DNA of 64,000 bases, taken from the NCBI RefSeq assembly GCF_000011005.1, contig NC_013665.1, forward strand, positions 1,961,501 through 2,025,500. Reading direction: 5' to 3'. Position numbers and translations under genes: made by a program. The stretch is from Methanocella paludicola SANAE (GTDB taxonomy: Archaea; Halobacteriota; Methanocellia; Methanocellales; Methanocellaceae). Below are positions 1 to 64,000 of this stretch, in pieces. Every line of letters starts with the position of its first letter. The stretch's first letter is position 1. The notes under the pieces are model-generated. The model was given only the letters and a program-made list of their open reading frames with translations. It was not told the origin of the DNA and searched no databases.

Positions 1-311
1 CCGACCTGCCGCTCATTACCCCGGAAGTCATCGACAGGGTCGTCGATGCTTATGAAAAATGCGGCAAGGAAGCGCTGTCCGTGCGCGTCGAGGCGGACAT
101 TGCTCCCTGGACCCCGGACACGGTGTTAAACGATACGGAAAAGCCCACAGTACCCGCGGGCATAAACGTGGTCCATAGTGCCCACATGGACAGAGCGCAG
201 GAAGAGCATGTCCTGGTCATAAACGATGCGAAGCTCGCCGCAAACGTCAATTACCGAAAGGATTTAACGTACTGCGAGCATTTATTTGCGCAGGAACAAG
301 AGCAAGGGTGA
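1..311 (+). CDS. cobY: Adenosylcobinamide-phosphate guanylyltransferase, C-terminal part (partial at window start)
   Basis: The reading frame is open from base 3 and ends at a TGA at 309-311, so only the last 102 residues are present. They begin with DLPLI, the second aspartate-containing motif of the nucleotidyltransferase fold, and continue through a GINVV strand near the C-terminus, which fits archaeal CobY. CobY transfers GMP from GTP to adenosylcobinamide phosphate in cobamide assembly. The stop overlaps the GTG start of the next gene (GTGA), so the two are probably translationally coupled. A CobT homologue lies 2 kb further on, which supports a cobamide role. The N-terminal half with the GTP-binding loop is outside the window, so the call rests on the C-terminal motifs and the context. 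Confidence 0.75.
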   Translation, partial: DLPLITPEVIDRVVDAYEKCGKEALSVRVEADIAPWTPDTVLNDTEKPTVPAGINVVHSAHMDRAQEEHVLVINDAKLAANVNYRKDLTYCEHLFAQEQEQG

Positions 312-1204
312 GCATGAAGGACGAAACGTATGCGACCAAGAAGTGGGTCGTGCCCTACAAGAACATCGTCGCCATGTACGACGGCGAAGGCTATGTGGAT
401 ATCGTCGAGCAGACCAACTGCTTCGGAGGCGCCTGCTGGGCCCGGTACCATTATGAGCGTACGAGCCCGCTCATCGTGAGCGTCCGGAATGTCGGGAACA
501 CGATGCGATATCTTACCCGTGTCGGTAAAGAGGAGCTTAACCTTACGCCTTCCATTGCGGCCGCGGGCATCGAGGCGGTCGAGGTGGGCGACGATACGAT
601 CTCTATTACTTATGCAGGCCTTGGCGGAGGCGGCGTCGGCGCGACTATCAGCCGGGCGCTCGCCGAGGACGTCATCGATTATGATCATTCGGAGATCGGC
701 GGCAGCCGGAGTAGTAAAGGCACCATCGTACTGCCGAAGCGTAAGCGCGTCCTCATCGGCGTCGACGATACCGACACCAAGGAGGAGGGCGCCACCTGGT
801 CGCTCATCCACAACATCGCGTCCGACCTGAACGGCAAGAACGCCTACTATATTTCCCATGCCCTCGTCCAGCTCTACCCGGTGCCCTTCAAGACCCAGAA
901 CTGCGTCTCGACGGTCGTCGAGTTCGCCTGCCTGGACGAGAGTAAGCTGATGCGGGACTTCGAGGCACTGCTGAGGAAATATACGCTGTCCGAAGAGACC
1001 GGCATGGTCGCGCTCACGAAGTTCGATGCCGAGGCGTTGAGAGAGTACGGTAAGCTCGTCAAGTCGAAGCAGATCTCTAAGGAGACGGCCGAGAAGGCTG
1101 CCGTTAATGCTGAAGCGGATATACTTATGAATGGCCGGGGCATCATCGGCGCCCTTGCCTCGCTGCCCTATTTTGCGAATCCGATGGATTCGGTGATACT
1201 GTAA
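308..1204 (+). CDS. Methanogenesis marker protein 11
   Basis: The 298-residue product matches the family called methanogenesis marker protein 11, found in methanogens and of unproved function. Its centre carries IGVDDTDTKEEG, with the DDTD at about residues 153-156. The same signature occurs in the nucleotide-binding part of the archaeal tRNA-Ile2 agmatidine synthase TiaS, so an ATP-dependent activity is plausible. The GTG start at 308 overlaps the cobY stop; an ATG at 314 is the alternative. The stop overlaps the ATG of the following radical SAM gene (TAATG). This tight coupling suggests both act in one process, perhaps a cofactor or a modification linked to methyl-coenzyme M reductase; that is inference. 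Confidence 0.85.
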   Translation: MSMKDETYATKKWVVPYKNIVAMYDGEGYVDIVEQTNCFGGACWARYHYERTSPLIVSVRNVGNTMRYLTRVGKEELNLTPSIAAAGIEAVEVGDDTISITYAGLGGGGVGATISRALAEDVIDYDHSEIGGSRSSKGTIVLPKRKRVLIGVDDTDTKEEGATWSLIHNIASDLNGKNAYYISHALVQLYPVPFKTQNCVSTVVEFACLDESKLMRDFEALLRKYTLSEETGMVALTKFDAEALREYGKLVKSKQISKETAEKAAVNAEADILMNGRGIIGALASLPYFANPMDSVIL

Positions 1205-2184
1205 TGCAAATGGATGCCCGTAAAAAGGCTGAGCTTATATCGGTCGGTGGCGTGGAGATCGACGAGTCGATCACGGCGCACCTGAGCCGTTCTACGGCAG
1301 GCCCCGGAGCGGGCCTGGACTCGTTCTTCTTTCGTTCCGGACAGCACAGGGTCAGGCTGGGCGTCCGCAAGTCATCCCCTTTTAAAGCTGTTTCAAAGGG
1401 CAACGATATCGTCATCTTAAAGAATGGAAAAGAGTTCGCCACCGGCGAGATCGAGGATGCGATCGCCCATTGCCCCGAGCAGGTGTACGTTACGGTGAGC
1501 GAGCGCTGCGTATTCGACTGTAAGTTCTGCCCGGTGCCTAAGCTGCACGGCCACATAAAGACGCTGGACGAAGTAAAGAAGCTGGCCGACCAGGGGTTGA
1601 AAAGCCCATCGTTCAAGGCGATATCGATAACATCTGGCGTTTGGAAGACTCCCGAAGAGGAAGTAAAGCGTGTCGCCGAAATGGTCGAAGAATTGAGGAA
1701 GTACAACGTCCCTATCGGCGTTTCGGTCTATGCGACGGACGATTCCTCGGAAATATTAAAGGAGGCGGGCGCAGTCGAAGTCAAGTATAACGTCGAGACC
1801 ATCGACCCGGCCATTTTCGAAAAAGTCTGCCCCGGCTTGTCGCTCGACGAAATAAAGAAGGCCCTGGAGCACGCCGTTACGGTCTTCGGGCGCAACCACG
1901 TGTTCACCAACATCCTCATCGGCCTGGGCGAATCGGACGAGGCAGTCATCGCCGCCATCGAGGAGTTCGCCGCAAAAGGCATAATCCCCGTGCTGAGAAA
2001 AGTCAATCCCCATCCGCTGCGTGCCGGCGAAGCCTATACCGAGGATGTAAGCGATGAACGCCTGCTCAAGCTGGCCGAGGCCGAGCGCAAGATCCTCGAT
2101 AAAAATGGCCTGAGGGCCGATAAGGCGCTTACCGGATGCCTCATGTGCACAGGGTGCGACGTCACGCCGCACCTCGACCTGTAA
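1204..2184 (+). CDS. Radical SAM protein, biotin-synthase-related
   Basis: This 326-residue protein has a radical SAM cluster motif of the CX3CX2C type at C102, C106 and C109 (CVFDCKFC), followed by the usual barrel pattern, including YNVETID. A second cysteine group, GCLMCTGC, lies about 15 residues from the C-terminus and could bind an auxiliary iron-sulfur cluster. The sequence resembles the archaeal biotin-synthase-related group rather than Mmp10, the McrA arginine methyltransferase, which is longer and has a different cluster region. The start overlaps the stop of marker protein 11 by one base. The substrate is unknown; the pairing with a methanogen-only gene suggests methanogenesis-specific chemistry. 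The gene runs tail to tail with cobT. Confidence 0.75.
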   Translation: MQMDARKKAELISVGGVEIDESITAHLSRSTAGPGAGLDSFFFRSGQHRVRLGVRKSSPFKAVSKGNDIVILKNGKEFATGEIEDAIAHCPEQVYVTVSERCVFDCKFCPVPKLHGHIKTLDEVKKLADQGLKSPSFKAISITSGVWKTPEEEVKRVAEMVEELRKYNVPIGVSVYATDDSSEILKEAGAVEVKYNVETIDPAIFEKVCPGLSLDEIKKALEHAVTVFGRNHVFTNILIGLGESDEAVIAAIEEFAAKGIIPVLRKVNPHPLRAGEAYTEDVSDERLLKLAEAERKILDKNGLRADKALTGCLMCTGCDVTPHLDL

Positions 2185-2186
2185 AA

Positions 2187-3251
2187 TTAGTTCCCGACCA
2201 TTTTTGAATAGATCGATTCCACGGTATCCTCGATCTTCTCTTTCGGCACGCCCTTGAGCATGGCCGCGGCACAGATGCCGCCCGCGCCGACGCCTTCCTT
2301 GGCCACGCCTTTCTCGTAGGCGAGCAGGCCCGGGTACTTAGACCGGGCGAAGGAAAGGTTTGATACCAGCACGGGGATATCGGCGCCAGTACACTTGAGG
2401 ATGCCGAGCAGGTTCGCGCTGCGGTCTTCGACGACCCAGCGCGTCGTGCTCAGGGCCAGATCGAGTTTGCTCAAATCCATTATTTTCGAGATCAATAGCG
2501 CGACTACGGCCATCTGGGTGCCTCCGGCCAGTATGATAGGGATGCCCTGGGCACCCTGCACGAGGCCGATGGTCGCTGCCATCATCGGGTCGCCGACGGA
2601 CTCGATGGCCTTTAGCGGATCGCACTGGCCGTTAATGCCGGCGTTCTTCAGGCCTTCCCGGACGACAGAATCTTTCAGTGACTGCGGATTCACGGCCATG
2701 CTGCTGCTCGTGACGCCGTTCGTGTCCATTCCCAGGGCACGCAGGACGCCTAACGCCGTTGTCGTGCCCGCGGGCGTAGTCTCGCCGATCACCAGGTACT
2801 CGGACTCGGCGGCGATCTCTTTTCCGACTTTCCGGGCGTTCTCGATGGTCTGCTTTGCCGACGGTACCGCCCTACCGGTCCTGATGTCGGCGCCCGGCCC
2901 GTTCCCTACACGATAGTGAGCCACAAAAGGTGAGATCTTGCCGCCTGCGTCCACGTAGTACTCCCGGAAGTCCGACAGCGTGATCGCAGCCCGCGTGATG
3001 AGGCCGGGCGTGGGTATGGCGTCCGCCGTCATGGCGATATTTTCGAGGGTGAGGATCCTGCCCGTATGGACGAGTTCCGCGTCAAGAGGAGGCGTATAGC
3101 ACATCAGCTCGGGGCTTGCGCCGGCCACCGTAATGCCCGGTATAGCCGCTGTCTCCGTGTAGCCCATGACGAGTACGAAGGAGCCCCTGCCGCTCAGCTT
3201 TTTCGAGAACGTCTCAGCCCCGTTATAGAATGTCAAACTGTCGGTATTCAT
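2187..3251 (-). CDS. cobT: Archaeal CobT homologue, nicotinate-nucleotide phosphoribosyltransferase family
   Basis: The 354-residue product matches the archaeal branch of the nicotinate mononucleotide-dependent phosphoribosyltransferase family, with GNGPGADIRTGRAVPS, a GETTPAGTTTALGVL segment and a glycine-rich C-terminus (EGVGAGGICAAA). The bacterial enzyme activates the lower-ligand base of cobamides by moving ribose phosphate from nicotinate mononucleotide. In methanogens the natural base is 5-hydroxybenzimidazole. Together with cobY it marks a cobamide assembly locus, needed for methyl-transfer corrinoid proteins. The start is an ATG at 3251; the AT-rich stretch upstream (about 3290-3330) can hold its promoter. 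Nothing looks broken. Confidence 0.8.
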   Translation of the reverse strand: MNTDSLTFYNGAETFSKKLSGRGSFVLVMGYTETAAIPGITVAGASPELMCYTPPLDAELVHTGRILTLENIAMTADAIPTPGLITRAAITLSDFREYYVDAGGKISPFVAHYRVGNGPGADIRTGRAVPSAKQTIENARKVGKEIAAESEYLVIGETTPAGTTTALGVLRALGMDTNGVTSSSMAVNPQSLKDSVVREGLKNAGINGQCDPLKAIESVGDPMMAATIGLVQGAQGIPIILAGGTQMAVVALLISKIMDLSKLDLALSTTRWVVEDRSANLLGILKCTGADIPVLVSNLSFARSKYPGLLAYEKGVAKEGVGAGGICAAAMLKGVPKEKIEDTVESIYSKMVGN

Positions 3252-3437
3252 GCGAAAGCACCAATGATGCCAGCATATAGTCGCTTAAATCAAATAAAGT
3301 TTACTATAGTCAAGTAAAATTTATTTAAAATTGTGCTTCAGAGTATACGGTTGAAGTTTTAAAAAATTTTTTTTATCTATACGAAATGTTTAATTATATT
3401 GTTAGGATTACACTTATTGTTGTTAAGCTAAGGTTGT

Positions 3438-4347
3438 ATGGGATTGAGCAAGAGGGTCAAGATCAGTATTAATCACATAAGAAAGCTGATCAGACAGGAC
3501 AGGTTTGAGTTTGATAGTCATGGAATGGATAGGGCTACTCAAAGGACTGTGAGTATAGATCAAGCCGCTCATACTATCCTTAACGGGAATTTAGTGGCAG
3601 TATACGAAGATAGACAAACGGATCCCTGGGCAAGATTTGAATGTGTTCAGTAGTTACGTGTTTGTTTAGCAATAGTTTATCCTTGTTATCGTCTTTCGCT
3701 GGATTGTTCGGTTTTGTAACACGAAGACCCAAAATTCTTTTTTAGATTTTACGAACACTAAATCGTGAAGACACTGTAAACACAATCAAGCCATGAAATC
3801 ATGAAACCCCTATTAAGCGAACTAAGCCGCTAAAACACGGCTATCAAGACACGAACGAACGACGTAAGCCACGAAGTGCCACCAAACTAAGACAAAAAGG
3901 AAACGCCATACCAGCGCCCATTCGCCTACTTACCAAATCATTACCGGTTAAGCTTTTTAACCTTAACAACGCCCGCTATAACAATAGTTGATCTATTTGT
4001 CTTATTTTCGTGGCACTTCGTGGATTAAGTCATTCGTTCGTGTCTTCGAAACCGTGGACTTGGCGTTTTAATTCGCTTAATAGAGCCTTTGAGTTTTCAT
4101 GGCTTGATCGTGTTTACAGTGTCTTCACGATTTAGTGTTAAAATCTAAAAAGAATTTTGGGTCTTCGTGTTGTAAAACCGAAGGGCTGTACGTGAGACGC
4201 ATCGAAGGAAATCGATAAAAAAGCGAACACGGAACTACTGGTGTTATTGGTGATAGAACACTTGTCGTAATAGTCATAGAGGCCCGATATTTCCTAACGA
4301 TACATACTGTATACTGGAAAGGGGAGGCCGACGACGAGGAAGTTTAA
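3438..4347 (+). pseudogene. DUF4258-type toxin gene interrupted by a palindromic element
   Basis: Codons 1-70 run from the ATG at 3438 to base 3647 (ending ARFECV) and then meet a stop inside foreign sequence. The missing C-terminus lies at 4246-4347 (IGDRTLVVIVIEARYF, ending ADDEEV and TAA). If bases 3648-4245 are removed, the two parts join exactly in frame into a 103-residue protein with the DUF4258 look: an N-terminal helical segment with histidine, a DP turn and C-terminal beta strands. DUF4258 proteins are often the toxin partner of YgiT/MqsA-like antitoxins, and such a gene follows at 4396. The intact part alone would give a 71-residue fragment lacking the last strands, so the toxin is probably inactive. 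Confidence 0.85.
3648..4240. mobile_element. Long-hairpin MITE-like element A, inserted in a toxin gene
   Basis: The element is 593 bp with no substantial ORF. It starts CAGTAGTTACGTGTTTG and its other end, read on the minus strand, is CAGTAGTTCCGTGTTCG, so 15 of 17 terminal bases agree. Inside, arms at about 3707-3898 and 3995-4182 are complementary over nearly their full length, leaving a loop of roughly 95 bases. The arms consist of words such as CACGAAGAC and CACGAAGTGCCAC. A 5-bp direct repeat, GTGTT, flanks it (3643-3647 and 4241-4245). Excision with one repeat copy restores the toxin frame, so the boundaries are certain to within the ambiguity of the repeat. No transposase is present, so it must have moved in trans. 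Confidence 0.88.
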
Positions 4348-4395
4348 ATAAATGAATGATCGGATTTATTATTATCAGACGGACGGTTCAAACAC

Positions 4396-4671
4396 ATGGT
4401 ATTACGTCATTGCACAAAATGCGGCGGGAAGCGCAGAAAGGGTACGACTGATTTTATAAAACATATGGATAAGGTTACCCTTAGAATTAGAAACGTCCCT
4501 GTAGAAGTATGCGGAAATTGCGGTGAGAAGTTTTATTCATTAAAAGTTGCCAGAAAAATTGAGGAAATCGTTGAAACCTATAAGGAAATGATGTCTAAGA
4601 TATCGCCAAAAGAGACTATGGCGAGAGAAATCGATTTTTCTGCCCCGGGCGCAGACGAAGCTTGTGCCTGA
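4396..4671 (+). CDS. YgiT-type zinc-finger antitoxin (MqsA N-terminal-like)
   Basis: The 91-residue protein has two CXXC pairs, CTKC at 6-9 and CGNC at 39-42, with the spacing of the YgiT/MqsA N-terminal zinc finger, then a helical segment (VARKIEEIVETYKEMM). It has no C-terminal helix-turn-helix, as in the short antitoxins that accompany DUF4258 toxins. It begins 48 bp after the end of the interrupted toxin and was presumably co-transcribed with it. If the toxin is dead, this gene is an orphan antitoxin; it could still protect against related toxins or regulate its own promoter. It reads as intact. Confidence 0.8.
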   Translation: MVLRHCTKCGGKRRKGTTDFIKHMDKVTLRIRNVPVEVCGNCGEKFYSLKVARKIEEIVETYKEMMSKISPKETMAREIDFSAPGADEACA

Positions 4672-4816
4672 CCAAACAACCTTTTCCTTTTAAAAATACA
4701 TTTTCTAATTCAACTTTTAGTCTTAACGTCTCCGGGCCGTCATTCGCTCATCACCGATGTTCATGAAAAAAGGCTGGGAAATCTTATTACGTAGCGAGGT
4801 TTTAAATCTGTAACAT

Positions 4817-6343
4817 ATGTTGAGGCCGGATGTGGAGCTTAAAAATATCGCGGGCGTCGATGCGGCGTACATGGCCCTGAAGGACGCCGGCGTCCGCATG
4901 GTCCGGGGCGTGCCGGGCTATCCTATCAACGACCTGTTCACCAGGTTCCAGAAGGATGAGGGCCTGAATGCCGAGTGGGTATTCAACGAAAAGATCGCCT
5001 ACGAGATGGCCGTCGGGGCCTCGGCCTGCGGCGACCGGGCCGTCGTGGTCTGCAAGCACGTCGGCGTCAACATTTTAGCGGACCCCATGATCATTTCTGT
5101 TTCCCATAGCATCGGCTCGGGCATCGTAGTGATCGCCGGGGATGATGTGGGAGCTTTCATGTCTTCGGACGAGCAGGACTCCCGGTGGTACGGCAAGCTG
5201 GCCGAGATCCCGGTGTTCGACCCTTCCACGCCCGCGGAAGTATACGATTCTATTCTTGGAGGCCTGGGGCTTTCCGAGCGTATAAGCGCCCCGGTGCTCG
5301 TTAGAGTGGTCGATGTTGTCCTGCGGGAGCAGGGCGACATCTCAAGGAAAGTGCTGCCGGTCAGGCATAAGAAGCTGGACAGGTCCATCTGGGACTATAC
5401 CATGTTCGGCAAGCATCAAAAGTATCTTCTTGAGGGCTGGAGCCAGGCAGCGGAGGAGTCTGAGCGCTCGCCCATGAACCGCTCATCGAAAAAAGGCGCC
5501 ATCGGCATCATTTCCTCCGGCTATGTGTCCAATATCGCCGCCGGGATCGCCGAAGAGAAGGGACTATCTCATCTTGCCCTGGGGTTCGTAAACCCGCTGC
5601 CCAGAGGCCTGGTTGACGATTTCCTATTTGGGCTGGATCATGTTCTGGTCTGCGAGGAGGTATCGCCGTTCCTTGAGGAACAGGTCCATATGCCGAAGGT
5701 CCGGGGCAGGCTTACGGGGCACCTGCCGAGGGCGGGCCCGCTGGACGAGGAATCCGTGAGGAATGCTCTTGATAATATAAGCATGCAGGGCGGCATAAGG
5801 GACGTGGAGCTGGAAACGCTGGCCGGAAGGGGCTATGCCATCGGCAAGTGCGACGAGTGCCCGTATACGCCGGTCTACGATGCTATAAAAATGCTAAATG
5901 TCCCGGTTGCCGGGGACGCAGGATGTTCCATCCAGGCGGCTAACCCGCCGTACAGCATGCTCATCGTGGCCATGGCGCTGGGCTCGGCGCCGAGCGTGGC
6001 CTGTGGGTTCAATGAGAAAGGCATCGCCATGATGGGCGATTATGCGCTCCTGCACACGGGGCTGCCCGCGCTGCTGAACGCAAAATATTCGGGTAAAGAA
6101 GCGGTCGTCGTCCTGTTCGCCAACCGCGAGGCGGCGATGACCGGGGGCCAGACGCTGCCCGATGTGACGGGCCTGGTCAAGGATATTTTCAAAGAGGATT
6201 GCGTGATCAGCGATTCAGGGGACCTGTCGACAGATAAGGTCTATGGCGACCTGAAAAAACTACTGGAAGCTAAGGGCCTTAAGATCTACGTTGTAACTGG
6301 CTCATGCCCCGCAGGACGCAAGCATAAAAATATGCTGGCTTAA
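4817..6343 (+). CDS. IorA-like thiamine-diphosphate enzyme without the ferredoxin domain
   Basis: The 508-residue product follows the alpha subunit of indolepyruvate ferredoxin oxidoreductase: N-terminal pyrimidine-binding domain with the catalytic glutamate in FNEKIAYEMAVGAS (E58), the CKHVGVN strand, an EQDSRWYGK motif, and a C-terminal ThDP domain with GDYALLHTGLPALLN and AAMTGGQ. The usual LDN end of the ThDP motif reads FAN. It stops after about 508 residues, whereas IorA has roughly 100 more residues holding two [4Fe-4S] clusters, and no IorB gene lies nearby. It may therefore be a non-oxidative 2-oxoacid decarboxylase. It overlaps aksA tail to tail by 4 bp. A TTTTAAAT box just upstream implies a very short 5' leader. 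Confidence 0.75.
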   Translation: MLRPDVELKNIAGVDAAYMALKDAGVRMVRGVPGYPINDLFTRFQKDEGLNAEWVFNEKIAYEMAVGASACGDRAVVVCKHVGVNILADPMIISVSHSIGSGIVVIAGDDVGAFMSSDEQDSRWYGKLAEIPVFDPSTPAEVYDSILGGLGLSERISAPVLVRVVDVVLREQGDISRKVLPVRHKKLDRSIWDYTMFGKHQKYLLEGWSQAAEESERSPMNRSSKKGAIGIISSGYVSNIAAGIAEEKGLSHLALGFVNPLPRGLVDDFLFGLDHVLVCEEVSPFLEEQVHMPKVRGRLTGHLPRAGPLDEESVRNALDNISMQGGIRDVELETLAGRGYAIGKCDECPYTPVYDAIKMLNVPVAGDAGCSIQAANPPYSMLIVAMALGSAPSVACGFNEKGIAMMGDYALLHTGLPALLNAKYSGKEAVVVLFANREAAMTGGQTLPDVTGLVKDIFKEDCVISDSGDLSTDKVYGDLKKLLEAKGLKIYVVTGSCPAGRKHKNMLA

Positions 6344-7500
6344 GCCTGCGTAGTGCTCGCGCTCTCCTTCGATAGCAACAGCGTGATAAGTTCCGCCAGT
6401 TCCTCACGGCGCAGCGACCGCTTCGACTCGCTCATCCGCTTGATCTCTTCGAGGACGATATCCGTCTCTGCTTTAGATAGGGTGATGCCCATCTGCCGGG
6501 CCATATAGCAGAGCGCCTTGCTGCCGCTATGCTTACCAAGGATGAACTCACGGTTGCCGCCCACGATCTCCGGCGAGAACAGCTCGTATGTCCGGTCATT
6601 TTCAAGAAGCGCAGCGATATGGATGCCCGACTCGTGTGCAAAAGCGTTTTGACCCACCACTGCCTTGTTCCTGGCCACGGGGATGCCCGAGTATTTAATT
6701 ACCATTTCCGAGAGACCTTTTAATAAGGAAGTATCATAGCGGTCAACGCCGTAGTGGATCTTCAACCCCATAAGTACTTCTTCGAGGGAGGCGTTACCCG
6801 CCCGCTCACCGATACCATTCACACATGTGTGTAATTGCTTCGCTCCCGCCTCGGCTGCGGCCATGGTATTAGCAACAGCAAGCCCAAGATCGTCGTGGCA
6901 ATGGACACAGACAGGTATATTGACCATATGGCGGACCTCGCCCACGAGATACTTCATGGTCGACGGCGTCATAATACCGACCGTGTCGGCGATATTCACG
7001 TAGTCGGCGCCGCACGCTTCGCCTGCCTGATAAAATCTCTTTAAAAAGTCCGGGCCAGTCCTGGTCGAATCCTCTGCGGCAAACCGCACGATAAGCCCGT
7101 GCTTTTTAGCGTACTCGGTTGCGGTGACCATGCACTCGATGGCCTCTTCCTGCGTCTTCTTATGCTTATAAGTGAGATGTAAATCCGAGGTCCCGATGAA
7201 AATGCCGACCATGTCGGCGCCGCAATCGATGACAGCGTCAATATCCGGCTTTATGGCCCGGGCCAGGCAGCTGATCTTCGCGTTCAGCCCCATGTTGCAG
7301 ACCGCTTTAACCGATTCTTTTTCACCATTAGAAGTAATTGGAAAGCCGGCCTCGATTATCTCGACGCCTATCTCGTCAAGCGTCCGGGCGATATCCATTT
7401 TTTCCTCTTTCGTGAACGATACGCCGGGCGTCTGCTCGCCGTCCCTCAGTGTGACGTCGCATATCTCCACGTCGATGGGCTCCGTTTTTATGAGCTTCAT
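6340..7500 (-). CDS. aksA: Homocitrate synthase AksA (2-oxoacid chain elongation)
   Basis: This is a DRE-TIM metallolyase of the LeuA/AksA group: CDVTLRDGEQTPG at the N-terminus, VHCHDDLGLAVANTMAA and NGIGERAGNA. AksA condenses acetyl-CoA with 2-oxoglutarate, then with 2-oxoadipate and 2-oxopimelate, on the way to 2-oxosuberate for coenzyme B. The protein lacks the long C-terminal regulatory domain of LeuA-type isopropylmalate synthases, which favours AksA. The rest of the pathway (aksDEF) is divergent across a 132-bp region. I chose the ATG at 7500 (386 residues), because a GTG at 7527 would lie at or before the start site predicted from the TATA-like box at 7543-7551. Confidence 0.88.
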   Translation of the reverse strand: MKLIKTEPIDVEICDVTLRDGEQTPGVSFTKEEKMDIARTLDEIGVEIIEAGFPITSNGEKESVKAVCNMGLNAKISCLARAIKPDIDAVIDCGADMVGIFIGTSDLHLTYKHKKTQEEAIECMVTATEYAKKHGLIVRFAAEDSTRTGPDFLKRFYQAGEACGADYVNIADTVGIMTPSTMKYLVGEVRHMVNIPVCVHCHDDLGLAVANTMAAAEAGAKQLHTCVNGIGERAGNASLEEVLMGLKIHYGVDRYDTSLLKGLSEMVIKYSGIPVARNKAVVGQNAFAHESGIHIAALLENDRTYELFSPEIVGGNREFILGKHSGSKALCYMARQMGITLSKAETDIVLEEIKRMSESKRSLRREELAELITLLLSKESASTTQA

Positions 7501-7542
7501 CCATTCGTTGGTCGAATATCCGGGCACAGTCTCACCGACCGG

Positions 7543-7597
7543 TATTATAAACGAAAATTTCGCTACCGAAATATTCGTTCACAAGAAACTATAAAAT
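7543..7597. promoter_or_regulatory. Divergent aks promoters with a 30-bp dyad operator
   Basis: Between aksA and aksD lies a near-perfect inverted repeat: AACGAAAATTTCG (7550-7562), a 4-base spacer, and CGAAATATTCGTT (7567-7579), with one mismatch in 13. It is bracketed by a TATA-like box for aksA on the minus strand (7543-7551) and one for aksD on the plus strand (TATAAAAT, 7590-7597). A dimeric regulator bound here would cover both promoters, so the whole 2-oxosuberate pathway could be controlled by one protein. The factor is not known and no regulator gene lies next to the site. Confidence 0.65.
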
Positions 7598-7632
7598 GAT
7601 GAATGTACTAATAATTTTCCATAAGGACGAGC

Positions 7633-8880
7633 GTGAGATACGTGGGGACGATCACTGAAGAAATACTCGGGCGAGCCTCAGGGAAAAAGGCTCATGCCGG
7701 CGATTTCATTATTGCAAGGGTAGATTATGCCATGAGCCACGACGGCACGTCGGTGCTGGCGGTCAAGGCCTTTAAGGATATGCTGGTAGAGAAGGTCTGG
7801 GACCCCGGCCGGATCATTATTCCTTTTGACCATCTGGCGCCTGCCAACAATGAGACGACGGCGCTGCTTCAGAAGGAGCTTCGTGAGTGGGCGGCTGCTC
7901 AGAAGATATCGCATTTATATGATGTGGGCGAGGGCATCTGCCACCAGGTCATGGCTGAGAAGGGCTTTGCTCTACCGGGGAAAGTGATCGTGGGCGCCGA
8001 CTCGCACTCGTGCACGTATGGCGCCTTCGGCGCCTTCGGTACAGGCGTCGGCGCCACCGACATGGCGGAAATTTATGCCTCGGGCAAACTCTGGTTCCGC
8101 GTACCCGAGACCATCGAGGTCACAGTGGATGGAAGGTTCCCGAAAGGTGTAACGGCCAAGGATATCACGCTCCGCATCATCAAGGATATCAAGACCGATG
8201 GTGCCGCTTATAAAGCGCTCGAGTTTTATGGTACTACCATCGAGGCGATGTCCATGTCGGGCCGCATGACCTTATGCAACATGGCCATTGAAATGGGAGC
8301 TAAGGCTGGTATCGTTCCCCCGGACGCAAAGACCGGGGCGTATCTGAAAGACAGGTCCGCCGAGCCTTATTCGCCGGTCATCGCGAATGATCCCACGTAT
8401 TGCGACTCGTATCATTTTGACTCAAACATTTCCCCGCAGGTCGCCTGTCCGATCGATGTAGATAACGTCCACGATATCGAGGAGGTCGAGGGCACGCATG
8501 TCGATCAGGTGCTCATCGGCTCCTGCACCAATGGCCGGCTCGAAGACCTTGAATCGGCCGCAAGCATCCTTAAAGGAAGGAAGGTCAAATGCAGGACGCT
8601 CGTTATCCCCGCTTCCAGAAGCGTTATGCTCGAAGCGGTCAATTCAGGCATCGCCGCTACTTTATTATCCGCCGGAGCCACGATCTGTAATCCCGGCTGC
8701 GGCCCCTGCCTGGGCGGCCACATGGGCGTCATGGCCGAAGGAGAAGCCTGCATGTCCACAACGAACCGTAATTTCAAAGGACGCATGGGCAAAGGCGCCG
8801 ATGTATACCTGGGCTCGCCGCTGACCGCGGCCGCTACTGCCGTAGAAGGAAAGATAGCGGACCCGAGGCGGTACCTATGA
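7633..8880 (+). CDS. aksD: Methanogen homoaconitase large subunit
   Basis: The 415-residue protein is an aconitase-superfamily large subunit. It shows [23 protein letters not shown] near residue 115, [14 protein letters not shown] and [11 protein letters not shown], which together give the three cluster-binding cysteines. Size and two-subunit design match LeuC/HacA-type archaeal enzymes. With AksE it dehydrates and rehydrates homocitrate and its longer homologues. The start is a GTG at 7633 with GGACGAG upstream. The stop overlaps the aksE start (ATGA), the first link of a four-gene coupled operon. A role in leucine synthesis cannot be excluded from sequence alone, but the neighbours favour coenzyme B. 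Confidence 0.85.
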
Positions 8881-9350
8881 AGTTCAGGGGAAAGGCCTGG
8901 AAGTACGGGGATAACGTGGACACTGATGTCATTATCCCTGGTAAGTACCTGCGAACGGCGGACTTCAAGACGTTCGGCGATCATGCCATGGAGGGCATCG
9001 ACCCTCGATTCAAGCCTGAGCAGGGCGACATCATAGTGGCCGGTAACAACTTCGGCTGCGGCTCGTCACGGGAACAGGCGCCTCTCGCCCTGAAATATGC
9101 CGGTATTAGCTGCGTCGTAGCGAAGTCCTTCGCACGGATCTTCTTCAGGAACGCGATCAATGTGGGGCTGCCCATCGTGGAAGCGGACGTCTTCGATGCC
9201 ATTCAGAAGGGCGATATAGTCGAAGTGGACCTTGACCGAGGCCTGGTCACCATCGGAGGAAAAGAGTATACGAGCACTAAGCTGCCCGAATTCCTCCAGG
9301 ACATATTGAACTCGGGCGGCCTGGTAGCGTACAGGAGGGCAAAAAAATGA
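8877..9350 (+). CDS. aksE: Methanogen homoaconitase small subunit
   Basis: The 157-residue swivel-domain subunit carries [13 protein letters not shown] at the N-terminus and [15 protein letters not shown], the typical small-subunit signature. In this family the loop after the DTD strand helps to set substrate chain length; here it contains YLRT, the form seen in the M. jannaschii enzyme with broad homoaconitase activity (recalled from the family, not checked). It is coupled to aksD by a 4-bp overlap and to aksF in the same way (ATGA), so the subunits are made together. It forms the active site with AksD. Confidence 0.85.
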
Positions 9351-10318
9351 AAATAGCGGTCCTCCCGGGCGACGGCATCGGGAAAGAGGTCGTTCCGATA
9401 GCGGTCGACGTACTCCGGACGATGCTCCCGGAAGCGGAATACGTTTACGTGGACGTAGGGCATGAGCGATTCACCCGAGAAGGAAAAGCCATGACCAATG
9501 AAGACATCGAGACGATCAAAAAATGCGACTGCATCCTCTTCGGCGCCATCACCTCACCCCCAAAAAAGTGCTATAGAAGCGTCATTCTCACTCTCCGGCA
9601 GGCGCTCGACATGTACGCTAACGTACGGCCTTTTAAGTCATGCTCCATATCTCCGTACAAAGTGGACTTTACTATATACAGGGAAAACTGCGAGGACCTG
9701 TACTGCGGCATGGAAGACGTATCGGATGACCAGGTACTCTCGACACGAAAGATCACCCGCCATGCCAGCGAGCGCATTGCCCGAAAGGCCTGCGGCCATC
9801 CCGGCCTAGAAATGCTCACCATCGTCCACAAGGCCAACGTGCTCCGCTCCTGCGAGCTCTTCCGCGACGTTTGCATCGATATCGCTAAGAAGGCCGGAGT
9901 GCCATACGAGGAAATGCTCGTGGACGCCATGGCCTATAACCTGATACGCAACCCGTCGAGATTCGACGTCATCGTGACCACGAACCTGTTCGGCGATATT
10001 CTGTCCGATGAGGCGGCCGCGCTAATCGGGGGACTGGGCCTGTCGCCCAGCGCCAACATCGGCGACCGTTACGCCCTCTTCGAGCCCGTCCACGGCAGCG
10101 CCCCCGACATCGCCGGAAAAGGCATCGCTAACCCCATTGCCGCGGTGCTGAGCGCTAAAATGCTGCTGGAATGGTCGGGGCATAGGGCAAAAGCTGAATT
10201 TGTACAGGGGGCAGTTGATAGGACGATATCCAACGGCATACTTACCCCGGACATGGGCGGAAAGTTCAAGACCGAGGACGTCGGGCTATCTATAGTAAAG
10301 CACCTGGAGTCACAATGA
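9347..10318 (+). CDS. aksF: Homoisocitrate dehydrogenase AksF
   Basis: The 323-residue protein is a beta-decarboxylating dehydrogenase of the isocitrate/isopropylmalate family: [10 protein letters not shown] at the start, [14 protein letters not shown] in the substrate region, [39 protein letters not shown] for metal binding, and [14 protein letters not shown] for NAD binding. It oxidises and decarboxylates homoisocitrate and its longer homologues, closing each elongation round. It is coupled on both sides by 4-bp overlaps, to aksE and to the uncharacterised gene that follows. LeuB is the main alternative; the operon argues against it. Confidence 0.85.
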
Positions 10319-11163
10319 TATTTCCCAGCCATTGCCGGCTCATCGGAGTCGTCGACAAGTACGCCCGAGAGGATTACAAGCCCGACGATATCGTTTATTT
10401 TTCATCGCAGTACGTGCTCGTCTTCGAGGCGCCCGATAAATGCGAGGTCTACGAGGTGCAGAGCTGTGGCGAGGGGTTTCTCCGGGAAAAGAAAAGCGCG
10501 CGGAAAATATCGGGGGTCGACGAGACGCTTGTGTATAGCCCGGCAATGGACATCACCAATCGCGCTCACATGATAAAAAAGGCGGCCGAGCTCTGCAAAA
10601 ATAAAATCACTACCGTAGTCTTCAGGGGAGTCGACAGGCATTACAACTTCGTCCACAGGCCCGACACGTCCGAGCTCACGCAGGTCGACGTCTTCGACGT
10701 GGCCCCGCCATGGCCCGCATGGCTCGCGTACAACATCCAGAGGCAGGACGATGCGGGAATGTACGGCGAGCTCATGTTCGACTTCAAATACAACGTCACC
10801 GACCTCAAGGATCTCGAGGACCCTAAAAGGACGACTATTTTCCCCTGCCGGGCCTCCGGCCTCGACGGCCTCTTCCTGGACTCGCTCGACAGGGAACCCG
10901 AAGGCGACATAAAGCTCGTCGGGTGCAACACGTCGAAGCTGATCTTCGAGACGAAGTATCCCGGAAAGCCCTTCGAGCACGTCAATGTATGCCCTTTAAC
11001 TAACGTAAAGCCCGTGCGGCCATTTATTCTAAGGTGCTGCCAGTCCGAAAAGCTTGGCTTAAAAGATATTGGCGGCATCAAGGGCGTGGTGGTACACTGG
11101 GGCTCAAACCCCAGAGAGATATACGAAGCGGTCAGGCTGTTATCCTCAAGCCTCGTACAATAA
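10315..11163 (+). CDS. Uncharacterised protein coupled to aksF
   Basis: I do not recognise a characterised family in this 282-residue soluble protein. It has no signal peptide or membrane segment. Visible features are paired charged segments, cysteines in CEVYEVQSC, an FPCRASGLDGLFLDS stretch, and a C-terminal CCQSEKLGLKDIGGIKG. Its ATG overlaps the aksF stop (ATGA), the same 4-bp overlap as the other aks joints, so it is the fourth member of this operon. The enzymes after 2-oxosuberate in coenzyme B synthesis (decarboxylation to 7-oxoheptanoate, thiolation, threonine phosphate coupling) are not established to my knowledge, so it is a candidate for one of them or for regulating the flux. Confidence 0.7.
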   Translation: MIFPSHCRLIGVVDKYAREDYKPDDIVYFSSQYVLVFEAPDKCEVYEVQSCGEGFLREKKSARKISGVDETLVYSPAMDITNRAHMIKKAAELCKNKITTVVFRGVDRHYNFVHRPDTSELTQVDVFDVAPPWPAWLAYNIQRQDDAGMYGELMFDFKYNVTDLKDLEDPKRTTIFPCRASGLDGLFLDSLDREPEGDIKLVGCNTSKLIFETKYPGKPFEHVNVCPLTNVKPVRPFILRCCQSEKLGLKDIGGIKGVVVHWGSNPREIYEAVRLLSSSLVQ

Positions 11164-11192
11164 CGTTTATAATGCTGCCGCAGCAATGGTAG

Positions 11193-12002
11193 ATGAAGCA
11201 GGGTGCGAATTTGTATAATAAGATCCTGATACCCATCACGCGGACCTCGAACATGAAGTTCCTGGTCAACTTCGTCGATCATTTCCTCAAGCCCGGCGGC
11301 GAGATCACGTTCCTGCACATCATCGCCTCGGACCTTTTTGCCATATCTCCAGCCGAATGGCGTCGGGCCATGAGCACCATCTCCACGACCCATTTATTGA
11401 CCGCGACGGAGGGCATGCGTGTCGATTATAGGGTCAAGAATTCGCTGTCCGTCGCCTCGGGCATCCTTGAAGAGGCGGACGCGGGCGATTATGACCTCAT
11501 ATTATTAGCAACTTCCACCTACAGGAAGCGCCTGAAACATATTTTCGGGAGTAACCTGGACGAGATCGTAAAAAAGGCAAGGGTCGAGACCATCGTTTTC
11601 AGGTATATGGAAGATAAGGCGATGAGCTATAAGAGAATATTGATCCCGACCTCGGGGTACCAGCATTCAGTGGGCGCGGCCGTGCTGGCGGCGGAGCTGC
11701 ACAAAAAGCACGGGAGCGAGATCACGGTCCTCTATATCGGGGAGAACAACGAGGATGCGGCTAAAGCGCTCAGGCCGGTCAGCGAGCGGCTGAACGCGGT
11801 GGGCATCAAGCACAGGGCGTTACACCGGAAAGGCCCCGTCGTGGAGACCATTCTGGACGAGGCGGACCGCGGCTATGACCTGATGATGATAGGGGCCACG
11901 GAGCAGCCCGTACATCATAGCTTTCTTCTGGGCTCAACGGCGGACAGGCTCGTAAAACGGTCACCATGTCCCGTATTGATGGTAAAATCGGTCGGCGGGT
12001 AA
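11193..12002 (+). CDS. Tandem universal-stress-protein (Usp) protein
   Basis: Two Usp domains lie in tandem (about residues 8-135 and 145-268). Both start with the ILIP strand; the second has the nucleotide-binding end GATEQPVHHSFLLGSTAD. In that motif the second glycine of the usual GxxG is replaced (GATE), while the final LGST remains. It is closely similar to the protein at 18925 and to the C-terminal part of the permease at 12094. Start choice is uncertain: ATG 11193 is shown, but a TTG at 11211 behind GGGTG would give L-YNKILIP in register with the paralogue. It probably senses ATP or another nucleotide for the adjacent transporters. Confidence 0.8.
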   Translation: MKQGANLYNKILIPITRTSNMKFLVNFVDHFLKPGGEITFLHIIASDLFAISPAEWRRAMSTISTTHLLTATEGMRVDYRVKNSLSVASGILEEADAGDYDLILLATSTYRKRLKHIFGSNLDEIVKKARVETIVFRYMEDKAMSYKRILIPTSGYQHSVGAAVLAAELHKKHGSEITVLYIGENNEDAAKALRPVSERLNAVGIKHRALHRKGPVVETILDEADRGYDLMMIGATEQPVHHSFLLGSTADRLVKRSPCPVLMVKSVGG

Positions 12003-12093
12003 AATCGTAATCTTTATATACAGGAAGTATAGCTCCGACGATAATGCTTAAATAAGCTTCTTCGACGTTATTTACTTGAAAAGGTCGATATCT

Positions 12094-14580
12094 ATGGCCG
12101 AAGCAAGTAAGCCGGTGCCGTCGCAGATCATGGAGCAAAAAGTCGAGGTCATTAAGTTAAAAAGGGACCTGGGCGTTTTCGGATCGTTTTCCATAGGCTT
12201 CGCAGACGTAGGAGCTGACATTTACGTTGCCCTTGGATTGGTCTTATTTTTCGCCGCAGGAGCGGCGCCGCTCGCCCTGGCCGTGGCGGCTACAGGGTAT
12301 ATCTTCACCGCCCTCAGCTACGCTGAACTTGCCTCCGCCATACCGATGGCCGGGGGAGCGTCCATATTTTCGAGGGAAGCGTTCAACGATTTCTGGGGGT
12401 TCGTCGCGGGATGGGGGCTGCTGCTGGATTACACGATCGATATCGCCCTGTTCGGCTGGATAACGATGGGGTACCTGGGCAGCTTCCTCGGGAACCTCGG
12501 CACTGTCGGAGTCCCATTCGTGGGAACGCTCGCGGGCCTTAACAGTATCAACATACCGGGGGCGACAGGCACACCGGTCTATACATTCCAGGCGATAGGG
12601 ACCATCGCCTTATGTATCTTACTCATGGGCCTGAACTACATCGGCATCCGTGAATCGGCAAAGCTCAACGTTTCACTTTCGATCGTGAGCATATTCAGCG
12701 AGATCGCCTTACTTCTCATAGGCTTTATCCTGGTCTGGAACCTGCCCACGTTCATACACAATATCAGTCAGCTTGGGTCCGGGGTATCCTGGTCGGACTT
12801 CGGATGGGGCATCACCGTGGCCATGGTCTCGTTCATCGGGCTGGAATCCATATCGCAGGCTGCCGAAGAGACGAGGCGGCCGGACAAGACCATCCCGCGA
12901 GCGACGAAAGCGCTCATTGTCGCCGTGATCCTCGCAGGCTTGCTGCTGTGTACGCTGGCGGTGGGCCTTCCCGGGATCACCCCAAAAACGCTGGGCACGA
13001 CATACCAGAACGACCCTGTGACCGGCGTCGCCGCAGGCATCGGCATGGGACTCAACATTAATAACCCACTCGTGATCCTGCTTCCGCTCTGGGTAGGCCT
13101 GCTGGGAGTCTTCATGCTGCTCATGTCCACGAACACGGGGGTCATTGGCGCTTCCCGCGTTACGTACTCTATGTCACGTTACAAGATCATGCCCGTCTGG
13201 TTCAGTAAGCTACATCCCAGATACCGGGTGCCGACCCGGACCATCGTGGTCTTCAGCCTGGCGTCCATCGGCTTCGTCCTGTTCGTCTGGATCATGGGCA
13301 CGTACAAGCTCACCCACGAAGACCCCACGATCATCCTGGGCGACCTCTACAACTACGGCGCCCTCGTATCGTTCATGCTGGTCAACCTGTCGCTCATCGC
13401 GCTCAGGAATCGCCGGCCCGAGCTGTACAGGCCATATAAGTCGCCCTGGGCTTTCGACGTAAAGGTCAAAGGCAGGAACTGGATCGTGCCCATACTTCCA
13501 GTGCTAGGATTCATCGTCTGCCTGTTCGTGTGGATATTAGTGTTGAATTTGCACGAGATCGGGAAGATCGTCGGCACTCTGTGGTTCATCGTCGGCATAG
13601 CGATGTATCTATGGTACCGGAGGGGCCAGAAGTTAAGCTGGAAGGACCATATTCCGGGCACTGAGGTCACGCACCCGGATATCGCCCATGAGTTGCACCC
13701 TGAGATCTCCGTAGAACTAAAAGACAAGTATAAGGTCGAAAAGGAGCTCCTCGTGGCCCGCCAGGCCAAAGCCGCCTATAAGAATATACTGGTACCGCTG
13801 TCCAGGCCCGAGACCATCGACAATATCGTTGATATCGCATGCGACATCGTACAGCAGGGAGGCATCCTGCACCTGGTGACGGCCATCGAGGTGCCGCCGC
13901 AGCTTCCGACGGAAGCGTGCGTGTTAGATGTCCGGAACTCGACCATCCTGCTGGCCGCCTTCGAGAAGGCGAAGGCCCGGGGCGTTATGGCGACGGCGGA
14001 GGCCGTTACCACGAGATCCATCGCCGACGCGATCATACAATCGGCCATCAATAAGGAATGCGACCTCATACTCATGGGCTCAAGCCAGCGCACCGTGACC
14101 GAGAAGGTGCTCTTCGGGAACATAGTGGACCCGGTCTTACGGAACGCTCCATGCGATGTGGCCATATTCAGCTATACCAGCGACACGGAGCCAATAAGCT
14201 ATAATAGGATCCTCGTCCCGACGACGGGATACCTCCATGCCACCAGGGCCCTGAGCATTGCCCTCGATATTGAAAAGAAGTTCAGAGGCAGCGTAACCTC
14301 GATATACGTCGGGAAAGAGGAAGAAAAAGAGCACGCTGAAGCGATCCTGGAGAAGGTCAATATGATGGCGGATGGCACGGGCGTAGAACATTCGGCGGTC
14401 TTCCTCACGGGGAACATCGTCAACAGCATCGTCTCTGCAGCGAAGGACGGCAGCTACGACCTGATCATCATAGGGGCCACGGAGCGGCCCACGTATTATA
14501 AGCAGCTGCTCGGGAGTACGGCGGACGAGATCGTAAAGAGAGCGCCGTGTAATGTCCTCGTCGTAAGGACAAAAAAATAA
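12094..14580 (+). CDS. APC-superfamily permease with two C-terminal Usp domains
   Basis: The N-terminal ~500 residues hold about 12 hydrophobic segments and the APC-type start (GSFSIGFADVGADIYVALGLV, then a GAAPLALAVAATGY helix). After a charged linker, two Usp domains follow (about residues 560-690 and 700-828), the last ending GATERPTYYKQLLGSTADEIV. The substrate is an amino acid or a cation. Some bacterial APC-type proteins such as KimA are potassium importers with a cytosolic regulatory domain, and the kdp genes follow, so potassium is a reasonable guess. A TATA-like box near 12046-12057 favours ATG 12094 over the TTG at 12076. It ends 19 bp before kdpF. Confidence 0.8.
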   Translation: MAEASKPVPSQIMEQKVEVIKLKRDLGVFGSFSIGFADVGADIYVALGLVLFFAAGAAPLALAVAATGYIFTALSYAELASAIPMAGGASIFSREAFNDFWGFVAGWGLLLDYTIDIALFGWITMGYLGSFLGNLGTVGVPFVGTLAGLNSINIPGATGTPVYTFQAIGTIALCILLMGLNYIGIRESAKLNVSLSIVSIFSEIALLLIGFILVWNLPTFIHNISQLGSGVSWSDFGWGITVAMVSFIGLESISQAAEETRRPDKTIPRATKALIVAVILAGLLLCTLAVGLPGITPKTLGTTYQNDPVTGVAAGIGMGLNINNPLVILLPLWVGLLGVFMLLMSTNTGVIGASRVTYSMSRYKIMPVWFSKLHPRYRVPTRTIVVFSLASIGFVLFVWIMGTYKLTHEDPTIILGDLYNYGALVSFMLVNLSLIALRNRRPELYRPYKSPWAFDVKVKGRNWIVPILPVLGFIVCLFVWILVLNLHEIGKIVGTLWFIVGIAMYLWYRRGQKLSWKDHIPGTEVTHPDIAHELHPEISVELKDKYKVEKELLVARQAKAAYKNILVPLSRPETIDNIVDIACDIVQQGGILHLVTAIEVPPQLPTEACVLDVRNSTILLAAFEKAKARGVMATAEAVTTRSIADAIIQSAINKECDLILMGSSQRTVTEKVLFGNIVDPVLRNAPCDVAIFSYTSDTEPISYNRILVPTTGYLHATRALSIALDIEKKFRGSVTSIYVGKEEEKEHAEAILEKVNMMADGTGVEHSAVFLTGNIVNSIVSAAKDGSYDLIIIGATERPTYYKQLLGSTADEIVKRAPCNVLVVRTKK

Positions 14581-14599
14581 TGTCAGGATTGGGGAGCCT

Positions 14600-14689
14600 A
14601 TGCAGATCGGGATATACATCGTGATAGCGTCCGTGATAATAGCGTTCGCGTACCTGGTCTATGCCCTCATATTCCCGGAAAAGTTCTAG
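14600..14689 (+). CDS. kdpF: KdpF, small subunit of the potassium ATPase
   Basis: A 29-residue frame, MQIGIYIVIASVIIAFAYLV then YALIFPEKF, sits between the permease and kdpA. One membrane helix, a C-terminal YALIFPEKF tail and the position directly before kdpA are exactly those of KdpF, a lipid-like stabiliser of the KdpABC complex. GGGGAG upstream (about 14591-14596) is a good ribosome-binding site. kdpA starts 8 bp after the stop. Confidence 0.88.
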   Translation: MQIGIYIVIASVIIAFAYLVYALIFPEKF

Positions 14690-14697
14690 GTGATTGT

Positions 14698-16335
14698 ATG
14701 GGGTTTTTATTTGGTATGGTCCAGATATTACCGATAATACTGCTGGCGCTTATCCTTGCTATACCGCTGGGCGAGTACCTGGCACTTGTATTTTCAGGTA
14801 AGAGGGCTCCACTGGAGCCGGCATTTAGCCCGATAGAGAAGGCCCTGTCGAGGCTATTGATGGGCATGGACCGCCACCCGATGGACTGGAAGGAGTACGC
14901 CCTTTCGCTCCTTGCCCTCAACGCACTCCTCTGGGCTGTCGCATTTGCCATTCTTTATTCGGCGGGGATGAGCCCGGATCTTGCCTTCCACACGGCCACG
15001 TCCTTCGTGACCAACACGGACCAGCAGCACTACTCCGGGGACACGTTGAGCCCGGCGGCCCAGATGCTCGCGCTCACGATGCTCATGTTCGCCTCCGCCG
15101 CGACGGGTATCTCGTCGGCGTTCGCGTTGATCAGGGGGCTATTAGCGACCGATGGAAAGCTCGGGAATTTTTTCTCCGATTTTATCAAGTGTATCGTCAG
15201 AGTATTACTACCCGGCGCCTTCATGGTGGCGATCGTATTTGTGGCGTGCGGCATACCCCAGACGCTCGGGGGCTCTCTCGATGTAAAAACAATTACGGGA
15301 CTCATGCAATCGATACCCCTCGGCCCGGTGGCCTCGCTCGAGTCCATCAAGTATCTCGGCACGAACGGCGGCGGCTACTATGGCGCCAACTCGGCCCATC
15401 CGTTCGAGAACCCGTCGCCCCTGACGAACGTCATACAAAATATTCTGGCGCTATTGATACCGTTCTCGATACCGTACGCGTTCGGCATCATGGCAGGGAA
15501 AAGGCGGCAGGGAGCCATCATCCTCATCGCGATGCTCGTCATATTCGTTACCGGCGCGGCACTGATGCTGGCCGGCGAGGGATGGAACCCGGCATTGCCA
15601 CTGAATTATCCTGACGGCTACCTGGAAGGAAAAGAACAGCGCTTTACCGCTTACGAGACCACTTTTTTCCTGGCGGTCGATACGTTCGTGCAATCGGGAG
15701 GCACATCCGGCTCGGTCACGTCGATGATGCCGGACGCGATACTCGGGGCGATGTCGGGCATGATGATGCAGTGCACCCCCGGCGGCGTCGGGGCCGGCTT
15801 CGACGTCATGCTCGTCTTTATTTTATTATCGGTGTTCATCGCCGGCCTCATGGTCGGAAGGACGCCGGAATTCTTAGGGAAGAAGGTCGAGCCGAACGAG
15901 ATGAAGCTGGTCGCGCTCGTGATCATCATCCATCCCATCCTGGTCCTGCTCCCGACGGCCCTCACGATCATCGTGAACCCGCATGCCGCCCTGAACCCGG
16001 GCCCCCGGGGCTTCAGCGAGATCATGTACGAGTTCCTGTCGGCGTCGGCGAATAACGGGTCGGGCATGGCAGGGCTTGCCAACACGACGCCCTATTTCAA
16101 TATCCTGTCGGGGCTTATGATCGCCACAGGCCGATACGTGCCCCTGGTCGCCATGATCGCCATCGCCGGGCTCCTCTCGCGAAAAAAGCCCATCGAGGCG
16201 ACGACCGGCACGCTGCCTACGGATAATCCCACGTTCCTGTTGTTCCTGATAGGCATCATCGTCATCGTGGGCGCCATCACGTTCCTTCCCGTACTGACCT
16301 TCGGGCCGCTCGCCGAGCTGCTGGGAGGGACATAG
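14698..16335 (+). CDS. kdpA: Potassium-transporting ATPase, channel subunit KdpA
   Basis: The 545-residue protein is the full-length potassium-translocating subunit, related to the Trk/Ktr/HKT fold. The selectivity-filter regions are visible, such as TSFVTNTDQQHYSG, GTNGGGYYGANSAHPFENP, SGGTSGS and SASANNGSGMAG. KdpA binds potassium from outside with high affinity and passes it to KdpB. It begins 8 bp after kdpF, and kdpB starts directly after its stop (TAGATG). No truncation is seen. Confidence 0.95.
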   Translation: MGFLFGMVQILPIILLALILAIPLGEYLALVFSGKRAPLEPAFSPIEKALSRLLMGMDRHPMDWKEYALSLLALNALLWAVAFAILYSAGMSPDLAFHTATSFVTNTDQQHYSGDTLSPAAQMLALTMLMFASAATGISSAFALIRGLLATDGKLGNFFSDFIKCIVRVLLPGAFMVAIVFVACGIPQTLGGSLDVKTITGLMQSIPLGPVASLESIKYLGTNGGGYYGANSAHPFENPSPLTNVIQNILALLIPFSIPYAFGIMAGKRRQGAIILIAMLVIFVTGAALMLAGEGWNPALPLNYPDGYLEGKEQRFTAYETTFFLAVDTFVQSGGTSGSVTSMMPDAILGAMSGMMMQCTPGGVGAGFDVMLVFILLSVFIAGLMVGRTPEFLGKKVEPNEMKLVALVIIIHPILVLLPTALTIIVNPHAALNPGPRGFSEIMYEFLSASANNGSGMAGLANTTPYFNILSGLMIATGRYVPLVAMIAIAGLLSRKKPIEATTGTLPTDNPTFLLFLIGIIVIVGAITFLPVLTFGPLAELLGGT

Positions 16336-18369
16336 ATGAGCCAAAAGGTATCCTGGATGTCGGGGCAGATATTGTGGGGCTCCCTGAAGGACTCGCTGTT
16401 GAAGTTCGACCCCCGCTATACGGTCAAGAACCCGGTCATGTTCATACTTTACCTGTGCCTGGCCGTCACCCTGCTCATCGCCGCCTTCCCCGCTGAGTTC
16501 TCGGACGTGGCCGGCGGCAGCCTGACCAGGGTTGACTACGTGGCCATATCCGCCATCCTCTTCCTCACCATGTGGTTCTCCTTCTTCTCGGAGGCGCTGG
16601 CCGAGGCGCAGGGCAAGGCCCAGGCGGATTCCTTGAAAAAGATGAAGACGGAGACGCGTGCCAGGCTCCTGAAAGATGGCACGACGCTCGAGGTGAACTC
16701 GGACATGCTCAAGGCGGGCGACATGATAATGATCCAGGCGGGCGATATCGTGCCGGACGACGGCAGTATAGAAAAAGGGGCGGTCATGCTGGACGAGTCG
16801 ATGATGACCGGCGAATCCCAGCTGGTGCTGCGGGAGAGCGGGGGGGATAAGTCATCGGTGCTCGGCGGTACCCGGGTAGCCTCGGGTGAGGCGATAGTAA
16901 AGGTAACGGCGGACCCGGGCGAGACGTTCCTGGACCGGATGATCCGGCTCGTCGAGGGCGCGGAGCGGCAGAAGACCCCCAACGAGCTGGCGCTGACCGT
17001 AGTCCTCATATCCCTGACCATCGCCCTGCTCGTCGTGGTCGTCGCTATCGTACCCCTGGCGCGGTTCTATTCCATTAGCGTCGACACGGGAAGCCTTATA
17101 ACGCTTCTCGTATGCTTGATGCCCACGACGATCGGCGGCCTGTTACCGGCTATCGGCGTCGCGGGCATCAACCGGGTCACGGGCATCAACGTGGTCGCCA
17201 AGTCCGGCAAGGCCGTGGAGACGGCAGGCGACATCGACGTGCTCATCCTGGATAAGACGGGAACGCTCACCATGGGCAACCGCTACGCGAGCCAATTCAT
17301 ACCAGCCCCCGGAAAAAGTATGGACGAGCTGGCGGCGGTTGCCATGTACGCCTCGGCCATGGATGACACGCCCGAGGGGCGCTCCGTGATATCCTTCGGT
17401 AAAAAGCTCGGCTATAATATAGACGAGGGACGCCTTGAAGGCTCGCAGGCGATCCTGTTCACTCCCGAAACCCGGGTGAGCGGTACGCGGATGAAAGATG
17501 GGCTGACCTATATCAAAGGCTCGGTCGATGCGGTCGGCACAAAATGCGGCCGCATTCCGGAGCCCGTCCGGCTACAGGCTGAAAACGCCTCCCGCGGAGG
17601 CTCTACGCCCCTGGCGGTGGCTTCGGACGGCGACATCGTGGGGCTCATCGTGCTCAAGGACCTGGTGAAGCCGGGTATCAAGGACCGGCTCGCCGAACTC
17701 CGGCGCATAGGCATCCGCACGGTCATGTGCACGGGCGATAACCGGCTAACGGCCGCGGCCATCGCCCGGGAGACGGGCGTCGACGACTATGTCGCCAACG
17801 CGATCCCGGAGGATAAGCTGTCCATCATAAAAAAAGAGCAGGCTCTGGGTAAGCTGGTAGCCATGACCGGCGACGGCACCAACGATGCCCCGGCGCTGGC
17901 CCAGGCCGACGTGGGGCTGGCCATGAACAGCGGCACTTCGGCCGCGAAGGAAGCGGCGAACATGGTGGACCTGGACTCGGACCCCACAAAGCTCATCGAG
18001 GTCGTCACCATCGGCAAGCAGCTATTGATCACGCGGGGCGCGCTCACGACGTTCAGCGTTACGAACGATGTGGCCAAGTACTTCGCCATCCTGCCGGCGA
18101 TCCTGGCATCATCCATACCGGCGATCTCGCTGCTCAACGTCATGGGCCTCGCATCGCCGAGGAGCGCCATATACTCTGCGCTGATCTTCAACGCCCTGGC
18201 CATCCCGCTGCTCATACCCGTGGCGATCAACGGCGTCAAATACAGGCCCGTGAGCGCCTCGGCCATGCTACGCAGGAATCTGCTCGTCTATGGCGCGGGA
18301 GGCCTGGTAAGCTCGTTCATCGGCATCAAGCTGATCGACATAATTATAAGCGGATGGGGGATAATATGA
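16336..18369 (+). CDS. kdpB: Potassium-transporting ATPase, catalytic subunit KdpB
   Basis: This 677-residue P1A-type ATPase has all P-type motifs: the TGES actuator loop (MMTGESQLV), the phosphorylated aspartate in DKTGTLT (about D306), the nucleotide-binding KGSVDAVG, and TGDGTNDAPALAQADVGLAM in the P domain. It hydrolyses ATP to drive potassium uptake through KdpA. The stop overlaps the kdpC start in ATGA. Length and motif order are normal. Confidence 0.95.
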   Translation: MSQKVSWMSGQILWGSLKDSLLKFDPRYTVKNPVMFILYLCLAVTLLIAAFPAEFSDVAGGSLTRVDYVAISAILFLTMWFSFFSEALAEAQGKAQADSLKKMKTETRARLLKDGTTLEVNSDMLKAGDMIMIQAGDIVPDDGSIEKGAVMLDESMMTGESQLVLRESGGDKSSVLGGTRVASGEAIVKVTADPGETFLDRMIRLVEGAERQKTPNELALTVVLISLTIALLVVVVAIVPLARFYSISVDTGSLITLLVCLMPTTIGGLLPAIGVAGINRVTGINVVAKSGKAVETAGDIDVLILDKTGTLTMGNRYASQFIPAPGKSMDELAAVAMYASAMDDTPEGRSVISFGKKLGYNIDEGRLEGSQAILFTPETRVSGTRMKDGLTYIKGSVDAVGTKCGRIPEPVRLQAENASRGGSTPLAVASDGDIVGLIVLKDLVKPGIKDRLAELRRIGIRTVMCTGDNRLTAAAIARETGVDDYVANAIPEDKLSIIKKEQALGKLVAMTGDGTNDAPALAQADVGLAMNSGTSAAKEAANMVDLDSDPTKLIEVVTIGKQLLITRGALTTFSVTNDVAKYFAILPAILASSIPAISLLNVMGLASPRSAIYSALIFNALAIPLLIPVAINGVKYRPVSASAMLRRNLLVYGAGGLVSSFIGIKLIDIIISGWGII

Positions 18370-18923
18370 GCATCTGGAAAACGGCATATGCCTGCGCTGC
18401 GCTCGTCGCGCTCACGGTCGCCGCCTGCGGCCTCGCCTATCCGGTCGCCATCGCGATCGTGTCGGAGCTGGCGTTCCCCGGGGGCGCACATGGCAGCCCG
18501 GTCTACGATAACGGCACGCTCGTCGGATCCAGGCTGATCGGCCAGGATTTTTCGGGCCCGGCCTACTTCCATTCCCGGCCTTCGGCCGTGGGCTATAACG
18601 CGTCCGCATCCGGCGCTTCGAACCTGGGCCCTTATAACCCGGCATTGATCGCGGCGGTAAAAGAGCGGATCGAGGACGGGTCGACGACCGCGGACGCGGC
18701 GCTGGCCTCGGGTTCGGGGCTCGACCCCGACATATCGGTTGAAAATGCGATGTCCCAGGCGCCGCGCGTCGCCCGGGAGAACGGCCTGGACGAAGAAGCG
18801 GTAAAGACATTGATCAACGAGCGAACTCAGGGCCGGTTCATTATATGGGGGGAGCCCCGGGTGAACGTGCTCGAGCTCAACCTCGCCGTGAAAGAGATGA
18901 AAGAATCGAAGGTAAAGGTGTGA
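18366..18923 (+). CDS. kdpC: Potassium-transporting ATPase subunit KdpC
   Basis: The 185-residue protein starts with one membrane helix (TAYACAALVALTVAACGLAYP) and continues with the KdpC periplasmic-type domain: GSRLIGQDFSGPAYFHSRPSA, YNASASGASNLGPYNP, and a C-terminal NVLELNLAVKEM. The ATG at 18366 overlaps the kdpB stop, which decides the start over an in-frame GTG or ATG slightly upstream. KdpC stabilises the complex. No kdpD or kdpE follows; the next gene encodes Usp domains instead. Confidence 0.93.
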   Translation: MSIWKTAYACAALVALTVAACGLAYPVAIAIVSELAFPGGAHGSPVYDNGTLVGSRLIGQDFSGPAYFHSRPSAVGYNASASGASNLGPYNPALIAAVKERIEDGSTTADAALASGSGLDPDISVENAMSQAPRVARENGLDEEAVKTLINERTQGRFIIWGEPRVNVLELNLAVKEMKESKVKV

Positions 18924-18924
18924 C

Positions 18925-19719
18925 ATGTACGACAGGATCCTGATACCCGTCGGGAGCAAGACCGACATGAGGCTTGTCATGAGCCTGGCCGAAGACTTCC
19001 TGGATCCCGGCGGCGATATCACCATTCTGTACGTGATACCGTCGGAGAAGCTGCCCGTCACGGCTGTCGAATGGCGAAAAGCGATGAGGGTGATATCCGA
19101 GGCGCAGTCCATCTCGATCCGTAAAAAGATCGAGGTCAACTACAAAATGAAGAATAACCGGTCCGTCGCCCAGGGTATCCTCAAAGAGGCCGCGTCGACG
19201 GACTATGACCTTCTTTTTATGGCGAACCCGAGGACGGCGAGTCGAGGGATCCTCTTCGGCCGTAAGGTCGACGAGATCGTCCGGAACACGACCGTCGAAA
19301 CGGCCATCCTGACCTACACCGAGGGGCAGCCCGTATCGTGTAAGAAAATATTGATCCCGACATCGGGCTACAGACATGCTCTCCGCGCGGCACGGATCGC
19401 CGAAGCGCTGGCGAAAGAGCACGGAAGCGAGATCACCGTGATGTACGTCGGCGGCAGGAAGGACGACGCCGATGCGGTCATCCAGCCCCTCATATCGGAC
19501 CTGGAAGCGAACGGTGTCAAAGGCAAGCCCTTATTTAAAAGCGGCCCCATCGCACAGACGATACTGGACGAAGCCCGGCATGGATACGACCTGATGATGA
19601 TCGGCGCCACGGAACGGCCTGCCTACCAGGAGTTCCTGCTCGGTAGCACCGCCGACCGCCTTGTCCACGATGCGCCCTGTGCCGTGCTCATGGTCAAGAC
19701 GGTAGAAAAAACGTACTAA
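18925..19719 (+). CDS. Tandem universal-stress-protein (Usp) protein after kdpC
   Basis: Two Usp domains (about residues 1-130 and 140-262) start with MYDRILIPVGS and CKKILIPTSGYRHA; the second ends GATERPAYQEFLLGSTADRLV. The protein is a close paralogue of the one at 11193 and shares the phrase SGYxH with the permease C-terminus. It begins 2 bp after kdpC, so it belongs to the kdp operon. In bacteria the KdpD sensor kinase contains a Usp domain, known in some species to bind cyclic di-AMP. With no KdpD here, a stand-alone Usp protein could carry the sensing role directly; that is inference. Confidence 0.85.
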   Translation: MYDRILIPVGSKTDMRLVMSLAEDFLDPGGDITILYVIPSEKLPVTAVEWRKAMRVISEAQSISIRKKIEVNYKMKNNRSVAQGILKEAASTDYDLLFMANPRTASRGILFGRKVDEIVRNTTVETAILTYTEGQPVSCKKILIPTSGYRHALRAARIAEALAKEHGSEITVMYVGGRKDDADAVIQPLISDLEANGVKGKPLFKSGPIAQTILDEARHGYDLMMIGATERPAYQEFLLGSTADRLVHDAPCAVLMVKTVEKTY

Positions 19720-19743
19720 AAAAATAAGATCGCCGGTTTGCGA

Positions 19744-20520
19744 CTACACGAACGTGTACACCATCGAGACGGTGGCCTGGACCTTCTGCTCGCCCGGCGA
19801 GACCGGCGTCGTAGGTACAGCCGACTTCGCCTCGGCGGCGCCCGCGAAGTCCATGTAGTAAGGCTGCGGGTAGTACGTGCCCGACTCCGATACCGACTTC
19901 AGCGTCAGCGAGCCCGTGCCCGCGGCATCGGCGATGGTCCTCGCCTTTTTTGCGCCTTCGCTTACGGCCTTTATCAGCGCTTCATTGTAGACCTCCGAGG
20001 ACTTCTCGTCCGAAAGCTCGAAGGAAACACCGTTAACCTTATTAGCGCCAGCGTTCGTGGCGGCGTCAATGACGTTGCCCACTCTGGACAGATCCCGGAC
20101 CGTTACGGTCACCGTATTCGATGCACGATAGCCCACGATCTTAGGCTTTTCCGTGGAACCCTGAGGCTGCGAATAGTAATTGTACACCGGCTCGAGCGTG
20201 ATCCTGCCGGTCCTGATGTCCTTTTCGGGAATGCCCGCCCTCTTGATGGCGCTCACCACAGCGTCCATAAGCTGAGCGTTCTTCTGCATGGCGTCGCTGG
20301 ACGTATCTGCCTCAGTAACGACGCCCGTGCTGAACTTCGCGATGTCCGGGACGGCATAGACCGACCCTGTGCCGGTCACCGTGACCGTGCGTTCCTTGCT
20401 GGCCGCGAGAGGAGAATCATCGGCGGATGCGCTGCCCATGATGGTAAGAACGATCGCCAGGGCCGTGATCGCCCCCAGGCCGAATAGTAACCCTTTTTTA
20501 TATCCCATAAAACCGATCAC
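19744..20520 (-). CDS. Secreted SIMPL-domain (DUF541) protein
   Basis: The 258-residue protein starts with a signal sequence or membrane anchor (KKGLLFGLGAITALAIVLTI, then SASA). A SIMPL domain follows: TVTVTGTGSVYAVPDIAKFS, then GIPEKDIRTGRITLEPVYNY, VGYRASNTVTVTVRDL and GANKVNGVSF. The SIMPL fold occurs in extracytoplasmic proteins of poorly defined role. The gene runs tail to tail with the kdp operon and is separated from it by 24 bp, so it is not part of it. Its promoter is probably the TATATTTAA-like stretch near 20540 read on the minus strand, with palindromic sequence behind it. Confidence 0.85.
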   Translation of the reverse strand: MIGFMGYKKGLLFGLGAITALAIVLTIMGSASADDSPLAASKERTVTVTGTGSVYAVPDIAKFSTGVVTEADTSSDAMQKNAQLMDAVVSAIKRAGIPEKDIRTGRITLEPVYNYYSQPQGSTEKPKIVGYRASNTVTVTVRDLSRVGNVIDAATNAGANKVNGVSFELSDEKSSEVYNEALIKAVSEGAKKARTIADAAGTGSLTLKSVSESGTYYPQPYYMDFAGAAEAKSAVPTTPVSPGEQKVQATVSMVYTFV

Positions 20521-20919
20521 CTGCTATAATCAATGGGTGGTATATATTTAAGATTTATTTAAGCTACGAATAGAATCGTAGCTATTTTAGCTTATTTTTA
20601 AAAAATAAGCCTAATTATGGCTTATTTCACTAAGGTCACAGGAGCCGGCGCAGTATCGTTCCGGTAATTATTACCTGAAAAAGGCCTTATTTAGTAAGTA
20701 AAAGGACAGAAAGCTTTAACTATCCGCCCGTAAATATATTTATTGCAGGCGTTTAACAAATAATCGCCTATTAATGTCATTAATCCAATCCCAATGGCTG
20801 TGTCAAAGAAGGGGCGGGCTTTATGCCTGCCCCGCCATGGCCACCATTTATAATAAACCCTTTGTACATTGTTTTATTAATGTAAAGAGACTTGTCCTTG
20901 TACTTATTTCGGATAATAA
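20521..20919. other. AT-rich spacer with palindromes, no gene seen
   Basis: No convincing coding frame is present. It holds a perfect 21-bp palindrome at 20590-20610 (arms GCTTATTTTT and AAAAATAAGC) and a third copy of GGCTTATTT at 20619-20627, so three copies lie within 40 bp, about 75 bp upstream of the SIMPL gene start. Further right, 20811-20833 forms a 9-bp GC stem (GGGGCGGGC with GCCTGCCCC, one G-U pair) within a longer imperfect stem (20791-20840). Confidence 0.55.
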
Positions 20920-21270
20920 TCCGCTTGCCTGTCGCTTTTAAGGCACTGAGTGTACAGAGGCACTATTCTCACCACAATGGCACGGAGCGCACTGAGTTTC
21001 ACAAAGACCTTTTTAAATGTGAGTCACAAAGGCCACAGAGCAGGCTTTTTGGGTTAAAAGGCACAAAGGATACAATGACACAATGGCAAAAAGTGAGTTG
21101 TTCATTTCATTGTGCCATTGTATCCTTTGTGCCCTATCGTTAATGAACCGGGCTTTGTGACCTCTGTCCCTCACATTATAAAAAAACTTTGTGAGCCTTC
21201 GTGAACTCCGTGCCATTGTGGTGAGAATAGTGCCTCTGTACGCTTAGTGACTTAAAAAATTAGGCTTGGA
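20920..21270. repeat. Long-hairpin element B
   Basis: Left arm about 20936-21091 and right arm about 21108-21255 are complementary with few gaps, leaving a loop of only about 20 bases. Weaker matching continues outward to about 20920 and 21270. Words such as CACGGAG, CACAAAG and CACAGAG recur at 8-12 bp intervals. The segment from 20971 (ACCACAATGGCACGGAGCGC) is closely similar to 31317 onward in element D. No target-site repeat could be fixed and no coding frame is credible. Confidence 0.8.
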
Positions 21271-21295
21271 AATATAGGATAAAGTATCTAAAAGG

Positions 21296-21646
21296 TTATT
21301 CGGGCGGCTTCCAGTAACCAGGAGCTTTATCGGTGAATATGCTATCAAGCCCGCCTGAGGGACGGCGTATCTTCTTTAAGTCCAGAACCCGGCTTTCGGG
21401 GCTGAAGAAGATGATCCCTCCGTCACTTGTCTTAATGATATCGACCACATAGAAAAGAAGGTCGAGGTCGATAGCGTTCTCTTTAAATTTTAGAGCGAAT
21501 CGAGGGATACACTGCTCCACACCCTCATTCACAAGATTATCGACGAACTCATCTTTAGTGCCGGGGTACAGGAACAGGTTAACGCCCGAGGACTCGACGA
21601 TATAGGGCTCCAGCAGAGTTACGACTGCACGGTAAGGAGATTCCAT
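21296..21646 (-). CDS. Hypothetical protein
   Basis: I do not recognise this 116-residue soluble protein. It has a hydrophobic N-terminal strand pattern (YRAVVTLLEPYIVESSG), a central FALKFKENAIDLDLLFYVVDII and a positively charged C-terminus ending YWKPPE. A TATA-like box on the minus strand (about 21695-21704) places transcription start near 21675, which favours the ATG at 21646 over one at 21697. The 3' end abuts hairpin element B, and a divergent small gene starts at 21745. Confidence 0.5.
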   Translation of the reverse strand: MESPYRAVVTLLEPYIVESSGVNLFLYPGTKDEFVDNLVNEGVEQCIPRFALKFKENAIDLDLLFYVVDIIKTSDGGIIFFSPESRVLDLKKIRRPSGGLDSIFTDKAPGYWKPPE

Positions 21647-21744
21647 AATAGGTAATCGACGAGAGGCATAATAAAGCCATCCATCCGAGGAAAGCATTAT
21701 AAAAGGCTAAGCCAATATTATCGTATTGTAAGGAGAAAAGCTGT

Positions 21745-22047
21745 ATGAAAGCCTTATTCACCATCAAGCCGAAGGACCGCAACGACCTTTCGGGGACGAT
21801 GGAATTTGAAAAGCACGTATACGATATAAAGAAAATAATGATGGATTCACTTGGAAAGAGCTGCTATGACCTGGAGACGAGTTTCGACCAGTCGTCCGTT
21901 CTCTACCCGAAGCGTTTCATGTTCGACTATGAGTCCGAGACCGGCGCATGCCACGGGCCTAAAGACGTCATCGACGCCTTCTTCGAGGCCATCGACAGGA
22001 CGGGCATTTGCCTCTCGAAATATGACCTCCACGTTACGGTGGTATGA
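21745..22047 (+). CDS. Hypothetical protein
   Basis: A 100-residue acidic soluble protein with no family I can name. AAGGAG lies 9 bases before the ATG, which is a good ribosome-binding site. Codon use is like that of the neighbours, and the start is divergent from the hypothetical gene at 21646. A short cysteine-containing stretch (TGACHGPKDVID) and the C-terminal DLHVTVV strand are the only visible features. Confidence 0.6.
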   Translation: MKALFTIKPKDRNDLSGTMEFEKHVYDIKKIMMDSLGKSCYDLETSFDQSSVLYPKRFMFDYESETGACHGPKDVIDAFFEAIDRTGICLSKYDLHVTVV

Positions 22048-22146
22048 CAAAAAAGTCTACAATATATAATTTTTTGTCGTGAAAAGTATAAATTTTATAA
22101 CCAATATCAAAATATATTTATACTTATACCTTGCCACCTATTATCA

Positions 22147-22500
22147 ATGAAGATATTCGATAGTACGACCAGGACATACATGCTGGACGGGAATACCGTC
22201 TCAGAGGAATCGCTCGAAATTGTCCTGAACGCCGCTTACGCAATGCTCGCGAAGAACGATGAGCTGGCCCCGCCCTTCGAGGAGTGGGACCTGGAGGAGT
22301 CCGCCGAGGACGGCCACCAGGTGGTCAGCTACATTGCGGCTACGGACACAGGTAACGAGATCCGTGTGTCATTCCACTTCAGGGACATGACCGTGTCGAT
22401 CCAGCTTAGCTCTCCCGAGGACGAGTGCTACATCGGCGACGACCTGTTATGTACTATCTCCAGCCCTAAAATGGCTTACACGCTAGAAGAGTGGCTGTAG
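22147..22500 (+). CDS. Hypothetical protein
   Basis: A 117-residue acidic protein, pI clearly low (repeated EE, DE and ED pairs), with alternating hydrophobic strands (EIRVSFHFRDMTVSIQL). I do not recognise the family. A TATA-like stretch ATATATTTAT at about 22111-22120 lies some 30 bp before the ATG, so the leader is very short. The gene ends in a double hairpin at 22490-22528. Confidence 0.6.
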   Translation: MKIFDSTTRTYMLDGNTVSEESLEIVLNAAYAMLAKNDELAPPFEEWDLEESAEDGHQVVSYIAATDTGNEIRVSFHFRDMTVSIQLSSPEDECYIGDDLLCTISSPKMAYTLEEWL

Positions 22501-22534
22501 CCACGTTCTTATGAGTGGCGTAGCCACTTTTTAT
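22489..22534 (+). terminator. Tandem hairpin terminator
   Basis: GTGGCT-GT-AGCCAC (22491-22504) and AGTGGC-GTA-GCCACT (22514-22528) are two related stems, the second followed by a T-rich run (TTTTTATTATTC). The first overlaps the stop codon of the upstream gene. The arrangement suits termination before trpB2. Confidence 0.6.
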
Positions 22535-22558
22535 TATTCTTTTTCGTAATTTTGGTTA

Positions 22559-22654
22559 TGTACTATATCGAGCGAAAGCTTTTTATCTTGCTCAGTAATG
22601 TACACTATTATACAACATAGCAATCAGTTGTACTTAATGATTAATAGGTATACA
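22559..22654. promoter_or_regulatory. Array of TGTAC-type boxes upstream of trpB2
   Basis: TGTACT at 22559, TGTACA at 22599, TATACA at 22609, TGTACT at 22629 and TATACA at 22649 start 40, 10, 20 and 20 bp apart, so all lie on one face of the helix. TGTACA is the core of the TRP box bound by TrpY in Methanothermobacter, where trpB2 is one of its targets. The match to a perfect TGTACA is exact only at 22599; the others differ by one base. Confidence 0.55.
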
Positions 22655-22680
22655 ATTCATTGATATTCAATGGTGAGCAC

Positions 22681-24015
22681 ATGGTCGGAAAAGTCATTAC
22701 GAAGTCAAAGGACATTACGAGGGTAACGCTGGACGTCGAAGAGATCCCCAAAAAATGGTATAACATCGCGGCCGACCTGCCCGGCGGGCTGCCGCCCGCC
22801 CTGAACCCGGGCACGAAAGAGCCGCTGAAGCCCGAGGAGTGGGAGGCCATATTCCCGAAGGGCCTGATCAAGCAGGAGCTTTCTACTGACCGTTTTATTA
22901 AGATCCCCGACGAGGTCCGCACGGCGCTCGCCCAGTTCGGCAGGCCGTCGCCCCTGTACAGGGCCCGGCGGCTGGAGAAGGCCCTGAGGACTCCGGCGCG
23001 CATTTATTACAAGCGGGAAGACCTGTCGCCCGTGGGCTCCCATAAGCCGAATACCGCCATCGCCCAGGCATACTATAATTTCGCCGAGGGGATCGAACAT
23101 CTGACCACCGAGACCGGCGCGGGCCAGTGGGGCTCGGCACTGAGCATGGCAACGGCCTATTTCGGAATGAAATGCACCGTGTTCATGGTGCGCTCTTCCT
23201 ATGACCAGAAGCCTTACCGTAAGTACGTCATGAAGCTCTATGGCGCGAACGTGTACCCTTCACCCAGCGATAAGACCGCGTTCGGCCGAAAAACGCAGGC
23301 CGAGGACCCGGATTGCCCGGGCAGCCTGGGTATCGCCATCAGCGAGGCCATCGAGACCGCCGTTGGTACCCCGAACTCTAAATACTCGCTGGGCAGCGTC
23401 CTGAATCATGTAATGCTCCACCAGACCGTCATCGGCCAGGAGGTCAGGGCGCAGCTCGCGAAGATCGACGAGAGGCCCGACCGGATGATCGCCTGCGTGG
23501 GCGGCGGTAGTAACTTCGCCGGCTTCACGTTCCCCTTCATCTACGATAAGCTGAAGGGCAAGAACGACGCCCGCTTCATCGCCGTGGAGCCGGAGAGCGT
23601 TCCTTCGCTTACCGGCTGCTCGAGCGGCGAGTCCCGGTATGATTACGACTTCGGCGATACCGCCGGCATGACCCCTCTCTTGAAGATGCATACCCTGGGC
23701 CATGATTTCATGCCAGACCCCATTCACGCCGGTGGCTTGCGGTATCATGGAATGGCGCCGACCGTGTCCGCCCTGTATGATAAGGGCATGATCGAGGCCG
23801 AGGCGCTGCCCCAGGATGAGACCTTCGCTGCGGGGATGTTGTTTACCCGGACAGAGGGCCTTATCGCCGCCCCCGAGTCGTGCCATGCCATCGCTTCCGC
23901 CATTCGGCACGCGCAGGAGTGTAAGCGCGAGAATAAGGAGGAGGTTATCGTCTTTAACCTGAGCGGGCACGGGCTGCTTGACCTGCAGAACTATGCCACT
24001 ATGCTGGGCATGTAA
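22681..24015 (+). CDS. trpB2: Tryptophan synthase beta-like protein TrpB2
   Basis: The 444-residue PLP enzyme matches the TrpB2 group, longer than normal TrpB at the N-terminus ([19 protein letters not shown] is typical). It has the lysine in [23 protein letters not shown], the phosphate-binding GGGSNFAG and a C-terminal NLSGHG. TrpB2 makes tryptophan from indole and serine (or phosphoserine) without tight TrpA contact. GGTGAGC just before ATG 22681 decides the start; a TTG at 22660 is less likely. No trpA lies nearby, so it may salvage indole. Upstream boxes suggest control by tryptophan. Confidence 0.9.
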
Positions 24016-24062
24016 TCGCATTTACTCCCTTTTCTCACTTTTTTTATTTACCATTAGGAGTT

Positions 24063-24566
24063 GATTTGTTTGGTCGGTAACACGAACATCTCCAAAGGAA
24101 TTAAACCACAAATTTTTTTTAGATTTTTCTCACTAAATCCCTGAGCCTCTAAAACACCGTCAACGCCCGAACTCCCTAATACTCTGGGCATTGCACGAAT
24201 TCTCGAAGCCTCAAACCCGAAAAGAAAGCTCTAAGGCTCTAAATCACGTTTGAAACGCTAAACGACATAGCACTAACACTCTAAGGCTCGGCTAAAACGC
24301 CAACGACCCTAAACACTCTAAATGCGGGGGAACGACCGGGCTCTTAGAGTGTTCGTGCTCCACCGTTTAGCGTTTCAAACGTGATTTAGAGCCTTAGAGC
24401 ATTATTTTCGGGTTAGCGCGTTAGAGGCTTAGAGCACTGCCCTGTGTATTAGAGAGCTCGGGCATTGACGGTGAGCTAGAGCATTCGAGGTTTAGTGAGT
24501 AAAATCTTAAAAGAAAATTCGTGTTTTAATACCTTTGGAGAGGTTCGTGATACCGACCGAACTGAT
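24063..24566. repeat. Long-hairpin element C
   Basis: Arms at about 24067-24290 and 24338-24562 are strongly complementary. The outer 30 bases pair almost perfectly (GGTCGGTAACACGAAC against GGTCGGTATCACGAAC). The loop is about 48 bases. The recurring word is CTCTAA(A/G)GC rather than CACGAAG, but the outermost module (GTAACACGAA, then a T-run and AGATTTT) is shared with element A. It fills the space between the trpB2 stop and the end of the gene at 24591. The ends are fuzzy and I could not define a target duplication. No credible coding frame lies in it. Confidence 0.8.
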
Positions 24567-24590
24567 CTGCGCGACGAGTATTTACTAGCT

Positions 24591-25400
24591 TCATGCAGCG
24601 AGCAAAGCCACAATACGGAAAGGCTCCACATATTTCACGCGCAGAGCGATCATCTCCATGCTCCTTGGAAGCGTCTGGGCCACCTGCAGGAACGTCCGCC
24701 GGGCGTCGATATTATCCGTATCCTCGGGCATGAACAGGATGACCGAGCGCACCCGGGGCCGATCTATCTTGCTCATTGTCATGTTAAACAGCGTATCGGG
24801 CTGCGACACGGACGTGGCTGCAAAGCCCGAAACCTTACCGAAAGTAGACTTATACAAAGCGTCCCGGCTCAGCTTCCCTTCCCGGATTGCCTCCGACATG
24901 AACGTGAGCGCGTGTGCGATAAAGTTAAAGACGATGCGCATGGCGAACTCGGGGTCCTTGCCCTTCCGGGCCTGGAGCACCCAGCCCTCGTCGATCAACA
25001 CAGAACCATCAAAGGAGCCGAAAACGTCCTTATCCTCTTCGGGCCAGCCGCCGGAGGGCTTGATCACGAAGCCAATGGTATAAGTTTTTTTCTCCGAAGC
25101 GGCCGAGGACAGCACCTGCGCCCAGGTAAGCGCTGAGGTCTCCGAAGGCTCAAGAACGAAAAACACCGCCTCATACTGGCCAAAGTCGACGCCGGCGCCC
25201 GAATTCTCGCCGGGCTTCACGGTGACCTTCTGATCAGCAGCAGCGGCCTCCAGCACTTCGGCCTTATCATCGACCGCGATAAGAAAAGCAGGAGCAGAGG
25301 GCAAAGCGGAAAAAGATTCCTTGAGTATGGTGACGACTCCGCAGCCGGCGAGGCCGCAGCCGATAACAGCAACATTCACAGAGGTAGACATCTCGATCAC
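24591..25400 (-). CDS. Possible divergent FtsZ/tubulin-like protein
   Basis: The 269-residue protein starts with a Rossmann-type strand and glycine loop (VNVAVIGCGLAGCGVVTIL). Later segments resemble the order seen in FtsZ: a TYTIGFVIKPSGGWPEED strand-loop where FtsZ has TIGVVTxPF, then a helix (DPEFAMRIVFNFIAHALTFM). The tubulin signature GGGTGSG cannot be found, so GTP hydrolysis is doubtful. It could also be another nucleotide-binding protein. The function is unknown. The gene is divergent from the SIS protein at 25484, and its end lies against hairpin element C. Confidence 0.4.
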   Translation of the reverse strand: MIEMSTSVNVAVIGCGLAGCGVVTILKESFSALPSAPAFLIAVDDKAEVLEAAAADQKVTVKPGENSGAGVDFGQYEAVFFVLEPSETSALTWAQVLSSAASEKKTYTIGFVIKPSGGWPEEDKDVFGSFDGSVLIDEGWVLQARKGKDPEFAMRIVFNFIAHALTFMSEAIREGKLSRDALYKSTFGKVSGFAATSVSQPDTLFNMTMSKIDRPRVRSVILFMPEDTDNIDARRTFLQVAQTLPRSMEMIALRVKYVEPFRIVALLAA

Positions 25401-25483
25401 TCATTACCTATGACAACAATACATTTTATACTTTTAAGCCATACATTAAACCTTTTTATAGAAAAACAGCAGAATAGCTTACG

Positions 25484-26647
25484 ATGTCCTCGACTGATTT
25501 ATTCTATGATTCTGTAAAGATACAGCAGCAATTCATCGGACAGCTTGAAGAAGTGAAAAAGGGAAAGATCCTCGAGTTCATCAATCTTCTGGCCGGCTTT
25601 ATTCTGGATGATACGAAGCACACGAAGGTCATTTACGGCATCGCAGAGGGCCGGAGCGCCCTGGCGCTGTATGACTTCCTGCAGCAATCCTCAATGTATG
25701 AGAACATTTATCCCGTCACTCTGGATGACCCGATCCGGAGGTACATCGACCCGGGCAAGGAGAACCTCGTCATCGCGGCCACGGGCTCCGGCGAGACCAA
25801 GGGCGTCCTGCGCTATCTTGAGGATGCCTTTACGCAGAAAGTGCCCGTAGTCCTCATAACGGCGAACGTGAACTCCCGGGCCTACAATATGGTCTCGAGC
25901 TACGAGAACGGCTATATCTTCGATATCGAGCCCCTCAAGGGCATCAGCAACAAGAACCTGGCCGCCCTGGGCTCCGAGTTCGAGCTAAAGCTCAGCGTGC
26001 TCCTGAACGCGGTCATACCCGAACTCTACCACCACGACCCTGGCAAGGATGCGGACAAATATTACCTGACGCTCGAGCATGTCATGAAGAACGCCGGGCT
26101 CCTCCTGAACATCGACTCCGCCCACCTCGACGAGTGGTCGGATAAGGTGCTTAACCGCCGCGGCAACTACGTCGTGGACGGCGTGAGCCGCTCGGGCTTC
26201 GTCGCCAACGCGTTCGGCATGCGGCTGACTCACCTGGGCCGTAATGTGTTCATGCGGGACGGCCCGACGACACCCGCATTCCTCAGGGGCGACGCATACC
26301 TGCCTATCACCGGAAGCGGCAACACCCGCGAAATAATCGAGGGCGCCATCAAGGCCAAGCTCCATGGCGCCGACGTGTTCCCGATCACCGTGAACTACAA
26401 CTCGAAGCTGACCAGCCTGATGGAGTCCTGGGGCTACTCGAAGAACATCATGTTCGTTCCCGTCGAGCAGACGGATATTAACATGTACCGGGAGAAGGAG
26501 GCCAGCAAGATCGTCGCCACGAAGTCGGTCCAGACAAGGCCTTCGATCTCCGAGCTGAACTCGTACATATTCACCAACGCGTTCATCGCCCTGGGCATCG
26601 ATATGCTGGGCGTGAGCGAGAAGTACCTGGCGCAGAAGCACGTTTAA
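25484..26647 (+). CDS. Double SIS-domain sugar-phosphate isomerase-like protein
   Basis: The 387-residue protein contains two SIS domains, about residues 30-190 and 205-350. The first has IYGIAEGRSALAL and IAATGSGETKGVLRYL; the second has VDGVSRSGFVANAFGMRLTHLG and LPITGSGNTREIIEGA. The VxGxGRSG and GSGxT forms are those of 6-phospho-3-hexuloisomerase (PHI), which in archaea works in ribulose monophosphate metabolism. A fused tandem form is unusual; the two halves may form a pseudo-dimer. No hexulose-phosphate synthase gene is adjacent, so the substrate remains uncertain. Confidence 0.75.
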   Translation: MSSTDLFYDSVKIQQQFIGQLEEVKKGKILEFINLLAGFILDDTKHTKVIYGIAEGRSALALYDFLQQSSMYENIYPVTLDDPIRRYIDPGKENLVIAATGSGETKGVLRYLEDAFTQKVPVVLITANVNSRAYNMVSSYENGYIFDIEPLKGISNKNLAALGSEFELKLSVLLNAVIPELYHHDPGKDADKYYLTLEHVMKNAGLLLNIDSAHLDEWSDKVLNRRGNYVVDGVSRSGFVANAFGMRLTHLGRNVFMRDGPTTPAFLRGDAYLPITGSGNTREIIEGAIKAKLHGADVFPITVNYNSKLTSLMESWGYSKNIMFVPVEQTDINMYREKEASKIVATKSVQTRPSISELNSYIFTNAFIALGIDMLGVSEKYLAQKHV

Positions 26648-26687
26648 TCCCTTTTTTATTTATCCTTGGCCGGTGGATGGTGCAGGA

Positions 26688-26975
26688 ATGGAAGAGCATC
26701 GACTGAATAGAGCGATGGCAGGGATCAAGAAAGAGTATGAAGTATTAAAGTATGTGGCCGGGCATCCCCGGCTGCCGTTGCGGTGTAAATTACTGGCCGG
26801 GTTCCTTCTGGCTTATGCCCTGTCGCCCATTGACCTTATACCTGACTTCATTCCCGTGCTGGGGCAGCTCGATGACCTGGTCGTGATACCGGCCGGTCTG
26901 TGGATTTTGTATAAGATGGTCCCGCCTGAGATCATGGATGAGGCTCGTTCTGGGGTGGCGAAGCCGTCAAGCTGA
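26688..26975 (+). CDS. DUF1232 (YkvA-like) membrane protein
   Basis: The 95-residue protein shows the DUF1232 core: CKLLAGFLLAYALSPIDLIPDFIPVLGQLDDL, with the SPIDLIPDFIP signature. It is predicted to lie in or on the membrane; its biochemical role is unknown. A GTG at 26673 would add five residues; GGTGCAGG before ATG 26688 looks better. Its last nine bases overlap the end of a small gene on the other strand. Confidence 0.8.
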   Translation: MEEHRLNRAMAGIKKEYEVLKYVAGHPRLPLRCKLLAGFLLAYALSPIDLIPDFIPVLGQLDDLVVIPAGLWILYKMVPPEIMDEARSGVAKPSS

Positions 26976-27122
26976 CGGGCCTGCCGTACTCCTTCCAGCC
27001 CAGCCCAGGCCGGCTGCTACGACCGCAAGCACAGGGAACCCGAGCGCCGCCAAAGCATACCATTTCCAGTGGAGCCGCCACCTGCCGATCTGCCCCCGGA
27101 GCGTATTTTGGTTTTTCTTCAA
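26967..27122 (-). CDS. 51-residue single-span membrane microprotein coupled to the P-type ATPase
   Basis: A TTG start at 27122-27120 overlaps the TGA stop of the ATPase gene (TTGA), and the frame runs to 26967. The product has a basic, tryptophan-rich N-terminus (GQIGRWRLHWKWY), one clear hydrophobic helix (ALAALGFPVLAVVAAGLGW) and a short tail. Coupling to an MgtA-type transporter recalls the small regulators MgtS and MgtR of enteric bacteria, but there is no sequence similarity that I can see. The TTG start and the lack of a comparative test keep confidence moderate. Confidence 0.5.
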   Translation of the reverse strand: MKKNQNTLRGQIGRWRLHWKWYALAALGFPVLAVVAAGLGWAGRSTAGPSA

Positions 27123-29662
27123 AATTTTACAGTCCGGTAAAACATCCGCTTTACAATTTCCGCCATGGCCACGTACAGCCCCACGATAATAGCCAGCGTC
27201 AGGATAAAAACGGGCGGCAAGGGCTCGAACTTGAAAATGGGGGCTATTGGCGTATATGGCAGGGCTATGACCGCGCCGACCACGAGCAAAGTTGCCAGGA
27301 CCAGCAGCTTCCCGGGCCTGCTCTTAAAGAACGGCTTCCTCGTACGTATCACCAGCACGATCATCGTGGCGGATACCACTGACTCCATGAACCACCCGGT
27401 CTGGAACTGCCTCTCCGAGGCATGCAATAAAAACAACAGGACTCCGAAGGTCATGAAGTCGAAGATCGAGCTCACCAGGCCGAAGGTGAGCATGAATTTT
27501 TTTATGAAGTCGATGTTCCAGCGCCGCGGTCGGTCGACAAGCTCTACATCAACCGTATCTGTGGCGATGGTCATCTCGGGGAAGTCGGTCATCAGGTTCG
27601 TCAGCAGGATCTGGGTAGGCAATAGGGGCAGGAACGATAACAGCAGCGATGCTCCGGCCATGCTGAACATGTTGCCGAAGTTGGCGCTCGTCGCCATGAA
27701 GACGTACTTCAGCGTGTTCGCGAACGTCTTCCGGCCCTCTTCAACGCCTTTGGCCAGCACTCCAAGTTCTTTTTCCATGAGCACGATCTGGGCGGCCTCC
27801 TTCGCAACGTCCACTGCGCTATCGACGGAGATGCCGACGTCGGCAGCATGAAGCGCCGGGCCGTCGTTGATGCCGTCGCCCATATAGCCGACTACGTTGC
27901 CGGACCTCTTGAGGGCCATGATGATGCGCTCCTTCTGGTTGGGCTCGACCTCGGCGAACACGTTGACCTCGTTCACCGCCCTCATCAGCGCATCATCGCT
28001 CATGTGGTTCAGCCCGGAGCCGGTGATGACACGGGTATTGCATATGCTGCCCGCCATGCCATCGGCCTCGCATATCTGCCTGTTAATATAGGAGGCTACC
28101 AGCGCGTTATCGCCGGTAATGACTTTGAGTGTGATGCCCATCTTGCGCAGGTCTTTGATCGCATCAAGGATCCCCGGCTTGGGCGGGTCGTACAACACGA
28201 CGATGCCCAGGAAGGTCATGTCCCGCTCGTCGTCCTTCGTGATGCGGGCTTGCTGCCCGATGTCCTTGTATGCGACGCCCAGCGTCCGGAAGCCTCTGGC
28301 GCTCAGCTCGTCGTACTGCTTCATGATGAGGCCCCGGGCCTCGTCCACGCCGACGATCTTACCGTTGATCTCAGCCTTGGAGCAGATGTCCATGGTATTC
28401 TGCAGGGCGCCCTTTGTCATGATGATGTTCGCTCCATCTTTTGTTGCCAGGATGCTCAGGCGCTTCCGGATAAAGTCATAGGGCACCTCGTCGACCTTTT
28501 TGTACCCCTTCAGGTCGAGCTTGCAGTAGCGCCGGATTGCGTCGTCGATGGGGCTGGCGAATCCCGACTCCATGCAGGCGTTCAGGCCCGCGTAGAGGAG
28601 GACTTTGTCGCTCTTCTGGCCGTCGATAGCGATGGCGGAGTACACTTCGACCTTTCCCTCGGTGATCGTGCCAGTCTTATCGCAGCAGAGGACATTCATG
28701 CTGCCGAAGTTCTCGATGGAGGAGAGCTGCTTGACGATGACCTTTTCCTTCGCCATTCGCCGGGCACCGGTGGCCAGGTTGATGCTGATGATGGCCGGCA
28801 GGAGCTGCGGGGTCAGCCCGACGGCGAGCGCCAGCGCGAACAGGAACGAGTCGAGTACAGGCCTATGAAAATATACGTTGATGGCGAAGATCGCGATGAT
28901 CATTATAGTGGTGATCTCGAGCAACAGGTACCCGAAATGCTTGACGCCCCGCTCGAACTCGGGCGTCGGAGGCTTGAAGCGCAGCTCCTCCGAGATGTGG
29001 CCGAACTCGGTGGCAAGGCCGGTCCTGATGACGATGGCCTTCGCCGTCCCGCTGACCACGTGCGTTCCCATAAAGAGCGAGTTCACCCGCTTGCTGAGCG
29101 GCGTCTCCGGCGGAAGTACTTTTACGACCTTCTCGACAGGATATGTCTCTCCGGTCAGCGCCGCCTCGTCCACGAACAGGTCACGGGACTCCAGGATCAG
29201 GCAGTCACCGGGTATGCCGTCGCCTGCGTTCAGAACGAGGACGTCGCCGGGCACAATTACCTCGAACGGCACGTCCGCTTCCCGCCCGTCCCGCAGCACC
29301 TGTGCCTTGACCTGGACCATCTCGAGGAGCTTTTCGACGGCGTTCGTGGCCGAGTACTCCTGCCAGAAGCCGAGCGCGCCGCTCAGGAAAACGATCACGA
29401 GTATAATGGACGATTCGGCCTTATCCCCAAGGTAAAAAGAGAGAAAAGCAGCGAACAACAATAGAAGAATGATGGGGCTTTTGAACTGGCCGAGGAGGAG
29501 CGTCAGCGGATCAGAGCGCTTTTTAGGCCGCAGCCGGTTCAGCCCGTATTTTTTGAGACGGCGCTCTGCCTCTTCGCTGCTCAGGCCCTGCTGGGTAGTC
29601 CCCAGAGCTTCTAAAGCCTGGCCTGAAGTTTCGCTCCAGAACGCTTTCTGAATCGTGTACAC
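27119..29662 (-). CDS. mgtA: MgtA-like magnesium-transporting P-type ATPase
   Basis: The 847-residue P3B-type ATPase has the N-terminal cation-ATPase domain (LSSEEAERRLKKYGLNRL), the TGE actuator loop (AALTGETYPVEK), GLTPQLLPAIISINLATGA in helix 4, KQLSSIENFGSMNVLCCDKTGTITEG with the phosphorylated aspartate, and MGDGINDGPALHAADVGISVD. The helix 4 and NFGxMxxLCxDKTGT features separate MgtA from calcium pumps, so magnesium import is the best guess. A microprotein follows with an overlapping start, and yhbY lies upstream in the same direction, 51 bp away. Confidence 0.85.
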   Translation of the reverse strand: MYTIQKAFWSETSGQALEALGTTQQGLSSEEAERRLKKYGLNRLRPKKRSDPLTLLLGQFKSPIILLLLFAAFLSFYLGDKAESSIILVIVFLSGALGFWQEYSATNAVEKLLEMVQVKAQVLRDGREADVPFEVIVPGDVLVLNAGDGIPGDCLILESRDLFVDEAALTGETYPVEKVVKVLPPETPLSKRVNSLFMGTHVVSGTAKAIVIRTGLATEFGHISEELRFKPPTPEFERGVKHFGYLLLEITTIMIIAIFAINVYFHRPVLDSFLFALALAVGLTPQLLPAIISINLATGARRMAKEKVIVKQLSSIENFGSMNVLCCDKTGTITEGKVEVYSAIAIDGQKSDKVLLYAGLNACMESGFASPIDDAIRRYCKLDLKGYKKVDEVPYDFIRKRLSILATKDGANIIMTKGALQNTMDICSKAEINGKIVGVDEARGLIMKQYDELSARGFRTLGVAYKDIGQQARITKDDERDMTFLGIVVLYDPPKPGILDAIKDLRKMGITLKVITGDNALVASYINRQICEADGMAGSICNTRVITGSGLNHMSDDALMRAVNEVNVFAEVEPNQKERIIMALKRSGNVVGYMGDGINDGPALHAADVGISVDSAVDVAKEAAQIVLMEKELGVLAKGVEEGRKTFANTLKYVFMATSANFGNMFSMAGASLLLSFLPLLPTQILLTNLMTDFPEMTIATDTVDVELVDRPRRWNIDFIKKFMLTFGLVSSIFDFMTFGVLLFLLHASERQFQTGWFMESVVSATMIVLVIRTRKPFFKSRPGKLLVLATLLVVGAVIALPYTPIAPIFKFEPLPPVFILTLAIIVGLYVAMAEIVKRMFYRTVKF

Positions 29663-29713
29663 AATACTCCAGATAAAGAGTATCGCTGGAGGGTATTTAA
29701 CAATAGCCTTTAT

Positions 29714-29977
29714 TTATCGCTTAAAAAGGACTACAGTGTTGCCTTTCACTTCAATGAGCTCGGACCGTGTCTTCTCCGCCAGCTCCTTAGCCAGCTCTTC
29801 ACGGGGCATCGCCTCGACGGCGCTCTTCAGCAATTTGACCTTGATGAGCTTATTATCCTTTAGCTGGCGCTTGAGCTCATCGATAAGGGATGGCGTGACG
29901 CCGTTCTTGCCTACGTGGGTCGAGGCCTCGATCTTCGCGGCCTGGCCCCTCAACTCTAATATCCTCTTCGTTTCCAT
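29714..29977 (-). CDS. YhbY/CRS1-type RNA-binding protein
   Basis: The 87-residue protein is a single CRM (CRS1-YhbY) domain: LRGQAAKIEASTHVGKNGVTPSLIDEL with the GxxG-like loop (HVGKNGVT), then LIKVKLL and ELIEVKGNTVVLFKR. In bacteria YhbY binds pre-50S ribosomes; the archaeal homologues are assumed to bind ribosomal RNA. The ATG is at 29977. It is separated by about 100 bp from the divergent CBS-domain gene. Confidence 0.88.
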   Translation of the reverse strand: METKRILELRGQAAKIEASTHVGKNGVTPSLIDELKRQLKDNKLIKVKLLKSAVEAMPREELAKELAEKTRSELIEVKGNTVVLFKR

Positions 29978-30087
29978 TCAATGGAATATTGCCCGGCGCT
30001 GCTCATATTAGTTCCGGTGAGAAGCACGACGCCGGCGCCAAAAAGTGAATAAGATTATCTGCCAGAACGTGCATATGGTTGTACATC

Positions 30088-30927
30088 ATGACAGACAAAC
30101 TCAGGGTCGGCGATTACATGACCGGCAAGGTCATCACGGTATCGCCGGACGACACGGTGATGGATGTCATCAAGCTCACTCGTGAGACCGGCCACGACGG
30201 CTTTCCCGTAACAAAAGAGAAAAAGGTCGAAGGGTACATCTCCTCCCTCGACATGCTCCTGTGCGAGTCTGATGAGCTGGTCAAGAACGTGATGAGCAAG
30301 AACCTCATCGTGGCCCACCCCAACATGGAGATCAACGAGGTGGCCCGCGTGATATTTCGCCTCGGCGTAAGCAAGCTGCCCGTCGTCGACGATAAGGGCA
30401 ACCTCGTGGGCATCATCACTAACTCGGACGTCATACGCTCCCAGATCGAGCGGGCCGACCCACAGAAGGTGTGGAAACTCAAGAAGACCCTGGAGACGCT
30501 CCACAACGTCAGCATCACCGTGGCCCGCGGCGAAGTCGACATCGACGATCTCGTGCCCACCCAGGGCAAGGTGTTTGCCGATGAGCTGGAAGGCCGCATC
30601 TACGAATTAAAGAAAGGGCTCGCCGAGCCTCTTATAGTCATCCACAAGCCCGGCCGCTGGCTGCTGGCCGACGGCCACCACCGTGTCGTGGCCGCCAAGC
30701 GCCTGGGCATGCAAAAGGTCGACGCCTATATCCTCGAGATCCCCAAGGACATTCCCCTGGGAATGGAAAAATCATCCCGGGATGCCGGGCTAAAGACCCT
30801 GGACGACATCCAGGTGCTGGACTACGCCAAGCACCCGCTCATCGAAATAACGGAAAGGCTTTTGATGAAGGACCGCAAGGGTACTTCGCCCGAAGAGCTG
30901 GAGAGGCGGGGCATGGAGAGTGACTGA
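30088..30927 (+). CDS. CBS-pair protein fused to a ParB-like domain
   Basis: Residues about 1-120 form two CBS motifs (VGDYMTGKVITVSPDDTVMD, then NVMSKNLIVAHPNMEINEVARV), which usually bind adenine nucleotides. Residues about 150-220 contain the ParB/sulfiredoxin-like core PLIVIHKPGRWLLADGHHRVVAAKRLG. The C-terminal tail is charged. In archaea such fusions are seen but have no proven role; the DGHHR motif suggests nucleotide binding or phosphotransfer rather than plasmid partition. The ATG at 30088 is preferred over a TTG at 30079. hisE follows after 2 bp, so the pair is probably co-transcribed. Confidence 0.8.
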   Translation: MTDKLRVGDYMTGKVITVSPDDTVMDVIKLTRETGHDGFPVTKEKKVEGYISSLDMLLCESDELVKNVMSKNLIVAHPNMEINEVARVIFRLGVSKLPVVDDKGNLVGIITNSDVIRSQIERADPQKVWKLKKTLETLHNVSITVARGEVDIDDLVPTQGKVFADELEGRIYELKKGLAEPLIVIHKPGRWLLADGHHRVVAAKRLGMQKVDAYILEIPKDIPLGMEKSSRDAGLKTLDDIQVLDYAKHPLIEITERLLMKDRKGTSPEELERRGMESD

Positions 30928-30929
30928 GC

Positions 30930-31214
30930 ATGGACGTCCTGGATGAAGTATACTCCGTTATAGAGGACCGCAAGGAGAACCCGAAAGAGGGCTCCTACGT
31001 GACCTCTTTGTACCGGGACCCGAAGGGCCTGGACAAGGTGCTGGAGAAGATCGGCGAAGAGTCCACCGAGGTCATCATCGCCGCGAAGAACGGCGGGGAA
31101 AAGGAAATTATCTACGAGAGCGCGGACCTGATATTCCATCTGATGATTATGCTGGCGGCGAAGGGCATTCCCCTGGATAAGGTCAGGGAAGAATTCGTAC
31201 GGCGCCGCAAATGA
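30930..31214 (+). CDS. hisE: Phosphoribosyl-ATP pyrophosphatase
   Basis: The 94-residue protein is a MazG-like HisE: VLDEVYSVIEDRK, SYVTSLYRDPKGLDKVLEKIGEESTEVIIAAK and ESADLIFHLMIMLAAKGI, with the metal-binding EESxE and EsAD sets. It hydrolyses phosphoribosyl-ATP to phosphoribosyl-AMP in histidine synthesis. No other his gene lies in the window. The stop at 31212-31214 is followed after 10 bp by the target repeat of hairpin element D. Confidence 0.92.
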   Translation: MDVLDEVYSVIEDRKENPKEGSYVTSLYRDPKGLDKVLEKIGEESTEVIIAAKNGGEKEIIYESADLIFHLMIMLAAKGIPLDKVREEFVRRRK

Positions 31215-31232
31215 GCTTTTTTTAAAATTTAT

Positions 31233-31655
31233 GGTTCTTGTGCGTTTTTGGGATGATATATCGTTTTGGCTGATGCCTTCGCTCGTTTTTATGTTATGCC
31301 GTCGTTGAGTGGCCCAACCACAGGGGCACGGAGAGCGCTGAGTTTCACGGAGTTTTCTTATAAATGGAGGATCGGAGGGCACAGGGGACGGGTTTATAAC
31401 ATTCCCGGGGCACGGAGTTGAAAGAGGCACTGCCGAGGATAAACCGCATTATTGTTTATTGGTCAACCGAGCCTCAATAAACTCTGTGCCCCAGGCAAAC
31501 TAATAAACCGGCCTCTGAGCTCTCTGAGTCTCAAATTATTAAAAAATAACTCTGTGAAACTCCCGTGCGCTCCGTGCCCCTGTGGTTGGACCACTCAACG
31601 ACGGCATAACTAGAAAAGAATAAAAAAACATTCATCCCAAAACCGCGGAAGAGTC
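31233..31655. mobile_element. Long-hairpin element D with terminal repeats and target duplication
   Basis: The 423-bp element begins GGTTCTTGTGCG and its other end on the minus strand begins GACTCTTCCGCG; 19 of the first 24 bases agree without a gap. An 8-bp direct repeat, AAATTTAT, abuts both ends (31225-31232, 31656-31663). Inside, GTTATGCCGTCGTTGAGTGG and the following ACCACAGGGGCACGGAG pair with the right arm near 31570-31610. The core is closely similar to element B. The site is AT-rich, so the repeat alone is weaker evidence than in element A, but it coincides exactly with the ends of the inverted repeats. Confidence 0.75.
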
Positions 31656-31663
31656 AAATTTAT

Positions 31664-31804
31664 TTCTAAAAAGACACCCTTGGAGAAAGAACAGGGATTA
31701 TAAGGGGGCAGAATACCCCATCCTTTCTCCGGGATCTAAATGTCGCCTCTATACACCCCAACCAGGCGTTAGCCCGGCTGTTGCAAACGATACTTGGGCA
31801 TCAG
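31664..31804. other. Spacer with a stem-loop, no gene seen
   Basis: GGAGAAAG (31682-31689) pairs with CTTTCTCC (31723-31730), enclosing a GGGG/CCCC inner stem, so a 49-nt imperfect hairpin can form. I see no credible coding frame; a 10-codon ATG frame at 31740 is too short to call. Confidence 0.4.
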
Positions 31805-31902
31805 CTTATAAAAGATTTCTGTCCATATGACCCAACTGAACGACCTGGCAAAACGAGAACATGACCAATTTTCAGTTGGGTCATATGGACAGAAAATATA
31901 AG
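31805..31902. promoter_or_regulatory. Symmetric divergent promoter on a 23-bp perfect inverted repeat
   Basis: Bases 31818-31840 and 31871-31893 are a perfect 23-bp inverted repeat with a 30-bp spacer; it reads CTGTCCATATGACCCAACTG in the left arm. A TATA-like box lies just outside each arm: TATAAAAG at 31807-31814 (for leftward transcription, read TTTTATA) and AAAATATAAG at 31893-31902 for the gene at 31938. The arrangement suits a dimeric or tetrameric regulator controlling two outward transcripts. Confidence 0.6.
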
Positions 31903-31937
31903 CCTTGCTCACCTGACGCTTCTTTTAGGTGATCTAA

Positions 31938-32414
31938 ATGTTGTTGAAAAGAAGCACGATTTTAATCGTCTTACTAGTGTTGCTGGTGGGCCTAACCGCC
32001 ACATCGGCGAGCGCCGCTAACGCGAACGCCAATAAGAAGGTTTCGGCGGACCTGGTCTTTACTCCGGTCGAAACCCCGCAGTTCAGCGCCGCTTCATCGC
32101 AGGTATATGCCACGGCCTATTCCGTCTATACGATCAAGTTCTTACAGACGAACTGGCATGGCAAGTACATACCCTCGGGCTGCCCTGGATACTACCTTGA
32201 CCTGAACTGGGGAAACTCGGCAAATTCTCTTAGACTCAGGGTCTATGGTGCGGATGGCCGTGCATGGGGACCATTCTATGACAACTCTGACGGCAGGTCC
32301 GACGGCAGGATACTGTTCTGGGTATCTTCACCATCGGGAACGCTGGCGCCCGGAACTTATTACCATGAAGTATTCGGCTATTGCGTAAGCGGAACAGAGG
32401 ACTATACAATATAG
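31938..32414 (+). CDS. Secreted protein of unknown function
   Basis: The 158-residue protein has a clear signal peptide (STILIVLLVLLVGLTATSASA) with a likely cut after SASA. The mature part contains SADLVFTPVETP, then a compact domain with two cysteines (SGCPGYYLDLNW and FGYCVSGTEDY) that may form a disulfide. The Shine-Dalgarno site AGGTGATC 3-4 bases before the ATG is perfect. The motif VFTPVETP resembles VTFTAVDP near the mature start of the next gene's product, so the two may share an ancestry or interact. I do not know the family. Confidence 0.65.
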   Translation: MLLKRSTILIVLLVLLVGLTATSASAANANANKKVSADLVFTPVETPQFSAASSQVYATAYSVYTIKFLQTNWHGKYIPSGCPGYYLDLNWGNSANSLRLRVYGADGRAWGPFYDNSDGRSDGRILFWVSSPSGTLAPGTYYHEVFGYCVSGTEDYTI

Positions 32415-32435
32415 GCAAAACAAATATAACATACG

Positions 32436-33218
32436 ATGACGAAGATAGGCAATATGCGCTTACGATATAAACAGTATATTTTTATAATTCTCGTAAGCCT
32501 TATTGCCCTTTCTTTCGGGGCTGTTCCTTCATATGCTGCCGATGGTGCCATCGATTATGATGTTACCTTTACGGCGGTCGACCCGAACAGCATAGCGCCG
32601 GTCGATGATCATCCGGAGTCCACGTCCAGGTCGGACATCTTAGCAGCTTTCTGGGAATTACCCTTACACGTCCAGCTATCGTACCTGGTTATCACCGCGG
32701 TCGCCATCCTGGGCCTTTTTAAGCTATTAACGTTCGTCTCCGGGCGCCTCAAGCACGCGCTCGAGAACCCGAAGACCAAGGAAATATTCTTCCACATCCA
32801 GAACAACCCCGGCCTCACGATCCAGCAGCTCTCGGACGAGCAGAACATCAACCGGGGCACCCTCAAGTACCACCTGAGCCAGCTATTCACGAACAATAAG
32901 ATAATGCTCGTGCGCAGGGGCAAGGTCTCCCAGCTCTACTACAACAAGCTCTCGCCCATGGATAAGGAGAGCATCATCGCCTCGTACATGAGAAGGAACG
33001 ATAAAAGCAGGCCGATACTCTTCTCGATCATGGATAACCCGGGCATGACGAATAAGGACCTGTCGGAGAAGTTCGGGCTGGACAAGAGCACTATCACCGA
33101 CTATATGAAAAAGTTCATGGACGACGATATCGTCGAGTTCCGCCAGGACGGCAAGTTCAAGCGGTGCTACGTGAAGCAGGATGCCCGCATGATCCTGTTG
33201 CGGCTGAAGCCCAATTAG
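32436..33218 (+). CDS. Membrane-anchored regulator with two winged-helix domains
   Basis: The 260-residue protein has a signal-like N-terminal helix (QYIFIILVSLIALSFGAVPSYA), a short external segment, a second membrane helix (LSYLVITAVAILGLFKLLTFV) and two winged-helix domains inside the cell (about residues 115-175 and 190-250). Both contain the PGxTxxxLSxxxxxxxxTxxxHL-like pattern of MarR/ArsR-type regulators. Such proteins are common in Methanosarcinales and relatives and are thought to link surface signals directly to transcription. It starts 22 bp after the secreted protein and is probably in one operon with it, under the dyad at 31818-31893, which could be its own operator. Confidence 0.75.
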   Translation: MTKIGNMRLRYKQYIFIILVSLIALSFGAVPSYAADGAIDYDVTFTAVDPNSIAPVDDHPESTSRSDILAAFWELPLHVQLSYLVITAVAILGLFKLLTFVSGRLKHALENPKTKEIFFHIQNNPGLTIQQLSDEQNINRGTLKYHLSQLFTNNKIMLVRRGKVSQLYYNKLSPMDKESIIASYMRRNDKSRPILFSIMDNPGMTNKDLSEKFGLDKSTITDYMKKFMDDDIVEFRQDGKFKRCYVKQDARMILLRLKPN

Positions 33219-33219
33219 C

Positions 33220-34584
33220 TTATTTTTCCAGCATCTTTTCGTATAGCAGCGGGTAGTCTTTAGCCTTCCATGCCGTTATGCCCCCAAGCACATTGTATAC
33301 CTCTTTTATACCCGCCTTTTTGAGTATGCTGGAGGCCAGGCTGGCCCTGAGTCCTGTAGAGCATATGCATGCGACGGGCTTTCCTTTAGGGACCTCAGCA
33401 ATGCGCTTTTCCAGTTCCCCGACATAGATGTGCGTCGCCTCCTTGATGCGGCCGTTTCTCCATTCGGCGTCGCTCCGGACATCGAGAACCGTTACTTTGC
33501 CCTCCGCAAGCATGCCGGCCAGCGCGTCGGGCACGAGCAGCCCCAGGAATTCCGTGTCCTGCCCCGCATTAAGCCATCGCTGGAAGCCGCCGCAGAGATA
33601 GCCTTTTACATTATCGAAGCCCAGCCTGTACAGGTATCGCGTTGCAGCGGCCGCGTCCTCTTCATTTTCTAAAAGCAGGTATATGGGGCTTTGATAGTTG
33701 ACGACCCACCCGGGCCAGGTAGCCATGCCGTCCAGCCAGATGCTGTATGCGCCCGGCATATGGGCGGAAAAAGCAGGGGGCATGCGGGCATCGATCAATG
33801 TGCCGTTGCTAATGGCTTCCCTGAATTGGGGGACGTTCATGGGACGGCAGGGGTGAGGCCCGCCAGTCACTGGAAGGCCATTCAGGTTGAACGATTCCAT
33901 CTGCTTGAAGTAAGGGGGTCGCTCGAGCGGCTCGGCCTTCTTCTTAGCGATGAACTTCTCTTTATCGAGCCGCAAGTCCGGGTTCGTGAGCCTCTCGCCG
34001 CCTATTGTCCCATCGTCGCGGTCGCTGAACCCGGTGCCGCAGACCGAGCCGGCGCCGTGGGCGGGGCAGAGTATCGTCTGGTCGCCCAGCGGGACTATCT
34101 TTTTATGTATGCTATCGTAAAGCAGGCCCGCCGCCTCTTCCGGCGTGCCCCATAGGTCCGTGCGGCCGGTCGTCCCGAAGAAGAGCGCGTCCCCTGTAAA
34201 AGCCATCAGCGGCACGTCGCCAGTATCATAAAGAACATAAGTAAGGCTTTCCGGCGTATGGCCCGGCGTCTCCAGTGCCCGGATGCGCAGATCGCCAACC
34301 CTTATCCTGTCGCCATCGCCGATGCCCTCGCCGAACTTGAAGGGAAGGCGCCTGCCATGGAGTATCCGGCAGTTGGTGCGAGCCTCCAGCTCACGGGAGC
34401 CGATCACGTAGTCTTCGTTACGGTGCGTCTCGAGAACGTACTTGATATCCATACAGCTCTGGCGGGCCATATCCAGGTAAGCGTCCACGTCCCTTCGGGG
34501 GTCAATAACTGCGGCCTCGCCTCCCGAGCCGATAAAATAGGAGAGATGGGCCAGGCCTTCTGACTTGATGCGCCGGAATATCAT
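33220..34584 (-). CDS. Metallo-beta-lactamase-fold hydrolase with two rhodanese domains
   Basis: The N-terminal ~240 residues are a metallo-beta-lactamase domain of the persulfide dioxygenase/glyoxalase II branch, but the usual THxHxDH reads THRNEDYV. The later metal ligands GHTPES and FTGDALF remain. Two rhodanese domains follow (about 255-355 and 365-450). The first lacks a catalytic cysteine; the second has ACICSTGLRASLAS with an active-site cysteine. A role in sulfane-sulfur handling is likely. The THRNED form is known in similar proteins, so it is a family variant rather than a defect. The ATG is at 34584. Confidence 0.8.
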   Translation of the reverse strand: MIFRRIKSEGLAHLSYFIGSGGEAAVIDPRRDVDAYLDMARQSCMDIKYVLETHRNEDYVIGSRELEARTNCRILHGRRLPFKFGEGIGDGDRIRVGDLRIRALETPGHTPESLTYVLYDTGDVPLMAFTGDALFFGTTGRTDLWGTPEEAAGLLYDSIHKKIVPLGDQTILCPAHGAGSVCGTGFSDRDDGTIGGERLTNPDLRLDKEKFIAKKKAEPLERPPYFKQMESFNLNGLPVTGGPHPCRPMNVPQFREAISNGTLIDARMPPAFSAHMPGAYSIWLDGMATWPGWVVNYQSPIYLLLENEEDAAAATRYLYRLGFDNVKGYLCGGFQRWLNAGQDTEFLGLLVPDALAGMLAEGKVTVLDVRSDAEWRNGRIKEATHIYVGELEKRIAEVPKGKPVACICSTGLRASLASSILKKAGIKEVYNVLGGITAWKAKDYPLLYEKMLEK

Positions 34585-34711
34585 GAATACCAGATTAATA
34601 TTTAACGGGACGGATATTTAAATCGAGCACATTGCGCTTCAGGTACTTCGAGGTCCGGACAAACCCGTAACAACCTATATATTTGGCCGATACGATACAG
34701 TAGAAACAGAC
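34585..34711. promoter_or_regulatory. Divergent promoter region, with TATA box for the leader transcript
   Basis: The plus-strand TATA-like box TATATATTT lies at 34676-34684. Transcription start about 25 bp downstream would fall near 34706, only a few bases before the ATG of the leader ORF at 34712. The minus-strand promoter of the MBL gene is in the AT-rich stretch near 34590-34620. No other gene is seen. Confidence 0.55.
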
Positions 34712-34789
34712 ATGAGCCAATCAGCCCTGAATATAGCTGCACTATCGTTTGGTTTTAACGGCAGCTACGGCTTTTGGCGGTTTAACTAA
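34712..34789 (+). CDS. Aromatic-rich leader peptide before ADH synthase
   Basis: A 25-codon frame starts with ATG at 34712 and ends with TAA at 34787-34789. Its C-terminal half is SFGFNGSYGFWRFN, that is four phenylalanines, one tyrosine and one tryptophan in the last 13 residues. It is the first ORF after the predicted start site and would be read from a nearly leaderless mRNA. The downstream gene catalyses the first step of archaeal aromatic amino acid synthesis. A GC-rich segment and a run of six T follow at 34797-34817. This looks like a transcription-attenuation leader; such control is well known in bacteria but not, as far as I know, in archaea. Confidence 0.5.
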   Translation: MSQSALNIAALSFGFNGSYGFWRFN

Positions 34790-34838
34790 GGACAACGCGG
34801 CCGGCGCTTGATTTTTTCGAACCCCTGCGGCTTTGTCC
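34790..34838 (+). terminator. Possible attenuator after the leader peptide
   Basis: GCGGCCGGCGC (34797-34807) is followed by ATTTTTT ending at 34817, the kind of GC-rich plus U-run arrangement at which archaeal RNA polymerase can stop. An overlapping pairing, GGACAA (34790-34795) with TTGTCC (34833-34838), would form a larger stem. The alternative folds make attenuation possible but are not proof. Confidence 0.35.
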
Positions 34839-34888
34839 CTGCATTTTTCGAAGATCATCAGCGTCGGCCCCGAAAGGAAGGACCGAAC

Positions 34889-35713
34889 ATGGATGGTAAG
34901 ACTATTCGCATGAGCCGGATCCTGGAATCCGGAAGGGCTGTCATCGTGCCTATGGACCACGGTGTCAGCGAGGGGCCTATCGAGGGCTTGACCGATATGG
35001 GCCGTATGGTATCGTTAGTGGAAAAAGGCGGCGCCAGCGCCGTGTTGCTGCATAAGGGCGTCGTGAAGTCGCTGAGTACGGCGCCGAAGTGCGGCATTAT
35101 CGTACACATGTCCGCCGGCACGAAACTCGGCATGGATAAGAACCGTAAAGTGATCGTATCTTCAGTGGAGCAGGCCGTCAGGCTGGGCGCGGATGCGATC
35201 TCAGTACACGTGAATATCGGGGGATGCGACACGGAGCCCGACATGCTCTGCGACCTTGGGGAGATAGCGGACGAGTGCGATGCAACGGGCATGCCGCTGC
35301 TGGCGATGACCTATGCCAGGGGCAAAAACGCCGCCGGGACGCCCGAAGAGATTGCCCACGTGGCCAGGGTCGGTGGGGAGCTCGGCGCCGACATCGTGAA
35401 GTGCCCGTACACAGGAGACATCAGGTCAATGCGCCTGGTAACGGACGGATGCCCTGCTCCCGTAGTGATCGCCGGCGGGCCCAAATGCGAGAACGACTAC
35501 GAGGTGCTTAAGATGGTAGAGGACGCCATGGCCGCGGGCGCGATCGGCATCTCGCTGGGCAGGAACATATTCCAGCACGCCCGGCCCGACCTGATGACCG
35601 CGGCGCTCAGGGCCGTCATCATCGACGGCATATCGGCGAAGCAGGCATCTTCGATTCTCAGGGGCTATGTGAAGGAATCAGCGGTCGGGCATCTTACGGT
35701 GGCTATGCATTAG
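34889..35713 (+). CDS. 2-amino-3,7-dideoxy-D-threo-hept-6-ulosonate synthase
   Basis: The 274-residue class I aldolase-fold protein matches the archaeal ADH synthase (AroA'), with the N-terminal RAVIVPMDHGVSEGP, KCPYTGD containing the Schiff-base lysine, and the C-terminal phosphate-binding GGPKCENDYEVL and GAIGISLGRNIFQH. It condenses 6-deoxy-5-ketofructose 1-phosphate with aspartate semialdehyde to start the archaeal route to dehydroquinate. GGAAGG lies just before ATG 34889, and a longer frame begins at 34808, without a good start. A related fructose-bisphosphate aldolase is the alternative; the MDHG and YTGD context favours ADH synthase. Confidence 0.85.
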   Translation: MDGKTIRMSRILESGRAVIVPMDHGVSEGPIEGLTDMGRMVSLVEKGGASAVLLHKGVVKSLSTAPKCGIIVHMSAGTKLGMDKNRKVIVSSVEQAVRLGADAISVHVNIGGCDTEPDMLCDLGEIADECDATGMPLLAMTYARGKNAAGTPEEIAHVARVGGELGADIVKCPYTGDIRSMRLVTDGCPAPVVIAGGPKCENDYEVLKMVEDAMAAGAIGISLGRNIFQHARPDLMTAALRAVIIDGISAKQASSILRGYVKESAVGHLTVAMH

Positions 35714-35714
35714 G

Positions 35715-37013
35715 CTATCTTCTTGCCCATACGAGCTTTAGGGAGATGGCGATGCCGACAACGGAAATAACAGTAACCGGGCCGTAAGCCATCCATGGCG
35801 GCAGGGCCTGCGTGTCCTGCCCGTCCTTCCTCAGTTCTACAGTCATGTCGTGATCCAAGTGTACATTCTCTTGTTTTCTATCGTACTGTATAAGGTAATC
35901 GCCTTTTTCAAGATCTGATGCCCGGTAGGTCCCATTGACCTCCGCGTTAATGCTCAGGTCGTTCCCGGTAATGCTTACATTCATCGGCCATTCCGACATC
36001 AGGAACAGGGTCGGCTTTTCTTTTACCGGTATGGGCGTCCCGTCGCTCATGCTCAGCGTATTCGGCTCGTCGAGGAGAGAAAGAAGCGTGGGCGCCAGGC
36101 ATTCCTGGCCGTACGTTCCGCCGCCGTTCGTTGTGATGTTCGAGTAGAAGAACAGCGGCGCCAGCAGGCTCTCGTTCCGGGACGCCGCCATCGTATTAGC
36201 ATGCGAGCCCCTGCTGGTGGAGTCAGGGAAGCTCATGCCATGGTCAGCCGTGATGAGCAATATGGTCCCGGATCGCCTGCACGTTTCGATGAGCGCCATA
36301 AGGTCCTGGTCCATACCCTCCAGTACGGCACTGTACCCATCATATCCCAGGTTTTGGCCAGCGCTGTCGAGCCCTCCGGCGTTCACGATAAGGACGTAAT
36401 CTGCCCCCTGCTCGCTCTCATACATATAATCGACCGTGTCCCGGGCAAATCCGAGAGCCCACGAGTTATATCGAATGTATGGCTCATATGGGTCTTTACC
36501 GGCCTTTATCTTTGATAGCCCGGGATAGCCCTGCATCATCCTGCCGATATTTGACGACACGCCATGGCCATTCTTGATGAACTGGAAGTCAGGGCTATAA
36601 ATGGAATGGTTCTTTTCCCGAACGGCAATATCCAGCTCGCCCAGCATCTCCCTGCTATCCCCGTTCTCCAGGATGCCCAGCGCGAGATATCCATCGTCAT
36701 GGAGCGCATCGAATATGGTGGCGTGGTAGTAGGTGATCTCCTCGGGGGATATGTTGGAGTATCCCGTGACAATGACGGCATGGCCGTATTCGGTGGCGGG
36801 CACGGGCACTTTTAGCTGATAATATGCGTCCGCAGCATCGAACGATCGCATATCGATGGCGTCGATGGGCATGCCGCTGGCATATGTGGCCGGCTGGCCC
36901 TGAAGATATGAGGAGCCAAGGCCGTCGATGATGACGATGACGGTGCCCTGTGCGCAGGCCGATGGCGATAAGAATATGAAAGCGGCAAGCAGGAGCATGA
37001 GCAGGTAGCGCAT
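35715..37013 (-). CDS. Secreted, membrane-anchored alkaline-phosphatase-superfamily protein
   Basis: The 432-residue protein begins with a signal sequence (YLLMLLLAAFIFLSPSACAQG) and ends in a membrane helix (VTVISVVGIAISLKLVW) with a basic tail. The domain between starts with the metal-binding strand VIVIIDGLGSSYL, has a GHAVIVTGY segment and the second metal site TADHGMSF, with SHANTMAA near it. This fits the alkaline phosphatase/phosphoglycerate mutase/sulfatase superfamily. Substrate unknown; it acts outside the membrane. A TTG at 37028 would extend the N-terminus, but the ATG at 37013 puts the signal peptide right at the start. Confidence 0.75.
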   Translation of the reverse strand: MRYLLMLLLAAFIFLSPSACAQGTVIVIIDGLGSSYLQGQPATYASGMPIDAIDMRSFDAADAYYQLKVPVPATEYGHAVIVTGYSNISPEEITYYHATIFDALHDDGYLALGILENGDSREMLGELDIAVREKNHSIYSPDFQFIKNGHGVSSNIGRMMQGYPGLSKIKAGKDPYEPYIRYNSWALGFARDTVDYMYESEQGADYVLIVNAGGLDSAGQNLGYDGYSAVLEGMDQDLMALIETCRRSGTILLITADHGMSFPDSTSRGSHANTMAASRNESLLAPLFFYSNITTNGGGTYGQECLAPTLLSLLDEPNTLSMSDGTPIPVKEKPTLFLMSEWPMNVSITGNDLSINAEVNGTYRASDLEKGDYLIQYDRKQENVHLDHDMTVELRKDGQDTQALPPWMAYGPVTVISVVGIAISLKLVWARR

Positions 37014-37072
37014 ATAACTTATTTTCAATATTTTGATATTTAGTCTTTACCATAGAACGGCGAGAAAGTATT

Positions 37073-38455
37073 ATGGCCCGTCGTATAAATCTCCTGATGA
37101 TGAAGATAAAGAACGCCGAAGGCGTTATCCGGGGCGACAGGCGGAGGGCCGACGCCCTTGACATCCTGAAGGCGGGCATCGAGGCGGTGATGCCCGAAAA
37201 CGTCATCCGTAACTCCGTTCGCCTCGAACGTAATGTGCTCGATGTCGGGGGCCGGCGATATGACATTTCCGGGTACAGGAATATTTACGTGGCAGGCGGC
37301 GGCAAAGCATCGGGCACCATGGCCGTGGCGCTTGAAAAGATACTGGACGGGCGCATCACAGCGGGCATAGTGAACGACCGCTATGGCGTCGAAGTAAAAA
37401 CCCGCACTATAAAGGTCAACCACGCCGGCCACCCGCTGCCGACAGAGGACGGCGTGCGCGGCGTGAAAGAAATGCTGGACATGCTGGCCCGTGGCGGCCC
37501 CGGCGACCTGGTGGTTTTTTTCATTTCGGGCGGTGGCTCGGCGCTATTGCCTTTTCCGGCTGAGGGCATCAGCCTGGAGGACTGTATCGGGCTTACGGAC
37601 CTGCTATTGAAGAGCGGTGCCCGCATTGCCGAGATGAACGCCGTCCGGAAGCACGTATCGGCGATAAAGGGCGGCCGGTTCCTGAAGTATACGGGCGGGG
37701 CCGCGGTCATCAGCCTCATCGTGTCCGACGTCGTGGGCGACGACATCAGCTTTATCTCTTCGGGCCCCACCGCGCCGGACGCAACTACGTATGCCGAGGC
37801 CCTGGCGGTCCTCGAGAAATACGACATCTATGATAATACGCCGGCAAGCATCAAAGTCCGCCTGGAGAATGGCGTAAGGGGCGAGATACCAGAAACGCCA
37901 AAGCCAGGGGACCCGATCTTCGAGCGGGTCAACAACGTGGTCGTGGCCGGCAACATCATCGCGCTGGAGGCGGCGGCAAAAAAGGCATTCGAGCTCCATT
38001 ACCGGCCGCTCATCCTGGGCTCGTGCATCATCGGCGAAAGCCGGGAGGTCGGATTGGTATTGTCGGGCATAGCGAAGGAGTGCCTGAAGTCCGGAAATCC
38101 TGTGGAGCCTCCGGCCGCCATCATTTCGGGCGGGGAGACCACGGTGACTATCCGGGGCAGCGGCAAGGGGGGCCGTAACCAGGAGCTGGTGCTGGGATTT
38201 TTACAGAACTATACGCCCGGGGCCACGATCGTTTCTGCCGATACCGATGGCATCGATGGGGTAACAGATGCATGCGGGGCCATAGCCGACGGTACAACGC
38301 TGGAAAGGGCGAAGAAAGGGGGGCTTTTTATAGCCGATGCATTAAAAGAAAATTCCTCGTATGATTTTTTTAGATCTCTCGGAGATCTTATCTTCACAGG
38401 GCCTACCGGCACGAACGTGAGCGACCTGAGGCTTATTCTCGTTTACAGGGATTGA
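37073..38455 (+). CDS. gckA: Glycerate 2-kinase (GckA/MOFRL type)
   Basis: The 460-residue protein has the two-domain plan of class II glycerate kinases: N-terminal YVAGGGKASGTMAVALEKIL, ISGGGSALLPFPAEGISLED, NAVRKHVSAIKGGR, then the C-terminal MOFRL domain (ISGGETTVTIRGSGKGGRNQELVLGF and DTDGIDGVTDACGAI). It phosphorylates D-glycerate with ATP, giving 2-phosphoglycerate in archaea. The ATG at 37073 is used; ATGs a few residues later are possible. It is convergent with hdrA and overlaps its 3' end by 13 bp. Confidence 0.9.
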   Translation: MARRINLLMMKIKNAEGVIRGDRRRADALDILKAGIEAVMPENVIRNSVRLERNVLDVGGRRYDISGYRNIYVAGGGKASGTMAVALEKILDGRITAGIVNDRYGVEVKTRTIKVNHAGHPLPTEDGVRGVKEMLDMLARGGPGDLVVFFISGGGSALLPFPAEGISLEDCIGLTDLLLKSGARIAEMNAVRKHVSAIKGGRFLKYTGGAAVISLIVSDVVGDDISFISSGPTAPDATTYAEALAVLEKYDIYDNTPASIKVRLENGVRGEIPETPKPGDPIFERVNNVVVAGNIIALEAAAKKAFELHYRPLILGSCIIGESREVGLVLSGIAKECLKSGNPVEPPAAIISGGETTVTIRGSGKGGRNQELVLGFLQNYTPGATIVSADTDGIDGVTDACGAIADGTTLERAKKGGLFIADALKENSSYDFFRSLGDLIFTGPTGTNVSDLRLILVYRD

Positions 38456-40803
38456 GCTTCGTGCATCTCATCCAGGCATCCTTCGGCCTGCCCGGGCATG
38501 ATGATATCTTTATTATTTAATGCGGCCTCGAACCGCTCCATCCTGGCCGCCAGCCCGCGGTAATGGGGCAGGTACGCCTCATAGTAGAAGACCCGGCCGG
38601 GGTCGATGCCCCCCTCGGCGAGCGCCTTTTTAAGCTCCTCGACACGCTTTGCGACATTCGCTTTAACTGCCCCCTCCGGGGAGTTCGTCGTGCCGTCGGC
38701 CAGGAATACGCCGGAGGCGCCGTTATTTAGCGCATATATGAGGTGTTTTGGCTCGAGGCGCATGATAGAGGGCAAACGAATAATGCGGACCGATGAGGGG
38801 CAGGCGACTCGGTTAACGCCGGCATTGTCAGCCGCCACGTAAGCGATGTTCTCGTCCAGGAACGCGATCATCCTGGGACCGGAGGCGAGCATGCCGTCGA
38901 TGCGGGCGTAAAGCGCTTCGTCGCTGCACGAGGGAAGCGATATGGCGTGTTCCGGGCAGCGCAATATGCAGCCGCCCAGGCCGATACAGGATAAGGGGTC
39001 GATCGTTATCCGGCCGTTCGTGTAGGCGGCCCCGTAGGGGCAGAGTTTAACGCAGGCGCCACATGAGGTACACTTCTCGTGATCGATGACCGCGTACTTT
39101 GGCTCGATATCGATCGGGGCGTTGACCAGCTCGGCGGCCTTCGAGGCGGCCGCACGGGCCTGCAGGATGGAGTCGGTGATGTCCTTTGCGCCCGCCGCCG
39201 TGCCGCAGACGAAGATCCCCCTCGAAGTCGTGGAGGAGGGGTCGAGCTTGGGGTGCTTTTCCTTAACGAACAGTTCGGGCGTCAGGCCGATGCCCAGGGC
39301 CTTCGCCGTTTGCATCGTGCCCGATGAGGGCTCGAGGGCACAGGAGAGAACGACCATGTCCGTCTCCAGCTCCATGGGTCCGCCGCCCAGCGTATCCTCG
39401 ACTTTGACGACAAGCGGGCCTTCGCGCTGCACCTCGGCCACACGGCCGCGTATGAACTTAACGCCTTTCTTCTGTACCTCCCGGTAATAATTCTCATAAG
39501 AGCCTGGCGCCCGAATATCGGTATAGCAGATGTATACCTCGGTGCCGGGGAAGTGGTCGCGGATGTAGCTGGCGTGCTTGAGCGCGACCATGCAGCATAT
39601 CTTCGAGCAATAAGGAATAGAGCCGGGCTTTTCGTCCCGGGAGCCCACGCACTGCACCATGACAATGCGCCTCGGGGCCATACCCGTGGCAGGGTCTTCC
39701 AGCCTGCCCGATGTCGGGCCGTTGACGGCCAGCAGCCGTGCCAGCTCCGTCTGCGTGTAGACGCCTTCGTATTTGCCGTAGCCGAACTCGTACTTCGCCG
39801 TGGGGTCCATCTCCCTATGTCCCGTGGCCACGATGACCGCGCCGGCGTGGAGCGTCTCGACCGTGCCTTCGGCACTCAGGTCGATGGCCCCGGCGCCGCA
39901 TGCCTTCACGCAGCTCCCGCATTTCTTGCAAGCCTTATCGTCAATGGTATAAGAGGAGGGGACCGCCTGGGGGAAGGGCCTGTACGCGGCCTTCCGTTTC
40001 GACAGCATGGCGTTCCATTCATCTTTGACTGTAACGGGGCATGCCTGTGCGCACTTGCCGCAGGACATGCACTTCTTAGGATCGATGTGCCGGGGCTCCG
40101 ACGCTAAGGTGACCGTAAGGTCGCCCGCGTGCCCTTTGATGCTGGCGATCCTCGAAAGCGTTCTAATATGAATGCGCTTGTTCCTCGCGACTTCGCTCAT
40201 GATGGGGGCAAGCGAGCACATGGCGCACTCTTCGGTGAGCCGGTCGGGGGAGAAGACCTTGCCTATCTTGACCATGTTCCCCCCGATGGTCGGGCTGGCC
40301 TCGATGAGATGTACTTCGATGCCCTGTTTTGCCAGTGCCAGCGCGGAGGTCATGCCGGCGATGCCCCCTCCTACGACGATGACGCTCTTCTCAGAGGTGA
40401 TCGTGATGTTATCAAGCGGCCGGGCCTCGCGTATTCCATATATCGAAGAGCGTACCTGGTCGATGGCCCGTGCCGTCGGGTCTTCCGATGGCACCCAGGC
40501 GCACTGCTCCCGGATGTTGGCGATATCGAGTAAATACGGGCTCAGCCCCGCGTCCTTCACGCAGTCCCGGAACGTGCGCTCGTGCACGATGGGGGAGCAG
40601 GAGGCGATAACGACGCGCTCAAGGCCCATCTCACGGATACGGCCTTTGATGAGCGCCTGGCCTTCGGCCGAGCAAAGGTAAGGGTAGTCTTCCACGCATT
40701 CGGCGCCTTCGGCGCGGGCGGCCCTTTTCAGGCGCCCGATATCGACGGCGCCGGCGATGTTATCGCCGCAATGGCAGATGAAGACGCCCGTTGCCGGCCT
40801 CAT
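38443..40803 (-). CDS. hdrA: HdrA-like protein with a degenerate C-terminal MvhD domain
   Basis: The 786-residue protein has the HdrA N-terminus (FICHCG), an FAD site GGGIAG at 145-150, ferredoxin motifs at C245-C255 and C292-C302, and a C-terminal pair starting at C578. The second motif of that pair reads CIGLGGCILRC (606-616), so one cluster ligand is a leucine (609). From about 645 to 760 the chain follows MvhD (DNAGVNRVACPSSVRIIRL; GASGVF), but all the cysteines of its [2Fe-2S] site are gone: CCNWC became LDENI, the MCSG and GCHxGDC cysteines are also lost. HdrA normally bifurcates electrons between heterodisulfide and ferredoxin; here input through MvhD cannot work. The stop overlaps hdrB's neighbour layout as part of hdrCBA. 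Confidence 0.85.
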   Translation of the reverse strand: MRPATGVFICHCGDNIAGAVDIGRLKRAARAEGAECVEDYPYLCSAEGQALIKGRIREMGLERVVIASCSPIVHERTFRDCVKDAGLSPYLLDIANIREQCAWVPSEDPTARAIDQVRSSIYGIREARPLDNITITSEKSVIVVGGGIAGMTSALALAKQGIEVHLIEASPTIGGNMVKIGKVFSPDRLTEECAMCSLAPIMSEVARNKRIHIRTLSRIASIKGHAGDLTVTLASEPRHIDPKKCMSCGKCAQACPVTVKDEWNAMLSKRKAAYRPFPQAVPSSYTIDDKACKKCGSCVKACGAGAIDLSAEGTVETLHAGAVIVATGHREMDPTAKYEFGYGKYEGVYTQTELARLLAVNGPTSGRLEDPATGMAPRRIVMVQCVGSRDEKPGSIPYCSKICCMVALKHASYIRDHFPGTEVYICYTDIRAPGSYENYYREVQKKGVKFIRGRVAEVQREGPLVVKVEDTLGGGPMELETDMVVLSCALEPSSGTMQTAKALGIGLTPELFVKEKHPKLDPSSTTSRGIFVCGTAAGAKDITDSILQARAAASKAAELVNAPIDIEPKYAVIDHEKCTSCGACVKLCPYGAAYTNGRITIDPLSCIGLGGCILRCPEHAISLPSCSDEALYARIDGMLASGPRMIAFLDENIAYVAADNAGVNRVACPSSVRIIRLPSIMRLEPKHLIYALNNGASGVFLADGTTNSPEGAVKANVAKRVEELKKALAEGGIDPGRVFYYEAYLPHYRGLAARMERFEAALNNKDIIMPGQAEGCLDEMHEAQSL

Positions 40804-41702
40804 TGCCTGCCTCCCCCAATGCCGAGCTTTTCGAGCAGCGGCTCAACCGGCACGGCGTGCATGTCCAGGCCGATGTCATACGGGTCGGCGCCAAGGGCAA
40901 GTGCGACAAGCTCCGAGAAGTACAGGACGGGTATGTCCAGCGGGCTGACGGTTTCCTGGTAGTAGTCCAGATTAAAAGTACAGCCGGGGCACTGGGTGAT
41001 GATGACGTCCGGGGAGGCTTCCTGTATGGAGGCGAACTTGCGCTTCAGTATTGACCTGGGATACTCCCGGTCGAGCATGGTATAGTGGAATCCCATGCCG
41101 CAGCAGAGCGAGCGTTCGCCATAGTCGGCCACGCTGCACCCGAGCGCCTTCGCGATATCGTCGAGCACTTCGGGCTTTTCGTGGGTCCCAGAGGCCACGT
41201 CCCGGTAGAATATTTTTGAGTAATGGCAGCCGTGGTGGGTGACGGCACTGATGCCGTCGAAGCGGTAAAGTGCCTTTGCGGTAATGTCGTCCAGCTTCGC
41301 CAGGAAGACGTCGGATATGTGGTGGATACTGGGGCTGAGGTCCATCTTCCTGCCGATCTTTTCCATGGCCCCGGCCACGTATTCCGCCTGGTCGCTGTCC
41401 TTCGATAATATCTCCTTGCATTCTTTCAGGTTACCGTAAGACGTGGGGCACGTGCAGACGATGCTCCGGCCTGAAGCCAGGGAAAAGTTGCGGGCGTTCA
41501 GGGCCAGGTTGGCCCGCAGGGGCACGACGCCCGCGTGGTACCCGAACCCGGTACACGAGGAGTGTTCCGGGTCGTCGGTATAGCCGGCGCCGATGCGGTC
41601 GAGCACGAAGCGGATGGACTTTTCTATGCCCGGGTACATCGAGCACATGATACAGCTCTTGAAGAGGTAATATTGATCCTGTGGTATGGCTGCGCTAATC
41701 AT
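40800..41702 (-). CDS. hdrB: HdrB-like protein with one degenerate CCG domain
   Basis: The 300-residue protein has two CCG domains. The C-terminal one is complete (C159, C200-C201, C238, C241). In the N-terminal one, the expected CC pair reads S49-C50 and the final CXXC reads C85-PT-S88, so two of five cysteines are serine; C17, C50 and C85 remain. In HdrB the two domains bind the two noncubane [4Fe-4S] clusters that cleave CoM-S-S-CoB. Loss of ligands in one suggests altered chemistry, perhaps another disulfide substrate. It overlaps hdrA and hdrC by a few bases, so the three are coupled. Serine ligation is not impossible, so it may not be dead. Confidence 0.85.
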   Translation of the reverse strand: MISAAIPQDQYYLFKSCIMCSMYPGIEKSIRFVLDRIGAGYTDDPEHSSCTGFGYHAGVVPLRANLALNARNFSLASGRSIVCTCPTSYGNLKECKEILSKDSDQAEYVAGAMEKIGRKMDLSPSIHHISDVFLAKLDDITAKALYRFDGISAVTHHGCHYSKIFYRDVASGTHEKPEVLDDIAKALGCSVADYGERSLCCGMGFHYTMLDREYPRSILKRKFASIQEASPDVIITQCPGCTFNLDYYQETVSPLDIPVLYFSELVALALGADPYDIGLDMHAVPVEPLLEKLGIGGGRQ

Positions 41703-42261
41703 GGCGCTTGCCTCCCGGCCAGGTCATGTCAAGGAGCGCCCGGATCTCGCCCATCGCATGTTCCGGGATGGGTCGGGCCCGTGCATCGTCCCGGTCAAAG
41801 CCGAGCCGTTCTCGCTTATCCGGATTGTCCTTACAGCGGCTTACTGTACGAGGGCCGAACTCGCCAAGGAACGTAAGATCTTTGGGCAGGAAAGTCTCGC
41901 CTCGATCATAGAGGTTTTTCCGGATGACTGCGGCCATGTTCTTAACAGATGCGGGGGCCTTGCCCGATGCAAGGGCCGCCTCCCGGAGCGCCAGTATCCC
42001 GGCGCCGACGCTGTTATTACGAGGGCAGCGGGCGGCGCAGGAATAGCACTGGCCGCATCGCCATAAAATACTTGTTAAAGAGTCACGGTTCCCTAACTGC
42101 AGGTCCCGCATGATATCGCGGGGACGATAATCGTCATACGTGAAGGCGGCGGGGCAGCTTGCCGTGCAGCGGCCGCACTGCATGCATTTCTCATAGCCGC
42201 TAGTGCTGTCGAGCCTTACATCCTTTATTGCCTGTCGAGGTTCTTTTAATGTGATCCTCAT
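41695..42261 (-). CDS. hdrC: HdrC-like iron-sulfur protein
   Basis: The 188-residue protein carries two complete [4Fe-4S] motifs, CMQCGRCTASCP and CGQCYSCAARCP, with the helical segment between them as in HdrC. It passes electrons from HdrA to HdrB. It is the first gene of the hdrCBA operon on the minus strand; the promoter is in the AT-rich spacer shared with the divergent cysteate synthase gene (42262-42450). Unlike HdrA and HdrB it shows no ligand losses, so the complex still seems to be used. Confidence 0.88.
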   Translation of the reverse strand: MRITLKEPRQAIKDVRLDSTSGYEKCMQCGRCTASCPAAFTYDDYRPRDIMRDLQLGNRDSLTSILWRCGQCYSCAARCPRNNSVGAGILALREAALASGKAPASVKNMAAVIRKNLYDRGETFLPKDLTFLGEFGPRTVSRCKDNPDKRERLGFDRDDARARPIPEHAMGEIRALLDMTWPGGKRHD

Positions 42262-42450
42262 ATTGCCCGGGCCCCTCCTAATTCAATATTATAGACTCGC
42301 CCTTTATTATCTTTTCCTTAAAGGATATAATTGTTTCCTCATTAGGATAATTAATAAATTAAAATGCCTACTTGTAAACTGAAAAGTTAAAAAATACGAA
42401 AATTTATAATATGTTAAAGGCGAAATCTACAGTTATACAAAGGGGTACCC

Positions 42451-43734
42451 ATGGGAACTTATACGCTGGAATGCGCCGGCTGCAGGCACACGATACCTGA
42501 TAATTATACGCTACGTTGCGAATGCGGGGCAGGCCTTATACGCGCTCGATATACGGCAAGACAGATCTCGCCGCGCGATCTGCCAGGGATGTGGCGATAT
42601 TATGACTGGCTGCCGACCAGGGGCCACCTGGATACGCCCGGAGCGCCCGTAACTTTCAAAAGCCAGGGCCTCTCGAAGGAGCTCGGCCTGAAGGAACTGT
42701 ATATTTCTTTTAACGGTTACTGGCCCGAAATGGGGGCCCGGATGGATACGTGCAGCTTTAAGGAGCTCGAGGCGCCGCCTACCATCGTGAGGGCAAGGGA
42801 GCACGGGGGCCGGGCGATGGTCCTTGCCTCGGTCGGCAACACGGCCAGGGCGTTCGCCTACCTCTCGACGCTGACCGGCTTTCCCGTGGTCATCGTCGTG
42901 CCCCGGAAGAGCGCCCACAATCTATGGATACCCGGGCGGGAGCCGGGCGACTCGATCAAGCTCATCACCATGGAAGAGGGCAACGATTACTCGGACGCCA
43001 TCCGCCTGTCGGAGCGCATCGCCGGTATCGAGGGGGTCATGCCCGAGGGCGGGGCCCGAAACGTGGCCCGCCGGGACGGCATGGGCGTGACCATGCTGGA
43101 CGCGGCAGTTACCATGAAAAGGATGCCCGACGACTATTTCCAGGCTATCGGGAGCGGCACGGGCGGCATCGCCGCGTGGGAGGCGGCACTACGCCTGAGG
43201 GATGACGGCCGCTTCGGGGACCGCCTGCCCAAACTGCATTTAGCGCAGAACCTGCCGTTCGCCCCGATGTATTACGCGTGGAAAGCAGGGCGCAGGGACA
43301 TCATACCTGAACTGGACATGCCCGAAGCCAAAAAGCAGATAGAGGCGATGTACACCGACATCCTGTCGAACCGCAACCCGCCTTACGGGGTCACTGGTGG
43401 CGTCTACGACGCGCTCATCGACACGCAGGGCGACATGTACGCCGTAACGAACGACGAGGCGATACGCGCTAAGCGCATATTCGAAAAAGCAGAGGGCATC
43501 GATATCCTTCCGCCTGCGGCCGTTGCCGTCGCTGCCCTGCTGCAGGCGTGCGACAGGGGGCTGGAAAAAAAGCGCACGGTGCTTTTGAATATAACCGGAG
43601 GCGGGCTGGAGAGGCTCCGAAAAGAAGTGAGCATGAGCATGGTGAAGCCCTGCCTCAATGTAGAGGGGCCCGAAGTGCCTCTCGAGAACATCACGAAGGC
43701 GATACAATGGCAAACGTTGAGCAAGAAGTCATAG
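42451..43734 (+). CDS. Cysteate synthase
   Basis: The 427-residue protein is a PLP enzyme related to threonine synthase, with a zinc-ribbon-like N-terminus (CAGCRHTIPDNYTLRCECGAG), the PLP lysine in DTCSFKELEAPPT, the SVGNTARAFAYL segment and GSGTGGIAAW. In Methanosarcina and relatives this enzyme makes L-cysteate from phosphoserine and sulfite, the start of coenzyme M synthesis in organisms lacking the phosphosulfolactate route. The ComDE gene overlaps its end, which makes the pathway assignment strong. GGGGTACCC precedes the ATG, and a TATA-like stretch is at about 42403-42410. Confidence 0.9.
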   Translation: MGTYTLECAGCRHTIPDNYTLRCECGAGLIRARYTARQISPRDLPGMWRYYDWLPTRGHLDTPGAPVTFKSQGLSKELGLKELYISFNGYWPEMGARMDTCSFKELEAPPTIVRAREHGGRAMVLASVGNTARAFAYLSTLTGFPVVIVVPRKSAHNLWIPGREPGDSIKLITMEEGNDYSDAIRLSERIAGIEGVMPEGGARNVARRDGMGVTMLDAAVTMKRMPDDYFQAIGSGTGGIAAWEAALRLRDDGRFGDRLPKLHLAQNLPFAPMYYAWKAGRRDIIPELDMPEAKKQIEAMYTDILSNRNPPYGVTGGVYDALIDTQGDMYAVTNDEAIRAKRIFEKAEGIDILPPAAVAVAALLQACDRGLEKKRTVLLNITGGGLERLRKEVSMSMVKPCLNVEGPEVPLENITKAIQWQTLSKKS

Positions 43735-44831
43735 ACATCATGAAGTCCTCCGGCATCGACACAGTGCTGACGCTGCCGTGCGATAAAATAAAGAATTTAC
43801 TGGCGATGGTCCCCTCGAACTTTAAGGAGATCCCCCTGACCAGGGAGGAGAACGGCATCGGTATCGCGGCCGGGCTTTCCATGGCCGGCAAAAGGCCGGC
43901 CCTCATTATCCAGAGCACGGGAATAGGCAACTCGCTGAACGTGCTCTCATCGCTGAACAGGACTTATGAGATACCCCTGCCCATCCTGGCCAGCTGGAGG
44001 GGCTACTATAAGGAAGCCATCTATGCCCAGACGGCCTTCGGCAAGTGCCTGCCCGCCATACTTGAAGCCTCTGACATACAGCACATCGAGATCGGCGCCA
44101 TGGGCGAGCTCGACCTGATCAAGAAGGCCATCATCGCCTCGTTCAAGTCGAACTTGCCGACCGTGATACTCTTATCGCCCAGGCTGTGGGAGATCTCGAC
44201 GGAGAGGCACTGGAACCCGGACTTCACGCCCCGGGAAAGGCGTTTTGATATGGAGTGCCACACCGTTGTCCCGAAGGCCACGCATACCCGCTACGACATG
44301 ATCAAGGGCATCACTTCATACCTTAGCGGCAAAGTCGTGGTCTCCAACATCGGCATCCCGAGCAAGGAGCTCTATGCCGCCCACGACCAGGACACGAACT
44401 TCTACATGACGGGCAGCCTGGGCCTTGTTTCCGCTATCGGCCAGGGCCTGGCCATGGGCCTGAGCCGGGAGGTCATCACGCTGGACGGCGACGGCAGTAT
44501 TTTAATGAACCCGAACGTGCTGGCGAGCGTCGCCCAGGAAAAGCCCGAGAACCTCACCATCATTTGCTTCGATAACAGCGCCCACGGCTCCACTGGCAAC
44601 CAGAAGACCTATTCGGAGAGCATGGACCTCGAGCTTCTGGCGAAGGCGTTCGGCATCGAGAACACGGCGAAGGCATCTACACCCGGAGAGCTGCTTGAGG
44701 CGCTGGAGAAAAGGGGGAAAGGGCCCCGGTTCATCCACGCGATCATCGAGGCGAAGAACGCCGACGTGCCGAATATTCCTTTGACACCGGTAGAGATCAA
44801 GGAGCGGTTTATGGGGGCGGTCACGCGCTGA
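43707..44831 (+). CDS. comDE: Sulfopyruvate decarboxylase (ComD-ComE fusion)
   Basis: The 374-residue protein joins the two halves of sulfopyruvate decarboxylase. The N-terminal half has LPCDKIKNLL and the pyrimidine-side glutamate in LTREENGIGIAAGLSMAG; the C-terminal half has GSLGLVSAIGQGLAMG and the ThDP motif LDGDGSILMNPN, ending in CFDNSAHGSTG. It decarboxylates sulfopyruvate to sulfoacetaldehyde in coenzyme M synthesis. ATG 43707 lies inside the end of cysteate synthase (28-bp overlap), so the two are co-translated. A longer upstream frame exists but overlaps too far. Confidence 0.92.
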   Translation: MANVEQEVIDIMKSSGIDTVLTLPCDKIKNLLAMVPSNFKEIPLTREENGIGIAAGLSMAGKRPALIIQSTGIGNSLNVLSSLNRTYEIPLPILASWRGYYKEAIYAQTAFGKCLPAILEASDIQHIEIGAMGELDLIKKAIIASFKSNLPTVILLSPRLWEISTERHWNPDFTPRERRFDMECHTVVPKATHTRYDMIKGITSYLSGKVVVSNIGIPSKELYAAHDQDTNFYMTGSLGLVSAIGQGLAMGLSREVITLDGDGSILMNPNVLASVAQEKPENLTIICFDNSAHGSTGNQKTYSESMDLELLAKAFGIENTAKASTPGELLEALEKRGKGPRFIHAIIEAKNADVPNIPLTPVEIKERFMGAVTR

Positions 44832-44916
44832 ACCGATGCCGGCTTAGCGAAGCCCGAAACTTTTAAGTACGTGGAAGTCCATGTGATGTCTCGTATCCTC
44901 GGTTGATACGCAAAAA

Positions 44917-45008
44917 CCCGCCTTAGCTCAGCCTGGTTAGAGCGGTCGGCTGTAGACCTTACGACTGCGGAAACCGACAGGTCCCCGATTCGAATTCGGG
45001 AGGCGGGA
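44917..45008 (+). tRNA. tRNA-Tyr (GTA) with a 17-nt intron
   Basis: The acceptor stem is CCCGCCT with AGGCGGG, starting with the C1-G72 pair typical of archaeal tRNA-Tyr. The D stem is GCTC/GAGC, the T arm CCCGA-TTCGAAT-TCGGG. Anticodon GTA is at 44952-44954. A 17-nt insert (44956-44972) follows position 37. The 4-bp middle helix CTGT/GCGG and the 3-base bulges AGA and AAA fit the archaeal bulge-helix-bulge splice motif, though the inner helix is weak. CCA is not encoded. TTTTAAGTA near 44872 can be its TATA box. Confidence 0.9.
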
Positions 45009-45089
45009 CATTTCCCCTTTGCCTTGAGCATGGCAAACGGAAAACTATAAATTCAATCGAGGATATGTGTAAACCCCGTTTTGTAAAAA

Positions 45090-45162
45090 GCTCGGATAGT
45101 GTAGAGGCCTATCATGGGGCCCTGTCGAGGCTCCGACTCGGGTTCAAATCCCGATCCGAGCG
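45090..45162 (+). tRNA. tRNA-Asp (GTC)
   Basis: The acceptor stem is GCTCGGA with TCCGAGC and a G discriminator, as expected for aspartate. The anticodon arm is GGGCC-CTGTCGA-GGCTC with anticodon GTC, and the T arm is CTCGGG-TTCAAAT-CCCGA. The GTGTAGAGGCCTATCAT D arm is like that of other archaeal tRNA-Asp. An ACTATAAAT box at about 45045-45053 suits its promoter. A T-rich run follows. CCA is not encoded. Confidence 0.92.
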
Positions 45163-45214
45163 CTTTTTCTTTTAATGTTTAACTGATGGTCTTTCGTGTA
45201 GTAATCTTTCTCTT

Positions 45215-45472
45215 CGCGGGTCGACGCCCCGCTGTTGCGGGGCTACTCGGCGTTCCGGATGCTCCGATGTCGGGGCCGGGCTTGCACCCCGCTTCGCATG
45301 GCCCTTCGGGCATGCTTCGCTCGCAAGCCCTGCTCGAATTGGCATCAGCCAAAAGCAGCGTTTTATCCTTCGGAAAAAACGCTCATTACCCCGCCATTAT
45401 GCACGAGCGCTCCGCGCGGCGAAGCATCGGCCTGATGGCCGACTGATGCCCGGAACGCCTCGACGACCGCGG
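45215..45472. ncRNA. Highly structured element, candidate noncoding RNA
   Basis: Nested complementary segments fill this stretch: a closing stem (CGCGGGTCG near 45216 with CGACCGCG near 45464), hairpin GCCCCGCTGTTGCGGGGC (45226-45243), a perfect 10-bp stem (GGCGTTCCGG 45249-45258 with CCGGAACGCC 45450-45459), GGGCTTGC with GCAAGCCC around a GCATGGCCC/GGGCATGC hairpin, and AGCGTTTT with AAAACGCT capped by CTTCGG (45357-45383). There is no credible coding frame. The strand is uncertain because the stems are symmetric. It could be an RNA or a remnant of a structured mobile element. The rest of the spacer 45163-45647 shows only the KGG gene promoter. Confidence 0.5.
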
Positions 45473-45647
45473 ACTGACGTTGTAATAAGTTCGTTGATAT
45501 TTTCAACCTTAAATCTTCTAATCGCCAAATGCTAATGCTGCCGGGCAAGTAACGGAACTGTAAAAAATACCTTTCATTAAATACATTGCTAAATATAATC
45601 CCCAAACTTATGAGGACGCGTGAGCAGCGTTAAAATGGTGATGGAAA

Positions 45648-45953
45648 ATGGCAGAGAAAGAAGAGAAGGGAAAAATGTCCGTCAAAGAGGCCGGACATAA
45701 GGGCGGCGAGAAGACCGCAGAGACACACGGCAAGGAATTTTACGAGGAAATAGGGCACAAGGGCGGAGAAGAGACGGCAAAGACACACGGGCACGAGTTC
45801 TACAAGGAGATCGGCGAGAAAGGGGGACAGAAAGGAGGAGAAGAGACGGCCAGGACCCATGGCAAGGAATTTTATGAGGAGATCGGGCACAAGGGAGGCC
45901 AGAAGGTCAAGGAGCTTATAAAAAAGGGAGAAGAATCTGAGGAAAAGAAATAG
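45648..45953 (+). CDS. KGG-repeat stress protein
   Basis: The 101-residue, very hydrophilic protein contains four repeats of about 20 residues of the form GHKGGEKTAETHGKEFYEEI, each with a KGG core. This is the stress-induced KGG motif seen in bacterial general-stress proteins and plant LEA group 1 proteins, which help against drying. GGTGATGG lies about 6-12 bases before the ATG. A shorter paralogue and a DUF2795 gene lie 500 bp downstream. Confidence 0.85.
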   Translation: MAEKEEKGKMSVKEAGHKGGEKTAETHGKEFYEEIGHKGGEETAKTHGHEFYKEIGEKGGQKGGEETARTHGKEFYEEIGHKGGQKVKELIKKGEESEEKK

Positions 45954-46131
45954 AGGGCTAAAGCTCGGGGGAAGCCGATAACAATGCTGCCCCCGATCAA
46001 CAAATAATATTGTTCTAAAAAAGGCATTTATCATATAATTTTAATTCATTTGACTTGATTTTTGTACAAAATTTATTAATAGATAGAACAATAATTTCTT
46101 ATTGACCATTCGATAAATATTCTGGAATGAG

Positions 46132-46176
46132 CGTAAGGCCCACGATGATATGCCCTATTTTCCTGCAGCCTTACGC
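46132..46176 (+). promoter_or_regulatory. Hairpin in the 5' region of the 31-residue microprotein gene
   Basis: GCGTAAGGC (46132-46140) and GCCTTACGC (46168-46176) are a perfect 9-bp inverted repeat with a 27-base loop, ending 9 bases before the Shine-Dalgarno site GGTGGAG (46185-46190). It could modulate translation. Confidence 0.4.
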
Positions 46177-46196
46177 CCATCCCGGTGGAGCACCTG

Positions 46197-46292
46197 ATGC
46201 AAGCCGCTGCCGACCCGACGATACTGTTCCTCATAATGGGATTCGGACTACTGGCGGTGCTGTGGTGCCTCTACAAGGCCATACGGATATGA
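46197..46292 (+). CDS. 31-residue membrane microprotein
   Basis: The frame begins with ATG at 46197, behind a strong GGTGGAG site six bases upstream, and ends with TGA at 46292. The product is MQAAADPTILFLIMGFGLLA followed by VLWCLYKAIRI: a short acidic outside end, one hydrophobic helix and a basic tail. It is KdpF-like in size but has no transporter gene beside it. I do not know the family; it may be a subunit or regulator of a membrane complex. The strong ribosome site and the topology support a real gene. Confidence 0.5.
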   Translation: MQAAADPTILFLIMGFGLLAVLWCLYKAIRI

Positions 46293-46471
46293 TCCAGGGG
46301 CAAGATGCCCTTCGGATAGCCCCCTAAAAATCAGCCTACATCACCCCTGAGTAATGCCGGCGCAAGGTAGGCCCGCTCATGGTAAAAATGAAAAAATTGT
46401 ACACGTTTATCCCCGATTTCCACAGATATATTAATCAAAATACAGCATGATTTTTCATCCGGGTGTTAAGC

Positions 46472-46717
46472 ATGGCTGAGCGAAGGGAACAGGAGAAAGG
46501 GAAGATGACGGTCGAGGAGGCGGGGCACAAGGGCGGCGAGAGGACCGCCGAGACCCACGGCCGGGAGTTCTACGAGGAGATCGGGCACAAGGGCGGCGAA
46601 AAGACTTCCGAGACGCACGGTAAGGAATTTTATCAGCAGATAGGCCACAAGGGCGGACAGAAAGTAAAGGAACTGATCGAGAAGGCAGAAGGCAAGGAAG
46701 AAGAAAAAGGGCGATAG
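46472..46717 (+). CDS. KGG-repeat stress protein (shorter paralogue)
   Basis: The 81-residue protein has three copies of the KGG repeat (GHKGGERTAETHGREFYEEI and two variants) and a charged C-terminus. It is a paralogue of the protein at 45648, one repeat shorter. ATG 46472 is preferred over a GTG nine bases upstream, as it gives MAERREQEKGKMT in register with the paralogue's MAEKEEKGKMS. DUF2795 follows after 14 bp, so the two are probably one transcript. Confidence 0.85.
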   Translation: MAERREQEKGKMTVEEAGHKGGERTAETHGREFYEEIGHKGGEKTSETHGKEFYQQIGHKGGQKVKELIEKAEGKEEEKGR

Positions 46718-46731
46718 CCCCGGAGGTACAT

Positions 46732-46926
46732 ATGGCATCTATCATCGCGAAGGTCTCAAAATCATTGAAGGGCATCCATTTCCCCGCGGACAAGGGAAAA
46801 TGTGTCGAGTACGCGAAAAAGAACAGCGCTCCCGATGATGTCCTCGACACGCTGAAGCATATCCCGGACGAGGAATACGACAGCATGGCCGGCGTCTGGC
46901 ATGCGGTCGGCCAGATGAAGCACTAG
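46732..46926 (+). CDS. DUF2795 protein
   Basis: The 64-residue protein shows the DUF2795 pattern: SKSLKGIHFPADKGKCVEYAKKN, then a VLDTLKHIPDEEYDSMAGV helix-turn. The function is unknown. It stands behind a KGG-repeat gene with CCGGAGGT upstream, and the combination suggests a role in stress or desiccation tolerance. The protein is complete. Confidence 0.8.
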   Translation: MASIIAKVSKSLKGIHFPADKGKCVEYAKKNSAPDDVLDTLKHIPDEEYDSMAGVWHAVGQMKH

Positions 46927-47055
46927 ATAATGCGGGGATACGCCCCCTGCACTTTTAATTTTAATTAGTTATAGGCCCATGGCGGAATGTATTTAAGCTA
47001 ATGAAGGTTAATGATAATTAAAGATTGTTCGTAAATCATAAAACAAATATGAGGT

Positions 47056-47277
47056 ATGTCCATGAAGTGCCATGTCCACACGGATTCCGATGCGGTCGGT
47101 AAGTGCAGCATTTGCGGAGAGATGATCTGCAAGGATTGCCGGCTCGATTTCGACGGTAAGGCGGTCTGCAAGTCCTGTGCTATACCCCTGTCGAAGGTGT
47201 TCGCCTCTATCTGCTCGGGCTCAGCGGGAGCCCTGGAGTCAAGGGTGAAGATCATCGATAATAAGGAACAGAAGTAG
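47056..47277 (+). CDS. Small B-box-type zinc-finger protein
   Basis: The 73-residue protein has a B-box-like metal site: CHVHTDSDAVGKCSICGEMICKDC, then C in AVCKSC, giving a Cys/His pattern able to bind two zinc ions. The C-terminal 30 residues look like a short helix. Prokaryotic B-box domains often precede a rhomboid-like or other membrane domain, but here the protein ends soon after. GAGGT lies upstream of ATG 47056. Function unknown. Confidence 0.8.
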   Translation: MSMKCHVHTDSDAVGKCSICGEMICKDCRLDFDGKAVCKSCAIPLSKVFASICSGSAGALESRVKIIDNKEQK

Positions 47278-47294
47278 TTAGCTTTTTTAATATT

Positions 47295-47621
47295 TTATTC
47301 GCCGTTCTCTTCGTCCACGTCGAGGTCCATATCCCGCTCTTCCTCGCAGGTACAGTCCTTGTGGCCAGGGACGGTCGTTATCTGCTTAATTGCGGCGACT
47401 GTGTCCTCGGTAGTGTTCCGGAAATGCTCAAGGAAGGCGTCGTAGGCGGACAGCATCTCGACCAGCTTGTGCATGCTTTCCCCGTCGAGGGCCATCTCGT
47501 CGTTCACGTCCAGCCTGGCATCATCCAGCATGATGGCTATGCGCTCGATGAGCAGCATCTGCCGGTCAAGGCGCTCGTTCAGCTCCTCGCCGGTGAGCTT
47601 CACGGTCATCTTTTTCATCAT
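47295..47621 (-). CDS. Hypothetical protein
   Basis: This 108-residue acidic protein is mostly helical (ELNERLDRQMLLIERIAIMLDDARLD, then MHKLVEMLSAYDAFLEHF), consistent with a short coiled coil. It ends in CTCEEERDMDLDVDEENGE. I do not know the family. It is convergent with the B-box gene. ATG 47621 or 47618 is the start. Confidence 0.55.
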   Translation of the reverse strand: MMKKMTVKLTGEELNERLDRQMLLIERIAIMLDDARLDVNDEMALDGESMHKLVEMLSAYDAFLEHFRNTTEDTVAAIKQITTVPGHKDCTCEEERDMDLDVDEENGE

Positions 47622-47690
47622 GTACGCTATGGCCCGCTGCCTGCATATATTCTTTATGAGCCGTCTTCGGAAAAAAGGCGCCTTCTCCGG

Positions 47691-48098
47691 CTAAAGGTCT
47701 TCCACTTTTTCTTTCTTCCGGTATACCATTCCCTGGAAAACGGCGAGCAGGTCTCCGGCCTCGTTCGTAACGTCAATGGTGTAGGTGCCGATCTTCGGGT
47801 TGACGGATATCTCGCGCGCATCGGCGAACAGCAGGCCCGAGGACACGGCTTTCATGTAGGATATGTTGGCATTGATGGCGACGGCCACGTTGCCCCGTGA
47901 GTTGGAGGCCGCGGCGAACGTGAAGTCGGCGAGCGCAAATAGTGCTCCGCCGTGGACGATGCCAAGGCCGTTGAGGTGCTGCGGGGTCACGGGCATGGAC
48001 GACCGGGCATGGCCGTCCGCCGCCTCCAGCAGCTTGATGCCGTTGTATTCAGCGAACTTATCCCTGTCAAAGAAACGTTTCAGGTCTTCGGCGTTCAT
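47691..48098 (-). CDS. PaaI-type hotdog thioesterase
   Basis: The 135-residue protein is a hotdog-fold thioesterase with VTPQHLNGLGIVHGGALFALADFTFAAASNSRG, including the HGG turn, and INANISYMKA. It hydrolyses small or aryl acyl-CoA esters; the substrate is not visible. ATG 48098 gives the usual start MNAEDLKRFFDRD; an upstream ATG at 48143 adds an unlikely tail. Confidence 0.85.
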   Translation of the reverse strand: MNAEDLKRFFDRDKFAEYNGIKLLEAADGHARSSMPVTPQHLNGLGIVHGGALFALADFTFAAASNSRGNVAVAINANISYMKAVSSGLLFADAREISVNPKIGTYTIDVTNEAGDLLAVFQGMVYRKKEKVEDL

Positions 48099-48207
48099 CG
48101 TATCCACTCTATGAGCACTTTGATATATGCTAACATATATCAATTTATCGTATTTGCTTCCCGGAAAGGCTTTAAACCCGACCGCTTATGTTTAAAATAG
48201 TGATATT

Positions 48208-48510
48208 ATGACCATTGAGAAGCCCAACTACAGCGAGTTCGCGCAGGCTCCCGGCGGCTCCGGGATCAAGGAACTGGAAATGATGAAGGTCACCATCGTT
48301 TCGCAGATGGAGGGCGCGGGTATCAAGTTCCCCATAAAAAACAAGGCCGAGCTGCTCAAGGTATTCCCGAAGCCGACCCCCATGGGCTGCAGCTATAAGG
48401 GTAAGACCATGACCATGTTCGACCTGATATCGCGCCTCAACGACTCCGACTTCCCGCTTAAGAATGCCGGTGACGTTGCGGCGATCCTGACGACCAGGTG
48501 CTTCATTTAA
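48208..48510 (+). CDS. MTH865-like protein
   Basis: The 100-residue protein resembles the MTH865 family (a small EF-hand-like helical fold known from Methanothermobacter): VTIVSQMEGAGIKFPIKNKAELLKVFPKP, and TMTMFDLISRLNDSDFPLKNAGDVAAIL. Function unknown. The family is largely archaeal. It stands divergent from the thioesterase gene; the TATA-like stretch near 48175-48195 would give a short leader. Confidence 0.75.
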   Translation: MTIEKPNYSEFAQAPGGSGIKELEMMKVTIVSQMEGAGIKFPIKNKAELLKVFPKPTPMGCSYKGKTMTMFDLISRLNDSDFPLKNAGDVAAILTTRCFI

Positions 48511-48530
48511 CCTATTTTTAATTCTGGTAT

Positions 48531-48920
48531 CTATCCCGTTTTCATGAGCGTATCGGACCACCCCAGAGGCGAAGCCTTCGGCATCGGCGACCAGGCGGGC
48601 ATCGCCTGCCATGGCTGCATCGCTACGCTCTCCGTTGGCTCTGGAGATGGCTCAGGAGCCTGTTCTTGCGCTGGAGGATATGCCACTTCTGCAACGGGCT
48701 CCGTGGTAGGAGACGCCGTAGCATTTACCGGTATGCTTACGTCACTGGTATTGATCTTCGCAGAGAGGGTTGCGACCTGCGTTGGTCGAATTGTTGCGCC
48801 TCGGGCAGGATGCGATGACGATATGTCAGGGGCCGAAGAGGGCGAATTAAAATTCAAGAGCAAAAGCACGACGAGCGACGAAAGAAAAATAATGACAACG
48901 GCAAGGGCTTTACGGTCCAT
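48531..48920 (-). CDS. Membrane-anchored low-complexity protein
   Basis: The 129-residue protein has an N-terminal membrane helix (ALAVVIIFLSSLVVLLLLNF) followed by a Pro/Thr/Ser/Glu-rich tail (PAQEQAPEPSPEPTESV) with no recognisable domain. The tail is probably outside the cell and may be glycosylated. ATG 48920 is taken; ATG 48932 is possible. I do not know its role. Confidence 0.5.
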   Translation of the reverse strand: MDRKALAVVIIFLSSLVVLLLLNFNSPSSAPDISSSHPARGATIRPTQVATLSAKINTSDVSIPVNATASPTTEPVAEVAYPPAQEQAPEPSPEPTESVAMQPWQAMPAWSPMPKASPLGWSDTLMKTG

Positions 48921-49100
48921 ACTAACTCCCACGATGCATTATCCGGCGGGCATATATTTATAAAATGCTGTTAATAAAAACCATTCAGCGTTAAAAAATC
49001 GGTGCCCCGACGTTTAACCGTAAATAAGCACGCCCCGGCGTACGCCATTCCGCGCAGTGACGCCATAAACCTATTTCAAATGGCATGAATTCGGTATAGT

Positions 49101-49613
49101 GTGACGACCATGTATCAGGAGAAGATGAGCGTAGAAAGCGAGAATAAAGCGCTTGTGCGGCGCTTCTACGAGGATTATTATAACAACTCAAGGCTGGACG
49201 CGATCGATGACATGTTCGACCCGTCATACGTGCACTACACGCCCGAAGTGTCGGAAGGGAAAATGAGCTATGAGGAGTACAGGGAACACATTCTGACGCT
49301 ATCCCGGGCTTTCCCCCACATGAGGGTCGCCATTGAGGACCAGATCGCGGAAAAGGACAGGGTCGTGACGCGGCTTACCATGTATGGCATAATGGAGGGC
49401 GACCTGCCCGGCATTCCGGCCAAGGGACAGGAGGTTAAAGTCGATGTGATCACGATAATGGCAGTAAGGGAGGGCAAGATCGTCGAAGGATGGGAGCAGT
49501 ACGACTCGCTGGGCATGTCCATTCAGCTGGGCGTGGCCCAAATTGTTTCGACCCTTAAAAAAGGTCCACAAGAGAAGGGGTATTTCCCCGGCTGGGAAGA
49601 CTATAACATATAG
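49101..49613 (+). CDS. SnoaL-like / ester cyclase family protein
   Basis: The 170-residue protein has the SnoaL-like alpha+beta barrel pattern: NKALVRRFYEDYYNNSRLDAIDDMFDPSYVHYTPE, then EEYREHILTLSRAFPHMRVAIEDQIAEKDRVVTRLTMYGIMEGDLPGIPAKGQEV. Many members are of unknown substrate. GTG 49101, ATG 49110 and ATG 49125 are all possible starts; the family fold begins after the last. It overlaps the end of the UbiA gene by 13 bp, tail to tail. Confidence 0.8.
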   Translation: MTTMYQEKMSVESENKALVRRFYEDYYNNSRLDAIDDMFDPSYVHYTPEVSEGKMSYEEYREHILTLSRAFPHMRVAIEDQIAEKDRVVTRLTMYGIMEGDLPGIPAKGQEVKVDVITIMAVREGKIVEGWEQYDSLGMSIQLGVAQIVSTLKKGPQEKGYFPGWEDYNI

Positions 49614-50542
49614 GCATAAAGTAGCGCCAGGGCGACGTCCAGCAGCAGGGCCGATGCCACGTAGCAGATCACGTTATACTTCACGAGCGCAATAGAGCGT
49701 TCTTTTTTTCCGTCGTTCCTGAAGTAGCTGTAGAGTGCCAGGGCCAGAGGCAGCAGCGATATTATGGTAGCCATCTTCAGGACGATAGCATTTGTGGCCA
49801 GCGATGCGGCCGCATAGTATGCGGCCGCGGCAGCGAACGATATCGACATCGCTAAAAATCCTGCCTTCCGCCCGTAGAGTGCCACAAAGGTCCGCTTGAC
49901 AGCAAGGCGGTCGGCTTCCATGTCGGGTATCTGGACACTGATGATGAACGCCACGGCCTGCAAGAACAAAGGTATGATGAAAATGACGAAAAGTGGCGAA
50001 AAATGGCCGAGAGTAGAAAAGTCGCCGATGGCCGGCATCAGGAAGCCTACGGAGAAGGCCGAGGCCAGCGCGCCCCATGGCCTGTATGCCATACGGAGCG
50101 GCGGGGCCGTGTAGTACCAGCTTATCATATTCCCCAGTAAAGCGAAGCCGAAATAGGAAAGGGGCAGCGCGTAGGCGGCCGTAAAACAGGCCGCCCCCAC
50201 GATCGATAGTATGGCCAGCACCAGGCCGAACTGCCCCGCAAATCGCAGCAGGCCCGGGTCGTTCGCCAGCACGCCGCTGCCGCCCGACGTCGCGCTGCTC
50301 TGGTTCAGGCGGTCCGCGTGAAAGTCAAAATAGTCATTGCTGTAATGGACTGACAGGTGCCCGAGGAATAATATGATGTAGCCGAAAGCGATACGGGCGG
50401 CGTCGAAGCGTGCGCCCGATAGGAGGGCAAGCAGAGACCCTGCCGCGTACAGGGCCATGCCGATGGAAAGAAACCGGAGCCTTCCGAGGGCCAGTATTTT
50501 TTTGATCCTCTCGAAGCCTGCCATATAGTAAAACCTTCGCAA
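49601..50542 (-). CDS. UbiA-family prenyltransferase (MenA-like)
   Basis: The 313-residue membrane protein has about nine helices, with the two aspartate-rich motifs: SNDYFDFHADRLNQ near residue 70 and IPDMEADRLAVKRT near residue 200. It attaches a prenyl chain to an aromatic acceptor or transfers isoprenoids in lipid synthesis. The MenA-like NDYFDFxxD and the family size suggest a quinone-like acceptor; methanogens of this group may carry methanophenazine-type carriers or none. No other quinone gene is nearby. Confidence 0.8.
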   Translation of the reverse strand: MRRFYYMAGFERIKKILALGRLRFLSIGMALYAAGSLLALLSGARFDAARIAFGYIILFLGHLSVHYSNDYFDFHADRLNQSSATSGGSGVLANDPGLLRFAGQFGLVLAILSIVGAACFTAAYALPLSYFGFALLGNMISWYYTAPPLRMAYRPWGALASAFSVGFLMPAIGDFSTLGHFSPLFVIFIIPLFLQAVAFIISVQIPDMEADRLAVKRTFVALYGRKAGFLAMSISFAAAAAYYAAASLATNAIVLKMATIISLLPLALALYSYFRNDGKKERSIALVKYNVICYVASALLLDVALALLYAYML

Positions 50543-50635
50543 GCAGGGTTAAATTAGTAGGCCTTTTAAAAGCCGGGCGGTAATGGCAAACGCTTATGAT
50601 GCGCCCGCGACTAATCATATGATGAGCGCTATCGT

Positions 50636-51238
50636 ATGGCTACTGGAACAAAGAACATGCCCCTTGCGACAATAGGCGGCTTACTTGTCATACTGCTATT
50701 CTGTATCTTCACGCTGGCGTCCGCCGTCAGGTACCCCGGGGCGTTCTCGCCCATGGACAACTGGCTGAGCGACCTGGGCACGATGAAGAAGAACCCGGCC
50801 GGCTATATTTATTTTAACGTGGGCTGTATCCTCGCTGGCGCCTGTACGTTGTTCCTTGTTTCGGGCATGGGCGCATGGCGCGTACAGGAAAGGAAGCTCC
50901 TGTTCGAGGCAGGCCGGGCGCTGGGGGCGCTGTCGGCCTTTACGCTTATGCTCATCGGGGCCTTCGACGAGAATACTGCATACCATACGATGCTGTCGAT
51001 CGCATTTTTCCTGCTCCTGGGGCTCTTTCTGGTATTCACGAATATTTCGCTGTGGAAACATCCAGCGTATAAGCGATGGATCGGCTATTATGCCATCATT
51101 GCTGTCTTGATCGATGTGATCCTGGCGCTCACGTTTGTCGTGTATGAACACGCTCCGATATGGGAGTGGCTTTCCGTCTTCGGTGCCCTGGCCTGGGTTG
51201 GCATGCTCGCCTATAACATGCGCGAGTTAGAGCAGTAG
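50636..51238 (+). CDS. DUF998-like six-helix membrane protein
   Basis: The 200-residue protein has about six helices and the DUF998 start: a membrane helix then RYPGAFSPMDNWLSDLGTMKKNPAGYIYFNVGCILAG, and GAFDENTAYHTMLSIAFFLLLG in the centre. Function unknown. The gene is divergent from the UbiA gene (94 bp apart), so the two may be regulated together. Confidence 0.75.
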   Translation: MATGTKNMPLATIGGLLVILLFCIFTLASAVRYPGAFSPMDNWLSDLGTMKKNPAGYIYFNVGCILAGACTLFLVSGMGAWRVQERKLLFEAGRALGALSAFTLMLIGAFDENTAYHTMLSIAFFLLLGLFLVFTNISLWKHPAYKRWIGYYAIIAVLIDVILALTFVVYEHAPIWEWLSVFGALAWVGMLAYNMRELEQ

Positions 51239-51281
51239 GGCCAAAAAATATATTCCACATTCCGATGTTTCTAAGTGCAGT

Positions 51282-51737
51282 ATGATGGCGGGAAATTTTT
51301 TCGAGCGGTGCAGGATGTGTAAGGCGTGCTGCCGCACGTCGGACCGGTTCGTGCACATCTACGTCTGCGGCCACGAAAAGAGGCTGATAGGGCTGCTGGC
51401 ATCTCAGGGCAGGGATACGAAGGAGATCCTGGTCCCCTACGCCGCCTCGTGCCCTTACTTAAACGATTCCGGGTGCACGCTCGGCGATATCAAGCCGTTC
51501 CAGTGCCGCCTGTACCCGATGCTCGTTCTCCGGGACGGCACCCTGGGGGTGGACCCTGCTTGCACGTATAGCGGAGAATATATGGCCCAGCTTAAGGATG
51601 CGTCAAGCGAAGCATGGCAGCACTATAGCGCCATGAAAAAGGAGGCGGCGCTGCTCAGCAAAGAGGAAAAGGCGCTCCTCGCCGAGTGGAGCCGTTTCGT
51701 GTGCGACGTGGTCGTCATTAAGGCTGATGGCGAATAA
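51282..51737 (+). CDS. YkgJ-family cysteine-cluster protein
   Basis: The 151-residue protein has the YkgJ zinc/iron-chelate signature: FFERCRMCKACCRTSD, SCPYLNDSGCTLGDIKPFQCRLYPM. These proteins bind an iron-sulfur cluster or zinc through the conserved cysteines, with an undefined role. ATG at 51282 or 51285. The next 350 bp are noncoding. Confidence 0.85.
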   Translation: MMAGNFFERCRMCKACCRTSDRFVHIYVCGHEKRLIGLLASQGRDTKEILVPYAASCPYLNDSGCTLGDIKPFQCRLYPMLVLRDGTLGVDPACTYSGEYMAQLKDASSEAWQHYSAMKKEAALLSKEEKALLAEWSRFVCDVVVIKADGE

Positions 51738-52087
51738 CTATAATTCTATCCAAATACAGGGCTTGGGCTGAGACAGTTCAATAACATCCAAATCATTGTA
51801 TCAACGTCAACTAATCCTATTTTATTAATGCTCGACAAGGCACGGGCAACATTATTAACTGCAATTTATTACCCCTTATTTAATTTTTTTACAATCGTTT
51901 GGTCTAAAATCAATTAAAATATTACGACATATTATGATATAGTATATATTAATTTAATTAAAATATAAATGTAATAGGTTGCATAGTATTAACTTACAGA
52001 ATAAAGGTGGAATAAAATAGCACAATATAAGAACAAATTCTCAGCCGGTGTTCTACGACAAATAAAGGGAACGACCTGGGGTATGAT
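51738..52087. other. AT-rich spacer, no gene seen
   Basis: About 350 bp of very AT-rich sequence. No credible frame or RNA gene is seen; it probably holds the promoter of the surface protein at 52088. Confidence 0.5.
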
Positions 52088-53839
52088 ATGTTAGCTCTAA
52101 ATGTTATTTTAAGGTATTCGATAAATCGCTTTAAAAAATCGTTAATGGTACTTATCCTGGTTTGGTCATGTTTATTGATGTTATCTATCCATAATGCATA
52201 TGCCGTAACTTATATGCAGGACAATTCATATGTTTATCAAACCTTATTTAGCGTTAGGCCCAGTTATATCGATAGCGGCGTGGTCACTAATACCGGTGCA
52301 GTAATCGTATTTAGCGATGACGGAAGGATCTTCTACAGTAGCAATGGAATAAATTTCACCCTGAGCAACACGTCTAATCTTGGCAAGATTCACGCGCCCA
52401 TATATGGGGGAGTCGGTAGCAATGGTAATACCATTATTTTTGGCGAGTACATTCTAAATACCGGGATATGCAGGTTAATAAGAAGCACGGATGGCGGGGC
52501 CACGTGGAATGTGGTATTAACGTTAAACAACCCTGGTGATATTCGGCATTGGCATTGCGTGCAATACGATCCATATAATAGTAAATGGTATGCCACGAGC
52601 GGGGATGAAAACTCTCAAGTACAGTGGTGGACAAGCAGCGATAACGGTGCCACCTGGGCCAAGATGCTTAATGCCAGTGGAAGCCAGGTTTATCGTTGCC
52701 TTAATCTCATATTCACCCCTGATGGACATGTATGGTGGGGCAGCGATAGCAACCCGCCAACTGCAGGCGTATATTATGCCTCATTATCGGATATGTCCAA
52801 ATATACCATGGTATATACGTCCCCGCATGCCATGTGGGGTATAGCAGGCTCTCCATCCGGAACGCTTATCGCGATTAATTATGTCGAGGCGGGCAACCAG
52901 GATAACAACGCCTACATTTTAACGAGCATAGACGGAGGCAAAACATGGAAAACTGAGGTAACCTGGCCCATTAACGTACAAGTATCCGCCACTGGAGGAT
53001 TTAACACGATACGTGGCCCGGATAGTAACGGCGTTTATTATGTGGGCGTTAAAAACGTGGTCCAATATCTAGAAAATACCGTCTATGGCCTGGAGCTGAT
53101 CCCAAAATCAAATAATCCAGTAATACCACCAGCACCAGGAAAATATACCGTATCTGACAACGCCATATTCACGTACGGGCAGGTTTACGCAAATGTCAGG
53201 GCACAAAAAAATGATGTAATTTATTTAGACTACGGGGACTCATTAATTTATGGTAAACTACAAGGGTCTGTAACCCCATCACCGTCCCCTTCGCCGTCTC
53301 CTAACTCCGGGCTTTCAGTAAATATTTCATTGGTGCCTGGTTGGAACTTAATATCTGTGCCTTTGAATGTAACCGATAGTAGTGTTCAGCGGCTCTTCCC
53401 TTCTGATATGCTTAGTGGTATCGTGGACGTGTGGGGGTGGAATGAGTCAACGCAGAGCTGGATGTACTATTCGCCCAATCCCGACCCGTGGTTCGCCTCG
53501 AACTTCCCTGCTTTAAAGCAGGTAGAGGCGGGGCGGGCATACTGGGTGGAAATGAATAAATCTGCTTCGTTTGCCATCACCGGCACTGTACCATCGACTG
53601 CTCCCGCCAGTCCCGTATCGCTGGCCCCCTCGTGGAACTTCGTGGGTACGACGGGTTTGTCGTCCTCGACGCCCGAGGCGCTTTACCCGAGTAATGTTGT
53701 GGACGTGTGGGCGTGGAATGAGTCAACGCAGAGCTGGATGTACTATTCGCCCAATCCCGACCCGTGGTTCGCCTCGAACTTTCCGGCGTTCAATTCGATC
53801 AATACAGGGCACGGGTACTGGGTTGAGTTGCCAAGCTAA
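52088..53839 (+). CDS. Cell-surface beta-propeller protein with duplicated C-terminal module
   Basis: The 583-residue protein has a signal sequence (KSLMVLILVWSCLLMLSIHNAYA). Residues about 40-390 form a BNR/sialidase-like propeller with repeated S-TDGGATW, SSDNGATW and SIDGGKTW Asp-box motifs. A PSPSPSPSP linker precedes two copies of a ~75-residue module (WNLISVPLN ... VDVWGWNESTQSWMYYSPNP). The first 1.2 kb is AT-rich and uses codons unlike its neighbours, whereas the C-terminal modules are GC-rich, so the gene looks like a composite with an imported N-terminal part. The C-terminus has no anchor; it may be secreted or bound through the next gene's product. Confidence 0.7.
   Translation: MLALNVILRYSINRFKKSLMVLILVWSCLLMLSIHNAYAVTYMQDNSYVYQTLFSVRPSYIDSGVVTNTGAVIVFSDDGRIFYSSNGINFTLSNTSNLGKIHAPIYGGVGSNGNTIIFGEYILNTGICRLIRSTDGGATWNVVLTLNNPGDIRHWHCVQYDPYNSKWYATSGDENSQVQWWTSSDNGATWAKMLNASGSQVYRCLNLIFTPDGHVWWGSDSNPPTAGVYYASLSDMSKYTMVYTSPHAMWGIAGSPSGTLIAINYVEAGNQDNNAYILTSIDGGKTWKTEVTWPINVQVSATGGFNTIRGPDSNGVYYVGVKNVVQYLENTVYGLELIPKSNNPVIPPAPGKYTVSDNAIFTYGQVYANVRAQKNDVIYLDYGDSLIYGKLQGSVTPSPSPSPSPNSGLSVNISLVPGWNLISVPLNVTDSSVQRLFPSDMLSGIVDVWGWNESTQSWMYYSPNPDPWFASNFPALKQVEAGRAYWVEMNKSASFAITGTVPSTAPASPVSLAPSWNFVGTTGLSSSTPEALYPSNVVDVWAWNESTQSWMYYSPNPDPWFASNFPAFNSINTGHGYWVELPS
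53423..53781 (+). repeat. 83-bp direct repeat within the surface protein gene
   Basis: Bases 53423-53505 and 53699-53781 are the same apart from one base (GGG or GCG near the start), while the bases between them differ. It points to a recent duplication or gene conversion inside the C-terminal modules. Confidence 0.85.
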
Positions 53840-53859
53840 CAATTAAAGGAGATATACTC

Positions 53860-54687
53860 GTGAAGAATCTATCGAAAGCGCTGATGGCAGTTTTGATTTT
53901 GGCATTGCTCTTGCCAGTAATGACGACGGTGGCCTTGTCGGGCACGCCTCCCGCGGTTCCGACCAAAGCCGCCAGCGGCGGGGGCGGCAGTAGCAGCAGT
54001 GGGAGCAGCGGAGGAGGTGGTGGTAGTTACACACCCCCAAAGTTCCAGTCGTACACTAAGCCCATAAAAACTAGTGACGGCATAGTGATAGGCCAGTTGG
54101 TCTGGAAGGATTTCTTCAGCGTGATGGTTTCTGCTGAGAAGAACGGCACAGTCGGGAACACTAGTTATGACCTCGTTGTACGGGGCGAGTTAAGCTCAGA
54201 TCCCCCGGACGGTTGTTGGCTGGATATCAACTTCCAGGCACCTGACACGGCCCAGTTGCCCTTGGGCATGGCGAACGGGATGGTGCTCGCCGTGGTGAAT
54301 GTCATCGAGAACCCGAATGGTTGGGGTTACAAGTCGAACCCCACGTATACCCTGAAGATCGAGGGCCTAAACCAGACCATCGACCCGAACGGCGTTTACT
54401 ATATGGTGAGGAGCGACGGCCCCAATTACCAGGTCCAGACGGTCAGCCTCCTCAATATCGAGGATGGCCAGGTGTCCCTGCAGTTCAACCCAGACGGTGA
54501 GGCCGGCGTGTTTACGCTGATGGCGGCCGTGACTGCGATGCCGACACCTACGCCCACGCCCACGCCCACGCCCACGCCCACGCCCACACCCCAGGGTGCC
54601 GAGATGTTCGGGTTTCCAATTATCGCGTTCGCTGCGGGGACCATCGTCGGGGCTGCGGGGTTATTCCTGAACTCAAGACGCAAGTAA
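53860..54687 (+). CDS. Surface protein with Thr-Pro stalk and C-terminal membrane anchor
   Basis: The 275-residue protein has a signal peptide (LMAVLILALLLPVMTTVALS), a GGGGSSSSGSSGGGGG linker, a beta-rich domain of about 150 residues, a PTPTPTPTP stalk and a C-terminal helix (PIIAFAAGTIVGAAGLFL) with basic tail. It is anchored in the membrane with the domain outside. GTG 53860 follows AAAGGAGATA. It lies 20 bp after the propeller protein and both share the same low-complexity style, so they may form a surface complex. The (PT) repeat DNA at about 54545-54590 is a microsatellite that can vary in length. Confidence 0.75.
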   Translation: MKNLSKALMAVLILALLLPVMTTVALSGTPPAVPTKAASGGGGSSSSGSSGGGGGSYTPPKFQSYTKPIKTSDGIVIGQLVWKDFFSVMVSAEKNGTVGNTSYDLVVRGELSSDPPDGCWLDINFQAPDTAQLPLGMANGMVLAVVNVIENPNGWGYKSNPTYTLKIEGLNQTIDPNGVYYMVRSDGPNYQVQTVSLLNIEDGQVSLQFNPDGEAGVFTLMAAVTAMPTPTPTPTPTPTPTPTPQGAEMFGFPIIAFAAGTIVGAAGLFLNSRRK

Positions 54688-54776
54688 TGTAAACCATCTC
54701 ATTCCCAACTGGTCGCATAATATGCGGTCATGAGATAGCCCTTGACAGCTAACAGTAATCCTGATTAGTCATGGAT

Positions 54777-54847
54777 AGTTGCCACTTAAATAATTAAGTT
54801 TAAAATTTATAAATTAACCTGTCACAATTCGACTTAGAGTGGCAACT
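54777..54847. repeat. Inverted repeat before the HAD gene
   Basis: AGTTGCCACT (54777-54786) and AGTGGCAACT (54838-54847) form a perfect 10-bp inverted repeat around a 51-base AT-rich centre that includes TAATTAAG. It may be an operator pair or a decayed terminal repeat. Confidence 0.4.
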
Positions 54848-54931
54848 TTCTCAAATTTAAGAAAAATAATGTGAAATAATAGTCCTATGATACAATACCT
54901 ATAACTATTTTTAATAGAAATATCCTGTTCG

Positions 54932-55636
54932 ATGCAGCCTCACTGTACCATCGATGCCCGGCGATATCGGGCCGTTCTTTTTGATTTGGACGGCGTCATC
55001 ACCGATACCATGCGGTTCCACTATGAGGCGTTTCATAAGGCATTCGAGCGCCTTGGCCTGGACGTAAAATCGCTGGATATCTACACCCATGAAGGCATGC
55101 CTTCCATGAAGCTGGGGAGGGCGCTGGTGGAGGAGTACGGCGCCAGCGTGAGCGACGAAGAGCTAAAAAAGACGGTAGATGAGAAGCGGGAGCTTTACCG
55201 GCAGATGGCTGAGGGGAATATCAGGGCTTATCCCGGGGTCCCCGAGACCCTGGCCATGCTCCGCGAGAACGGCGTTAAGCTGGCCCTCGTGACAGGCAGT
55301 AACCGTAGATCCGTAACCAAGGTCGTGGAAGAGGCAGGCCTGACGGGCATGTTCGACGCCATCGTGACGGGCGAGGACACGGAGAGGGGCAAGCCGTTCC
55401 CTGACCCGTACTTGAAGGGGATGGATAAGCTGGGCGCCGATAAGGCTTATAGCGTGGTCGTGGAGAACGCCCCCATGGGCATCAAGGCAGCAAAGGCGGC
55501 GGGCGTCGACTACGTTATCGCCGTGACCACGACGCTCCCGGAACAGTATTTCAAGGACGCCGACGATATCATGCCCTCTTTTGCCGATCTGGGCGACTGC
55601 CTGGCGAAGCGCATCGAAGCCTCATCAGGTGGATAA
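54932..55636 (+). CDS. HAD-family sugar-phosphate hydrolase or phosphoglucomutase
   Basis: The 234-residue protein has all HAD motifs: LFDLDGVITDT (nucleophile and acid aspartates), VTGSNRR (motif II), K in GKPFPDPYLKG, and VVENAPMGIKAAKAAG. A cap domain with FHYEAFHKAFERLGL fits the beta-phosphoglucomutase/phosphatase subgroup. The substrate cannot be told. ATG 54932 gives a short N-terminal extension before the motif. Confidence 0.85.
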   Translation: MQPHCTIDARRYRAVLFDLDGVITDTMRFHYEAFHKAFERLGLDVKSLDIYTHEGMPSMKLGRALVEEYGASVSDEELKKTVDEKRELYRQMAEGNIRAYPGVPETLAMLRENGVKLALVTGSNRRSVTKVVEEAGLTGMFDAIVTGEDTERGKPFPDPYLKGMDKLGADKAYSVVVENAPMGIKAAKAAGVDYVIAVTTTLPEQYFKDADDIMPSFADLGDCLAKRIEASSGG

Positions 55637-55761
55637 GATATGGAATAATATCCGGCATCTGAAAAAACCAAAAAAACGATTATTTATAGAAATCCTATTA
55701 TATCAGGGCCCTAAAAACGCTGAGGAAAAGGCATATATCCTATACTTATGCTTATAAAACT

Positions 55762-56319
55762 GTGGACTTCGGCAGAGACTACTATGAAATACTGGGGCTG
55801 GAAAGCAAAGCCACCTCTGACGATATCAAAAAAGCGTACAGGGAGCTTGCGAAAAAGTACCACCCCGACATAAACCGGTCATCGACATCGGAAGAGCTCT
55901 TCAAGCTCATATCGGAGGCCTACGAAGTCCTGTCTGACGATGCTAAGAGAAGGGAGTACGACCTCTACCGAAAATTAGAGCTGGGAGAGGAACATGGCGA
56001 GGCATATACGAACGGCGGCACGGCCGCCACTGCGGGCAGCAGCGCGCCCGCCATGGAAGTAAGGCGCACCCCGCGGCGCCCGATCCCGAACATCGAACGC
56101 GGGCAGTTACTAATTCTATCGCTCATCGTCCCCGGATATTACCATATCCTGGCCGGCGAGAAGAAGCTCGGCTACATGATCTTCGGCACGTACTTCATCT
56201 TCTGGGCGCTGGCCTTCACCCTGAGCCTGCCCATCGGCTTTCTTGCTTTGCTGGTCTGGATCTTCTCCTTTTATGAGGCATTTAGTAATACGACGAATAG
56301 CGCCCACCGGGGTGATTAA
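55762..56319 (+). CDS. Membrane-bound DnaJ-domain protein
   Basis: The 185-residue protein starts with a J domain ([35 protein letters not shown], with HPD). After a linker come two hydrophobic segments ([17 protein letters not shown] and [27 protein letters not shown]). It could recruit DnaK to the membrane. GTG 55762 is used; no better start is present. The next gene starts directly after its stop. Confidence 0.85.
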
Positions 56320-56928
56320 GTGAAGGCTCATATGGCCTGTATGGCCGTGCTGCTCATAGTCGCCTTTGTATGTGCTCTCACGCTGCAGATCCCGTCTGCA
56401 CAGGGGCAGACGCTTGCAGGCCATAACTCCATATCCGGAAGGGTGTACGACGCGAACCACAACGCGATCCCGGGCGCCAAAGTGACCCTGTATTACACGA
56501 ATTTCAAGATCAACGCCTATTTGCCGGCCGATCCGGTGAAGAGCGCTGATAACCCCCAGTATACGAGTAACGGCGGCACATCGCTCACCGGGCTCTATGT
56601 ATTTACGGGCCTGTCGTCCGATGTCTATATCGTTACGGCGGAAAAGGATGGCATCGCTTATTCTGAAACCGTCCTCTTAAGGGAGGGTACGGCAACGGCC
56701 GACATTACCATCCCGGGCTACATCGACAAGAATTATTCCTCAAGCCCCACGGTTGCGCCCAAGCCGAGCCCGACTTATACGAACGTGATACCAACCGTCA
56801 GCGTGCCCATGTCTGACTTCGGGGCGACAATAGGTGAATTGGCCAGCCTGGCGTTAATGGCCCTCGTGGGCCTTCAGCTCGTCGCCGGCGTCGCCATCAT
56901 CGCTTTCCGTACCGGCCAGAAAAAGTGA
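56320..56928 (+). CDS. Secreted protein with a carboxypeptidase-regulatory-like domain
   Basis: The 202-residue protein has a signal peptide (MAVLLIVAFVCALTLQIPSAQG), an Ig-like beta domain of the carboxypeptidase-regulatory type (SISGRVYDANHNAIPGAKVTLYYTNF, then TGLYVFTGLSSDVYIVTAEKDG), a Ser/Pro/Thr linker and a C-terminal helix (LASLALMALVGLQLVAGVAII). It is displayed outside the membrane. GTG 56320 is directly after the DnaJ gene stop (TAAGTG); ATG 56332 is the alternative. Probably co-transcribed with dnaJ. Confidence 0.75.
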   Translation: MKAHMACMAVLLIVAFVCALTLQIPSAQGQTLAGHNSISGRVYDANHNAIPGAKVTLYYTNFKINAYLPADPVKSADNPQYTSNGGTSLTGLYVFTGLSSDVYIVTAEKDGIAYSETVLLREGTATADITIPGYIDKNYSSSPTVAPKPSPTYTNVIPTVSVPMSDFGATIGELASLALMALVGLQLVAGVAIIAFRTGQKK

Positions 56929-57432
56929 TCAATCGCTGCCGGATATGGAGCTTCTCCTTTCCGTGAGGACTACGTCCCGCCAGCGGCCGCTCATCCTGCC
57001 CAGCCTTTCCCTGGTGCCTACTTCCCTGAACCCGAATTTTTTCTGTAGCGCCAGGCTGGCCGTGTTCTCCGGGAACGTGCCCCCCTGCAGCGTCCAGATA
57101 CCCTTTTTCTCCGAAAGCTCGATCATCGCCCCCATGAGAGCGCTGCCTACGCCCTTGCCGCGATGCTTTTCGCCGACATAAAGGCTTAATTCGGCGACGC
57201 CCCTGTACACCTGCCGGGCCGATACCGGGCTTAATGCCGCCCACCCGAGTACCTCGCCGTTTTCCCGGGCGACGATGGAAAACCCCTCGAGATGCGCAGA
57301 TATCCAGCGCTCATATGTCGGGACGCTCTGCTCGAACGTCGAGTTGCCCGTGTCAATGCCTTCCCCGTATATGCGGGCCACGCTTTCCCAGTCTTCCGGC
57401 CTCATCTCATCGATCATAAGCTCGCCTGGCAT
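56929..57432 (-). CDS. GNAT N-acetyltransferase (phosphinothricin acetyltransferase-like)
   Basis: The 167-residue protein follows the Pat/YncA group: EDWESVARIYGEGIDTGNSTFE, LGWAALSPVSAR, and the acetyl-CoA site VGEKHRGKGVGSALMGAMIE. It acetylates an amine, in this group often an amino acid or related antimetabolite. It is convergent with the gene at 56320, with no spacer. Confidence 0.85.
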   Translation of the reverse strand: MPGELMIDEMRPEDWESVARIYGEGIDTGNSTFEQSVPTYERWISAHLEGFSIVARENGEVLGWAALSPVSARQVYRGVAELSLYVGEKHRGKGVGSALMGAMIELSEKKGIWTLQGGTFPENTASLALQKKFGFREVGTRERLGRMSGRWRDVVLTERRSSISGSD

Positions 57433-57526
57433 ACAGGCAATACATCGCCCTTTGCCTATTTTAGGGTTTCTCTGCCCCGGACGGATATTCTTTTATGGTT
57501 TCAGCCACAAACACTGGTTGATATCG

Positions 57527-57973
57527 ATGGCATTCAAGATCCTTCTGGCGACGGACGGCTCGCAGTTCAGCAATAAGGCGGCCGATTATTGTATCGACAT
57601 GGCGAAAAAGCTTGACGCCGAGGTGCTAGCGGTCTATGTCATGAACCTTAAGCATTTTGAGATCTACGCGCTGGAGCATCACGATGATATCACCGGCTAC
57701 GAGGACGAGAACGTCCGGCTTTCGAAGGATGCGGAGGATGCTGTCGGCTATGTGGCCCGGATGGCTAAGGAGAAGGGCGTTCGTCTGTCAACACGCATTG
57801 TTCGCGGATACCCTGCCGATGAGATCATGAAGATCGCCAGGGATGATAAGTTTGACCTTATTGTCGTCGGTAACCTGGGCAAGTCCGGTATCGAGCGGGT
57901 GCTCATGGGCAGCGTGTCCGAGGCCATCGTAAGGCATGCGCCGTGCCCCGTGCTCGTCGTGCGTGGTAAGTGA
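57527..57973 (+). CDS. Universal stress protein, single domain
   Basis: The 148-residue protein is a typical ATP-binding Usp: MAFKILLATDGSQFSNKA, DLIVVGNLGKSGIERVLMGSVSEAIVRHAPCPVLVVRGK, with GxxGxxxxxxxMGS intact, unlike the Usp domains near kdp. ATG 57527 is the only start that fits; a frame continues 84 codons upstream across the GNAT gene but has no plausible start. Confidence 0.88.
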   Translation: MAFKILLATDGSQFSNKAADYCIDMAKKLDAEVLAVYVMNLKHFEIYALEHHDDITGYEDENVRLSKDAEDAVGYVARMAKEKGVRLSTRIVRGYPADEIMKIARDDKFDLIVVGNLGKSGIERVLMGSVSEAIVRHAPCPVLVVRGK

Positions 57974-58026
57974 ATTTCGGGGCTCATTAATGCTATATTA
58001 AATAATACTATCCTCTCGCTCATGCC

Positions 58027-58254
58027 GTCAAAGCCCGCGAAGAGATACAAGTCCGCGAAGACGTTTTTAACGCGAAGACCGCAAAGCATACTCTAAGACC
58101 GCGAAGACTTTTATAAAGAAATAAATTATTACTATTCAAATTAAATCATTTTAACATAAAATTATCTTTTAATGTATCTTTGCGGTCTTCGCGTAAGCTT
58201 CGCGGTCTTAGGGCTCGAAACAGTCTTCGCGGACTTACGCCTCTTTGGGGGCTT
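58027..58254. repeat. Long-hairpin element E
   Basis: Arms 58027-58112 and 58172-58254 are complementary in most words (for example AAGTCCGCGAAGAC against GTCTTCGCGGACTT), with a 60-base AT-rich loop. The word is CGCGAAGACC, repeated at least four times in the left arm, in an order that differs a little between the arms. No target repeat could be seen. It separates the Usp gene from the end of the next minus-strand gene. Confidence 0.75.
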
Positions 58255-58276
58255 AATACGAAGGCCGACCGTGTGG

Positions 58277-59218
58277 TTAATTATTATTCGAAGGGGATAC
58301 GCGTGCCGTAGTCAAAATAGGCCGGGCCTTAAGCGCACGATCAACTTCCGCCTGCGTTGCCTCATGGAACTTCAACGAGATGGCATCCTTAATGTTCTGC
58401 AGAGCACCCTCGATGGTGGTCGATTTTGCGTATACGCCGGCCTGCGGCGCATGGGCGCGGTAATAGCGGGTACCGTTCTGGCACGGGGAGAGCGAGATCA
58501 AAAAGCGTTTGAGGGAAAAGGAGTTCTTGAGGGTTAATTGCACGTCGACGGGGCCGAAAATGGGCTCCGAGCGCAATATATGGCCGCGAGCCACAGAGGG
58601 ATCGTCGGCTAACACCTTTTCAAGCTTATTCAGCGCCTCGCAGGGGCTGCCGGCCGTTGCGCTCAAAGAAAGCTCTTGAGAGACGGCACGGAATGAGCCG
58701 TTAGTGGGCTCGATGATGACGCTGAGTTCGGGTGTGCGCTGTTTTTTACCGCCGAGGTCGAACGTCGTGATCAGCGGGGCGCGGGGCAATTCACGTATAA
58801 GGTCGTTCACGCGCTCGTCCAGGTATCGGGCCTCGATGATCTCGCCCAGCGTCTTAAAGGAATCGAGCAGCGTATCTGCCTCGTTTGAAAGATAGTTGGT
58901 GGGGCACATGGAAACGAACTGGCGGCGGCCATGGTCGTCCATCGCCTCGTAGGCGCAGCCCAAAAAAGATTGCTTTAATGAGCCGTCACGCAATGGCAGT
59001 ACGGTATCGATACAGGTGACGAACGGGCGGACATAGTCGAAACGGCTCAACGAATAAAAACCGGAGGAAAGGTCGCTGCGGACCTGCGACTTCAACAGTG
59101 TAAGAGAATGATAAAAGTCTTTGTCTTTTGCCCTGGAGCAATCGTGCTCGGATACGTAGCAAGGGTTTGACCCGCCGACCCGGTATACGATCGCGTCAAG
59201 CCTGGCTCTCGTGAGCAT
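58277..59218 (-). CDS. Hypothetical protein
   Basis: The 313-residue soluble protein is not one I recognise. It has six cysteines scattered over the chain, an N-terminal segment of mixed charge, and near the C-terminus AGVYAKSTTIEGALQNIKDAISLKFHEATQ, a pattern like the HicB fold. ATG 59218 is used. A leading AT-rich stretch supplies a promoter. The 3' end is next to hairpin element E. Confidence 0.55.
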   Translation of the reverse strand: MLTRARLDAIVYRVGGSNPCYVSEHDCSRAKDKDFYHSLTLLKSQVRSDLSSGFYSLSRFDYVRPFVTCIDTVLPLRDGSLKQSFLGCAYEAMDDHGRRQFVSMCPTNYLSNEADTLLDSFKTLGEIIEARYLDERVNDLIRELPRAPLITTFDLGGKKQRTPELSVIIEPTNGSFRAVSQELSLSATAGSPCEALNKLEKVLADDPSVARGHILRSEPIFGPVDVQLTLKNSFSLKRFLISLSPCQNGTRYYRAHAPQAGVYAKSTTIEGALQNIKDAISLKFHEATQAEVDRALKARPILTTARVSPSNNN

Positions 59219-59411
59219 GTGAACTTATTCGACCTTATCATATATACATTTTACTATTTATTGTAGAATTTATTTCTTAAAATGGTTAATTTGGTATAAT
59301 TTATTCATATTTGTTGCAATACGGCACAAATTTTCAGCATACGCCTGTGTACACTTAACGGCGGATAATCTTTTAAATGCGGCTCTACGTGTATTCACAT
59401 GAGGGGATACA

Positions 59412-60089
59412 ATGAGCAGGTCATCAAGGAGCGTGAGCTCGCTCTTCTTTATCGTTTTATTGGTCCTGGCTGCCGTGTCATTCGCGAAGGCAGTCCCTGC
59501 GGTCGCGGCGGACGATATACGGCTCTCATCGGCCAGGGATTTCCTTTTCGCGTACCAGCCACAAAACCCGTCAGAGGACTCCGTCCTCGTCACGGCGCAG
59601 CTATTCAAGGACGGCCGGCCCATCCGGCAGGCAGGCATACCGGTGAACTTTAGCCTGACCGACGGGAGATTTGCAAAGCTGGACGAAACTACGGTGTTCA
59701 CGGACGACCTGGGAATGGCGTCGACGAGAGTGAGGTCGTATAACTCAGGGCAGGAGATGACCGAAAGGCCATTCCTTCTAGGGGTAACGGCAATGTTCGG
59801 GGGCAAAAGCTCGACGGTCACTATGCCCATCACGCACTACATCTCGCTCAACGGCACGATAAAGGACAGGAGCGGCGGCCCGGTCATGAACGCGCAGGTC
59901 GGCGTGCTGTATAACAGGACCCACAACCCGATAAACGCGAGGGGCGCCACGAATACGACCGATGTATACGGCAATTACCGGCTGGATAGAGTGCCCACGG
60001 ACCTGGGCGACATGGTCGTATATGCGAGGAAGGGCGACCTCGAGACGTACAAGCCCGCCAGCTTTCCACAGGGAGCCGGCGGGACATGA
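59412..60089 (+). CDS. Secreted protein with Ig-like and carboxypeptidase-regulatory-like domains
   Basis: The 225-residue protein has a signal peptide (SLFFIVLLVLAAVSFAKAVPAVAA), a bacterial Ig-like domain (SVLVTAQLFKDGRPIRQAGIPVNFSLTDGRFAKLDETTVFTDDLGMASTRVRS) and a second beta domain (ISLNGTIKDRSGGPVMNAQVGVLYNRT) like that in the protein at 56320. There is no anchor, so it is released or bound to other surface proteins. ATG 59412. Confidence 0.75.
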   Translation: MSRSSRSVSSLFFIVLLVLAAVSFAKAVPAVAADDIRLSSARDFLFAYQPQNPSEDSVLVTAQLFKDGRPIRQAGIPVNFSLTDGRFAKLDETTVFTDDLGMASTRVRSYNSGQEMTERPFLLGVTAMFGGKSSTVTMPITHYISLNGTIKDRSGGPVMNAQVGVLYNRTHNPINARGATNTTDVYGNYRLDRVPTDLGDMVVYARKGDLETYKPASFPQGAGGT

Positions 60090-60260
60090 TTTTTTTATTC
60101 GGGAAAAATTTTGCCCGGCCATCATAAATCATATCCGTTCCCTTACTAATATATAAACGCACGAATGCGAAAAATATCCTTGCAGGTGGCTATATCTGCG
60201 ATGTTAATGCGAGCGTAATGCGAGTAGTATCAATTCAATATGGCATGAGGAGAGCGGCGA

Positions 60261-61886
60261 ATGAGATGCGACTGGGACGGAGTGAAGAGGCTCGGGGCTT
60301 ACCTGGGCCATGATATCAACGATGCGCTCGTGGAGTGTCCGGGCTCGCTGGACATCATATGCCGGTCACTGGGGGCTTTTGAGAAAAAATATCCACGAGA
60401 GACATCCGCCCACCTGGCCCGGCTGATATTTAAAGCTGACCTCTCGAAGCTGCCCCGCGAGGGAGAGCCGGAAGAGACGCTGGCCTGCGAGGTTTTTAAC
60501 AGGCTTAATCCTGCCGGAGGAGGCGAGGCGTATGTAGAATTCTGCCTGGACTTCAAGCGGTTCATCCGCTGGTTCAAGGCTGCCGTAGACGCCGTCCACT
60601 ATGTACACGGCCTCAGGAAGGAGGGCATATGTCTCGACAGGCCGGGCGTAAAGGACTACGTTTCAGAGCTAAAGGAGCTTCCATGCCGTCGTCTCGGAGA
60701 GCTCGATTTTTCGTACAGGATCCATGGATATGCCGCCATATCGAGGTACATCGAGGCCCTGCTTGGACGGTACGAGGATAAGGCCATATCCGGAGATAAT
60801 TGCCGGAGCATCATGGGGATCATGAATAAGGTATCCAGCCATCCCGGGTACTTCAAGGCCATGGGCCCCGAGCAAAAGCTGGTGGAGACGAGGCCGATCC
60901 TCATAGCCATATCGGACCTCCAGCGTTACCCTGAAAACGAGCCGGGAAAGGCGGACCTGCTGTCGTCGCTGGGCATATTGTTATTCAATGTGTTTCCCAC
61001 CCCTAAGCTGCTGAAGTTCATCGCCAGACTGCAGCCAAGCCCGGGGAACGACGCCCTCCAGTACGACTACAACTCGATCCTGGCCATGAACTTCATGCTG
61101 GCCGGCAGGCTCGACGAGGCTACAGCATACAATAAGAATGCCCTCGAGCACGCGGGAGACGAGGAAAAAAGGGCTTATACGCACATCCTGGACTGCTGTA
61201 TCAGCCTCAAGCGGGGCGAAACGGAGGAGGCCGTGAACGCCCTGTACCGCTGTTCGGCGTTGATCAAGGATAGGCGCATGAAGTCCACGGCCCTGTTTTA
61301 TATGGGCATCATCTACTACGAGATGGGAAAAGTGCCCGATGCTCTCGAGTCATTCCAGCTTGCCAGGGCCGGCCTGGAGGACGAGCTGGACATCATGAAC
61401 GCCTGCAACGACATCGGCACCTGCGCCATGCTGCTCGGGGACTATAAGGCCGCGGCCGCCGAGCTCGAGAACGTCGAGCATATCGGCCGCTACATGAGCA
61501 GTAATACGGCCAGGGCTCTTTTGGCCGTGGCCCGCGGCAACCTGGGGCTGATCCACCTGAGCATGGCGAAGCACGACCGCGCTGTTGAGCACTTTAAGGA
61601 GGCCCTGAGGCTCAGCCGGGACGCGCATAATAAGAAAGGCATAGCCGACCAGCTCGGGAACATCGGCCTTGCGCTGAAGGCGAAGCGCGACTACGATACG
61701 GCGCTCATTTATTTCAAATCGGCGCTCAACGTGTCCTCGACGGAAGGCTATTTTGAAGGCGCCCTGTTCTCGTTCGCCCAGATCGAGCAGCTAAAGGCCC
61801 TTGAGGGCCGCTACGAGGAGGCAGAGGACTTTCAGCAGGAGATGGCCAGGCGTAATCCTGATATCGCGAAGTTGCTCCGCCTGTAA
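60261..61886 (+). CDS. TPR-repeat protein
   Basis: The 541-residue protein has an N-terminal helical region without clear family and, from about residue 270, six or more tetratricopeptide repeats (for example ALFYMGIIYYEMGKVPDALESFQLARAG and GNLGLIHLSMAKHDRAVEHFKEALRLS). These form a protein-binding scaffold. No effector domain is evident. It ends 41 bp before the Rsm22-like gene. Confidence 0.75.
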   Translation: MRCDWDGVKRLGAYLGHDINDALVECPGSLDIICRSLGAFEKKYPRETSAHLARLIFKADLSKLPREGEPEETLACEVFNRLNPAGGGEAYVEFCLDFKRFIRWFKAAVDAVHYVHGLRKEGICLDRPGVKDYVSELKELPCRRLGELDFSYRIHGYAAISRYIEALLGRYEDKAISGDNCRSIMGIMNKVSSHPGYFKAMGPEQKLVETRPILIAISDLQRYPENEPGKADLLSSLGILLFNVFPTPKLLKFIARLQPSPGNDALQYDYNSILAMNFMLAGRLDEATAYNKNALEHAGDEEKRAYTHILDCCISLKRGETEEAVNALYRCSALIKDRRMKSTALFYMGIIYYEMGKVPDALESFQLARAGLEDELDIMNACNDIGTCAMLLGDYKAAAAELENVEHIGRYMSSNTARALLAVARGNLGLIHLSMAKHDRAVEHFKEALRLSRDAHNKKGIADQLGNIGLALKAKRDYDTALIYFKSALNVSSTEGYFEGALFSFAQIEQLKALEGRYEEAEDFQQEMARRNPDIAKLLRL

Positions 61887-61927
61887 TATCCAAAATCTTT
61901 TATCTATGCGCTGTGTTTTAGCACTCG

Positions 61928-63427
61928 ATGTCCAGTAAAGAGATCGTATCGGCGGTAAAGTATGTTTCCAGGATGAAGCCGGAGTTCATGCTTTCCGAGA
62001 TCTGCGGCTACGTAAAGGGCGACGTGAGCGTCGCGGACGTCTACGATGCGCTGCGGCCCCTGGCCTACGACCTGGGCATCAGGCTGGAGCCTGCAGGGAA
62101 CGATTATAGGGCCGTGAGGCTGCCGCCCGCAAAGCCCCTGGCGCTCGATGAAAAAGAGCGCAGTGCCCAGGACGGGTTCCTGGCATCGCCCATTGTGCCG
62201 GAAAAGCTCGAAAAGCTCATGGAACGATATGTCGAGAAGAAGACGGGCAAGGCGTGGCACGATCCTGCCGTGGTAGAGAAGCTTAGAAAGGCCATCGCGG
62301 AGCAGAAGGCCGACTACTGGAAGGAGGGCCGTAAGCGCCGTATCACTTATGAGACCGGCTACAGCATCCTGGGCTATCTCGCTTACCAGTTCCCTGTTTA
62401 TTTCGCTCAGTCGGAGCACATCATTTATGGGCTGGCCTCCGACGGCCTGCTGAAGGACCGCATGAAGGTCATGGACGCCGGTACCGGCCCCGGAACGGTC
62501 CCTCTTGCCCTGATCGACTTTTATCGCAGGATCGGCCGCGGGGAAGCCGTCATTTATTCTCTGGAAAAATACGACGAGAACGTCGAGGCGTTCAATTACC
62601 TGGTGCCGGCTTATGCCGAAGGCACCGGTGTTAAAGTTGAAAAGCCCCTCAGGGCAGACTTGCTCAGCCTTAAGGCGGACGATCTGCCGGATGATATCGA
62701 CCTGATGTTCTTCTCCAACGTCCTGAACGAGCTGGGCGGTGACATCGAGCGAAAGGCGGAGATCGTGCGCGCTATGGCGGGACGGCTGGCGATAGACGGC
62801 AACATCGTCATTGTGGAGCCCGCGGACAAGGTAAACTCGACGGAGATGCGAAAGCTCGTAATAGCCCTGATGAACAAGGGCCTGGGCGTCTACAGCCCGT
62901 GCTCGTTCATATGGTGCGTGCGATGCCACCCCGAGTCCTGCTGGACCTTCCAGGAAAGGGAGGACATCAAGCCCACGAGGCTCATGCAGAAGGTCGCCGA
63001 AGAGGAGCCCTTCCGCTTCATCAATACGGACATCAAGTACTCCTACGCCGTGCTGCGCCACGATAAGCTGTCCAGGGAGAAGTACCGCGTTCCGGAAAAG
63101 GCGAAGTTCGCCCGGCTCTCGAAGATGAAGGACCACGTCAAGAAGCATATCAACGTCGTGGCGGCGGTCATGTCCGGCGACCTGGGCGATAAGGCGGACC
63201 ACGTCTACAAGCTCTGCGACGGCACGGCGGCCAAGCCCGTATATGCCATCCTTCCGGACTATCACACAAGCCCTGAGAACGAGGCGCTCAAGACCGCAAA
63301 ATACGGGCAGATAGTGGAAATTTATGGGGTGCTGGTGCGGTACAATAAGGAATACGACGCATTTAACCTCCTTGTCAACAGGAACACGAAAGTTAAAGGC
63401 GTAAAGGAGCAGGCGGACACTTCTTGA
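61928..63427 (+). CDS. Rsm22/METTL17-like SAM methyltransferase-fold protein
   Basis: The 499-residue protein has a SAM-binding Rossmann domain (VMDAGTGPGTVPLALIDFY; FFSNVLNELGG) as in Rsm22/METTL17, with a cysteine cluster CSFIWCVRCHPESCW near residue 327-340 that matches the iron-sulfur or zinc site of METTL17. Mitochondrial METTL17 is a ribosome-assembly factor for the small subunit. A C-terminal OB-like segment (YGQIVEIYGVLVRYNKEYDAFNLLV) follows. The archaeal member probably binds 16S rRNA during assembly. Catalytic activity is uncertain. Confidence 0.8.
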   Translation: MSSKEIVSAVKYVSRMKPEFMLSEICGYVKGDVSVADVYDALRPLAYDLGIRLEPAGNDYRAVRLPPAKPLALDEKERSAQDGFLASPIVPEKLEKLMERYVEKKTGKAWHDPAVVEKLRKAIAEQKADYWKEGRKRRITYETGYSILGYLAYQFPVYFAQSEHIIYGLASDGLLKDRMKVMDAGTGPGTVPLALIDFYRRIGRGEAVIYSLEKYDENVEAFNYLVPAYAEGTGVKVEKPLRADLLSLKADDLPDDIDLMFFSNVLNELGGDIERKAEIVRAMAGRLAIDGNIVIVEPADKVNSTEMRKLVIALMNKGLGVYSPCSFIWCVRCHPESCWTFQEREDIKPTRLMQKVAEEEPFRFINTDIKYSYAVLRHDKLSREKYRVPEKAKFARLSKMKDHVKKHINVVAAVMSGDLGDKADHVYKLCDGTAAKPVYAILPDYHTSPENEALKTAKYGQIVEIYGVLVRYNKEYDAFNLLVNRNTKVKGVKEQADTS

Positions 63428-63483
63428 GCTGTCCTGTCAATAGTTATATTTGCCCAACGTGCTACCAATAATAGGGTAATAAC

Positions 63484-64000
63484 TTGAGGCGGGAAGCCTG
63501 GCTCATCTTAGCATTATCGGGGATCATATCCATACTTCCTATTGGATGGGCGTCCTTTGTCCTGTTACTGTTTATCCCGGGCTTTTCGGTAGCCTCGCTC
63601 TTCAAAGAGAAATTTACCCTCGCTGAGATCGTGGCGATCCCGCTGGCGCTTTCGATCGTGTTGATACCGGTATCTGCGGTGGTAACTTCGCCGCTGCCGT
63701 ACCACCTGGCGCCTCTTGCATTGTGCCTCCTGACGGTCATTATCGGGTTTTATAATTACTGGAAGAACCGGCCCCTGACGGTCCAGGTCAGCGATACGAA
63801 GCCCATGGGTATAGCAGTGGTGATATTCCTTATCGTCCTGCTGGTATCGCTGAAGACGTTTCACATCGAGGACGGTGAGCTGTTCTATACCTTCACGCAA
63901 GGGCTCGACCAGACGTTCCACCTGTCCATAGCACAGCGATATATCGCCATGCCGGCCATTCCGCCGCAGGACCCGTACTTTTTGGGCGCGGGCGTCCCGT
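63484..64000 (+). CDS. Polytopic membrane protein, N-terminal part (partial at window end)
   Basis: From a TTG at 63484 the frame is open to the window end (172 residues). It contains several hydrophobic helices (LILALSGIISILPIGWASFVLLLF, then IVAIPLALSIVLIPVSAVV, LAPLALCLLTVIIGFY and IAVVIFLIVLLVSL) and then DQTFHLSIAQRYIAMPAIPPQDPYFLGAG. The D-xxFHL and IPPQDPYF pattern is like that of GT-C or DUF2298-type membrane glycosyltransferases, where it lies in the first outside loop. The remainder is beyond the window. Confidence 0.55.
   Translation, partial: MRREAWLILALSGIISILPIGWASFVLLLFIPGFSVASLFKEKFTLAEIVAIPLALSIVLIPVSAVVTSPLPYHLAPLALCLLTVIIGFYNYWKNRPLTVQVSDTKPMGIAVVIFLIVLLVSLKTFHIEDGELFYTFTQGLDQTFHLSIAQRYIAMPAIPPQDPYFLGAGVP

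Follow-up and report, generated by a model that had tools for sequence, protein, structure and literature searches.

A candidate leader-peptide attenuator for aromatic amino acid synthesis before an ADH synthase gene of Methanocella and other archaea

Leader-peptide attenuation is a textbook bacterial mechanism. In attenuators of the trpL, pheL and hisL type, the gene for the first step of a pathway is preceded by a short leader ORF with many codons for the pathway product, and the leader stop codon is followed at once by RNA with mutually exclusive folds. In translational attenuators of the ermC type, a ribosome stalled on the leader re-pairs the RNA and frees the start site of the next gene, while in the actinobacterial LEU element before leuA (PMC1262725) the codon run itself pairs with the Shine-Dalgarno sequence. 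Archaeal control of aromatic amino acid synthesis is little known apart from DNA-binding proteins (PMC6737238), namely TrpY of Methanothermobacter and TK0271/Tar of Thermococcus, which act on aromatic or Trp biosynthesis genes. According to a 2021 study, neither transcription attenuation nor antitermination was known from archaea (PMC8448881), a 2023 tool paper names archaea in a general sentence on regulatory uORFs, and uORFs of unknown function have been reported in Haloferax and Methanosarcina. In the open-access literature, outside which most subscription journals lie, no archaeal leader-peptide attenuator was found.

The locus described here, upstream of an ADH synthase gene in Methanocella paludicola, shares the layout of the trpL, pheL and hisL type, but is archaeal, lacks a conserved U-tract terminator, combines all three aromatic amino acids, and in Methanocella has a leader predicted to be nearly leaderless. 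As in the ermC type, stalling of a ribosome on the leader would shift the RNA pairing so that the start site of the following gene becomes accessible, although the signal here would be tRNA charging, not a drug. The target resembles those of TrpY and TK0271/Tar, but the candidate regulator is a leader ORF and its RNA instead of a DNA-binding protein. Judged from sequence, the locus is probably a ribosome-position-dependent leader-peptide attenuator that senses aromatic aminoacyl-tRNA and acts mainly on translation of ADH synthase.

The leader ORF and the ADH synthase gene of M. paludicola

The window is the whole stretch of DNA analysed (64 kb; positions 1961501-2025500 of contig C1 in a genome of 2,957,635 bases), and all features below lie on its plus strand. 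A TATA-like box (TATATATTT; 34676..34684), with a predicted transcription start at ~34706, precedes a leader ORF of 25 codons with an ATG start (MSQSALNIAALSFGFNGSYGFWRFN, followed by the stop; 34712..34789), which carries F, F, Y, F, W and F within its last 13 residues. A GC-rich stretch (34797-34809) and a T6 run (34812..34817) come next, then a Shine-Dalgarno-like GGAAGG (34876..34881) and the gene itself (34889..35713; ATG at 34889, stop codon 35711-35713). The initial annotation had pointed out the box, the aromatic ORF, the GC-rich stretch and the T6, and all four are present as sequence. It had also taken the downstream gene to encode the first step of aromatic synthesis, and this agrees with the score of the product against the TIGR01949 (ADH_synth) equivalog model, 315.6 bits, above the curated cut-off of 299.45, which identifies a 2-amino-3,7-dideoxy-D-threo-hept-6-ulosonate synthase (ADH synthase); the best PDB match is MJ0400 (E=8e-77).

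The M. paludicola genome holds two further ADH synthase paralogues (49% identity), one of them directly upstream of aroB', the DHQ synthase II gene, so that the leader-bearing gene is a third ADH synthase, a regulated isozyme. No aromatic leader is found in the regions upstream of the Methanocella paralogues. At ADH synthase genes of several other families that lack such a leader, and at the Methanocella aro operon, a palindrome like GTGCTACTATGTNACATACTAGCAC is conserved near the TATA box, roughly 30-60 nt before ADH synthase (L010, L011, L006, L007, L089-L095, L102, L117 and L118), and is likely an operator or repressor site.

Taken alone, the aromatic content of the M. paludicola ORF is only moderately improbable, barely beyond chance: dinucleotide shuffling of the intergenic region yields an ORF with at least six aromatics in its last 13 residues in 21 of 4000 cases, and such a tail is found in 4 of the 1210 short ORFs of the window. 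The case that the ORF is more than chance comes from its conservation across genomes, since these single-ORF statistics are weak.

Conservation and specificity of aromatic leaders

An aromatic leader lies before the orthologous ADH synthase gene in all four genomes of the Methanocella family examined (M. paludicola, L001, and three relatives, L002-L004), which answers the initial annotation's question of whether near relatives keep the small aromatic ORF. The leaders of the three relatives, found at the same place, read MYPIALKANNAFAFNFSFSYWFSF, (MM)MEAICYRLNNAVQSELSFSFGFCFWFN and MLPETNSNRLISVSSFSFGFGFWFY, each up to its stop; example tails within the family are FSFGFGFWFY, FSFGFCFWFN and FAFNFSFSYWFSF, again directly before the stop. 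The aligned tails stay in frame with one 3-nt indel, Trp is invariant, and the alternation of aromatic and small residues is kept; similarity in frame 0 exceeds that of column-permuted nulls (p=0.003). A TATA-like box is likewise present in 4/4 genomes, and by our reading its position puts the predicted start (box centre + 26/27) just ahead of the leader ATG, at a distance of 0-6 nt. The short ORF between the predicted promoter and the gene thus appears to be conserved as coding sequence, as expected of an attenuator.

A search of 394 genomes of the phylum with the pattern F.FWF[NY] plus stop gave, beyond two Methanocella aro loci, only chance-looking places, and a search of genome contigs for related loci returned solely a Desulfovibrio MAG. 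The narrow pattern misses divergent leaders of the sister order (the order of G085), which we take to be Methanomicrobiales; these emerged from direct reading of the regions upstream of ADH synthase in other families of the phylum, several of which have aromatic tails. The sister order comprises 162 genomes with an ADH synthase ortholog. A frame that ends no more than 260 nt from the gene and has at least five aromatics (5-11) in its last 14 residues is present in 83/89 upstream regions, and 69/89 have at least six (maximum 11), while the controls give 2/89 when the opposite strand is read and 4/112 for blocks lying farther upstream. Example tails, each ending at the stop, are FFSFFSFYYRFYYWYR, YRFYSFFFSFYQFFWY and YFGYFWYFY. 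F, Y and W together make up 53% of the last 14 residues, and in 72/84 leaders the last aromatic codon lies no more than one codon from the stop. In 82/84 cases no stop interrupts the frame over at least 40 codons (15% expected for each), and a GTG is usually present ~44-50 codons ahead of the stop. A third lineage, family f31, has an aromatic leader in 2/2 genomes (DFWFSFRYFYYRFSY and GFWFSYFSYWFSY, each followed by the stop); no such leader was seen in those members of the related family f5 whose upstream regions could be read. In each of the three lineages the ORF appears enriched in codons for the amino acids of the downstream pathway, as is usual for attenuators. Since the leader-bearing ADH synthase genes do not form one clade in the enzyme tree, the lineages with leaders may not be homologous cases.

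Two details of particular loci stand apart from these counts. At L135-L164 and similar loci of the sister order, the aromatic frame (with a GTG start) overlaps, ~200 nt ahead of the ADH synthase ATG, a 15-codon ORF in another frame that begins with ATG (MQGECFFAGECFYLx, then the stop); the two overlap because of a conserved direct repeat of 18 nt, GGTGAATGTTTTTTCGCCGGTGAATGTTTTTATC, which is possibly an operator. L132 (G125) has tandem ADH synthase genes, with an aromatic leader ending in AVFYRFFWYF at its stop before the first.

A functionless aromatic tail arising by chance or from low-complexity DNA (TTTAGC repeats) would account for a lone ORF that is not rare and for the TTTAGC-like repeat seen in L003, but this explanation is essentially refuted by leaders in 4/4, 83/89 and 2/2 genomes, with differing codons and controls near zero. 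Nor does the leader look like a small functional protein, or a trans-acting product, that is merely co-transcribed with the enzyme. The sister-order ORF, with ~45-60 codons and a conserved N-terminal part (VNVFSPVNVFIS), would suit such a role; on the other hand, the Methanocella leaders have only the aromatic tail in common, their middle parts varying freely, and the tail stops a short way ahead of this single gene and matches the products of its pathway in composition, so that we give a protein function very little credence.

The association appears particular to ADH synthase. No leader with at least six aromatics was found at 22 sister-order TrpE loci, no conserved His-rich leader before HisG in 27 sister-order genomes, no conserved aromatic-rich leader upstream of the Methanocella trp operon, and no conserved aromatic- or His-rich leader at PDT or aroB' in Methanocella. 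The sister-order TrpE loci (L225-L246) do have a conserved peptide end, (V)-M-P-[VL]-[ED]-W, 60-116 nt before the TrpE domain in 17/22, as the C-terminus encoded either by the gene upstream or by a short leader ORF (MKAIEKTGLVMPVEWTAA and stop in L240, for example). Third-base, V/L and E/D changes suggest that this end is conserved at the peptide level, and it is possibly a Trp-sensing nascent peptide.

RNA structure between leader and gene

In Methanocella, stem A starts at the first base past the leader stop: its 5′ arm a (GGACAA, 34790..34795) pairs with arm a' (TTGTCC, 34833..34838), and across the four sequences arm a pairs with a segment 24-41 nt downstream. Stem A has 6 bp in M. paludicola and 9-11 bp in the relatives. 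Stem B (10 bp, -19.1 kcal/mol) joins arm b (GGCCGGCGCT, 34799..34808), inside the GC-rich stretch, to arm b' (AGCGTCGGCC, 34860..34869), just before the Shine-Dalgarno sequence. In a hand alignment of the four related sequences, compensatory changes occur at 4/9 aligned pairs of stem A and at 5/10 of stem B. In M. paludicola stem B was matched by 0 of 1000 shuffles and stem A alone by 196 of 1000; stems A and B together were equalled by 0, 0, 5 and 3 of 1000 shuffles in L001-L004, respectively. In each of the four family genomes a covariance model of the region (R1) matches this locus alone (E 1e-23 to 1e-27; next match 0.27), with no second copies of the leader RNA elsewhere in them, and Rfam gives no match to a riboswitch or other curated RNA family up to E=10.

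Stems A and B are mutually exclusive, as they cannot coexist as nested helices. RNAalifold, applied to the plain alignment, returns stem A together with a helix C, in which b' pairs with the first aro codons and covers the start codon. As b' also pairs with b, the predicted RNA has two competing states, a:a' with b' on the start codon, and b:b'. In the relatives b' is thus also the 5′ arm of stem C, which is clear in three of the four Methanocella and weak in M. paludicola. Methanocella therefore appears to have the sequence potential for mutually exclusive helices whose first arm can be reached by a ribosome on the leader. When stem A or stem B was forced, B gave the open state in L002 and L003, there was no difference in L001, and L004 behaved in the opposite way; the consensus fold hides the start codon, but forced states are mixed between species. 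Pairing of the aromatic codon run with the Shine-Dalgarno sequence, as in the LEU element, is strong in L001 only, and was rejected as a general feature of these leaders.

Between leader stop and gene of the sister order lie 32-77 nt in 71 cases, and most of this gap is taken up by a hairpin that begins near the stop and reaches to or into the Shine-Dalgarno sequence. The gap is more stable than its shuffles, with a median z of -1.58 against -0.12 for a control of the same length, and compensatory changes are found in the hairpin within related groups. With a simulated ribosome on the last codon or stop of these 71 sequences, the predicted cost of opening the start site is lower by a median of ~1.5 kcal/mol, a modest effect (40 lower, 17 higher). 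The Shine-Dalgarno core is no more sequestered than in shuffles (median 0.46 unpaired versus 0.39), which, like the limitation of a clear stem C to 3/4 Methanocella, may distinguish these loci from the ermC type.

A hairpin directly between leader stop and Shine-Dalgarno, more easily opened in prediction when a ribosome is at the stop, is also what plain translational coupling would produce, in which the translated leader would open the hairpin for translation of aro without any sensing of amino acid supply. This simpler arrangement leaves unexplained why Phe, Tyr and Trp are the last codons in three lineages, and before this gene only, and we think it improbable.

The initial annotation had proposed the GC-rich stretch and the T6 run as a terminator. 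The T6 is absent in all three relatives, L002-L004, and is rejected in this role, while the GC-rich stretch is one arm of the conserved long-range helix B. A T5 a few bases past a' (34844..34848) has a U4 at the matching place in all relatives (invariant TTTT columns, alignment A2), and together with a small hairpin it forms a short terminator-like match in M. paludicola. A conserved U-run terminator was found neither in Methanocella nor in the sister order, where the hairpin runs straight into the Shine-Dalgarno sequence with no U-run; a conserved intrinsic terminator (hairpin plus U-run) of the trp/his type is thus missing before the gene. In the f31 loci (L277 and L278), runs of T7-T8 and another TATA-like stretch separate the aromatic leader from ADH synthase, and transcription termination or a second promoter is possible there.

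These observations bear on transcription attenuation, in which the leader ribosome would decide whether polymerase stops at a U-tract before ADH synthase, either intrinsically or with FttA/aCPSF1. The U4-5 run behind arm a' in all four Methanocella (ending ~8-10 nt on), the small hairpin with T5 in M. paludicola and the T7-T8 runs behind the f31 leaders are consistent with it; it is nevertheless doubtful, given that the T6 is not conserved, that L002-L004 have only U4 and that the sister-order hairpins are followed by no U-run. Of the translation-coupled attenuator put forward initially, the aromatic leader and the part played by the ribosome find strong support in conservation across three archaeal lineages, and termination at the GC-rich stretch and T6 is abandoned. 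Control of translation is favoured instead, since neither Methanocella nor the sister order has a conserved U-run terminator, and since the helices end at the Shine-Dalgarno sequence or start codon.

Proposed mechanism and its meaning

In the proposed attenuator, the leader peptide would be translated, and its ribosome would slow on the aromatic codons crowded against the stop when charged Phe-, Tyr- or Trp-tRNA is scarce. Helices are predicted to form in the RNA directly past the stop, and a ribosome at the leader end could reach their first arm; because the control codons crowd the stop and the helix arm lies directly behind them, a ribosome there must influence the helix. Its presence would decide which helix forms, and with it the access to the ADH synthase start site. 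The likeliest course is that a ribosome halted on the final codons covers arm a with its footprint, which would block stem A and let b pair with b', keeping b' from closing over the aro start codon, so that aromatic shortage would give more enzyme. The single hairpin of the sister order, which lies between leader stop and Shine-Dalgarno, would have an equivalent function. Stalls at earlier aromatic codons would leave arm a free, and ribosome queueing or a special role of the last codons has to be assumed for these. The direction of the response, shortage leading to expression, is drawn from physiology and not from the folds, because the forced-state folds disagree and the Shine-Dalgarno core is not additionally hidden.

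Beyond Methanocella, we put at about even the chance that the loci represent a widespread, terminator-less class of archaeal attenuator, possibly of multiple origins, in which a Phe/Tyr/Trp leader controls ADH synthase translation in three methanogen or methanogen-related lineages. The kind of mechanism is known from bacteria; what appears to be new is an archaeal version that serves all three aromatic amino acids and apparently has no terminator. That about 90 archaeal genomes share the layout suggests that a gene may be controlled in archaea, as in bacteria, by the slowing of a ribosome on an aromatic leader peptide. If true, archaea with these ~90 genomes would use the position of a ribosome on a leader ORF as a metabolic sensor, the principle of attenuation could work without an intrinsic terminator, and the link from tRNA charging through translation to gene expression would become testable in archaea at a natural locus.
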